Shown here in pieces: positions 1 to 41,798 of a stretch of DNA of 41,798 nt (position 1 is its first letter; every line of letters starts with the position of its first letter). Origin of the DNA: Gemmatimonadaceae bacterium (GTDB lineage Bacteria; Gemmatimonadota; Gemmatimonadetes; Gemmatimonadales; Gemmatimonadaceae); NCBI GenBank assembly GCA_036504815.1, contig DASXUN010000005.1, forward strand, positions 1-41,798, read 5' to 3'. A model generated the notes under the pieces. That model worked only from the letters and a program-made list of their open reading frames with translations. It made no database searches and was not told the origin of the DNA. The position numbers were made by a program, and so were the translations under genes.

Positions 1-60
1 GTCGTACTCTGTCGTACTCTGTCGTACTCTGTCGTACTCTGTCGTACTCTGTCGTACTCC
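1..60. repeat. 10-bp tandem repeat array at left edge
   Basis: Six consecutive copies of a 10-base unit (GTCGTACTCT; the sixth ends in C) run to position 60 and degrade into GTAGTAATCA, which contains the paaD stop codon. The window edge cuts the array, so its true length is unknown. It lies immediately downstream of paaD. No hairpin is formed by the unit itself. Confidence 0.95.
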
Positions 61-67
61 GTAGTAA

Positions 68-565
68 TCAGATGGCCTTGAACGCCTCGAACGGCTGCGT
101 GCACTCGTGGCATGTCCACAGCGCCTTGCACGAGGTGCTGCCGAACTCGGTGCGCAGCGATGTGCGCGCGGACTTGCAGAAGGGGCAGCGCACGCTCGCG
201 CTCACCCGGCGCAGCGGCACGAGCTCGTCGTCGGCTCGCGTCGGCCCCGGCGGCGCGATCCCGTACGCTTCGAGCTTCGCCTCGGCCGACTCGGGGATCC
301 AGTCCGTGGTCCACGCCGGTGTGAAGACGGTTTGCACGACGACGTTCGGCGCTCCATGCAACAGCAGGGCGTCGCGAATGGACTCCTCGATCACGCGCAT
401 CGCCGGACAGCCGCTGTAGGTGGGCGTGATCGTCACCGTCACGGTGCCGTCGTCGGCGACGCGCGCATCGCGGACCACCCCGAGTTCGACGACCGAGAGC
501 ACCGGGACCTCGGGGTCCTTGACGTCCTCGAGCCAGGCGAAGACCTGCTCGCGCGTCGCAATCAC
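68..565 (-). CDS. paaD: PaaD, phenylacetyl-CoA epoxidase maturation/assembly protein
   Basis: 165-residue PaaD, the DUF59/MIP18-type protein needed for assembly of the phenylacetyl-CoA 1,2-epoxidase in aerobic phenylacetate degradation. The N-terminal DUF59 domain (about 5-90) shows KDPEVPVLSVVELGVVRD and the conserved Cys53 in YSGCPAM. The C-terminal part is zinc-ribbon-like: C127-P-F-C130, then C146 and C152-H-E-C155 with the family ending PFEAFKAI. The start is GTG at 565, chosen because the DUF59 domain begins there and it overlaps the paaC stop by four bases (GTGA), which suggests translational coupling. It is the last paa gene before the window edge. paaE, the reductase, is not visible and may lie further left or elsewhere. 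Confidence 0.93.
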   Translation of the reverse strand: MIATREQVFAWLEDVKDPEVPVLSVVELGVVRDARVADDGTVTVTITPTYSGCPAMRVIEESIRDALLLHGAPNVVVQTVFTPAWTTDWIPESAEAKLEAYGIAPPGPTRADDELVPLRRVSASVRCPFCKSARTSLRTEFGSTSCKALWTCHECTQPFEAFKAI

Positions 566-1323
566 CACGCGGCCCCGGGATGCGATCGGGCGACAATCTG
601 CATCTCCGCCAGCATGTGACCGAGGTGCTCGGTATGGCGGCCGTCTCGTCCGCCGCGCTGCATCCACACGCCGTCGGGGGCGCTGAGCGTGGCGCGTCGC
701 AGCACGTCGTCCACCTGGGCGCGCCAGGGCGCCTGGAGCGTTGACACGTCGGCGGTCAGTCCAGACGCGACGAGTTCCGCCTCGTCGGCCGGCTGCATGA
801 ACAGCTCGCCGGTATATGGCCAGAGAAGATCCACCGCGTCCTGCGCGCGCCGGTGGCTTTCGTCGGTGCCGTCGCCCAGGCGGATCACCCATTCGCCGGC
901 GTGCCGCACGTGATACCGGCTCTCCTTCAGCGCCTTCGCGGCGATCCCCGCGACGGTCGTGTCGGTCGACCGGGAGAGCGCCTCCCACTGCAGCACGCTG
1001 TACAGTCCGTGAAAGAAATGCCGGGCGATAGTCACGCCGAAATCGCCCCTCGGCAGTTCGCAGAGGAGTGCGTTGCGAAAGTCGATCGCCTCGCGGAAGA
1101 AGGCGAGCGCATCCTGGTCGCGCCCCGCCCCCTCGACGCTGCCCGCATGCTGCAGCATCAGGTTGGCCTGCCCGATCAGGTCGAGGGCGATGTTGGCGAG
1201 CGCGATGTCCTCCTCGAGGATCGGCCCGTGGCCGCACCATTCGGAGGTGCGATGGCCGAGCACGAGCCGATCGTCGGCGATGCGCAGGAGTGCCGGGAAG
1301 AGTGCCGCGTGCGGGGAACTCAT
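562..1323 (-). CDS. paaC: PaaC, structural subunit of phenylacetyl-CoA epoxidase
   Basis: 253 residues, close to the usual PaaC length of about 250. PaaC is the ferritin-like, non-catalytic partner of PaaA in the PaaAC core that epoxidises the ring of phenylacetyl-CoA. Family features seen are RIADDRLVLGHRTSEWCGHGP near the N-terminus, EEDIALANIALDLIGQA, ESRYHVRHAGEWVIRLGDGT in the middle and the C-terminal HTEHLGHMLAEMQ. Its ATG at 1323 overlaps the paaB stop by one base (TGATG), and its stop overlaps paaD by four. The tight A-B-C-D order is the classic paa arrangement, so function assignment is secure. Confidence 0.95.
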   Translation of the reverse strand: MSSPHAALFPALLRIADDRLVLGHRTSEWCGHGPILEEDIALANIALDLIGQANLMLQHAGSVEGAGRDQDALAFFREAIDFRNALLCELPRGDFGVTIARHFFHGLYSVLQWEALSRSTDTTVAGIAAKALKESRYHVRHAGEWVIRLGDGTDESHRRAQDAVDLLWPYTGELFMQPADEAELVASGLTADVSTLQAPWRAQVDDVLRRATLSAPDGVWMQRGGRDGRHTEHLGHMLAEMQIVARSHPGAAW

Positions 1324-1622
1324 CAGAACACCTTCACCCCTTTGGGCACCTTGTAGAACTGCGGATGCCGATACGCCTTGTCATTGGCGGGGTCGAAGAA
1401 CGGCCCCATGTCCTCGGGCGTGGAGGCGGTGATGGCCGCGCTCGGCACCACCCAAAGGTTCACGGCTTCGTTGCGGCGCGCGTAGATGTCGCGCGCGTTC
1501 TGCAACGCGTGCTCGGCGTCCGTGGCATGCACGCTCCCCGCGTGCTGGTGCGGCTCGCCGTCCTTGCCCTGCGTAAACACTTCCCAGAGCGGCCAGTTGC
1601 GTTCGTCGGCTGGTGGGGTCAT
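1323..1622 (-). CDS. paaB: PaaB, phenylacetyl-CoA epoxidase subunit
   Basis: 99 residues from the ATG at 1622, matching the roughly 95-residue PaaB family. PaaB is a small bridging subunit of the multicomponent epoxidase. WPLWEVFTQGKDGEPHQHAGSVHA and the DAEHALQNARDIYARR helix are typical. The start is uncertain. The same frame is open upstream to a GTG at 1766 that overlaps the paaA stop as GTGA. Translation from there would add 48 residues, most of them encoded by a 7-bp repeat array (PSAIRHP-type heptapeptides). The extension has no counterpart in the family as I know it, yet the GTG sits where coupled translation would begin and the ATG at 1622 has no visible Shine-Dalgarno. Confidence 0.93.
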   Translation of the reverse strand: MTPPADERNWPLWEVFTQGKDGEPHQHAGSVHATDAEHALQNARDIYARRNEAVNLWVVPSAAITASTPEDMGPFFDPANDKAYRHPQFYKVPKGVKVF

Positions 1623-1633
1623 GGCGGGTGATG

Positions 1634-1731
1634 GCGGATGGCTGAGGGCGGATGGCGGGTGGCGGGTGGCGGATGGAGGATAGCAGACGGCGGAGGGCGG
1701 ATGGCGGATGGCAGATGGCTGATGGCAGATG
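1634..1731. repeat. 7-bp tandem (heptad) array between paaA and paaB
   Basis: Fourteen contiguous heptamers with consensus GCGGATG (variants GCGGGTG, GCTGAGG, GCAGATG, GCTGATG and others) fill the paaA-paaB gap. Because three units make 21 bases, every frame reads as a seven-residue repeat. In the paaB frame it is PSA-x-x-x-P with no stop. A 23-base segment (1712-1734) recurs in inverted orientation at 36499-36521. Confidence 0.95.
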
Positions 1732-1762
1732 GCGCCGGCGCGAGAGGCGGCGATCCCCCCTC

Positions 1763-2758
1763 TCACGTCGCCATCCCCGTCTGTTGTCTCTCTGTTGTCT
1801 CTCTGTTGTCTCTCTGTTGTTTCTCTGCATACGCCGCCGCCGCGTCACGCACCCATCGGCCTTCGGCATGGGCCTTCCGGCGCGCGCCGATGCGTTCGCT
1901 GTTGCACGGGCCGTTCCCCTTCACGACGCGCCAGAACTCGTCCCAGTCGATCGGGCCGGTAATCCAGTCGCCGGACGCCTCGTCGTAGCGAAGGGCGGGG
2001 TCGGGGACCGTCAGGTCGATGGCCTTCACCTGCGCGATGGTCAGGTTGATGAAGCGCTGGCGCAGCTCGTCGTTGCTCTTGCGCTTGATGCCCCACTTCA
2101 TGAGCTCGTCGCTGTTGCTCGAGTCCTTGTCGTGCGGGCCGAACATCATCAGCGACGGCCACCACCAGCGGTTGAGCGCGTCCTGCGCCATCGCCCGCTG
2201 CGCCGGCGTGCCGCGGGCGAGCGTCGCCATGATCTCGTAGCCCTGGCGCTTGTGGAAGTTCTCTTCCTTGCAGATGCGCACCATCGCCCGTGCGTACGGG
2301 CCGTACGACGCCTTGGCCAGCATCGTCTGGTTCACGATCGCCGCGCCGTCCACGAGCCAGCCGATGGCGCCGATGTCGGCCCAGGTGAGCGTGGGGTAAT
2401 TGAAGATGCTCGAGTACTTGGCCTTGCCGTCGAGCAGCTGCTGCACGAGCTCGTGGCGGTCCACGCCCAGCGTCTCGGTGCCGCAGTAGATGTAGAGGCC
2501 GTGCCCGGCTTCGTCCTGCACCTTGGCGAGCAGGATCATCTTGCGGCGCAGCGACGGCGCGCGCGTGATCCAGTTTCCCTCGGGGAGCATGCCCACCACT
2601 TCGGAGTGCGCGTGCTGCGACATCATCCGGACCAGTTGCGTCCGGTAGCGCTCCGGCATCCAGTCCTTGGGCTCGATCGATTCGTCGGCGGCGATGCGCG
2701 CCTCGAACTGCGCAAGCCGGGCAGCATCGTCCGCAACCGGGGGCGTGGTCGGTATCAG
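1763..2758 (-). CDS. paaA: PaaA, catalytic di-iron subunit of phenylacetyl-CoA epoxidase
   Basis: Catalytic subunit of the ring 1,2-phenylacetyl-CoA epoxidase. Nearly every family signature is present: [31 protein letters not shown], the first ExxH iron motif KVQDEAGHG (E83, H86), [16 protein letters not shown] and the second ExxH motif CKEENFH (E166, H169), then [11 protein letters not shown]. The start is a problem. No in-frame ATG, GTG or TTG lies near the conserved N-terminus. The nearest is an ATG at 2884 that would add 42 unconserved residues and overlap the divergent hydratase start. I place it at a CTG (2758) preceded by AAGGAG with five-base spacing. The last residues are repeat-encoded and unlike family members. 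The stop overlaps a GTG in the paaB frame. Confidence 0.93.
1780..1823. repeat. 11-bp tandem repeat inside the 3' end of paaA
   Basis: Four 11-base units (TCTGTTGTCTC on the plus strand; the last unit has one change) lie inside the coding end of paaA and encode its terminal residues around [13 protein letters not shown]. The unit is not a multiple of three, so any change in copy number shifts the frame of the PaaA tail and bypasses its stop codon. Confidence 0.95.
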
Positions 2759-2882
2759 GGGGGCTCCTTGACTGGCACTGGACAGCGCCGCCGCCGCGCC
2801 GCGCGGGCGCCGACAGCGTATTTTGAGGCCAACGCTCCAAGCTAGTGCGCGCGTTCCCCTTTGGGTATCATCTCCCCCCGCC

Positions 2883-3659
2883 ATGACCACCACCTCCATG
2901 TTCTCCGCCGACGGCTCGGTGGATGTGCGCGTCGAAGCCGGTGTCGCGACCGTCCGCTTCGGCCACCCGAAGGGCAACAGCCTGCCGGGCACGCTCCTCC
3001 GGTCCCTCGCCTCGACCATTGCCCAGGCGGGTGAGCGCGATGACGTGCGCGTGATCGTGCTGCGCAGCGAGGGGGACGGCGCGTTCTGCGCCGGCGCGTC
3101 GTTCGACGAGCTGATCGCCATCGAGAACGCCGCGGACGGCCGGGAGTTTTTCCTGGGCTTTGCGCGCGTCATCCTGGCGATGATCGGCGCGCCGGTGCCG
3201 ATCGTCACGGCGGTGCAGGGGAAGGTGGCCGGCGGCGGCGTCGGGATGGTCGCCGCGTCGGATTACGCCATCGCCGTCGAGACGGCGTCGCTGAGGTTGA
3301 GCGAACTGGCCGTCGGCATCGGCCCCTTCGTCGTCGGGCCCGTCATCGCTCGGCGCATCGGCACCGGCGCGTTCGGGGCGATGACCCTCGATGCCGACTG
3401 GCGCGATGCGGCGTGGGCGGAACGCCACGGGCTGTACGCGCAGGTCGTGCCTGATCGCGCGGCGCTCGACGCCGCGGTCGCCGCCCGCGCCCGGCAGCTG
3501 GCCGCCGCCAACCCCGACGCGGTGCGCGCGATCAAGCGAGTGCTCTGGGAAGGCACCGACGAGTGGGAAAGCCTGCTCGCGAAGCGCGCGAAGATCTCGG
3601 GCGAACTCGTGCTGAGCGATTACACGAGGGCGGCGATCGCGCAGTTCAAGAAGGGGTGA
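2883..3659 (+). CDS. Enoyl-CoA hydratase/isomerase family protein
   Basis: 258-residue crotonase-fold protein, probably a cytoplasmic enoyl-CoA hydratase or isomerase. The oxyanion-hole segment [12 protein letters not shown], the [19 protein letters not shown] motif and the [22 protein letters not shown] region with a candidate catalytic Glu are all present. The C-terminal helix ends AIAQFKKG. The ATG at 2883 is chosen because the preceding in-frame ATG (2823) adds nothing conserved. It is divergent from paaA, so it could act in the later beta-oxidation-like steps of phenylacetate breakdown (PaaF/PaaG-like) or in leucine/isovalerate catabolism, as methylglutaconyl-CoA hydratase does. Sequence alone does not decide. 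It ends six bases from the convergent Lrp gene. Confidence 0.9.
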
Positions 3660-3665
3660 GGGGGC

Positions 3666-4160
3666 TCACCCACGCACTCCGAAAAACACATTTCTCTTGT
3701 GCGAAAAAATCAGCGACGTCTCCATATGCCCCACCTCGGGACGCGTCGCGAAGGCCGCGAGCGCGAAGTCGCGAAGATGCTCGGCGTCACGCACCGCGAC
3801 GTGCACGAGGTAGTCATTTGACCCCGCGACGTGGAATACGCCGCGCACCTCCTGGAGCGTGCCGAGGTGACGTTCGAAGGCGGCGATCGCCGTGCGCGCG
3901 TGCTTCTCGAGCCGGATGGCGATGAACGCCTCGAGCGTCACGCCGTAGACCCGCGGATCGACCTCGGCGTGATAGCCGAGGAGCGCCCCGGACGCCTCGA
4001 GTCGCCGCACCCGCGCCAGGCAGCTGGATGGGGCGAGCCCCACTTTCGCTGCCAGTTCCTTGTTTGAAATCCGCGCATCGTGCTGGAGATAGGCCAGGAT
4101 CTCGCGGTCAATTCGGTCGATCAGCGACGGGTCGGGGTGTTTCCGAATATTATTCGGCAT
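3666..4160 (-). CDS. Lrp/AsnC family transcriptional regulator
   Basis: 164 residues with the full Lrp/AsnC layout. An AsnC-type winged helix-turn-helix covers about 14-65 (LIDRIDREILAYLQHDARIS, NKELAAKVGLAPSSCLARVRRLEASGAL). A RAM ligand-binding domain covers about 75-155, with GVFHVAGSNDYLVHVAV. These proteins usually bind an amino acid and regulate a neighbouring metabolic gene. It is divergent from the PLP-dependent sulfur amino acid enzyme at 4223. The same layout is known for mdeR-mdeA (methionine gamma-lyase) in Pseudomonas putida, so that enzyme is the likely target. Its own start codon is flanked by a 15-bp palindrome, consistent with autoregulation. Confidence 0.95.
   Translation of the reverse strand: MPNNIRKHPDPSLIDRIDREILAYLQHDARISNKELAAKVGLAPSSCLARVRRLEASGALLGYHAEVDPRVYGVTLEAFIAIRLEKHARTAIAAFERHLGTLQEVRGVFHVAGSNDYLVHVAVRDAEHLRDFALAAFATRPEVGHMETSLIFSHKRNVFFGVRG
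4143..4157. promoter_or_regulatory. 15-bp palindrome at the Lrp gene start (candidate operator)
   Basis: CCGAATATTATTCGG is a perfect palindrome: 7-bp arms around a central T. It lies within codons 2-6 of the Lrp/AsnC gene, next to its ATG. Its length and A/T-rich core resemble the 15-bp palindromic Lrp-type consensus, so a role in autoregulation is plausible. Confidence 0.55.
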
Positions 4161-4179
4161 CTATTGGCCTTGGCTGTAG

Positions 4180-4200
4180 ATAGTGCCAATATAGCACTAT
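4180..4200. promoter_or_regulatory. 21-bp inverted repeat in the divergent promoter (candidate Lrp-type operator)
   Basis: ATAGTGC and GCACTAT form perfect 7-bp arms around an A/T-rich 7-base centre. The right arm covers the first possible ATG (4199) of the PLP enzyme. A TATAGC stretch at 4190-4195 could be its -10 element, which would place transcription start near 4202 and argue for translation from 4217 or 4223. Confidence 0.5.
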
Positions 4201-4222
4201 GAGACAGAACAAGAAGATGGCG

Positions 4223-5440
4223 ATGGAGAACGCCTTCGCTACTCGCGCCGTGCATGCGGGCCGGGGGGACTTCATCAAGCTCGGCGTGCATGCGCCGCCG
4301 CTCGACTTCAGCTCCACCTATCCAACACCCGACCTCGACGTCGCCGCGCGCTCCTTCGACAGTCTGGTGGCCGGCGACGCCCCCGAAGGGACCTTCGTCT
4401 ACCAGCGCCTGTTCAATCCGACGACCGATCGCTTCGAACGCGCCCTGGCCGAACTCGAAGGGGCCGAGGATGCGGCGGCGTTCGCGTCGGGAATGGCGGC
4501 GTTCTCCGCCGTATTGCTCGCCGCGAAATCACGCGGCACGCACGTGGTGGCGGTGCGGCCGCTCTACGGCACCGCCGATCATCTCCTCAGTTCCGGCCTG
4601 CTCGGCATGTCGGTGACGTGGACCACCCAGGACGCGATTGGCGACGTCATTCGTCCGGACACGGCCCTGGTGGTGATCGAAACGCCGGCAAATCCGACGC
4701 TCGAACTCGTGGACATCGCGGGCGTCGTCCGGCAGGCCGGAACGGTGCCGGTGCTCGTCGATTCGACCTTCGCCACGCCGGTGCTGCAGCGGCCGCTGGC
4801 GCACGGGGCCGCGCTGGTGCTGCACAGCGCGACCAAGTTCCTCGGCGGGCATGGCGATCTCCTGGCGGGCGTCGTCGCCGGCTCGCACGCGCTGGTCCGC
4901 GACATCAAGCACGTGCGCGCGGCGACGGGCGGACTGTTGCACCCGCTCGCGTCGTTCCTGTTGCATCGCGGTCTGCCCACGCTGCCGCTTCGCGTGGAAC
5001 GCGCCCAGGAGACGGCCATCCAACTGGCGCGGCTTCTCGCCGATGATCGCCGCGTGGCGAGCGTCCGGTTCCCGGCGCTTCCGGGGCAGGATCCTCGCGC
5101 GCTCCTCGGCCGCCAGATGCGCGGGCCGGGGAGTGTGCTCTCCTTCGAGATCGGCAACGACGACCCGACGGTCATGCGCGACTTCCTTGGCGCGCTCGAG
5201 ATCATCACACCCGCGGTCAGCCTGGGGTCCACCGACTCGCTCATCCAGCCGCCCGCCGCGCTGACGCACCGGGTCGTCGATGCGCAGGCGCGTGAGGAAG
5301 TCGGGATCAGCCGCGGCCTGCTACGTCTGAGCGTCGGTTTGGAGGATGCCCGTGACCTGTGGCGCGACCTCGATCACGCGCTCGCCGAAGTGGCGTCGCG
5401 CCTGGAATTCCGCGATCACGCGCACGCAACTCCGCTGTAA
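4223..5440 (+). CDS. PLP-dependent trans-sulfuration family enzyme (methionine/cystathionine gamma-lyase or gamma-synthase)
   Basis: About 405-residue member of the Cys/Met metabolism PLP family. Visible active-site residues are Y60 and R62 in FVYQRLFNPT, S89-G90 in ASGMAAF, Y115 in RPLYGTADH, D180 in VLVDSTFATP and the Schiff-base K205 in HSATKFLGGHGD. The C-terminal substrate arginine lies in SRGLLRLSVGLED. Methionine gamma-lyases have a Cys two residues after the stacking Tyr (YGC). Here it is YGT, so cystathionine gamma-lyase/synthase or O-acetylhomoserine sulfhydrylase activity is as likely. Start candidates are 4199 (inside a palindrome), 4217 and 4223. I use 4223, preceded by AAGAAG. 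It is divergent from an Lrp/AsnC gene that probably controls it. Confidence 0.9.
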   Translation: MENAFATRAVHAGRGDFIKLGVHAPPLDFSSTYPTPDLDVAARSFDSLVAGDAPEGTFVYQRLFNPTTDRFERALAELEGAEDAAAFASGMAAFSAVLLAAKSRGTHVVAVRPLYGTADHLLSSGLLGMSVTWTTQDAIGDVIRPDTALVVIETPANPTLELVDIAGVVRQAGTVPVLVDSTFATPVLQRPLAHGAALVLHSATKFLGGHGDLLAGVVAGSHALVRDIKHVRAATGGLLHPLASFLLHRGLPTLPLRVERAQETAIQLARLLADDRRVASVRFPALPGQDPRALLGRQMRGPGSVLSFEIGNDDPTVMRDFLGALEIITPAVSLGSTDSLIQPPAALTHRVVDAQAREEVGISRGLLRLSVGLEDARDLWRDLDHALAEVASRLEFRDHAHATPL

Positions 5441-5466
5441 CACAAAGTGACAGTGGAGAATGTCAA

Positions 5467-5499
5467 GGAGCCGGGCCGATAGACATTCGGCCCGGCTCC
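5467..5499. terminator. Hairpin terminator after the PLP enzyme
   Basis: A perfect 13-bp GC-rich stem (5467-5479 with 5487-5499) and 7-base loop (TAGACAT) lie 27 bases past the stop. The U-tract is weak (CATCTTAAT). Confidence 0.75.
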
Positions 5500-5622
5500 G
5501 GCCATCTTAATAGTCTGGCCCCCGGCTACCACGCCTTCTGCGCGGGGGCTCCGCGACAGGTCGCATTCCGCTTCAGACGCCGGCGCCGCGGACGGCTTCG
5601 ACATTCACTGCCGAGTCACCTG

Positions 5623-7062
5623 ATGAGCATTGCCGGACTTCCCCTGATCATCCAGGGTGGGATGGGCATCGCGGTTTCCAACTGGAAGCTGGCGAGTGCC
5701 GTCGCGGCCGCGGGGCACCTGGGGGTCATCTCGGGGACCGCGCTCGACTCGGTCTTCGTGCGTCGGCTCCAGGACGGTGACCCAGGCGGCGCCGTGCGCC
5801 GGGCGCTGGCGAAGTTCCCGAAGCCGGAGGTCGCCGCGGAGATTCTGCGCCGCTACTTCAAGCCCGAAGGGCGCGCGCCCCACGAGCCCTACGAGCTGCT
5901 GCCGATGTACCGGCAGGCCGTCAGTGCGTTTCGCGAGCAGGTGACCATCGCCGCGAACTTCGTGGAAGTCTGGCTTGCGAAGGAAGGCCATCAGGGGCGG
6001 GTGGGCATCAATCTGCTGACCAAGGTCCAGATGCCGAACCTCGCCTCGCTCTACGGCGCGATGCTGGCGGGCGCCGACGTGGTGCTGATGGGGGCGGGCA
6101 TTCCCCGCGAGATTCCCGGGGCGCTCGATGCGCTCGCGGTGCACGCGCCAGCGACGCTGCGGCTCGATGTGGACGGGCAGCCATCCGATCAGCCGGTGTT
6201 TCTGACCTTTGATCCGGCGACGCACGGCATGACGAACGTGCCGCTGAAGCGTCCCGACTTCTATGCGATCGTCTCGGCCCACACGCTGGCCACCAACCTG
6301 GCCCGGAAGGCGACGGGCAAGGTGGATGGTTTCGTGATTGAAGGCGCAACCGCCGGCGGCCACAACGCCCCGCCGCGCGGCGCCGTGCAGCTGAACGCGC
6401 GTGGCGAGCCGATCTATGGCGAGCGCGACGCGGCCGACCTGCAGGTGATGCGCGACCTGGGCGTTCCGTTCTGGCTGGCCGGCAGCTTCGGCACGCCGGA
6501 GGGGGTGGCGGAGGCGTTGCGACAGGGCGCGGCCGGCGTGCAGGTGGGAACGGCCTTCGCCTACTCCGACGAGTCGGGCTTCTCGGCGGAGATCAAGCAG
6601 AAAGTGCTGGCCGACATCGCCGAGGGACGCGCGTCGGTCTTCACGGATCCGCGCGCCTCGCCAACGGGTTTCCCGTTCAAGCTCATTCAGACACCGTCCA
6701 TCGTGCAGCAGGACGACACCCGCGAGCGATGCTGCGACCTCGGGTACCTGCGCACGGCGGCGCGTCGTGCCGATGGACGGCTCGTCTACCGCTGTCCGGC
6801 CGCGCCGGTGAAGGACTTCCTCAATGCCGGCGGGAGCGAAGCGGAGACAGTGGGGCGTCGCTGCCTGTGCAACGGCCTCATGTCCGACATCGGCCTGGCG
6901 CAGATTCGCAGGGATGGATCGGTGGAAGCGCCGATGGTGACGAGCGGGGACGCCGTCACCGACCTGGCGCGCGTGGCGAAGGGGCGCACGTCGTATTCCG
7001 CCGCCGACGTGCTGGAGTATCTGCTGGCCGAGGTGACGGTCGGTGCTGAACTCACGGCGTAG
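5623..7062 (+). CDS. Nitronate monooxygenase / 2-nitropropane dioxygenase family flavoprotein
   Basis: 479-residue FMN-dependent TIM-barrel protein of the NMO/FabK/PfaD-like superfamily. The N-terminus PLIIQGGMGIAVSNWKLASAVAAAGHLGVISGT and the FMN-phosphate/catalytic segment EGATAGGHNAPPRG with its His are diagnostic, as are WLAGSFGTPEGVAEALRQGAAGVQVGTAFAYS. The protein is longer than bacterial nitronate monooxygenases (about 320-350). It has a C-terminal part with conserved-looking cysteines: RCCDLGYLR, YRCPAAP and RRCLCNGL. This long form is usually annotated only as nitronate monooxygenase, and the true substrate (nitronate or an enoyl thioester) is not certain. The ATG at 5623 is chosen because upstream frame-open sequence is low-complexity Arg-rich and crosses the terminator. 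Confidence 0.88.
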   Translation: MSIAGLPLIIQGGMGIAVSNWKLASAVAAAGHLGVISGTALDSVFVRRLQDGDPGGAVRRALAKFPKPEVAAEILRRYFKPEGRAPHEPYELLPMYRQAVSAFREQVTIAANFVEVWLAKEGHQGRVGINLLTKVQMPNLASLYGAMLAGADVVLMGAGIPREIPGALDALAVHAPATLRLDVDGQPSDQPVFLTFDPATHGMTNVPLKRPDFYAIVSAHTLATNLARKATGKVDGFVIEGATAGGHNAPPRGAVQLNARGEPIYGERDAADLQVMRDLGVPFWLAGSFGTPEGVAEALRQGAAGVQVGTAFAYSDESGFSAEIKQKVLADIAEGRASVFTDPRASPTGFPFKLIQTPSIVQQDDTRERCCDLGYLRTAARRADGRLVYRCPAAPVKDFLNAGGSEAETVGRRCLCNGLMSDIGLAQIRRDGSVEAPMVTSGDAVTDLARVAKGRTSYSAADVLEYLLAEVTVGAELTA

Positions 7063-7098
7063 CGCCGCGATCGGGATGAGCCCGGAGGAACCCGTCTG

Positions 7099-7497
7099 AT
7101 GCAGTACCTGTGGACCGAGGCGATGGCGACTGGCGATGACGAGATCGACGCCGAGCACCGCACCTTGATTTCCTGGATCAATCGCCTCAGCCAGGCCAAT
7201 GAGGCCGGAACGGGCGAGTCGGAAGTCCGAAGGATTCTCACGTTTCTGGGCATCTACGCTACGCGGCATTTCGCCAACGAGGAGTCGTGCTTTGCACGGC
7301 ACAAGTGCCCGCACGCGGCGGCTAACAAGAAAGCGCACGAGCAGTTCATCGAGACCTTCGGGCGGATCAAGGCAGAGTGCGACGCGAAAGGCGTGACCGA
7401 GTCGCGGGCGCTCGAACTGCAGAAGTCGCTGGGCGACTGGCTGCAGAACCACATTCTGAAAGTGGATACGTCGCTGAAGCCGTGCCTGAAGCCATAA
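7099..7497 (+). CDS. Bacteriohemerythrin-like protein
   Basis: 132-residue single-domain hemerythrin, a cytoplasmic four-helix di-iron protein that binds O2. Ligands by spacing to the family are H20 (DAEHRTL), H57 and E61 (HFANEE), H80 (KKAHEQF), H118 and D123 (NHILKVD). The usual sixth position, the His of HxxxH four residues before H80, is N76 here (AAC codon), so one of the seven canonical ligands is missing. A nearby H72 is out of register. Translation is well supported: GGAGGA lies at proper distance before ATG 7099. It sits alone between the flavoprotein and a terminator hairpin. Possible roles are oxygen or redox sensing or iron handling. Confidence 0.92.
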   Translation: MQYLWTEAMATGDDEIDAEHRTLISWINRLSQANEAGTGESEVRRILTFLGIYATRHFANEESCFARHKCPHAAANKKAHEQFIETFGRIKAECDAKGVTESRALELQKSLGDWLQNHILKVDTSLKPCLKP

Positions 7498-7544
7498 GGT
7501 GACGCCGGTGCGGATCTAGCGCGGGCGGCGACGCGTGGCGCGCA

Positions 7545-7568
7545 GCGGCCGGGCCAACGCCCGGCCGC
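7545..7568. terminator. Hairpin terminator after hemerythrin
   Basis: A perfect 10-bp stem GCGGCCGGGC / GCCCGGCCGC with a CAAC tetraloop is followed by the T-rich CTTCGCTTGT. It is 48 bases past the stop. Confidence 0.75.
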
Positions 7569-7722
7569 CTTCGCTTGTAGGAAGGGAGAGAAACGTTCGC
7601 GTGCGCATGCGCGTACAGATGAGGGCCGCGATGCCCGCCGGGGTAAACCCTGGCCTGCCCGGGCGGGTTCTAACGTTCGGGTCGCCGCTCGCCGCGCCGC
7701 TGCCATCGATTCCCGTCGCCGG

Positions 7723-10700
7723 ATGACAATGAGATCCCTGCTTACCCTTCGCCTCGCGCTGCTTGCCCTTGCCGTTGCCTTCTGTGCCCCTTTCCGTGCC
7801 TCCGCGCAAGCGGTCGATGTCATCCGCGGCCGCATCGTGGGCGAGGATTCCATTCCCATTGCCGGCGCCCGCGTGCAGGCGGTGTCGCTGAGCGGCAACG
7901 TCACGCGTCGCGCGCTGACGGACAACAGTGGGCGCTTCACCATCACCTTTCCGAATGGCGACGGTGACTACATGGTCACCGTGCAGGCGATGGGCTTCTC
8001 GATGAAGCGCTTCGAGGTCAAGCGCACGGCCGACCAGGAGATCCTCATCGCCGATGCCAAGCTCTCGCGCGCAATGACGGAACTCGAGGCGGTGAAGGTC
8101 ACGCCGGGCGAGCGCGCCCGGGCCAATCGCGACGACCGCCAGCCCGACATCTCGGGGAGCGAACGCAATGTGAGCGCCGCCAACGTCGCCGCGGGGGATG
8201 CGGGGAATCTCGCCGCGATGGCGGCCTCGCTGCCGGGGGTGACGCTCGTCCCCGGCACGAGCGGTGACGCCTCCGGTTTCTCGGTGCTGGGCCTCACGCC
8301 CGACCAGAACGCGTCCACGCTGAACGGCGGATCGTTTGGCGGCGCTGACGTGCCGCGGGACGCGGGCGTCTCGAGTTCGCTGTCGACGAGCCCCTACGAT
8401 GTCTCGCGCGGCGGGTTCAGCGGCGCCCAGTTCAACATCCGGTCGCCGTCGGGGAACAACTTCCCGACGCGCACCAACTCGTTCAATCTCGACGCCCCGT
8501 TCCTGCAGTGGACCGACCGGGCGGCGACGGCGCTCGGCCAGAAGTACACGAACCTGTCGCTGGGCGGACTGCTCTCGGGACCGGTCAAGATTGACGAGGC
8601 GTTCTACAACTTCTCGTACCAGCTGGGGCGGCGATCCAACGACCTGCAGACGCTGCTCAATACGTCGTCCACCGGCCTCGTGACGAGCGGCGTGAGCCCC
8701 GATTCGGCGTCGCGCCTGCTGAACATCCTGCGCGCCAAGGGCATTCCCCTCTCGCCGCGCGGGTCGCTCAACAACCGCACCACCGACAACGGGTCGCTGC
8801 TCGCCACGATCAACATTGCGCCGACCGGGTCGCGCACCGGCGCGGCCTACGCGCTCACGTTCAACGGGTCGGCCAACCGCAGCGCGCCGGTGGGCGGCTC
8901 GGTGAGCGAGCTCCCCGGGCACAGCGGCGAGCGCACCAACTACAACGGCGGCGTGCAGGCCCGCCACTCGGCGTACTTCGAATCGGGCTTCCTGTCGGGC
9001 TTCCTGTCGGAGACCAACATCACGCTGAGCGGCTCGCGCAGCGCCGGCGATCCGTACTATGCGATGCCCAGCGGCACGGTGCGCATCAACTCCACGCTCC
9101 CCGACGGGTCGATGGGAGTGCGCGGCATCCAGTTCGGCGGGTCGTCGATCCTCGACAACGCGTCGCGCAGCGCGAGCATCGGCGGGATCAACACGCTCTC
9201 GTGGTTCGCGAAGAACAACAAGCACCGCCTCAAGCTCACGACCGAACTGCGCCGCGACGCGTTCAACCAGGATCAGACGACGAACCAGCTCGGGTCGTTC
9301 AGCTACCTGTCGCTGGCCGACCTCGAGGCCGGCCGGGCCGCGTCGTTCTCGCGGCAGCTCTCGCCGCGGGTGCGCAGCGGCGCGCAGACCGTGGGCGCGC
9401 TCTCGGTGGGCGACGCGTGGCGCAAGAGCAACGACCTGCAGATCCAGTACGGCGTGCGCGTTGACGGCAATGCGTTCAGCGCGGGCCCGACGGAAAACCC
9501 GGAGATCGAGCGGCTGTTCGCCGTGAAGAACAGCGCCACCCCCAATCACGTGTATGTCAGCCCGCGCCTCGGCTTCTCGTGGCAGTACGGCCAGGGCGCG
9601 CAGATTCCGGGCTTCGAGGGCGCCATTCGCGGTCCGCGCGCGGTGGTGCGCGGCGGATTGGGCGTCTTCCAGAACGTGCCCCAATCCACGCTCCTGGGTG
9701 CCGCGCTCGACAATACCGGCCTCACGTCCGGCGTGCAGCAACTCAACTGCGTTGGGGGCACGGTCCCGTCCCAGGCCTGGAACACGTGGGCCACGAACGC
9801 GGCGTCGATTCCCTCCACCTGCGCCGACGGCTCGGTGACGTCGCCGTTCACGAACGTGTCGCCCAACGTGAGCCTGTTCTCCAAGGCGTGGCAGTCCACC
9901 CGCAGCGTGCGCGGCAACCTCCAGTGGAATGGTCCGGTGGCGAACGGCCGCTTCACGGCGACGGTGGACGTGACGTACTCGAGCAACCTCAACCAGCCGG
10001 CCAACTACGACCTCAACTTTGCCGGCGCCACGCGCTTCTCGCTGGCGAGCGAAGGCGGGCGTCCGGTCTTCGCGCCGGCGACCAGCATCGATCCCGTCAC
10101 CGGCATCACGGGACCGCGCGCGTCGCGGCTGCACCTCGAGTACAACGCCGTCAACGAGTCGCGTTCCGACCTGCGCTCGGAGTCGAAGCAGGTGACGCTG
10201 CGCCTCGTGCCGATGACCTTCAGCTCGAAGCTGGGCTGGAACATCGGCTACGTGTTCGGCGACGTCCGCGAGCAGTATCGCGGCTTCCAGAGCACGGTCG
10301 GCGATCCGCGCACGGTGGCCTGGTCGCGCTCGGCCGCGGCGTCGCGGCACCAGGTGCAGTATTCGCTCAACTACAACTTCTTCGATGCCGTGCGCGTGAA
10401 TTGGTTCGGCAACGTGCGCGCCGGGTCGTACTACACGCCGGGCGTCAGCGGCGACGTGAACGGCGATGGGTTGTACAACGACCGCGCCTTCATCCCGAAC
10501 CCGTCCACCGCCGCCGATCCGGCGCTCGCGACGGCCATGCAGTCGCTGCTCCGGAGTTCGACCGGCGGGGCCCGAAAGTGCCTCGAGTCGCAGTTGGGGC
10601 GGCTCGCCGACCGCAACAGCTGCCAGGGGCCGTGGACCCACACCGCCTTCCTGAGCGTCTCGTTCAATCCCATCAAGCTGCACCTTCCGCAGCGCGCGAA

Positions 10701-11481
10701 CATCCAGTTCCAGGTGAGCAACCCCATCGGCGCCGCCGACCTGCTGGTCAACGGGGAAGATCACCTGAAGGGGTGGGGGCAGACCATCCAGCCCGAGGCG
10801 ACGCTGCTCTATGTGCGCGGCTTCAATCCGGTGACGCAGCGCTACACGTACGAGGTGAACCAGCGCTTCGGTTCGACGAAGCCGTCGCAGACGACCATTC
10901 GCCAGCCGGTGACGGTCACCGCGCTGATGCGCTTCGACCTCGGTCCGCCGCGCGAGCGGACGCTGCTCACGCAGCAGCTGGACCGCGGCCGCCGTCTCGC
11001 GGGCCAGAAGGCCAGCGAGAGCATGCTCAACGCGATGTACGGCGCCGGCGGCGTCACCATCAACCCGATGGCGATGATCCTGCGCCAGACCGACAGCCTG
11101 CACCTCACGTCGGCGCAGGGCGACAGCCTGGCGACGATGAACCGCGCCTACCTGATCCAGCTCAACCGGCTCTGGGCGCCGATCATCAAGGAACTCGCGG
11201 GGCTGAGCGACAATTACAGCCATGAGCAGGCGTACGCGCAGTACAAGAAGACCCGCGAAGCCTCGGTGGACATCCTCATCAGGGTGGCCCCGCGCGTGAA
11301 GGCCGTGCTCACCAAGGAACAGCAGCGCAAGCTGCCGTCGCTCGTCGCCGCGCACCTGGATCCGTGGTACCTGCAGTCCATCCGCTCCGCCACGGTTGGC
11401 GGCACGGGCGGCGGTCCGTTCATGTTCATGGGCGGCGGCGCCGGCGGACCGGGTGTCCAGACCATCATGATCTCGCGCTAA
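7723..11481 (+). CDS. TonB-dependent receptor-like outer-membrane protein with carboxypeptidase-regulatory domain and C-terminal helical extension
   Basis: 1252 residues, exported: the signal peptide is about 1-29 (LLTLRLALLALAVAFCAPFRASAQA). Residues about 32-115 form a CarboxypepD_reg-like beta-sandwich (RGRIVGEDSIPIAGARVQ). A plug-like region follows (NLAAMAASLPGVTLVPGTSGDASGFSVLG, then NQNASTLNGGSFGG-like text). A long run of amphipathic strands typical of a 22-strand SusC/TonB-type barrel reaches about residue 1060. Unlike ordinary receptors it does not end in a terminal aromatic strand. About 180 further residues are predominantly helical, include DSLHLTSAQGDSLATMNRAYL and VLTKEQQRKLPS, and end in a Gly-rich tail. 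LTxxQ-type motifs are seen in Spy/CpxP-like periplasmic proteins. No clear TonB box was found. The substrate is unknown. A propeller-like gene follows 30 bases downstream. Confidence 0.85.
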   Translation: MTMRSLLTLRLALLALAVAFCAPFRASAQAVDVIRGRIVGEDSIPIAGARVQAVSLSGNVTRRALTDNSGRFTITFPNGDGDYMVTVQAMGFSMKRFEVKRTADQEILIADAKLSRAMTELEAVKVTPGERARANRDDRQPDISGSERNVSAANVAAGDAGNLAAMAASLPGVTLVPGTSGDASGFSVLGLTPDQNASTLNGGSFGGADVPRDAGVSSSLSTSPYDVSRGGFSGAQFNIRSPSGNNFPTRTNSFNLDAPFLQWTDRAATALGQKYTNLSLGGLLSGPVKIDEAFYNFSYQLGRRSNDLQTLLNTSSTGLVTSGVSPDSASRLLNILRAKGIPLSPRGSLNNRTTDNGSLLATINIAPTGSRTGAAYALTFNGSANRSAPVGGSVSELPGHSGERTNYNGGVQARHSAYFESGFLSGFLSETNITLSGSRSAGDPYYAMPSGTVRINSTLPDGSMGVRGIQFGGSSILDNASRSASIGGINTLSWFAKNNKHRLKLTTELRRDAFNQDQTTNQLGSFSYLSLADLEAGRAASFSRQLSPRVRSGAQTVGALSVGDAWRKSNDLQIQYGVRVDGNAFSAGPTENPEIERLFAVKNSATPNHVYVSPRLGFSWQYGQGAQIPGFEGAIRGPRAVVRGGLGVFQNVPQSTLLGAALDNTGLTSGVQQLNCVGGTVPSQAWNTWATNAASIPSTCADGSVTSPFTNVSPNVSLFSKAWQSTRSVRGNLQWNGPVANGRFTATVDVTYSSNLNQPANYDLNFAGATRFSLASEGGRPVFAPATSIDPVTGITGPRASRLHLEYNAVNESRSDLRSESKQVTLRLVPMTFSSKLGWNIGYVFGDVREQYRGFQSTVGDPRTVAWSRSAAASRHQVQYSLNYNFFDAVRVNWFGNVRAGSYYTPGVSGDVNGDGLYNDRAFIPNPSTAADPALATAMQSLLRSSTGGARKCLESQLGRLADRNSCQGPWTHTAFLSVSFNPIKLHLPQRANIQFQVSNPIGAADLLVNGEDHLKGWGQTIQPEATLLYVRGFNPVTQRYTYEVNQRFGSTKPSQTTIRQPVTVTALMRFDLGPPRERTLLTQQLDRGRRLAGQKASESMLNAMYGAGGVTINPMAMILRQTDSLHLTSAQGDSLATMNRAYLIQLNRLWAPIIKELAGLSDNYSHEQAYAQYKKTREASVDILIRVAPRVKAVLTKEQQRKLPSLVAAHLDPWYLQSIRSATVGGTGGGPFMFMGGGAGGPGVQTIMISR

Positions 11482-11511
11482 TCCGTGGCTCCCCTTTCTC
11501 TCGTCCCGTCC

Positions 11512-12840
11512 ATGACCCTTCGTCTTCGCTCCTTCCTGATGGTGGCGGCGGCCGCCGCGCCGCTTGCCGCGCAGCAGCCGCTGCCGACGGTGCGTCCGCT
11601 TGGCCCCGTCACCCGCGTCTCACCCGCCGACCTGCTCGGCTCGGTTTCGGCCGTGCGCCCCCTCCCGGGGGGCGGTGCCATCGTCAACGACCTCACGCGC
11701 CGCCAGCTGATCGTGCTCGACTCGGCGTTCAACAAGGCGTCGGTGATTGCCGACACCACGCCGGCCACGGCCAACAGCTACAGCAGCCGCGTCGCCGGGC
11801 TGATGCCGTATCGCGGCGATTCGTCGCTCTTCATTGATCCGCAGTCGCTCTCGATGCTCGTGATCGACGGCAAGGGCGAAGTGGTGCGCGTGATGGCGGT
11901 GCCACGCCCGCAGGATGCGAACTTCATGATCGGCGGGCCGTTCGGGACACCGGGCGTGGATCCGCAGGGGCGCATCGTCTACCGCGGCTTCGTGATGCCC
12001 AACATGCGCGGGATGAACATGCAGGGCCCGCCGCAGCCCGGGCAGGCGTTCCGCGCCCCGCAGATGGCCGACACCGCGCCCGTCTATCGCGTCAACCTGC
12101 AGACGCGGGCGCTCGACACGGCGACGTATTTCAAGATCCCGAGCACCAACGTCAGCATGACGCAGGACGACCGCGGCGCGATGCGCATCACCATGCAGAC
12201 GAACCCGATGCCGGTGGTGGACGACTGGGCCCTCCTGCCCGACGGGCGCATCGCCGTCGTGCGCGGCAAGGACTACCACGTCGACTGGCTGGGGACGGAC
12301 GGCAAGTGGACGGCGACGGCGAAGATCCCGTACAACTGGGAGCGGCTCGATGACGATGCAAAGGTGAAGTTCATCGACTCGGTGAAGGTGGAAGCCGAGA
12401 AGCAGCGCGAGGTGATCAATCGGGCCATGCAGAATGGGGTGAACAACGCCAACGCCGTGATGGGCGGCGCGGCTGCCGGTCAGCCGGTGCGTGTCGAGAT
12501 GCGCTTCGAGGGTGGCGGCGGCGGCGCTCGCCCGCAGCAGGGCGTGCAGCAGATCAGCGCGCCGACCATCAACTTCGTCGCGCCCAAGGAGCTGCCCGAC
12601 TACCGTCCGGCCTTCCGGATGGGCGCCGTGCGCGCGGATGGCGAGGGGAACCTGTGGGTGCGCACGACGGCGCCGACCGATGCGGGCCCGATCTACGACG
12701 TGATCAACGGCAAGGGCGAGCTGATCGACCGCGTGAAGCTCCCCTTCGGCCGCGTGATCTCCGGCTTCGGACCCGGCGTCGTTTACATGGGCGTGCAGGA
12801 CGAGAAGGGCGCACGGCTGGAGATGGCGCGCATCAAGTGA
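11512..12840 (+). CDS. Secreted beta-propeller-like protein of unknown function
   Basis: About 442 residues from ATG 11512, with a signal peptide ending LAAQQ (LRSFLMVAAAAAPLAAQQ). A GTG at 11485 is an alternative. The body has repeated strand-turn units with GxxxVDPQGRIVYRG, LLPDGRIAVVRGKDYHVDWLG, AVRADGEGNLWVRT and GVVYMGVQDEKGARLEMARI, resembling six-bladed NHL-type or 6-bladed_beta-propeller proteins. A Gly/Gln-rich insertion (about 325-350, FEGGGGGARPQQGVQQ) splits the last blades. I do not recognise a catalytic motif. It lies 30 bases after the receptor-like gene and is probably cotranscribed with it, so the two may work together at the envelope. Confidence 0.75.
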   Translation: MTLRLRSFLMVAAAAAPLAAQQPLPTVRPLGPVTRVSPADLLGSVSAVRPLPGGGAIVNDLTRRQLIVLDSAFNKASVIADTTPATANSYSSRVAGLMPYRGDSSLFIDPQSLSMLVIDGKGEVVRVMAVPRPQDANFMIGGPFGTPGVDPQGRIVYRGFVMPNMRGMNMQGPPQPGQAFRAPQMADTAPVYRVNLQTRALDTATYFKIPSTNVSMTQDDRGAMRITMQTNPMPVVDDWALLPDGRIAVVRGKDYHVDWLGTDGKWTATAKIPYNWERLDDDAKVKFIDSVKVEAEKQREVINRAMQNGVNNANAVMGGAAAGQPVRVEMRFEGGGGGARPQQGVQQISAPTINFVAPKELPDYRPAFRMGAVRADGEGNLWVRTTAPTDAGPIYDVINGKGELIDRVKLPFGRVISGFGPGVVYMGVQDEKGARLEMARIK

Positions 12841-12974
12841 CGATTGAGGATCTGGAATCCGGATTCGGATTCCATGATAACGAATAAGGACAGCGACTCG
12901 CGATGAGAGCAATCGCGGGTCGCTGTCCTTTGTCGAATTCCTCGATCCGGATCCGGATTCCTGATCCTCAATCG
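12841..12974. repeat. 134-bp imperfect inverted repeat filling a convergent intergenic gap
   Basis: The outer arms 12841-12869 and 12946-12974 are inverted copies (27 of 29 positions pair). They contain nested self-palindromes such as GAATCCGGATTC and ATCCGGATCCGGAT. A second, shorter hairpin (12886-12930) sits at the centre. The structure occupies the whole gap between the stop of the propeller gene and the stop of the sulfurtransferase gene, so it may act as a bidirectional terminator or be a small mobile palindromic element. Confidence 0.85.
12886..12930. terminator. Central bidirectional terminator hairpin
   Basis: A 12-bp perfect stem (AAGGACAGCGAC / GTCGCTGTCCTT) is extended by seven more pairs (one G-T) to a 7-base loop GAGAGCA. 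It is flanked by CCTTTGTC on the plus side and CCTTATTCG on the minus side, giving moderate T-runs in both directions. Confidence 0.8.
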
Positions 12975-12979
12975 TGGTC

Positions 12980-13903
12980 TTACGGGATGTTCGTCTCCAC
13001 CGGAAGGTCGGTCCGCGCCGACCAATCCTGGAATGACCCATCGTACAACAGCACCGGATGTCCGAGCGCGCGGGCGGCGAGCAGCATCGCCGTGGCCTGC
13101 TGTCCCGTGTGGCAGTAGCCGATCACCACGTCGTCCGTCTTGACGCCGGCCGCGGCGAAGATGCGGGCCAACTCTTCGCGCGGCTTGAGCTGCAGCTTGG
13201 CGTCGTACAGCGCGGTCCACGGCACGCTGCGCGCGCCCGGCACGTGCCCGGCGCGCTGCGGGGCCTGCGGGCTGCCACCCTGTCGCGTCCCGTTGTAGAA
13301 GACACTGTCGCGCGCATCCACGATGGCGACGCCCGCCTTGCCGTTCATCGCGTGCACATAGGCAGCGTTCACCACGAAGTTGCGGACGCCCAGCGGCGCG
13401 AGGCTGCCCGCCGCGGCCGCCGGGACGTCGGCGGCGATCGGCTGTCCGGCGGCCGTCCAGGCCCCCATGCCGCCGTCGAGGAGCGCCACGCGGTCGCCGA
13501 GCCCGGCGAAGAAGAGCGTGAAGAGGACGCGGGTCGTCTGGTAGACCATGTCCTTCGCAAAGTAGACGACGACGCGTGAGTGATCGGACACGCCCAGCGC
13601 CGCCAGCCGCGCGCGCAGGGTGTCGGCGCCGGGCATCTCGACCGACAGCTTGCGGGCCGTGTCGCTCACCGAGACGTCGGCGACGCTGACGAACCGCGCG
13701 CCGGCAATGTGCGCGGCAGGATACTCTGCCTCCGCGCCGACGTGCAGCAAGACGAGATTCGGGTCGTGCACGTGGTGCGAGAGCCAGTCGGCGCTGACGA
13801 GCAGCGGGGCGCGCGGATCGGGCACGGCGGGAGCCAGCGCCTGCGCCGATGCGGCGCGCTGGGTCAACGTGAGCAGGACGAGCGATGCGAGCAGTCGGCG
13901 CAC
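12980..13903 (-). CDS. Exported tandem-rhodanese sulfurtransferase
   Basis: 307 residues with a signal peptide (RRLLASLVLLTLTQRAASAQA), so it is exported to the periplasm. There are two rhodanese domains. Domain 1 (about 35-160, LLHVGAEAEYPAAHIAGARF) lacks the active cysteine: its loop reads YFAKDMVYQTT. Domain 2 (about 180-300, AIVDARDSVFYNG, RAGHVPGARSVPW) carries the catalytic C264 in GYCHTGQQAT. This matches thiosulfate/3-mercaptopyruvate sulfurtransferases with an inactive first domain. The GTG at 13903 is chosen because it follows AGGAA and directly begins the signal peptide. The gene converges on the upstream propeller gene. Confidence 0.88.
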   Translation of the reverse strand: MRRLLASLVLLTLTQRAASAQALAPAVPDPRAPLLVSADWLSHHVHDPNLVLLHVGAEAEYPAAHIAGARFVSVADVSVSDTARKLSVEMPGADTLRARLAALGVSDHSRVVVYFAKDMVYQTTRVLFTLFFAGLGDRVALLDGGMGAWTAAGQPIAADVPAAAAGSLAPLGVRNFVVNAAYVHAMNGKAGVAIVDARDSVFYNGTRQGGSPQAPQRAGHVPGARSVPWTALYDAKLQLKPREELARIFAAAGVKTDDVVIGYCHTGQQATAMLLAARALGHPVLLYDGSFQDWSARTDLPVETNIP

Positions 13904-14079
13904 AGGGTTCCTCGTGTGGGCGTTGAATCGAGTGTACCTCGTGGGGCGGTGGCCGGACAAGGTGGGCGACGATAGGATTCCGGGACGCCTGAACGCGCGC
14001 TGCCGCTCGGACGTAGAGCATCAGTTGCGGTCGGATGACGATCACGGCCGCTCCGCCATCTGAATTGCGAGAACCGCCC

Positions 14080-15891
14080 GTGTCCAGCATCCCGCGTTTC
14101 GTACGCCTGGTCAGCCTGCTCGCTGCCGCCGCGACGCCGCTCGTCGCCCAGCCCAAACCCGCGGCCTCGAAGATCGTGTGGCCCGATGAGGGACCGGCCA
14201 CGTGGGCGCCGCGCCCGACGGTGAGCGCCATCACCGCCAACGACCTGCGCACGAGACTCTACGGCATTTCTGACGACTCGATGCGGGGGCGCCGCATCGG
14301 CGAGCGCGGCAACTACCAGACCACCGACTACATTGCGCGCGAGTTCAAGCGCCTTGGGCTGAAGCCGGCCGGTGACAACGGCAGCTACTTTCAGGTGCTG
14401 CCATTCGGTCCGTTGGGGTACGACAGCGCGTCGTCGAGCCTCACGACCGCCAGCGGGGCGCTGCTCCGCAGCATTGAGTGGCTGCCGATGGCGCCGAACG
14501 CCGCCTCCGGCATCGCGGGCCGGGCGGAGCTGGCCGGCGCCGCCACCGTCTTCGCGGGACGCTGGGGCGACACCGTAGCACTCGATCCGGCGCTGGTGCG
14601 CGGCAAGATCGCGGTCTTTCAGGCGCCGCCGCCTCCGGTGCGTCCGGTGCCGACGGTGTTGCGGTGCGACTCGGTGCCGGACCGCTTCGGGGCGCAGGCC
14701 GCCGTGATTGCCGACGCCGCCTCACCGCGACCCGCCCGCGCCGCCGCCGGGATTGCCCGGGACACGCGCGCGCAGGCCGCGGGGGCCGTCGCGGTGCTGG
14801 TCATCGGACAGGACGTGATTCCCCCCGCCACCATCGCCGCCGCGTGGACGATTCGTGGCGGCATGCAGCCCGCCGCCGACGCGCCGGCGGCGATCGCCGC
14901 CGCCGCGCTGACGCGCGCCGCGGCCGCGAAGTTGTTTGGCAAGCCGGCGGACCAACTGAAGATCGGCGATGCGGGGCAGGCGGTGACGGCGCACTGGCTC
15001 CACGCCTGGAAGCTGTCAGACACCCCCGCGCGCAACGTTGTCGCCATCAAGCCGGGCAGTGATCCGGCGCTTGCCGCCGAGTACGTGCTGCTTGGCGCGC
15101 ACAACGATCATATGGGGGCCGTCGCCGCCATCGACCATGATTCCGCCCGCGCGGTCAACCTGGTCACCCGGCGCCAGGGGGCCAATGATCCGGTCTGCCG
15201 CCCGACGGCGGACCAGCAGCGCCGCATCGACTCGCTGGTCGCGCGCGCCCGCGGCATTCGTCCCATTCGCCGGGACAGCATCATGAACGGCGCCGACGAC
15301 GACGGCTCGGGAACCGTCGCCCTGCTGGAGATTGCCGAGCAGTTCGCCGCCGAGCGACCGGCGCGCTCAATCATCTTCGTCTCGCATCAGGGCGAGGAGG
15401 CGGGCATGCTGGGCTCCCGGTGGTTCGTCGACCACCCGACGGTGCCGCTCAAGGACGTCGTCGCCGCGCACAACATCGACATGCTCGGCAAGGGGCGCGT
15501 GGAGGAAGTGAAGTTCGGCGGCCCCGCGAGCATCCAGACGCTGGGCGCGCGCCGGCTCTCGCGCGAGTTTGGCGACGTGATTGACAGCGTCAACGCCGTC
15601 CGCAAGGAAGTGATGGCCATCGACAAGTCCTGGGACGTGACGGCCAACCCGATGAACCGCTTCTGCCGCAGCGACCAGGTGAACTACGTGCTCAAGGACA
15701 TCCCGGTCACGTACTTCTCGCACGGATACGCGCTCGACTATCACATGGCGACCGATGAACCGCAGTACATCGACTACGAGCATGCCGCGCGGTCGAGCCG
15801 GTTCGTGCACGACATCATGATGGCCGTGGCAACCCGCCGCACGCGGCCCGCCTTCACGGGCAACGATCCGGCCTACCCGCGCTGCCGCTAG
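14080..15891 (+). CDS. Secreted M28-family metallopeptidase with PA-like insert
   Basis: 603 residues from GTG 14080, with a signal peptide (RFVRLVSLLAAAATPLVAQ). The zinc ligands of M28 aminopeptidases are all visible: LLGAHNDHMG (about 338-347), NGADDDGSGTVALLEIA (about 403), HQGEEAGMLGS (about 437), NIDMLG (about 466) and the final His near YALDYHMAT (about 555). The N-terminal segment SDDSMRGRRIGERGNYQTTDYIAREFKRLGLKP is typical of these enzymes. A protease-associated-like domain lies between (about 130-330). ATG 14035 is also in frame but adds a non-signal stretch. It probably releases N-terminal amino acids from peptides outside the cytoplasm. It shares family with the genes at 18957 and 37848. 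Confidence 0.9.
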   Translation: MSSIPRFVRLVSLLAAAATPLVAQPKPAASKIVWPDEGPATWAPRPTVSAITANDLRTRLYGISDDSMRGRRIGERGNYQTTDYIAREFKRLGLKPAGDNGSYFQVLPFGPLGYDSASSSLTTASGALLRSIEWLPMAPNAASGIAGRAELAGAATVFAGRWGDTVALDPALVRGKIAVFQAPPPPVRPVPTVLRCDSVPDRFGAQAAVIADAASPRPARAAAGIARDTRAQAAGAVAVLVIGQDVIPPATIAAAWTIRGGMQPAADAPAAIAAAALTRAAAAKLFGKPADQLKIGDAGQAVTAHWLHAWKLSDTPARNVVAIKPGSDPALAAEYVLLGAHNDHMGAVAAIDHDSARAVNLVTRRQGANDPVCRPTADQQRRIDSLVARARGIRPIRRDSIMNGADDDGSGTVALLEIAEQFAAERPARSIIFVSHQGEEAGMLGSRWFVDHPTVPLKDVVAAHNIDMLGKGRVEEVKFGGPASIQTLGARRLSREFGDVIDSVNAVRKEVMAIDKSWDVTANPMNRFCRSDQVNYVLKDIPVTYFSHGYALDYHMATDEPQYIDYEHAARSSRFVHDIMMAVATRRTRPAFTGNDPAYPRCR

Positions 15892-15940
15892 GCGCGCGGC
15901 GCGGGGGGAGCTAGAGCGCGCGGCGCTGGGGGAGAAAGAG

Positions 15941-15972
15941 CGAGGGGCGCGGCCAGGTGGTCGCGCCCCTCG
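15941..15972. terminator. Bidirectional hairpin between convergent genes
   Basis: A perfect 11-bp stem CGAGGGGCGCG / CGCGCCCCTCG with a 10-base loop lies between the M28 stop and the stop of the minus-strand unknown gene. TGCGTTTCG follows on the plus side and CTCTTTCTCC on the minus side. Confidence 0.75.
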
Positions 15973-15996
15973 TGCGTTTCGCGCGAACCCTGGCGA

Positions 15997-16401
15997 CTAC
16001 TTGATGCCGGCCGCCGCCTTGAACCGGGCGCGGACGTTGAGCAGCGCTGTCGCCGCGTCGGTGTTCTTCTTGGCGATGTCCTCGAGCAGGACGAGCGCCA
16101 CGGCGTCGTCTTCGACGAGCGTCGGCTCCGGGCCGAGGCGGTGACCGAAGCCGGTGTGGCGGCCTGGATCGAGCACGACTTCGTTCTTCAACGCGATGTC
16201 ATCGGCGCCGTACACCACGCGCACGACACAGAACTTCTTGCCCGACTTTTCCATGTAGCCGAAGCAGAGGCCATTGGCACTGGACGGCCAGGGGGGCAGG
16301 GTGTGCACCTTGCCGTCGGTTCCTTCGAAGGAGGAGAACCCGGGCGTGACGCGGCTGAAGTTGCGCTCGAAACCGCCGTGGTACATCAAGGCATGTCGCA
16401 T
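15997..16401 (-). CDS. Small protein of unknown function
   Basis: 134 residues from ATG 16401. I do not recognise a family. The protein is soluble-looking: an N-terminal aromatic/Gly segment (HALMYHGGFERNF) and a beta-rich middle (NGLCFGYMEKSGKKFCVVRVVYGADDIALKNEVVLDP) precede a basic C-terminal helix rich in Ala/Lys (EDIAKKNTDAATALLNVRARFKAAAGIK). There is no signal peptide or membrane helix. An ATG at 16464 would add 21 unconvincing residues. Coding use is supported by a compact, stop-free frame with ordinary composition and by a terminator downstream. It is divergent from the methyltransferase gene at 16524. Confidence 0.6.
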   Translation of the reverse strand: MRHALMYHGGFERNFSRVTPGFSSFEGTDGKVHTLPPWPSSANGLCFGYMEKSGKKFCVVRVVYGADDIALKNEVVLDPGRHTGFGHRLGPEPTLVEDDAVALVLLEDIAKKNTDAATALLNVRARFKAAAGIK

Positions 16402-16523
16402 GGAAGGGGGGAAAAGGGTTGCCTCTAACTTGCCGCCGGGCGCGGAGGATGACAACCCGGGCACAGGTGTTTCGAGTACTTTTCCACGCTGGCCTCTCGC
16501 TCTGCCGCGCCCCAGGAGTCTCC

Positions 16524-17129
16524 GTGCCCCAGCCTGTGATTGACGATGCGCTCCGTGCGCGCCTCCACGACCTGTGCGCGGCCGGCTGGGAGTTCTTCGA
16601 CCGGTTCGACCGCACCGTGCGGGAGCGCGGCTTTCACGCCTTCGTCGCCTCGGAATACGAGGTGGTGCTCGCCGCGCTCGTCGAGCACCGTGCGCCCGGC
16701 CGGCGCTTCCTCGAGCTCGGCTCCGCCTCGGGCGTGATCACCATCATGGCCGACCTGCTCGGGTTCGAGGCGTATGGGATCGAGCTCGACCTGTCGCTCG
16801 TCGCCACCGCGCGCGAAATGGCGCATCGTTTCGACTCCAAGGCGCGCTTTGTTTCCGGGAGCTTTTTCCCGGCCGGGTACGCCTATCACGCGGCCGACGG
16901 CGACCTGCGCACGGGGACGCTCGGCGAGGGGCTGTCCGGGTACCAGGAGCTGGGATTTGCCCTCGACGACTTCGACGTCGTCTTCGGCTACCCGTGGGGC
17001 GGGGAAGAACCCGTGCTGCTCGACCTCATGAAGCGCTATGGGAATCCCGAGTCGCTGCTATTGATGCACGGCGTCAACGACGGGGTAAAGGCGTATCGTG
17101 GCGGGAAGCTGGTGACCAAGGCCCCATAG
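16524..17129 (+). CDS. Class I SAM-dependent methyltransferase-like protein
   Basis: 201 residues from GTG 16524, which is preceded by AGGAG at five bases, a strong reason for this start over ATG 16419. A Rossmann-type motif I is seen at RFLELGSASGVITIMA (about 61-75) with the acidic end of strand 2 in AYGIELD (about 83-89). Later strands include DDFDVVFGYPWGGEE and ESLLLMHGVNDG. The substrate cannot be read from the sequence. The protein is short, with only a helical cap (RARLHDLCAAGWEFFDRFDR) before the fold. It converges on the amidase gene. Confidence 0.75.
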   Translation: MPQPVIDDALRARLHDLCAAGWEFFDRFDRTVRERGFHAFVASEYEVVLAALVEHRAPGRRFLELGSASGVITIMADLLGFEAYGIELDLSLVATAREMAHRFDSKARFVSGSFFPAGYAYHAADGDLRTGTLGEGLSGYQELGFALDDFDVVFGYPWGGEEPVLLDLMKRYGNPESLLLMHGVNDGVKAYRGGKLVTKAP

Positions 17130-17143
17130 CGCGCGACGCTTCG

Positions 17144-18862
17144 TCATTTGAGCGGCGGTGGGATCCGCTTCCTGGTGGCCTGCTCGAACGCGTACGCCAG
17201 CTCAATCAGCCGCGGTTCCGAGCAGGCGACGCTGGTGAATCCCACGCCGACGGGCGACGGCTTGGCGTCGAAGCCGGGCGGGAAGGCCGGTGTCGGCGCA
17301 TTCGGGGTGAAGCCGAACGGGACGAGCACCGTCGGGTAACCGGGCTTCGCGGCGATGCTCGCGCTTGACGGTCCCGGGAAGAGCAGGGCGTCGAGCTTCT
17401 GCTCCCGGATGACCTGCGCGATGCCGTAGGTGCCGCCGAGGGCGATGTCCTTCGCCCGGTCGGCCTCGTACTTCGCGCGATCGGCGATGGTGTCCTGTTC
17501 GTCGGAGATGTCGAGCAGTGACTGGCCGTACTTGATGGCGCCGCGCGGGGCGTTCTGCAGGTTGAAGTAGCGCAGGTCGGTGAGCGTCTTGATGGGGGTC
17601 GCGTTGCCGAGCGAGGCGAGCCAGGCGTTGAAGTCGCGCTTCATGCCGTAGGCGAGCACGGTCGAGCAGTTGGCGTTGTGGCCCTTGCGCTGCCCGATGC
17701 TGCCGCACGTTCCCCAGAGGAGGAAGTTCTTCGACGAATCCGCGGTCACGACGCTCGGAATGTTGGCGGAGTCGACGATGATGGCGCCTTCCTTCTTGAG
17801 GATCTCGATCACTTCCTTCATCATCGCGGCCTGCGCCGGCTCGAGGCCGCCGCGCGGGCGACCGGCGACGGTGACGGGCTCATAGAACGACGCGCGCGGA
17901 ATGCCGATGCGCGCCCCCTTGAGCGCGTCGCGCTTGAGGTGCGGGCGGTAGTCCCGGTTGGGCGGCGGCGTGCAGGCCCTGGTCGCCGGATCGTTGGGAT
18001 CGGGTTGCGCCGTCTCCATCGCGCCGAGCATGATCGCCGCGTCCTCGACCGTGCGCGCCATCGGCCCCGGCGTGTCCTGGTCGGCCGTGATCGGGATCAC
18101 GCCGTAGCGGCTGATGAGCCCGACGGTCGGCTTGATGCCGACGAGCATGTTCTGGTTGGAGGGACTCAGGATCGAGCCCGACGTCTCGGTCCCCACATTC
18201 GCCGCCCAGAAGCTGGCGGCGGTGCCGATCCCCGAACTCGAGCCGCCGGTGAACAACGCGGGGCGTCCGTCGTTGAAGCCGGGGCGCGGATCGGGGCGCG
18301 GGTCGTACGGGTTGAGGCCGTAGCCGCCCAGCGCGCTGTAGTTCGAGGGCATCGGCGTGGGGCTGCCGGCCACCCAGTTGGCGAGCTCGGTCATCACCGT
18401 CTTCGCGATGATGATGGCGCCCGCCTCCTTCAGCTGCCGGGTCAGCGTCGCTTCATAAGGAGGCACCATATCCTTGAACGCGAGGGCGCCGCCCGTGGTG
18501 GGCATGTTGGTCGTGTGGATGTTGTCCTTGAGCGCCACCGGAATGCCGTGCAGCGGGCCGCGCACCTTCCCTTGCGCCCGCTCGCGATCGAGCGCCTCCG
18601 CCTCGGCGAGGGCCGTGCGGCTCACCGTGATCGTGGCGTTGACCTGCTTGTCGTACGTTGCGATGCGAGCGAGGTAGAGCAGGACGAGTTCCCGCGACGT
18701 GAGGCGGCCGTCCGTCAGCGCCGCCTGCAACTGCGGAATCGTTGCCTCGACGACGTCGAACGGCGCACGCGCGGGCGGCGGCGCGGGATGGCGCTGGGCG
18801 CTGAGCGGGGCGCCGAGCACGGCGCAGAAGGTCGCGAGGACGGCGAGCGTGCGGCGAGTCAT
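17144..18862 (-). CDS. Exported amidase-signature family hydrolase
   Basis: 572 residues with a signal peptide (RRTLAVLATFCAVLGAPLSAQ). The amidase-signature Ser-cisSer-Lys triad is visible: Lys in PVALKDNIHT (about 110), Ser in GTETSGS (about 230) and the cis-Ser in the GGSSSGIGTAASFWAANVG loop (about 205-223). The family segments IVGIKPTVGLISRYGVIPITADQDTPGPMARTV-like text also match, read as MLVGIKPTVGL then GVIPITADQDTPGPMART. Exported amidase-signature enzymes hydrolyse amide or peptide-amide bonds. ATG 18862 is chosen for the signal peptide. On the minus strand it follows the M28 peptidase after 94 bases and could share its transcript. Confidence 0.9.
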   Translation of the reverse strand: MTRRTLAVLATFCAVLGAPLSAQRHPAPPPARAPFDVVEATIPQLQAALTDGRLTSRELVLLYLARIATYDKQVNATITVSRTALAEAEALDRERAQGKVRGPLHGIPVALKDNIHTTNMPTTGGALAFKDMVPPYEATLTRQLKEAGAIIIAKTVMTELANWVAGSPTPMPSNYSALGGYGLNPYDPRPDPRPGFNDGRPALFTGGSSSGIGTAASFWAANVGTETSGSILSPSNQNMLVGIKPTVGLISRYGVIPITADQDTPGPMARTVEDAAIMLGAMETAQPDPNDPATRACTPPPNRDYRPHLKRDALKGARIGIPRASFYEPVTVAGRPRGGLEPAQAAMMKEVIEILKKEGAIIVDSANIPSVVTADSSKNFLLWGTCGSIGQRKGHNANCSTVLAYGMKRDFNAWLASLGNATPIKTLTDLRYFNLQNAPRGAIKYGQSLLDISDEQDTIADRAKYEADRAKDIALGGTYGIAQVIREQKLDALLFPGPSSASIAAKPGYPTVLVPFGFTPNAPTPAFPPGFDAKPSPVGVGFTSVACSEPRLIELAYAFEQATRKRIPPPLK

Positions 18863-18903
18863 GGATCGGGGCGGCTTGGGGGAAGGGCGGTGCACCAGCG
18901 CGG

Positions 18904-18909
18904 ATTATG
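18904..18909 (-). promoter_or_regulatory. Possible -10 element for the amidase gene
   Basis: CATAAT on the minus strand (five of six matches to TATAAT) lies 42 bases before the amidase ATG in an otherwise GC-rich gap. The hexamer 17 bases upstream (TTTTCG) is a poor -35, so support is weak. Confidence 0.25.
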
Positions 18910-18956
18910 CATTGCGCCGCCGGGCGCGAAAAGGGGGTGCGCCGGGTGCGGCGGTC

Positions 18957-20102
18957 CTAACGGGTGGCCGGTGCCACCCAGCGGGCCCGCGCGGCGGCGT
19001 CCCACGTCGGACGCGACGGCGCATTGGCGACGTCGAGGATGGTGTAGAAGATCATGCGCAACGATCGTACGGCCACATCGGCGTTTATCAGATCGACCGC
19101 ATCCCGCGCCGTGTGCACCTCGGCGTGCGGGCCGTTGAAGAAGAAAAGCGACGGAACGCCGAGCCGGGCGAAACTGTACTGATCGGAGCGCGTGAAGTAC
19201 GTCCCGTTCCATGGATCGTTCACCAGGCGCAGTCCCACCTCGGGATGCTCGCGCGCCACCTGGTCGGTCACGCCGCCCAGGGTGGAGTACGACTTGCCGA
19301 CGACAATCAGGCTGTCGGTGGCGTTGCGGCCGATCATGTCCACGTTGATGACCGCGACCGCCTGGCTCAGGGGACGCACGGGGGATTTCGCGAACGCGGC
19401 GCTTCCCCACAGGCCACGTTCCTCACCCGAGAAGGCCGCAAAGATGATGGTGCGCGCCGGGCGTGGGTGCAGCGACGCGAAGGCACGCGCCAGCTGCATC
19501 ACCCCCACTGTTCCCGACCCGTTGTCATTCGCGCCGTTGCAGATGGAGTCGGCGCCGACCGCGGTGCACTTCTGACCGCCGCCCGCAACCCCGATGTGGT
19601 CCATGTGCGCCGTGACCAGCACGTACTCGTCGCGCCGCGCCGGGCTGCTTCCCTCGAGGATGCCGATGGCGTTTGGCGCGGTGGCGGTCGGATTGGCAGC
19701 GAGCGCGGCGAGCGTGTAGCGCTGCAGATAGCTGCCGGCATCGCCGCCGGCGGCGAGGCCAGCGCTTTGAAGCGCCGCGCCGACATAGGTCGCGGTCAGC
19801 TCAAGCTCGCGACTGGGCGTCGCCCGGCCGCGCATCGAGTCATCCGCAATGACGCCGAGGAGCCGAAGGAACTCGCTCGAGGAAATTGACGCGGCCGCGG
19901 CGTTGACCGCGGCCACCGTTGGCGTCGTGCCAGCCGGCGCGGTCGGCGCGTCCGCGCATTGCGCGAACAGCACCGGTCCCAACAGGACGACGAGCGTCCG
20001 CAGGCACAGGACGTTACGGCTTCGGCTGACATCGGCGGCGCGGTTCGGCAAGCGACGCTCCAGGTGATCGGGCGTGTAGTGCTGACGGAAGCTACGGCAC
20101 AA
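18957..20102 (-). CDS. Exported M28-family peptidase
   Basis: 381 residues. The M28 zinc-binding segments are complete: VTAHMDHIGV, CNGANDNGSGTVGVMQLA, FAAFSGEERGLWGS, VINVDMIG and a final His in FFFNGPHAEVHTARDAVD. The N-terminus has a hydrophobic export segment (LRTLVVLLGPVLFAQCADAPTAPAG). The Cys there suggests a lipoprotein, but LFAQC is not a canonical lipobox. The only usable start is TTG 20102, since no in-frame ATG or GTG lies before the hydrophobic segment. It overlaps the end of the thioesterase gene by 11 bases. The substrate is probably peptides in the periplasm or at the surface. Confidence 0.85.
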   Translation of the reverse strand: MCRSFRQHYTPDHLERRLPNRAADVSRSRNVLCLRTLVVLLGPVLFAQCADAPTAPAGTTPTVAAVNAAAASISSSEFLRLLGVIADDSMRGRATPSRELELTATYVGAALQSAGLAAGGDAGSYLQRYTLAALAANPTATAPNAIGILEGSSPARRDEYVLVTAHMDHIGVAGGGQKCTAVGADSICNGANDNGSGTVGVMQLARAFASLHPRPARTIIFAAFSGEERGLWGSAAFAKSPVRPLSQAVAVINVDMIGRNATDSLIVVGKSYSTLGGVTDQVAREHPEVGLRLVNDPWNGTYFTRSDQYSFARLGVPSLFFFNGPHAEVHTARDAVDLINADVAVRSLRMIFYTILDVANAPSRPTWDAAARARWVAPATR

Positions 20103-20508
20103 CCGGACCTGTCGAGAACCGGGCGCGCACCTCGTCGCTGACGCGCGTCAGTCGCCCGGTGGCGCGGTTGATGGGACACCAGAGCGTCCGGGCCTTCGCC
20201 AGCAGCTTGCCATCGACGGCGCGCACGATTTCGGTGAGCCGTTCAAAGCGGTGCGAGTCGGCGGCTCCCACCCAGGTGCGCGCGATGATCGCGTCGCCGG
20301 GGAGCGCGGGATGCTTGTAGTCGATCTCGTGCCGCACCGCGACCCACGCGACCTCGGCTTGCTGTTCCGCCGTCGCCGCCGTGGACCAATGCGCAATGGC
20401 CACGTCCTGCACCCACCGCAGGTACACCACGTTGTTCACGTGGTTCAGGTCGTCGATGTCGCCGGGCTCGATGTCGCGCGGCAGCTCGAAGATGTCGTGC
20501 GGCATCAT
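20092..20508 (-). CDS. Acyl-CoA thioesterase (4HBT hotdog family)
   Basis: 138-residue single hotdog domain. The 4-hydroxybenzoyl-CoA thioesterase-type active-site helix is clear in DIDDLNHVNNVVYLRWVQD (about 17-35), with the catalytic Asp at D20 and Asn/His nearby. It is followed by the strand region VRHEIDYKHPALPGDAIIARTWV typical of FadM/YbgC-like enzymes. The likely job is hydrolysis of short or aromatic acyl-CoA esters in the cytoplasm. ATG 20508 or 20505 both fit. Its end overlaps the start of the M28 gene, so the two are probably cotranscribed although their functions look unrelated. Confidence 0.9.
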   Translation of the reverse strand: MMPHDIFELPRDIEPGDIDDLNHVNNVVYLRWVQDVAIAHWSTAATAEQQAEVAWVAVRHEIDYKHPALPGDAIIARTWVGAADSHRFERLTEIVRAVDGKLLAKARTLWCPINRATGRLTRVSDEVRARFSTGPVVP

Positions 20509-20562
20509 CGGCGTGGTTCTTCAGCTGAAGGGAGTTGGCAGGTGCCGGTGGACCAAATGCAG

Positions 20563-20588
20563 TATAACATACGAAGTCGTCACTTCGT
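20563..20588. promoter_or_regulatory. AT-rich divergent promoter region with 7-bp inverted repeat
   Basis: TATAAC (20563-20568, plus) or TATACT on the minus strand could be -10 elements for the divergent coiled-coil and thioesterase genes. Directly beside it ACGAAGT-CGTC-ACTTCGT (20571-20588) is a perfect inverted repeat that could be an operator or a leader hairpin. No convincing -35 is spaced correctly for either direction. Confidence 0.35.
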
Positions 20589-20669
20589 CCCGTACGAACC
20601 GGTGAAACGGGCCGATGCCGACCGCCGTAGTACCAACCGGTAGCACGCGACACTCCTTCACCGCCGCCC

Positions 20670-21290
20670 ATGCCCCAGTCGTCCGCTCCGACCGCGCAAG
20701 TCGAGACGCCCGTTGCCGGAGCGCGCACGGCGCCGACCGCCACCGAGATGTACGAGGCGGCGCGCCTCGCACGCAGTGAACTGCGCAGCCAGCAGGGAAA
20801 CCTCCAGGGTGAGCGCCGCCGCGTACGAGAACAGCTCACCACCGCCACCAATCCGGCGGACATCAAGGGTCTCGAGGGGCGCCTCGCCGTCATCGACGAG
20901 CGCATTGCCGACGTCGAGAAGCAACTCGCCGCGGCCGATGCCCAGGTCGCGGCGCGGGCGGCCATTCCCGGCGTCATCGTGGAACCGCCGCGGAGCGGAC
21001 CCGATCCGGAAGCCATCGTCGGCATGGGAATGGGTGCTTCACTGCTGCTGCTCCTGCCGCTCAGCATCGGCTATGCCCGCCGCTTGTGGAAGCGCGCGGC
21101 GGCGCCGGCGCTCTCCTCGGAAGTCAGCGACCGCATGGCCAACCTCGAACGCGGCATCGAGGCCATCGCCATCGAGGTCGAACGGATGGGCGAAGGGCAG
21201 CGGTTCGTGACGCAGCTGCTCACGGAGAGCGACCGCCGACGTCAGATCGCCGCCCAGCCGGCCGAACTGCGCCCGGGCCAGGAGCTGTAG
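20670..21290 (+). CDS. Coiled-coil single-pass membrane protein, unknown function
   Basis: 206 residues with no recognised family. Residues about 26-97 form a charged coiled coil (YEAARLARSELRSQQGNLQGERRRVREQL, then KGLEGRLAVIDERIADVEKQLAAAD). A Pro/Gly linker leads to one transmembrane helix at about 114-136 (AIVGMGMGASLLLLLPLSIGYA) ending in RRLWKR. A second coiled coil spans about 148-190 (SDRMANLERGIEAIAIEVERMGEGQRFVTQLL). There is no cleavable signal peptide. The ATG at 20670 fits the start of the folded part. It stands alone, with a strong terminator just behind it. A scaffold or signalling adaptor is possible, but nothing proves it. Confidence 0.75.
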   Translation: MPQSSAPTAQVETPVAGARTAPTATEMYEAARLARSELRSQQGNLQGERRRVREQLTTATNPADIKGLEGRLAVIDERIADVEKQLAAADAQVAARAAIPGVIVEPPRSGPDPEAIVGMGMGASLLLLLPLSIGYARRLWKRAAAPALSSEVSDRMANLERGIEAIAIEVERMGEGQRFVTQLLTESDRRRQIAAQPAELRPGQEL

Positions 21291-21293
21291 CGC

Positions 21294-21329
21294 GAGCGGG
21301 GCGCACCAGACCATCGGTGCGCCCCGCTC
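21294..21329. terminator. Strong hairpin terminator after coiled-coil gene
   Basis: A perfect 14-bp stem (21294-21307 with 21316-21329) around AGACCATC begins three bases past the stop. There is no clear T-run (CATCTGCCC follows). Confidence 0.8.
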
Positions 21330-21350
21330 CATCTGCCCACAGTTGCTTTA

Positions 21351-21383
21351 CCGCTTCGCTCACCGCTTCGCTTCCGCTTCGCT
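21351..21383. repeat. Three copies of a 10-bp repeat next to a stop codon
   Basis: CCGCTTCGCT occurs at 21351, 21363 and 21374. The third copy touches the stop codon (21383-21385) of the minus-strand helical-repeat gene. Spacing is 12 and 11 bases. Confidence 0.8.
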
Positions 21384-22165
21384 CACGGCTTCTTCACCAC
21401 GCCCGTGACCGTGCCGGCCACGCCGCCCGCGACACCGGGCAGTCCGCCCTTCGCGGCGGCATTGGCGTTACCCTGCGCCGACGCGTTGGCTCCACCCGCC
21501 GCCGCCGTCGCCAGTCCGCTGGCCGACGCCGCGGCGCCCGGCGTGCCCGCCGGAGCCAGCGAGAGAATCGTCGCGTCGGACGCCCGCGCGTCGAGCTTGG
21601 CCTGCACCCGCGACAGCGCCTGCGTCACGGGGAGACCCTCCGCCGCGAGCCGCGAGACGACATCGAAGGCCACGACCAGCGATCGATTGCTCGGCGTGTG
21701 GCGCGCCATCGCCTCGATCTGCGCCGAGGTGGCGCCGTGGGCCATCAGCATGGCACCGCGCGAGATCTCCTCGCCGCTGGGCCTGGCCCGACCGGCCGCG
21801 AGCATCGCTTCCTGCGTGGTCTCCATGTCAGCCTGCGTGCGACCGGCGGCGGCAAGAATGTCCGCCTCCGACGCACCCTTGGCTTCACCCTCTGCTACGC
21901 GGTCCGCGATCGGCTTCTCAGGCAGCTCGCGCTGGCGCGCCGCGCTGAACATGCCCTCGAGTTTTGCGCGGCCGTTCGCGCTGAACCGCTCCGGCACATT
22001 GAACGCGGCATTGGCGTTGGCGTGCGCGCGTGCTTCGGCCGACGCTTTCGGGTCGGGCGCCGTCGCGGATACGCCGGCTTGCGTCGAGGCCTTCGCCGAG
22101 GCGCCAGCCTGCGCCGAAAGCATGGCGGGAACGAACAGTACAGCTCCGATCAACGACGGTCTCAT
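21383..22165 (-). CDS. Exported Ala-rich helical-repeat protein, unknown function
   Basis: 260 residues with a signal peptide (MRPSLIGAVLFVPAMLSAQA). After an Ala/Ser/Thr-rich linker there is a helical core (about 58-200) with related segments of the type 'RVAEGEAKGASEADILAAAGR', 'RGAMLMAHGATSAQIEAMAR' and 'RLAAEGLPVTQALSRVQAK', each a helix-Gly-helix unit. The C-terminus is low complexity (Ala/Asn/Gly) and ends in VVKKP. No enzyme motif is visible. It starts with GGAGGATCG-ATG, and its ATG overlaps the stop of the upstream barrel-CBM48 gene as ATGA, so the two are coupled and probably act together at the outer envelope. Confidence 0.75.
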   Translation of the reverse strand: MRPSLIGAVLFVPAMLSAQAGASAKASTQAGVSATAPDPKASAEARAHANANAAFNVPERFSANGRAKLEGMFSAARQRELPEKPIADRVAEGEAKGASEADILAAAGRTQADMETTQEAMLAAGRARPSGEEISRGAMLMAHGATSAQIEAMARHTPSNRSLVVAFDVVSRLAAEGLPVTQALSRVQAKLDARASDATILSLAPAGTPGAAASASGLATAAAGGANASAQGNANAAAKGGLPGVAGGVAGTVTGVVKKP

Positions 22166-23367
22166 CGATCCTCCTGGTTGTGCGTGGAAACTCGGGCGGC
22201 GCCAGAGGCGACGGTCACGAAGGCGGACTTTCCGCCGAAGCCGTCGTCCGAGGCCACCGCCCCTTCCGGCACGCGCCACGCGTTGCCATCAACGCGGAAT
22301 GCGTACCGATATTCACCGGGCGCCAGCGTCACGTCCGCATACCACACGCCATTGGCGGCGCGCCGAGCGGGGACGGGCGTCCAATTGTTCCAGTCGCCGG
22401 CCAGCTCGACGCGCGACGCCTCGGGCGCGCGAATCGAGAGCCGGGTCGCGTCGCGGGGCACCCGCGGCGCGCCCTCCGGGCGCGGCAGCCGCAATGGGCG
22501 CGGCCCGCCGTTGCGCAGCACCAGGCCGACGCTCACGAACCGACCGCTCGACGCGCCGGTCAGCCACGAACTCGGGTACCGTCCTGCGCTCGCCTGCAAG
22601 AGGAGCGACGAGGTGAGCGAGAACGACGCCGATCCACTGGAAACGTTCATGCGTTCCACGGGCGACGTGCGCCGTCCGGCGCTGCCGCCAAGGAGCATGC
22701 GCCCAACGGCGATCGACGCACTCGCGGCGCGATCGAGCACCAGCGTGCCGGCCACGCGACTGCGTTCTTCGCGGTAGGAAAGCAGCAGCGGCGTGTCGCC
22801 CGCCATCGCCTGCCATTGCGCGCCGTATACCGGGCCGCGCGCCGTGCGGGTGATGGAGGTAAGGGTCACCGGTACCGGTGCGGCCGCCGTGCGCACCCCG
22901 CGCATGATGGTGCGCCCGCTGGCAAGGCGCGCTCCGGCGAAGGCCGTGATCGGCCCGAAGTGCATCTCGAGGGCCGGGGTGACGTCGCCGACGCTGAAGG
23001 TCGCGCCATACGACGTGCGCACGTAGCTGCCGGCGGCGTTGAGCGTGAGCGAACTTCGCATCCGCTCGCGGGTGCGCGCCGAGAGCCCAGCGTCGGCCCC
23101 GGCCTGCCATCCATCGTCCTGCAACCGGCTGCCGGAAGCCGAGAGCGAGACGTTCACCGGCGCGAGCGGAAAGAAGACGACGCCGGGGGCGGCGCTGACG
23201 GTGGTGGAGCGAAGGCCGCGCGCATCCGTGGACGATCCCGCGCCGATGCTGAACTGCGTGACCACCTGCTGCGCCCACGCGGCACGACAGGCGGGGATGC
23301 TCACGCCGACGAGCGCCACGATCACGAGACTGGATGGGACGAGGGCAGCGAGACGAGTCTTTCGCAT
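22162..23367 (-). CDS. Outer-membrane barrel-like protein with C-terminal glycogen-binding (CBM48/AMPK-beta type) domain
   Basis: 401 residues. A signal peptide (LVIVALVGVSIPACRAAWAQQ) precedes about 260 residues of alternating short beta strands (STTVSAAPGVVFFPLAPVNVSLSASGS, RERMRSSLTLNAAGSYVRTSYG, VSVGLVLRNGG), which suggests a small outer-membrane barrel. Residues about 308-388 are an isoamylase-N/AMPK-glycogen-binding beta sandwich: RVELAGDWNNWTPV, NGVWYADVTLAPGEYRYAFRVDGNAW, with the WNNW and Y-x-Y-x-F-x-V-DG landmarks. Such domains are usually cytoplasmic regulators of glycogen enzymes, so an exported fusion is uncommon. It is followed by an ATGA-coupled helical-repeat gene. ATG 23367 fits the signal peptide. 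Confidence 0.78.
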   Translation of the reverse strand: MRKTRLAALVPSSLVIVALVGVSIPACRAAWAQQVVTQFSIGAGSSTDARGLRSTTVSAAPGVVFFPLAPVNVSLSASGSRLQDDGWQAGADAGLSARTRERMRSSLTLNAAGSYVRTSYGATFSVGDVTPALEMHFGPITAFAGARLASGRTIMRGVRTAAAPVPVTLTSITRTARGPVYGAQWQAMAGDTPLLLSYREERSRVAGTLVLDRAASASIAVGRMLLGGSAGRRTSPVERMNVSSGSASFSLTSSLLLQASAGRYPSSWLTGASSGRFVSVGLVLRNGGPRPLRLPRPEGAPRVPRDATRLSIRAPEASRVELAGDWNNWTPVPARRAANGVWYADVTLAPGEYRYAFRVDGNAWRVPEGAVASDDGFGGKSAFVTVASGAARVSTHNQEDR

Positions 23368-23400
23368 GGTGACCTCGAGCAGGGGGGCCGTCCGGGACGG

Positions 23401-23440
23401 GTGCCGAGCTGCTGTCTCCGGCACGGCTCCGTTAGGGAGC
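23401..23440 (-). promoter_or_regulatory. Two tandem leader hairpins upstream of the barrel-CBM48 gene
   Basis: On the minus strand, GCTCC-CTAAC-GGAGC is followed by GTGCCG-N12-CGGCAC, both with perfect stems, ending 33 bases before the start codon. The rest of the 180-base gap to the next gene holds no open frame I would call. This is a structured 5' leader. I do not recognise it as a known riboswitch. Confidence 0.4.
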
Positions 23441-23547
23441 AACCTGCAATACGGTCGAGGCGCGACCTATCGGCCGACGTCCGAAATGGCCGTCAGCCGC
23501 TGTCCTACGTCCTGTTGTCAGTCTCTAAGAGGCGCGCGGCGTCCGCC

Positions 23548-24549
23548 TCAGTATCCGCGTGTGCGGTCTACGGCCCAGCGTGGCACGCGTCCCTGCTCGA
23601 CGTCGGCAAGGCATTCGAGGAACCCGTCCACGGCTCCGGCGACGGTCGTGGGCCCGGCGCAATGCGGCGAGATCAGCACGCGCGCATGATCCCAGAGGGG
23701 AGAATCAGGCGGCAGCGGCTCCACCGCGAACACGTCGAGCGCGGCGCCGCGCAGCCACCCCTGCAGGAGCGCGCCGGGCAGCGCATCCTCGGCGACCACC
23801 GACCCGCGTCCCGCATTGAGCAGCACGGCGCCACGGCATCGCGACATGACGGACGCCGAAAACAGCCCGCGCGTGGACGGCGTGTCGGGCAGGGCAAGAA
23901 TGATCCAGTCCACATCGGAGACGAGTTCCGCGAGGGCGCCGACCGCATGCATTGCGCGGAATGGTGATGCGTTGCCGAGCGCGCGAGGTGCGGCACGTGG
24001 GGTGCCCGAACGCGAGACACCGTCCACCGTGACGCCAAGCGCTGCGAGCTTCGCGGCGATGGCGCTCCCGAGGTCGCCGGTGCCCACCACGAGCGCGCGC
24101 GTGCCCGCTACCAGCGGCACGTCGCGCGGCGCCCATCGATGCTCGTGCTGCGCCGCCGCCAAGTCGAACAGCTGGTGCTGAAACGCGAAGATCCGCGCGA
24201 CCGCCCACTCGGCGATGGCCGGTCCGAACGATTCCGGCGTGCGCGTCAGCAGGATGCTCGGATCGAGTCCGGGTGGCGCCAGCCAGGCATCCACGCCGGC
24301 CCCCGTGCAGTGCACCCACCGTACGCCGCCCAGCGCCGTCGCGTGCGGTGGCCGCTTGAAGCCGACGTACGTGTCCGCCCACGCGAGATCCTCGGCGGTC
24401 ACCTCGGTGTGGAGGGCGCCGCGGCATTCCAGGGCCGGACGCGCCGCGCGCAGCGCCGCGACAATCGCCTCGTGGGAGCGCGTCGCGACGAGGACGCGAT
24501 GCGGCGCGCCGGCCGGCACGGGCGCGCCCGCCGGCACGCCGTCGCTCAT
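23548..24549 (-). CDS. D-isomer-specific 2-hydroxyacid dehydrogenase family protein
   Basis: 333 residues. The catalytic/cofactor layout is typical: a Rossmann segment ALVVGTGDLGSAIAAKLAALG (GxGxxG) then the D-2-hydroxyacid dehydrogenase triad: Arg in LLNAGRGSVV, Glu in VFAVEPLPPDSPLW and His in LISPHCAG. Upstream is the substrate-domain text VRWVHCTGAGVDAW. It interconverts a 2-keto acid and a 2-hydroxy acid with NAD(P)H. The substrate is not evident, with glyoxylate/hydroxypyruvate or phosphoglycerate-type acids being usual. ATG 24549 overlaps the stop of the c-di-GMP phosphodiesterase as ATGA, so it belongs to the signalling operon by translation, an odd pairing. Confidence 0.9.
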   Translation of the reverse strand: MSDGVPAGAPVPAGAPHRVLVATRSHEAIVAALRAARPALECRGALHTEVTAEDLAWADTYVGFKRPPHATALGGVRWVHCTGAGVDAWLAPPGLDPSILLTRTPESFGPAIAEWAVARIFAFQHQLFDLAAAQHEHRWAPRDVPLVAGTRALVVGTGDLGSAIAAKLAALGVTVDGVSRSGTPRAAPRALGNASPFRAMHAVGALAELVSDVDWIILALPDTPSTRGLFSASVMSRCRGAVLLNAGRGSVVAEDALPGALLQGWLRGAALDVFAVEPLPPDSPLWDHARVLISPHCAGPTTVAGAVDGFLECLADVEQGRVPRWAVDRTRGY

Positions 24550-25742
24550 TGGGGAATGAGCGCGCCGAGGTGCTGCGTCCACCCCGCGTGCCAGGTGTTG
24601 AACGTCTCCGCGGGCATCGGCCTGGCAATGAAGTACCCCTGCGCGATGTCGCACCCCGCGGCGCGCATCTGCTGCCAGTCGGTGAAGACCTCGACGCCCT
24701 CCGCGACGGTCGTCAGGCCAAGCTGTCGCGCCATCCCGAGGCTCGCTTCGACAATGGCGCGCGCCGACGCGTCGCGATCGGCGCCGTGCACGAAGCCGCG
24801 ATCGATCTTCAACTCGTCGAATGGAATGTTGCGAAGCTGCGCGAGCGAGGAGTGCCCGGTGCCGAAATCGTCGATCGAAAGGCCAATGTGCTTCAGGCGC
24901 AGGCGCGTGAGAATGTCGAGTGCCATCACGACGTTGGTCATCAGCCGCGTCTCCGTCACTTCGAGGACGAGCTGACGGTTCGACACCCCCGCGTCGCGGA
25001 GGGCGCCCTCGACAAAGTCGGGGAAGTCGAGCGCGGCGAGATTGTCCATCGAGACGTTCACGGCGACGACGATGGCCGAGCCTTCGTCAAGCCAGGCCCG
25101 CGCCTGCCGCAACGCGGCCAGCAGCACGACACGCGTGAGCGCATCGATCAGCCGGTGCTCCTCGGCGACGCCGATGAACTGGTCGGGGTAGACGAGCCCG
25201 TCCTGTGGATGCTGCCAGCGCACGAGCGTCTCGACGCCGACCACCTTGCCGGTGGCGAGCTCCACCTTGGGCTGGTAGTGGTTCACGAGCTCGCCGCCGT
25301 CGATGGCCCGCGCGATCTCCTGCGGCCCGTAGGTCTTCCGCGGTGCGCGGGGCGGAGCCTTGGGCGCCGGCGCCGGCGCTTCAACGAGGGCGCGCAGCCG
25401 GTCCGGAGCCACCGGCTTGTTCATCGCGCCGCGCACGTCGAGCGCGTGGGCCTTCGCCAGCGTGGAAGCCGTCTGCAGGATGCGATCGTCCTCGCCGCTG
25501 ACGAGGATCAGCCCGCCGGAGTACTTGAGGCGCGCCAGGTGGCGGACGAACTCGATCCCATCCATCTCGGGCATCTGCAGGTCCAGCAGGATCAGCTCCG
25601 CCGCGTGCACGTCGGCTTCGAGCGCCCGCACCGCCGCCATCGCATGCTCGTGCGTCGTGACCTCGCTGAAGCCGAGCGTCTGCAGCTGGCGGCTGACGAG
25701 GCGAAGCGCGAACGGTTCGTCGTCGATGACGAAGATCTTCAT
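24546..25742 (-). CDS. Response regulator with EAL domain (c-di-GMP phosphodiesterase)
   Basis: 398 residues: receiver domain (1-115) with D54 in LILLDLQMPEMDG, acidic pocket IDDE (6-9) and K109, then a Pro/Ala linker and an EAL domain (about 138-395). The EAL signature itself reads ETL (E171). The other catalytic residues are intact: N229 (VAVNVS), E261/E264 (LEVTE), DDFGTGHSSL (D291, D292), K312 (KIDRGF) and E348/E351 (AEGVE). This REC-EAL layout and size match RocR of Pseudomonas aeruginosa. It probably lowers c-di-GMP when phosphorylated. It is 31 bases downstream of the giant hybrid kinase, its likely partner, and coupled to the dehydrogenase gene. Confidence 0.95.
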   Translation of the reverse strand: MKIFVIDDEPFALRLVSRQLQTLGFSEVTTHEHAMAAVRALEADVHAAELILLDLQMPEMDGIEFVRHLARLKYSGGLILVSGEDDRILQTASTLAKAHALDVRGAMNKPVAPDRLRALVEAPAPAPKAPPRAPRKTYGPQEIARAIDGGELVNHYQPKVELATGKVVGVETLVRWQHPQDGLVYPDQFIGVAEEHRLIDALTRVVLLAALRQARAWLDEGSAIVVAVNVSMDNLAALDFPDFVEGALRDAGVSNRQLVLEVTETRLMTNVVMALDILTRLRLKHIGLSIDDFGTGHSSLAQLRNIPFDELKIDRGFVHGADRDASARAIVEASLGMARQLGLTTVAEGVEVFTDWQQMRAAGCDIAQGYFIARPMPAETFNTWHAGWTQHLGALIPQ

Positions 25743-25773
25743 GCGAGCGGGTTCCGGTGGGCCGGCGAGAGGG

Positions 25774-31488
<5,715 letters not shown>

Positions 31489-31532
31489 GGAAGACGGTTA
31501 TTCACGCGGCGGAAGCCACCGAGTGTATGAAC

Positions 31533-31538
31533 ATCATA
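31533..31538 (-). promoter_or_regulatory. Possible -10 element for the hybrid kinase operon
   Basis: TATGAT on the minus strand (five of six to consensus) lies 45 bases before the GTG start in a gap between divergent genes. The -35 region (TCCTTG at 17-base spacing) is poor, so this is only a candidate. Confidence 0.3.
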
Positions 31539-31649
31539 TGAGTACGCGCGGCGGGCAAGGAAAGAGGTCGCGCGTACCGCGACGGCACGGCGCGGCGGGT
31601 TCGCGGGACAACTTGTCCCAGCGGACGGCGGGGCGCATCTTCCCGCGCC

Positions 31650-32621
31650 ATGGAAACGCGCGCATTCGGACGGACGGGATGGCCGGTGTCGTCGCTCGGC
31701 TACGGGATGTGGGGACTGGCCAATTGGTCGGGCTCCGATGCGGACGCGGTGTGGCAGGCTCTCGAGGCGGCCGTCGCGTCCGGTGTCAACTTCTTCGACA
31801 CGGCGTGGGGCTACGGACGTGGTGCGAGCGAGCGGATACTCGGCGAGCTCGTGCGGGCGCACCCCGAGCGGCGTCTCTATACCGCCACGAAGCTGCCGCC
31901 CCGGAACCTGCAGTGGCCCTCGCGCCGCGAGTTCACGCTGGACGAGTGTTTTCCGCCCGACCACATCCGCGAATACGCCGAGAAATCGCTGGCGAACCTC
32001 GGACTGCCGCGCGTGGACCTCCTGCAGTTCCACGTGTGGGAGGACGGCTGGGCCCGCGACGAACGCTGGCAGCGCGCCATGGATGACCTGCGCCGCGAGG
32101 GGCTCATTGGCGCCGTCGGCGTGAGCGTCAACCGCTGGGAACCGGTCAATTGCCTCGACACGCTGCGCACGGGGCTCGTCGACGCCGTGCAGGTGATCTA
32201 CAACGTCTTCGATCAGGCGCCGGAGGACGCGCTCTTCGCCGAATGCCAGGCACGGGGCGTCGGCATCATCGCGCGCGTCCCGTTCGACGAAGGGTCGCTG
32301 GCGGGACAGGTCACGGCCGACTCCGTCTTTCCCGAGGGCGACTTCCGTCGCATCTACTTTGGGCCGGAGAACCTCGCGCCCACCGTGGCGCGCGTGGCGG
32401 CGCTGCGCGCCGACCTGCCCGAGGGCGTGACGCTCCCGGAGGTCGCGCTCCGCTTCTGCCTGTCGCACGCCGCGGTGCAGACCGTGATCCCCGGCATGCG
32501 GCGGCCGGCGCACGTGCAGGCCAATGTCGCCGCCGTCCAGCGCGGGCCGCTGCCGGCCGAGCTCCTCGCGCGCCTGCGCGCTCATCGCTGGGATCGCACG
32601 CCGACGGCGTGGAGTCTCTAG
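31650..32621 (+). CDS. Aldo/keto reductase
   Basis: 323 residues with the AKR tetrad in place: D50 in VNFFDTAWGYG, Y55, K81 in TATKLPP and H128 in DLLQFHVWED. The family TIM-barrel segments GAVGVSVNRWEP, VQVIYNVFDQAPE and the cofactor loop TVIPGMRRPAHVQANV are present. These cytoplasmic NADPH enzymes reduce aldehydes or ketones. The substrate is not evident. ATG 31650 fits the first strand (METRAFGRTGWPVSSLGYGMW). Its TAG stop overlaps that of the convergent amino-acid dehydrogenase in the tetranucleotide CTAG. Confidence 0.92.
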   Translation: METRAFGRTGWPVSSLGYGMWGLANWSGSDADAVWQALEAAVASGVNFFDTAWGYGRGASERILGELVRAHPERRLYTATKLPPRNLQWPSRREFTLDECFPPDHIREYAEKSLANLGLPRVDLLQFHVWEDGWARDERWQRAMDDLRREGLIGAVGVSVNRWEPVNCLDTLRTGLVDAVQVIYNVFDQAPEDALFAECQARGVGIIARVPFDEGSLAGQVTADSVFPEGDFRRIYFGPENLAPTVARVAALRADLPEGVTLPEVALRFCLSHAAVQTVIPGMRRPAHVQANVAAVQRGPLPAELLARLRAHRWDRTPTAWSL

Positions 32622-33811
32622 TACAGCGCCTGCATCGCCTGCGCCATCGTCTGCTCGTATCCGCCCTCGATCACGAAGCGGGTCGCCTTCTCACCCGGCG
32701 CTTCCAGCGCCCGTGCCGCCTCGTACATCGCGGCCAGCGTGAATTCGTCGCCCGCCAGGTGGCACAGGTACTCCTCGGCCGCCGTGAGATATCCCATCAT
32801 GCCGGCGCATTCGCAGGGGCAGAAGACCTTCTTCGCCCGGCGCAGCACGTCCTCGTCCTCCGGATTGGGCATGACGAGGTTCTCTGAGCCATTGATCACG
32901 CGCAGGCGGTCGTTCGCCGCGCAGAGCGCCACCGTCGCCGAATCGAGCGATCCGCCCGCGGCGTTGAGCACCAGCGCATCCATCGGTTGCCTGAGGAAAT
33001 CCGCCTTGCCCTCCGCCGGCCAGCACTTCACGCCGCGCGCCTCGAGGGCGGCGCGAATGCTCGCCTTGGCTTCCACGACGAGCGGCGTCGCGCCATCCTC
33101 GAGCAGGTGGTCGATGATGTGGAGGCCGATGTTCCCGGCGCCGATGAGGCCGACCACCGCCTGCTTGAGCGGAATGCCCGCCCCCTTGAGCTGCCCGACG
33201 AGCATCCAGTAGTTGCCCTCGGCGGTCGGCGCGCCCGTGTCCGAGATGACGCTCCCCTTGTAGTGCGCGTTGAGGTAGTGCAGGGACCCCGTCTTGCCGT
33301 CGCTCATCACGCCATGCCCGAGATCCTGGCCGGTCGTGAGGAAGAAGCCGGTCTTCTCCACGTCCTGGAAGCACTCGATGGCGAAGTCGAGCAGCTCACG
33401 GTCGCGCGGCTCGCCGACGCGCGAACCGGGTGTCGGTTGCATCACGCACTTGCCGCCGACGATGCGCGAGAAATCGCGCTTTACGTGCGGGCCGCCCACC
33501 TTGAGCAGGCGCGACCAGTACACCTTCTCGTCCATCCCGATGGCGAGGTCGATCGCCTCGTGATCCGGATTCCAGCCGGGGATGCTCGTGCGGCTTTCCG
33601 GCGCAATGCGGAAGCCGCCCAGCGACAGCATGCGCGACTCCGGCTGCGCGTGCGTGGCGATGCTCAGCGTCCAGGGTTCCGAGGTGTGCTGGTACCGATA
33701 CACCCACACCTTGGCGGTCGGATGGCGGCCAATCTCCGGCGCCAGTTTCATCGTCTCCTCGGGGGAGAGCACGGTCTTCGTATACGCAGGCATGATTTCG
33801 GTTGCGGACAT
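32618..33811 (-). CDS. Glu/Leu/Phe/Val (ELFV) family amino-acid dehydrogenase
   Basis: 397 residues. The ELFV catalytic core aligns by motif with leucine/phenylalanine dehydrogenase: AIDLAIGMDEK (K96; family GMxxK), VGGKCVM (K121; family GGGKxV, the catalytic Lys) and TTGQDLGHGV (D163; family catalytic Asp). The NAD-binding fold shows GLIGAGNIGLHIIDHLLEDGA (224-229) and acidic E247. Between the two Lys motifs is an insertion of about 14 residues (WSRLLKVGGPHVKRDF). The C-terminal half has VINGSENLVMPNPEDEDVL and the unusual Cys run KVFCPCECAGMMG. It probably deaminates an amino acid oxidatively to a 2-keto acid. Divergence from hppD-hmgA hints at phenylalanine or tyrosine, by inference. ATG 33811 or 33793 are the start candidates. 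Confidence 0.82.
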   Translation of the reverse strand: MSATEIMPAYTKTVLSPEETMKLAPEIGRHPTAKVWVYRYQHTSEPWTLSIATHAQPESRMLSLGGFRIAPESRTSIPGWNPDHEAIDLAIGMDEKVYWSRLLKVGGPHVKRDFSRIVGGKCVMQPTPGSRVGEPRDRELLDFAIECFQDVEKTGFFLTTGQDLGHGVMSDGKTGSLHYLNAHYKGSVISDTGAPTAEGNYWMLVGQLKGAGIPLKQAVVGLIGAGNIGLHIIDHLLEDGATPLVVEAKASIRAALEARGVKCWPAEGKADFLRQPMDALVLNAAGGSLDSATVALCAANDRLRVINGSENLVMPNPEDEDVLRRAKKVFCPCECAGMMGYLTAAEEYLCHLAGDEFTLAAMYEAARALEAPGEKATRFVIEGGYEQTMAQAMQALY

Positions 33812-34143
33812 GGGAAACACTAAGGTAGAGGGTGCGCCTGAATTGTCGAATCCTGGACGCGGCAATACATTGGGCAGTCCCCCTATGTCGCTGTCATCGA
33901 AACCCCCTGTAGCCGTGTGTGGCGACGTCGCCGCCGGACTGGTCGCGGGCGTCTTCACCGCGACGATGTGGGGACGGTTCTGGACGAGCGCGGCCACTGG
34001 CGCGCGCGGCCGTTGAACGGCATCGGCGCCCCGGGGTACGCTTCCCAGATGGCGCCGCGACGACGCCCTGCCCGGGGCGATTGTCGAAATCCGCCCGTAG
34101 ATGATTGGATGCACTCCCGTTTTCCGTCTCCAGTCCGCCCCCC
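33812..34143. other. 332-bp divergent intergenic region (ELFV dehydrogenase / hppD)
   Basis: This is the shared control region of the dehydrogenase (minus) and hppD (plus). On the minus strand TTCGAC, 17 bases, then TACCTT could be a weak promoter ending close to the dehydrogenase ATG. On the plus strand no convincing -10/-35 or operator palindrome was found. A 43-codon plus-strand frame from 33885 with a hydrophobic stretch exists but has no ribosome site or recognised homology, so it is not called. Confidence 0.5.
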
Positions 34144-35256
34144 ATGCCCCCCCTGACCGCCCCCAGCGCCGACACCTTCCCGATCAACGGGACGGATTAC
34201 ATCGAGCTCTTCGTCGGCAACGCCAAGCAGAGTTCGCTCTACTACCGTGCCGCGTTCGGATTCCAGCTGATCGGGTACCGCGGCCCCGAAACGGGGTCGC
34301 GCGATCGCGCCTCGTACCTGCTCCAGCAGGACAAGATCCGGATCGTGCTGACTACGCCGATCCATCCCGAGGGACCCATCGCCGACCACATCCGGCTGCA
34401 CGGCGACGGCGTGAAGGACCTGGCGTTCTGGGTGGATGACGCGCGCGACGCGTACGCCAAGGCGATTGGACGCGGCGCCGAGTCGGTGCACGGTCCGGAG
34501 GTGCTTGCCGACGGCGACGGCGAGGTCGTGATGGCCGCAATCAGGACGTACGGCGACACCATCCATTCCCTCGTGGAGCGCCGCAACTACCGCGGACTCT
34601 TCCTCCCCGGATTCCGCGCCCTGACGCCGGAGTACGCGCCGCCGCCCGTGGGGCTCAAGTACGTGGACCACTGCGTCGGCAACGTCGAGCTGGGCAAGAT
34701 GAATGACTGGGTGCAGTTCTATTCCAACGTGCTCGGCTTCTTCAATCTCCTCACCTTCGACGACAAGGACATCAACACGGAATACTCGGCGCTGATGTCC
34801 AAGGTGATGAGCAACGGCAACGGGCGCATCAAGTTTCCCATCAACGAGCCGGCGACGGGGAAGAAGAAGAGCCAGATCCAGGAGTACCTCGATTTCTACC
34901 GGGGGCCGGGCGTGCAGCACATCGCCATGGCCACCGACGACATCATCGGCACGGTCAAGGCGCTGCGCGCGCGCGGCGTGGAGTTCAACCAGACGCCGAC
35001 GACGTACTACGACAACCTGCAGGCGCGCGTCGGCACGATCGACGAGGACCTCGCCACGCTGCAGGAGCTGGGCATCCTGGTCGATCGTGACGACGAGGGA
35101 TACCTGCTGCAGATCTTCACCCGGCTGGTGCAGGACCGGCCGACGCTCTTCTTCGAGATCATCCAGCGCAAGGGCGCCAGGGGGTTCGGCAAGGGAAACT
35201 TCCAGGCGCTCTTCGAGAGCATCGAGCGCGAGCAGGCGCTGCGGGGGAACCTCTAA
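34144..35256 (+). CDS. hppD: 4-hydroxyphenylpyruvate dioxygenase
   Basis: 370 residues, usual length for bacterial HPPD. It converts 4-hydroxyphenylpyruvate to homogentisate in tyrosine degradation. Two vicinal-oxygen-chelate domains are present. The Fe(II) ligands are H176 in KYVDHCVGNV, H259 in GPGVQHIAMATDD and E338 in TLFFEIIQRKG. The C-terminal helix GFGKGNFQALFESIEREQALRGNL is nearly invariant in the family. ATG 34144 (MPPLTAPSAD) is chosen over 34105, which adds 13 residues with no family support. The stop TAATG overlaps the hmgA start by one base, so the two are coupled. Confidence 0.96.
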   Translation: MPPLTAPSADTFPINGTDYIELFVGNAKQSSLYYRAAFGFQLIGYRGPETGSRDRASYLLQQDKIRIVLTTPIHPEGPIADHIRLHGDGVKDLAFWVDDARDAYAKAIGRGAESVHGPEVLADGDGEVVMAAIRTYGDTIHSLVERRNYRGLFLPGFRALTPEYAPPPVGLKYVDHCVGNVELGKMNDWVQFYSNVLGFFNLLTFDDKDINTEYSALMSKVMSNGNGRIKFPINEPATGKKKSQIQEYLDFYRGPGVQHIAMATDDIIGTVKALRARGVEFNQTPTTYYDNLQARVGTIDEDLATLQELGILVDRDDEGYLLQIFTRLVQDRPTLFFEIIQRKGARGFGKGNFQALFESIEREQALRGNL

Positions 35257-36437
35257 TGCCCTTCTATCACACGCTCGGCCAGGTGCCGCGCAAGCGGCAC
35301 ACCGTCTTCCGCCGTCCCGACGGCGGGCTCTACAGCGAGCAGCTGATGGGCAACGAGGGCTTCACCGGTCCGTCGGCGCTGCTCTACCACATCCACCCGC
35401 CCACCACGGTGTTGACTGTGCGCCGGCTGCGCGATCTGCGCTGGGAGCGGGACATGGACCTGGCGCTGCGCCACCGGCATTTCCGCACGCGCCAGCTCCC
35501 CACGGGCGGCTCGCCGACGCTGGATCGCATCCCGCTGCTCTTCAACAACGACATCGCGATGCTCTGGTCGGAGCCCGACGTCGAGGACGCGCACTTCTTC
35601 CGGAACGCGCAGGCGGACGAGGTGGTGTACCTCGCGGAGGGCGCGGGGACGCTCGAGTCGCAGTTCGGATTCCTGCCGGTGAAGCCGGGCGACTACGTGG
35701 TGCTCCCGCGTGGCATCATGCATCGCTGGCGGTTCACGTCGCCGCCCAAGATGCTGATCATGGAGAGCCGCGGTTACGTGCGGACGCCGAAGCGCTATCG
35801 CACCGAGTTCGGGCAGATCGCCGAAGGAGCGCCGTACAGCGAGCGCGATTTCCGACGGCCGACGGAACTGGTGACGTTCGACGAGATGGGCGAGTTCCCC
35901 GTGATCGTGAAGCAGTACCACGGGCTCACCGAGATGGTGCTCGACCACCATCCGTTTGACGTCGTGGGATGGGATGGCTTCTTCTATCCGTGGGCGTTCA
36001 ACATTCACGACTTCGAGCCGATCGTCGGCCGCATCCATCAGCCGCCGCCGGTGCACCAGACGTTCCAGGGTGACGGTTTCGTGATCTGCTCGTTCTGCCC
36101 GCGGCCGTACGATTTCGATCCGCAGGCAATCCCGGCGCCCTACGCGCACAGCAACGTGGATTCCGACGAGGTGCTGTTCTACGCCTCGAGCGAGTTCATG
36201 AGCCGCAAGGGCATCGAGTATGGCTCCATCACGCACCACCCCGACGGCCTGCCGCACGGCCCGCACCCGGGACGCACCGAGGCGAGCATTGGCGCGAAGC
36301 AGACGAACGAGCTGGCCGTGATGATGGATTCGTTCCGTCCGCTGCACGTGGCCAAGGCCGCGCTGCCCGCCGAGGACCCTGAGTATTACCGATCCTGGAT
36401 CGAGGGCGGGCCGGGGTTCAATCCGCCGACGAGCTGA
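35256..36437 (+). CDS. hmgA: Homogentisate 1,2-dioxygenase
   Basis: 393 residues of cupin type. It opens the ring of homogentisate to maleylacetoacetate. Family segments are seen throughout: HTVFRRPDGGLYSEQLMG, ADEVVYLAEGAGTLESQFG and WDGFFYPWAFNIHDFEPIVGRIH. The metal region HSNVDSDEVLFY... SITHHPDGLPHGPHPG carries the His, Glu and His ligands. It is shorter than the 430-445-residue proteobacterial/eukaryotic enzymes. The His-to-Glu spacing is seven residues, against six in the human enzyme, which marks a compact bacterial subtype. It follows hppD by a TAATG overlap, with a terminator hairpin after its stop. Maleylacetoacetate isomerase and fumarylacetoacetase are not in the window. Confidence 0.92.
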   Translation: MPFYHTLGQVPRKRHTVFRRPDGGLYSEQLMGNEGFTGPSALLYHIHPPTTVLTVRRLRDLRWERDMDLALRHRHFRTRQLPTGGSPTLDRIPLLFNNDIAMLWSEPDVEDAHFFRNAQADEVVYLAEGAGTLESQFGFLPVKPGDYVVLPRGIMHRWRFTSPPKMLIMESRGYVRTPKRYRTEFGQIAEGAPYSERDFRRPTELVTFDEMGEFPVIVKQYHGLTEMVLDHHPFDVVGWDGFFYPWAFNIHDFEPIVGRIHQPPPVHQTFQGDGFVICSFCPRPYDFDPQAIPAPYAHSNVDSDEVLFYASSEFMSRKGIEYGSITHHPDGLPHGPHPGRTEASIGAKQTNELAVMMDSFRPLHVAKAALPAEDPEYYRSWIEGGPGFNPPTS

Positions 36438-36445
36438 AGCACGGG

Positions 36446-36467
36446 GGCGCCGCGTACTCGCGGCGCC
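36446..36467. terminator. Hairpin terminator after hmgA
   Basis: A 9-bp perfect stem GGCGCCGCG / CGCGGCGCC with a TACT loop is followed by TGTAGTTTAA. It begins nine bases past the hmgA stop. Confidence 0.75.
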
Positions 36468-36487
36468 TGTAGTTTAAGGGGGACGCT

Positions 36488-36522
36488 CATCCGCCGTCCG
36501 CCATCTGCCATCAGCCATCTGA
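36488..36522. repeat. 7-bp tandem repeat, inverted copy of the paaA-paaB array motif
   Basis: Five heptamers (CATCCGC, CGTCCGC, CATCTGC, CATCAGC, CATCTGA) end six bases before the aminotransferase ATG. Positions 36499-36521 are the exact reverse complement of 1712-1734 (23 bases). Confidence 0.9.
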
Positions 36523-36528
36523 TTTCAT

Positions 36529-37710
36529 ATGCCTCGCCTCAGCACCCGTTTCTCGTCACTGCCGCCGTACCTGCTTGCCTCGATTCCGCAGAAGAAGCGG
36601 GACCTCATCGCGCGCGGCATGGATGTCATTGACCTCGGTGCCGGCGATGCCGACCTGCCGGCGCCGCCGAACGCCGTCGAGGCGCTCGCCGCGGCGGCAC
36701 ACGATCCCGCGATGTCGCGCTACGGGTTCGGGCTCGGCTTGCCGGCGTTCCGCGAGGCGGTCGCCGCGTGGATGGCGACACGGTTCGGCCAGCACTTCGA
36801 TCCGCTAACGGAGATTGTGCCGCTGATCGGCAGCAAGGAGGGGATCGCGCACCTCGCGCTGGCGTATCTCGAGCCGGACGACATCGCCATCATTCCCGAT
36901 CCGGGCTACCTGTCGTATCTCGGCGGCACGCTGCTCAGCAGCGCCAGCCCATATATGTATCCCATCACGCCGCGCACGAGCTTCCTCGTGGACGTCGATG
37001 AGATTCCCGCCGAGGTGCGCGCACGGGCGAAGCTGCTTTACCTCAACTACCCGAACAACCCGACCGCGGCGGTGGCCCCGCGCGACTACCTGAAGAAGGT
37101 CGTGGATTGGTGCGCCGCGCACGACATCCTGCTCGTCTACGACAACGCGTACAGCGAGATGACGTTCGATGGCTACGTCGCACCGAGCATCTTCGAGATC
37201 GACGGCGCCCGCGAGGTGGCGCTCGAGTTCCACTCCCTGTCGAAGACGTACAACATGACCGGCTGGCGCCTGGGCTGGGCCGTCGGCGCCGCGACCTTCA
37301 CCACGCCGCTGGCCAAGGTGAAGAGCTTCGTGGACACCGGGCAGTTCATGGCCTCGCAGAAAGCGGCCATCGCCGCCCTCGACAGCCATGCCGACTGGCT
37401 GCCGGGCAATCTCGCCATCTTCCGCGAGCGTCGTGACGCCGCGGTGGCCGCGTTCCGCGCCGAGGGATTCAACGTCGAGGTGCCGAAGGCGTCGATGTAC
37501 CTGTGGGTTCCGCTCCCGGCCGGAATCTCGTCGATGGAGTTCCACGAACGGCTGCTGCAGGACGAGGGCGTGGTCGTGCTCGCCGGCAAGGCGCTGGGCG
37601 AGGGGGGCGAGGGATTCTTCCGCGTCTCGTTCATCACCTCGCCGGCACGGCTGCAGGAGGCGGCGCGGCGCGCCGGGCGCGTGCTGCGGCGGATGACGAA
37701 CCAGGGCTGA
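36529..37710 (+). CDS. Class I/II PLP-dependent aminotransferase
   Basis: 393 residues, fold type I aminotransferase close to the LL-diaminopimelate/aspartate-aminotransferase-like group. Seen are the pyridoxal Lys K239 in FHSLSKTYNMTGWRLGW, the NYPNNPTAA loop (173-181, with the ring-stacking Asn), D205 in LVYDNAYSEM, Y129 in DPGYLSYLGG and R247 in GWRLGW. The start GSKEGIAHLALAY is typical of DapL-type enzymes. It probably transfers amino groups between an amino acid and 2-oxoglutarate. Position after hppD-hmgA suggests tyrosine/phenylalanine transamination, but general LL-DAP or alanine/glutamate work is equally possible. ATG 36529 has no Shine-Dalgarno; a heptamer repeat lies right before it. 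Confidence 0.9.
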   Translation: MPRLSTRFSSLPPYLLASIPQKKRDLIARGMDVIDLGAGDADLPAPPNAVEALAAAAHDPAMSRYGFGLGLPAFREAVAAWMATRFGQHFDPLTEIVPLIGSKEGIAHLALAYLEPDDIAIIPDPGYLSYLGGTLLSSASPYMYPITPRTSFLVDVDEIPAEVRARAKLLYLNYPNNPTAAVAPRDYLKKVVDWCAAHDILLVYDNAYSEMTFDGYVAPSIFEIDGAREVALEFHSLSKTYNMTGWRLGWAVGAATFTTPLAKVKSFVDTGQFMASQKAAIAALDSHADWLPGNLAIFRERRDAAVAAFRAEGFNVEVPKASMYLWVPLPAGISSMEFHERLLQDEGVVVLAGKALGEGGEGFFRVSFITSPARLQEAARRAGRVLRRMTNQG

Positions 37711-37847
37711 CTCCAGCGGCGCACGTCGCTTTGCGCGGGCGTAACCCGCGGCGTGCGGCTGGCAGTTCCGGCGGCGTCCGCGCAAACTCAAGGACCATCG
37801 GCGCGGCCGCATGCGTCGCGCGCCCGGCCCACTCCGTGAGGACTCAC

Positions 37848-39374
37848 TTGTCACGCTTTCGGCATTTCACGCGCCCCCTCGCGTCGCTGTCGTGCATTGC
37901 GCTGGCGGCCATCACCGCCAGTGCGCAAAACCCCGCTCGCCAGCCGCAGGCGCCCGCGACGCCGCAGGAGCGGCTCGTCGCGGCCATGCACGGCGTCTCG
38001 TCGAACGTCATTCTCGACTATGTGAAGGAGATGACGGACGAGAAGTACGGTGGCCGCCTCACCGGCACGCCCGGATACGATGCCTCGGCGGCGTGGGCGG
38101 TGGACCTGCTGCGCGGATGGGGCTATCAGCCGGCCGGCGACAAGGGGACGTGGTATCAGAAGTTCCCCAATCCCTACACGCTGGTGCGGCCCGGGACTGA
38201 GCTGTCGCTGCAGCTGCCCCAGCCGGGCGGTGGCAAGATCGTGAAGTCGTACACCTGGGAGACGGAATTCTATCAGGGCTCCACGTCCGACTCGGGGAGC
38301 GTCACAGCCGACGCAGTGTACGTGGGCTACGGCGTCACGGCACCGGAACTCGGCTACGACGACTACGCTGGCGTGGACGTCAAGGGGAAGATCGTCGTGG
38401 TCGAGCCCGAGGTGCCGATGGGTCCGGGCCCCGACACGGTGCTCTTCAAGAAGTGGCGGCCGTACTCCTTTCACAGCTACAAGATCGAAAACGCGGCAAA
38501 GCATGGCGCCGCCGGCATGGTGTACGACTACCACATCGTCAACCCGAATGCGCGCTTCGTGAAGGGCTTCATCCTCACGTACGTCGGCAGTGCGGTGATG
38601 AACGACCTGTTCGCGGGGCTGCCCATGTCGCACCGGCAGACCGTCGACCAGATCCGGAATACGCTCAAGCCCGCCTCGCGGCCGTTCGGCAAGACCATGA
38701 CGCTGTCGAACAACACGCAGCATCACCCCGAGGGGATCGGCTCGAACGTCGTGGCTGTGCTGCCGGGAAGCGATCCCGTGCTCAAGGACGAGTACATCGT
38801 GCTCGGCGCGCACCTCGACCACCTCGGCTACAATCACGAGATGATGCCGGGGGCGCACGACAACGCGTCGGGCGTCGCCGTGCTGCTCGCGGCCGCGGAA
38901 GCGATTACGAAGGCCAAGGTGCCGCTGAAGCGCAGCGTGCTGCTGCTCCTGTTCGGCGCGGAGGAGCAGGGGGTGGCGGGCTCCGAGTACTACGTGGCGC
39001 ACCCCGTGGTGCCCAATGCGAAGATCAAGGCGTTCCTCAACCTCGAGAGTGTTGGCCGCGGCGAGATGATTGGCGTGTCGTCGGGCGTGGAATATCCCGA
39101 GATCTTCCAGGCGATGGAGCGCGCGAACACCCAGTACGTGCATCGCGCGATGCGCGCCTCTGCCAATCCGAACCTCGCCCGCCCGCGCCAGGATGCCGCG
39201 CACTTCCTGTGGGCCAAGATCCCGACCGTGTCGATCGGCGTCGGCGGCGCGCCGCCGCTGCCCTACGCGTCGTATCACACGACCAAGGATCGCTGGCAGA
39301 TCCTCACCCCGGAGATCATGGAGGATCTCGGGCGGATCACCTTCCTGGCGACGGTGGATCTGGCGAACCGGTAG
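37848..39374 (+). CDS. Secreted M28-family metallopeptidase
   Basis: About 508 residues. The signal peptide (LSRFRHFTRPLASLSCIALAAITASAQ) is followed by an M28 enzyme with PA-like domain (about 130-290). Zinc motifs are VLGAHLDHLGY, GAHDNASGVAVLLAAAE, LFGAEEQGVAGSEYY, FLNLESVGRG and the late His in YASYHTTKDRW. The fourth ligand position is Glu (NLES) rather than Asp, a variant seen in some M28 subgroups. TTG 37848 is taken as start because GAGGA lies five bases before it. GTG 37836 is in frame and possible. It lies 137 bases after the aminotransferase, with a hairpin after its stop. It probably digests peptides outside the cytoplasm. Confidence 0.88.
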   Translation: MSRFRHFTRPLASLSCIALAAITASAQNPARQPQAPATPQERLVAAMHGVSSNVILDYVKEMTDEKYGGRLTGTPGYDASAAWAVDLLRGWGYQPAGDKGTWYQKFPNPYTLVRPGTELSLQLPQPGGGKIVKSYTWETEFYQGSTSDSGSVTADAVYVGYGVTAPELGYDDYAGVDVKGKIVVVEPEVPMGPGPDTVLFKKWRPYSFHSYKIENAAKHGAAGMVYDYHIVNPNARFVKGFILTYVGSAVMNDLFAGLPMSHRQTVDQIRNTLKPASRPFGKTMTLSNNTQHHPEGIGSNVVAVLPGSDPVLKDEYIVLGAHLDHLGYNHEMMPGAHDNASGVAVLLAAAEAITKAKVPLKRSVLLLLFGAEEQGVAGSEYYVAHPVVPNAKIKAFLNLESVGRGEMIGVSSGVEYPEIFQAMERANTQYVHRAMRASANPNLARPRQDAAHFLWAKIPTVSIGVGGAPPLPYASYHTTKDRWQILTPEIMEDLGRITFLATVDLANR

Positions 39375-39387
39375 CGTTGACGACTCG

Positions 39388-39424
39388 GACGATGGCCGTG
39401 GCCTGCCAGGTCACGGCCATCGTC
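39388..39424. terminator. Hairpin after the M28 peptidase gene
   Basis: A perfect 13-bp stem (39388-39400 with 39412-39424) with an 11-base loop begins 13 bases past the stop. It lacks a T-run, so Rho-independent function is uncertain. Confidence 0.6.
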
Positions 39425-39525
39425 AGCGCTGTGTCCGTGTTGCACGTTTACTTCGTGATTGAGCGGGTCGCGCGTCGCGCGGCCTGTCTGCTGCCCCCAA
39501 CTGCCACCGCACCACCGGAGCATTC

Positions 39526-41751
39526 ATGCGCCGATCGTTCGTCCTGCTCGCCGCCGCGTTCCCTCTCGCCGCCCAGCAGCCTGCGCCAGCGGCGGCGCCT
39601 GCCGCCCCCGTCGCGCAGGCCAGTCCCCGCGCCTTCACCCCCAACGACTGGTACAAGGTCACCCAGCTCAGCGCGCCGGCCATGTCGCCCGACGGCAAGC
39701 TGGTGGTCTTCACCGTGACCACGGTCGTCGAGAAGGACAACAAGCGGCACAGCGAAGTCTGGGGTGTGCCAACGGCCGGCGGCACGCCGGTGCGCTACAC
39801 CGCGCCGGGGTACGAGAGTTCGAATCCGCGCTTCTCGCCCGACGGCAAGTACCTGTTCTTCACGTCCAATCGCCCCGGCGGCCGCGGCAACACGTGGGCG
39901 CTGCGCATGGATCAGCCGGTGGGCGAGGCGTTCCAGGTGGAAGACTATCCCACCGGCTCCGTCCCGAAGGACAAGAGCTTTGCCGTGTTCGATGCGCTCG
40001 CGGACACCACGGGTGGTGGCGGCGGTGCCCGCGGTCCGGGCGGACGTGGCGGCCCCGGGGGATTCGCGCTGCCGGCCGGCGGCATCGCGCCCAATGCGAT
40101 GGCGTTCCCGCCGTACGGCGCCATCACCAAGCCGGTGGATGAAAAGCGGTTCGACGGCCGCCAGATCGTGAACTTCCCGTATAAGGCCAACGGCATCGGA
40201 TTCATCCCCAACCCGCGCGAGGCACGGCGCGTCCGGCCCTTCCAGATCTTCACGCAGAAGTTCGACGGCTCCAAGCGCGTGCAGGTGACCGACACGCGCT
40301 ACTCGCACGCGCGGGTGACCGTCTCCCCCGACGGCAAGTGGATCGCCTTCATCGCCGACGCGCAGCTGCGCCCCGACAGCGTGGTGCAGCAGATCGCCGA
40401 CTCGATGGCCAGGCTGCCGTACGACGCGCTGCGCGACGAGGCACCGCGCAACGACCGCGACATCTACGTCATCCCCGTCACCGGCGGCGAGCCGCGCAAG
40501 GTGGCCTCGCTCCAGGGCGACGAAAGCGAACTCGACTGGTCGCCGGACGGCAAGCGGCTGCTCTTCATCAGCCGCGCCGAGCGCACCAAGAACGCGCGCC
40601 TGATGCTCATCGACGCCGTGGGCGGCGCGCCGGTGAACCTCACCAACGGCTGGCAGTACGAACCGGCCAGCGCCGAGTTCCTGCCGAACGGCGACATCCT
40701 GATGAGCGCCGACATCGGCGCCAAGACGTCGCTCTTCACCGTGAATCCCAAGACCTCGCAGATGCGCGAGACGATTGGCGGACGGCGCGTGATCCGCGGC
40801 TTCGCCCGCGACGAGAGGGCGACGCAGGTGGCCTTCATCGCGACGAGCGTCAACTCGCCGACGGAGCTGTACATCGCCGACCTCGACAGCCGGAAGGACG
40901 GGAAGAACGACGGCAAGAACGAGCGCAAGCTGACCGCGTTCAACGACCAGGTGAACGCCGAGATCGCCTGGAGCGACGCCGAGAAGTTCACCTTCCAGGG
41001 CGTCGGCGGGCTCACGGTCGAGGGGTGGGTGATGAAGCCCTTCGGCTACCAGGCCGGCAAGAAGTATCCGCTCGTGCTCTACATCCACGGCGGTCCGCAC
41101 TCGCGCTACGACGAAGGGTGGTTCGACGAATTCCAGAATCTCGCCGGCGCCGGCTTCATGGTGCTCTACACCAATCCGCGCGGCTCCAGCGGTTCGGGAG
41201 CCGACTTCACCTTCAGCACGCGCGGACGCTGGTTTGCGGAGGACTTCCAGGACCTGATGCAGGCCACCGACATCGCCGCACAGCGCGCCGACGTGGACAG
41301 CACGCGGATGGGCGTCACCGGCGGCTCGTACGGCGGCGTGATGACGGCGTGGGTGACGTCGCACACCAATCGCTACAAGGCGGCCGAGGCTGACCGCATG
41401 ATCAGCAACTGGTGGTCGTGGTACGGGGCGAGCGATGCGCAGGGACTCACCGAGTTCGAGTTCTACGGCAAGCCGTGGGAAAACCCGGCGATGTACGACT
41501 CGCTCTCGCCCATCCGCCACGTGACGAAGGTCAAGACGCCGACGCTCATCGTGCAGAGTGAAGAGGATCACCGGACGCCGATGGCCGACGCCGACCAGTG
41601 GTTCATGGCGCTCAAGAAGCAGGGCGTCCCGGTGGAGTGGGTGCGGTATCCGCGCTCCAATCACGACCTCTCGCGCACCGGTGAGCCCTGGCTGCTGGTC
41701 GATCGCCTCGGCCGCCTGCGCCAGTGGTTTGCGCACTGGCTCAAGCCGTGA
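39526..41751 (+). CDS. Secreted S9-family prolyl oligopeptidase (acylaminoacyl-peptidase type)
   Basis: 741 residues with a short signal peptide (RRSFVLLAAAFPLAAQQ). A seven-bladed beta-propeller region (about 40-430) repeats SPDGK motifs (MSPDGKLVVFTV, FSPDGKYLFFTS, VSPDGKWIAFIAD, WSPDGKRLLFIS) with a Gly-rich loop inserted at about 165-185. The catalytic alpha/beta-hydrolase domain (about 480-741) has the nucleophile Ser near 601 in VTGGSYGGVMTAW, Asp near 681 in QSEEDHRTP and His near 713 in SNHDLSR. YIHGGPHSRYDEGW forms the oxyanion loop. It cleaves short peptides at the envelope or outside, fitting the neighbouring M28 enzymes. ATG 39526 starts the signal peptide. Confidence 0.95.
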   Translation: MRRSFVLLAAAFPLAAQQPAPAAAPAAPVAQASPRAFTPNDWYKVTQLSAPAMSPDGKLVVFTVTTVVEKDNKRHSEVWGVPTAGGTPVRYTAPGYESSNPRFSPDGKYLFFTSNRPGGRGNTWALRMDQPVGEAFQVEDYPTGSVPKDKSFAVFDALADTTGGGGGARGPGGRGGPGGFALPAGGIAPNAMAFPPYGAITKPVDEKRFDGRQIVNFPYKANGIGFIPNPREARRVRPFQIFTQKFDGSKRVQVTDTRYSHARVTVSPDGKWIAFIADAQLRPDSVVQQIADSMARLPYDALRDEAPRNDRDIYVIPVTGGEPRKVASLQGDESELDWSPDGKRLLFISRAERTKNARLMLIDAVGGAPVNLTNGWQYEPASAEFLPNGDILMSADIGAKTSLFTVNPKTSQMRETIGGRRVIRGFARDERATQVAFIATSVNSPTELYIADLDSRKDGKNDGKNERKLTAFNDQVNAEIAWSDAEKFTFQGVGGLTVEGWVMKPFGYQAGKKYPLVLYIHGGPHSRYDEGWFDEFQNLAGAGFMVLYTNPRGSSGSGADFTFSTRGRWFAEDFQDLMQATDIAAQRADVDSTRMGVTGGSYGGVMTAWVTSHTNRYKAAEADRMISNWWSWYGASDAQGLTEFEFYGKPWENPAMYDSLSPIRHVTKVKTPTLIVQSEEDHRTPMADADQWFMALKKQGVPVEWVRYPRSNHDLSRTGEPWLLVDRLGRLRQWFAHWLKP

Positions 41752-41798
41752 TGATCTGAGACTTGGCGGCACGGACAGCGGGGTCCCCCACGGCTGTT

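Follow-up and report, generated by a model that had tools for sequence, protein, structure and literature searches.

What does an exported carbohydrate-binding-type domain do at the end of a predicted outer-membrane barrel, and why should the gene for such a protein be joined to that of a helical protein? These questions are raised by two genes, here called A and B, that lie in the window, by which we mean the whole 41,798-nucleotide stretch of Gemmatimonadaceae DNA that was analysed. A first-pass annotation, made from the sequence, had placed the pair at 21383-23367, bounds that proved exact. It described a CBM48-type domain behind an outer-membrane-like beta domain, export of both proteins and coupled translation of a helical-repeat partner, and it proposed that the pair binds surface or extracellular alpha-glucan, or that the domain has been reused for binding proteins. 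The features discussed below are collected in Table 1.

Table 1. Positions in the window of genes A and B and of the elements associated with them
Feature	Position	Strand	Basis
Gene A, exported barrel-CBM48 protein, 401 aa	22162..23367	-	ORF, ATG start, Pfam, AlphaFold2 model
Predicted 14-stranded beta-barrel, gene A residues 34-286	22510..23268	-	AlphaFold2 model, DSSP, VIA-align
C-terminal CBM48/AMPK-type domain, gene A residues ~306-388	22204..22452	-	Pfam, PDB sequence match
Trp329 of A, equivalent of AMPK Trp100	22381..22383	-	alignment
Trp364 of A, equivalent of AMPK Trp133	22276..22278	-	alignment
Gene B, exported alpha-helical repeat protein, 260 aa	21383..22165	-	ORF, AlphaFold2, HELI profile
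ATGA overlap, stop of A and start of B	22162..22165	-	sequence
AGGAGGA, ribosome-binding site of B	22169..22175	-	sequence
42-base element upstream of A, common to two sister pairs	23466..23507	-	sequence match

The C-terminal domain of A scores above the curated cut-offs of two Pfam profiles, AMPK1_CBM (29.7 bits against 26.8, residues 316-386) and CBM_48 (28.1 bits against 22.4), and a phmmer search of PDB sequences matches A to the CBM of AMPK beta-1 with an E-value of 2.4e-5. NCBIfam offers no dedicated family for either protein; the CBM48 portion of A gives sub-threshold hits to branching enzymes. The N-terminus of A is predicted to be a hydrophobic helix or signal peptide, which is followed by a beta-rich middle. 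In the AlphaFold2 model, built on a 55-row alignment, the mean pLDDT is 88.2 and values are mostly above 90 over the barrel; DSSP assigns to the model 14 strands, each of at least 8 residues, between residues 34 and 286. A signal peptide followed by 14 strands, together with the fold matches described below, is the pattern of OmpG and CymA, and we predict that A is an outer-membrane barrel of this type. The proposal of a CBM48-type domain behind an outer-membrane beta domain is thus borne out by Pfam and the model.

On which side of the outer membrane does the domain lie? Known outer-membrane barrels have their N-terminus in the periplasm, and an even number of strands returns the chain to the side from which it started, so that the CBM48 domain of A is predicted to be periplasmic and not on the surface. 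If the N-terminus of the barrel is assumed to be periplasmic, the seven outer gaps between strands total 39 residues and the six inner gaps 18, a distribution that fits an orientation with both barrel ends in the periplasm. Display of the domain at the cell surface was rejected on the even strand number and the loop lengths, and the surface or extracellular binding of glucan proposed in the first-pass annotation is not supported by the model on the same ground. In the 55-row alignment Arg233 (window 22669-22671) is the only invariant residue of the barrel and Asp212 (window 22732-22734) is nearly invariant; the two are possibly a charged pair in the pore.

The closest solved structure to the barrel is CymA, the cyclodextrin channel, with VIA-align Z of 19.1-19.4 over 229-240 residues; the best chains of OmpG follow at 16.6-17.8, then Omp33 at 15.0 and FadL-type channels at 14.0 or less. 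Foldseek ranks an OmpG first, at E 5.9e-9. A shared barrel fold is no proof of function for A, and FadL-type lipid channels match the model too. CymA has an N-terminal plug of 21 residues (PMC11186346). A plug of that kind, of about 21 residues, is lacking in A, where strand 1 of the model starts at residue 34, directly after the signal peptide, leaving no room for it.

Turning to gene B, the ATGA through which its translation was thought to be coupled to that of A is confirmed at 22162-22165, and the same 4-base overlap recurs in the sister pairs L075, L076 and L077. The N-terminus of B is hydrophobic and ends near Ala-Gln which, with the signal peptide of A, supports export of both proteins. 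The AlphaFold2 model has helices from residue 39 to residue 201, with pLDDT of 95-98 over residues 61-200, in agreement with the helical-repeat partner first described, and B is predicted to be an alpha-solenoid. Searched at E up to 1, Pfam returned zero matches to B, which scores 136.8 bits against HELI, the profile of the helical protein made from the sigma modules described below. With the model of B, Foldseek returned nothing at E 0.001 or better, and the best VIA-align rows were designed helical repeats (Z 9.0 and 8.9, a range common for helical proteins); neither search gave a clear natural structural relative. The whole of B would lie in the periplasm. Homologues of A and B stand in the same arrangement in other genomes, which argues that the pairing is more than chance.

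Where does such a pair come from? Elsewhere A- and B-like genes are members of a larger module, which in full consists of an ECF sigma factor, a membrane anti-sigma factor ending in a CBM48 domain, a helical protein and a barrel-CBM48 protein. One sigma, one anti-sigma, one helical and one barrel gene each supplied a profile, and the four profiles were searched against every ORF in the window and in 80 loci from 60 related genomes (81 sources with the window). The loci were picked by their match to A or B, so that the counts of architectures describe a non-random sample. Several loci lie at contig ends (L118, L124, L129, L133, L136, L137 and L138 among them) and some of these are incomplete, and start codons of homologues were set by a simple rule. 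Of the 70 barrels, 55 went into the alignment for structure prediction, and of the 80 helical proteins, 54 did. In 47 of the 81 sources the genes for sigma, anti-sigma, helical protein and barrel follow one another in this order on one strand, which is the arrangement seen most often. The barrel gene comes first in 6 and lies on the opposite strand in 3, with one further such locus in which the helical gene was not found; in 2 (L065 and L069) a helical gene follows the barrel as a fifth gene. A barrel gene is missing beside the sigma, anti-sigma and helical genes in 5, of which one lies at a contig end. In 6, the window included, barrel and helical genes occur with no module sigma gene; at one of these pairs, L067, the other strand has a sigma gene that looks unrelated. 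The helical gene is alone in 3, and the remaining architectures are single cases, several of them at contig ends.

In the examples scanned with Pfam, the sigma proteins have sigma regions 2 and 4 and the anti-sigma proteins have CBM48. One hydrophobic segment (Kyte-Doolittle at least 1.6) was counted in 60 of 67 anti-sigma proteins, three short rows being left out, and we infer from gene position and topology that these CBM48 membrane proteins are anti-sigma factors. The Hx3Cx2C zinc motif of class I (ASDI) anti-sigma factors was found in none of 70. Zinc-free ASDIs exist, and in Gemmatimonadetes class I anti-sigma factors are linked to the majority of the ECF factors (PMC7406223). Members of the helical family occur in 258 of the 395 genomes sampled from the phylum and in 97 of 138 genera. 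A plasmid search gave zero matches with the helical protein as query and four records with the anti-sigma protein, covering 38-46% of the query, mainly its CBM48 part. In the open-access papers searched, no description of the CBM48 anti-sigma factors, the operon or the pair came up, though an unnoticed ECF group label may exist.

The genome of the window has a complete module as well, on contig C30 (L063), paralogous to the window pair; there sigma and anti-sigma genes are adjacent, whereas among the ORFs of the window the module profiles found no sigma gene and no second CBM48 ORF, and A and B thus have no such neighbours. It seems clear from the trees that the pair descends from the module. 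The barrels of the six sigma-free pairs, here called orphan barrels, form one clade (support 100/100), which sits inside a 20-row group together with sigma-linked barrels (99/98), and the orphan helical proteins cluster with the solitary ones (10 rows, 99/95). Judged by sequence, the window pair is derived from this module, which is common in the phylum, but is sigma-free. A possible route is descent from the five-gene form, in which a second helical gene follows the barrel: the orphan and solitary helical proteins are joined, more weakly (87/71), by those that L065 and L069 encode as a fifth gene. The barrel of L065 falls inside the group of the orphans, but that of L069 lies elsewhere, a placement that does not fit such a route. 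The solitary helical genes (L080, L081 and L140), which have no sigma, anti-sigma or barrel gene with them, cluster with gene B.

Searched with a profile built on the six orphan barrels, 15 of 179 genomes of the family, in 7 of 35 genera, have a barrel of this type; within the genus the distribution is patchy, with pairs in 4 of 11 genomes, some of the other genomes being incomplete. In all nine additional genomes the helical gene comes next on the same strand, and beside these nine pairs no CBM48 anti-sigma gene was seen; two of them, L172 and L175, have a sigma gene nearby on the other strand. A survey of co-occurrence, which the first-pass annotation had called for, therefore finds B next to A in 15 of 15 genomes with an orphan-type A. 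The picture of a conserved pair stands, but its paralogy to the exported half of a four-gene module had been missed.

Does the CBM48 domain of A bind a sugar? In AMPK the critical sugar contacts are Trp100, Lys126, Trp133 and Asn150 (PMC4032982). Trp329 of A, the equivalent of Trp100, is one of only two invariant columns in the 55-row barrel alignment, and the Trp is present in all 140 CBM48 domains compared (6 orphan barrels, 64 other barrels and 70 anti-sigma factors). The Trp133 equivalent is kept in 6 of 6, 61 of 64 and 53 of 70 of these, respectively. Both residues are present in the nine further orphan barrels, read by eye at the C-termini, so that the conservation check proposed at the outset came out positive in 15 of 15. 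Loss of the two Trp and lack of a conserved pairing, which the first-pass annotation had named among the outcomes that would speak against it, were thus not observed. The other two contacts fare differently. At the position of Lys126 all six orphan barrels, that of the window included, have Ala, and none of the 64 other barrels has Lys. At that of Asn150 the orphan barrels have Ser (five, A among them) or Thr (one); Asn occurs there in 0 of the 64 other barrels but in 42 of the 70 anti-sigma factors. A thus lacks the combination of Lys126 and Asn150 that marks the glycogen- or starch-binding CBM48 of AMPK beta-1. The plant protein AKINbeta2 keeps the Trp pair and not Lys126 or Asn150, and still binds starch (PMC4032982). 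With this precedent and the Trp pair, the ligand of A, as far as sequence can tell, may be a glucan or another glycan. The loss of the Lys126 and Asn150 contacts also fits reuse of the domain for binding protein.

A related issue is whether the surroundings point to a substrate. The neighbour scan took 20 hand-picked proteins, one from each of 20 loci and mostly long ORFs, and found carbohydrate-enzyme domains in 0 of 20, on which ground a carbohydrate-utilisation locus was rejected. The 20 comprise six FadB-type proteins, three with DUF4382, three DEAD helicases, two aldehyde dehydrogenases, a serpin, an aminotransferase, a weak TPR match and three with no match at E 1e-5. A FadB-type beta-oxidation gene adjoins the sigma module in L101, L112, L142, L105, L066 and L074, which is a second sign that the ligand might be a lipid instead of a glucan. 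DUF4382 lipoprotein-like genes (L064:1262-2422, L069:7310-8215 and L077:3492-4160) adjoin sigma modules and one orphan pair. A PF00128 (GH13) match occurs in 40 of 49 genomes with an A-family match and in 5 of 11 others, a weak association since the Fisher p of 0.021 takes no account of kinship; nine of the 49 have no PF00128 match, and most of these nine are more than 90% complete.

As to expression, the 42-base element upstream of A occurs just once, by exact match, in its own genome. Three of the 11 genomes of the genus have it, always ahead of an A-B pair, and the copies were aligned by eye; the fourth pair of the genus, in G003, is without it. The element is probably a promoter or operator. 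Upstream of the sigma gene of the complete module in the same genome lies a different sequence, GTGAC...GCGGGTATGTG (G000:C30:249096-249125), which may be an autoregulated promoter; inspection by eye shows similar sequences in most of these 11 genomes. A promoter common to the window pair and this module was ruled out, as the upstream elements differ. Directly upstream of A, on the same strand, window 24546-31488 (-) encodes a response regulator with an EAL domain (Pfam) and a long ORF with histidine-kinase-like motifs, recognized by eye. Regulator genes are also found near the sister pairs L075 and L077.

How might these parts work together? Our best reading, which we favour tentatively, is that A is a porin-like channel whose periplasmic CBM48 domain takes hold of a glycan, acting together with B and no longer coupled to a sigma factor. 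Small solutes, probably oligosaccharide-like, would pass the barrel, the two-Trp face of the domain would capture glycan on the inner side, and B would dock on the same domain of A. The anti-sigma factor of the complete module has a CBM48 domain too, which would either read the same ligand or compete for the helical protein, with release of the sigma factor, so that occupancy of the outer-membrane pore would be linked to sigma release. In the window pair this link would have been cut, leaving a capture unit under the control of its own promoter. In 15 genomes the helical gene accompanies the barrel gene alone, and in 5 loci it accompanies the sigma and anti-sigma genes alone; this retention suggests that the helical protein touches both the barrel side and the sigma/anti-sigma side.

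One might think, given the lost contacts, that the CBM48 fold in these proteins serves protein contacts only, the domain of A binding B, or the CBM48 domain of the anti-sigma factor, instead of a sugar and acting in the periplasm as a latch between outer and inner membrane. This is a substantial possibility, though we are inclined to doubt it. Besides the missing Lys126 and Asn150 equivalents of the barrels, it agrees with the constant adjacency of B to orphan A, with the 0 of 20 neighbours that are carbohydrate enzymes, and with the nine genomes that have A-family matches and no GH13. It leaves aside that the two sugar-facing Trp residues are the best-kept residues of the domain, and that AKINbeta2 binds starch with the Trp pair and without Lys126 and Asn150 (PMC4032982).

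Two further explanations place the domain on other glycans. Were the CBM48 domain outside the cell, binding surface or extracellular alpha-glucan, the profile match and the Trp pair would be expected, and the commoner occurrence of GH13 with an A-family match (kinship ignored) would find a place. We consider it very improbable, since the even strand number and the loop lengths put both barrel ends in the periplasm; autotransporters do thread a passenger out via the barrel, but that passenger is normally N-terminal. Alternatively, A might be a structural envelope protein, a barrel anchor whose CBM48 domain binds peptidoglycan or another envelope glycan. The order of its parts is that of OmpA, barrel first and periplasmic domain last, and the neighbours have no metabolic theme for one nutrient. 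This too appears improbable, if somewhat less so: Pfam finds zero OmpA-type matches in A, and hence no peptidoglycan-binding domain of that kind, the barrel has 14 strands and not 8, and the tie to a sigma/anti-sigma pair suggests signalling.

If the preferred reading of A and B as a porin-like capture unit is extended to the parent module, one arrives at a glycan-sensing sigma pathway spread through the phylum, in which porin and anti-sigma factor have the same periplasmic CBM48 sensor, the helical protein is a bridge for which they compete, and the window pair is the sigma-independent effector half. The whole of this scheme is rather unlikely to hold. If true, it would provide a Gram-negative counterpart of the carbohydrate-sensing anti-sigma factors, with pore and anti-sigma factor using one sensor domain. 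The hypothetical proteins of the module, among them a helical protein present in about two thirds of sampled genomes, would become a testable pathway, and the sigma-free pairs would show which of its parts work alone.

How does the locus compare with systems already described? The 14-stranded monomeric sugar channels CymA (Klebsiella oxytoca) and OmpG (E. coli) have the fold type that the model gives A, at a sequence identity of just 6-10%; unlike them, A has a C-terminal CBM48 domain, predicted to be periplasmic. With the CBM of AMPK beta, A has in common the Pfam and PDB matches and the Trp100 and Trp133 equivalents, but in A the domain is exported and joined to a barrel, with Ala for Lys126 and Ser for Asn150.

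The parent module resembles SigI-RsgI of Clostridium thermocellum, in that a sigma gene lies beside that of a membrane anti-sigma factor with an extracytoplasmic domain of carbohydrate-binding type. RsgI, the anti-sigma factor of that system, bears a carbohydrate-binding module (PMC6056542), and the link proposed here from pore to sigma factor is comparable in plan. The module differs in its ECF sigma factor, its CBM48 domain and the outer-membrane barrel and helical protein of its operon. It differs also in the zero carbohydrate enzymes among the 20 scanned neighbours, and the window pair in having no adjoining sigma or anti-sigma gene.

The FecA-FecR-FecI system is similar to the parent module in another respect, as an outer-membrane protein, an inner-membrane anti-sigma factor and an ECF sigma factor are encoded together. 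In the FecA plan these three act together in TonB-dependent surface signalling. That plan includes a TonB plug domain in the outer-membrane protein, whereas the 14-stranded barrel of A carries none, and in the parent module, unlike the FecA type, the barrel and the anti-sigma factor have one domain type in common.
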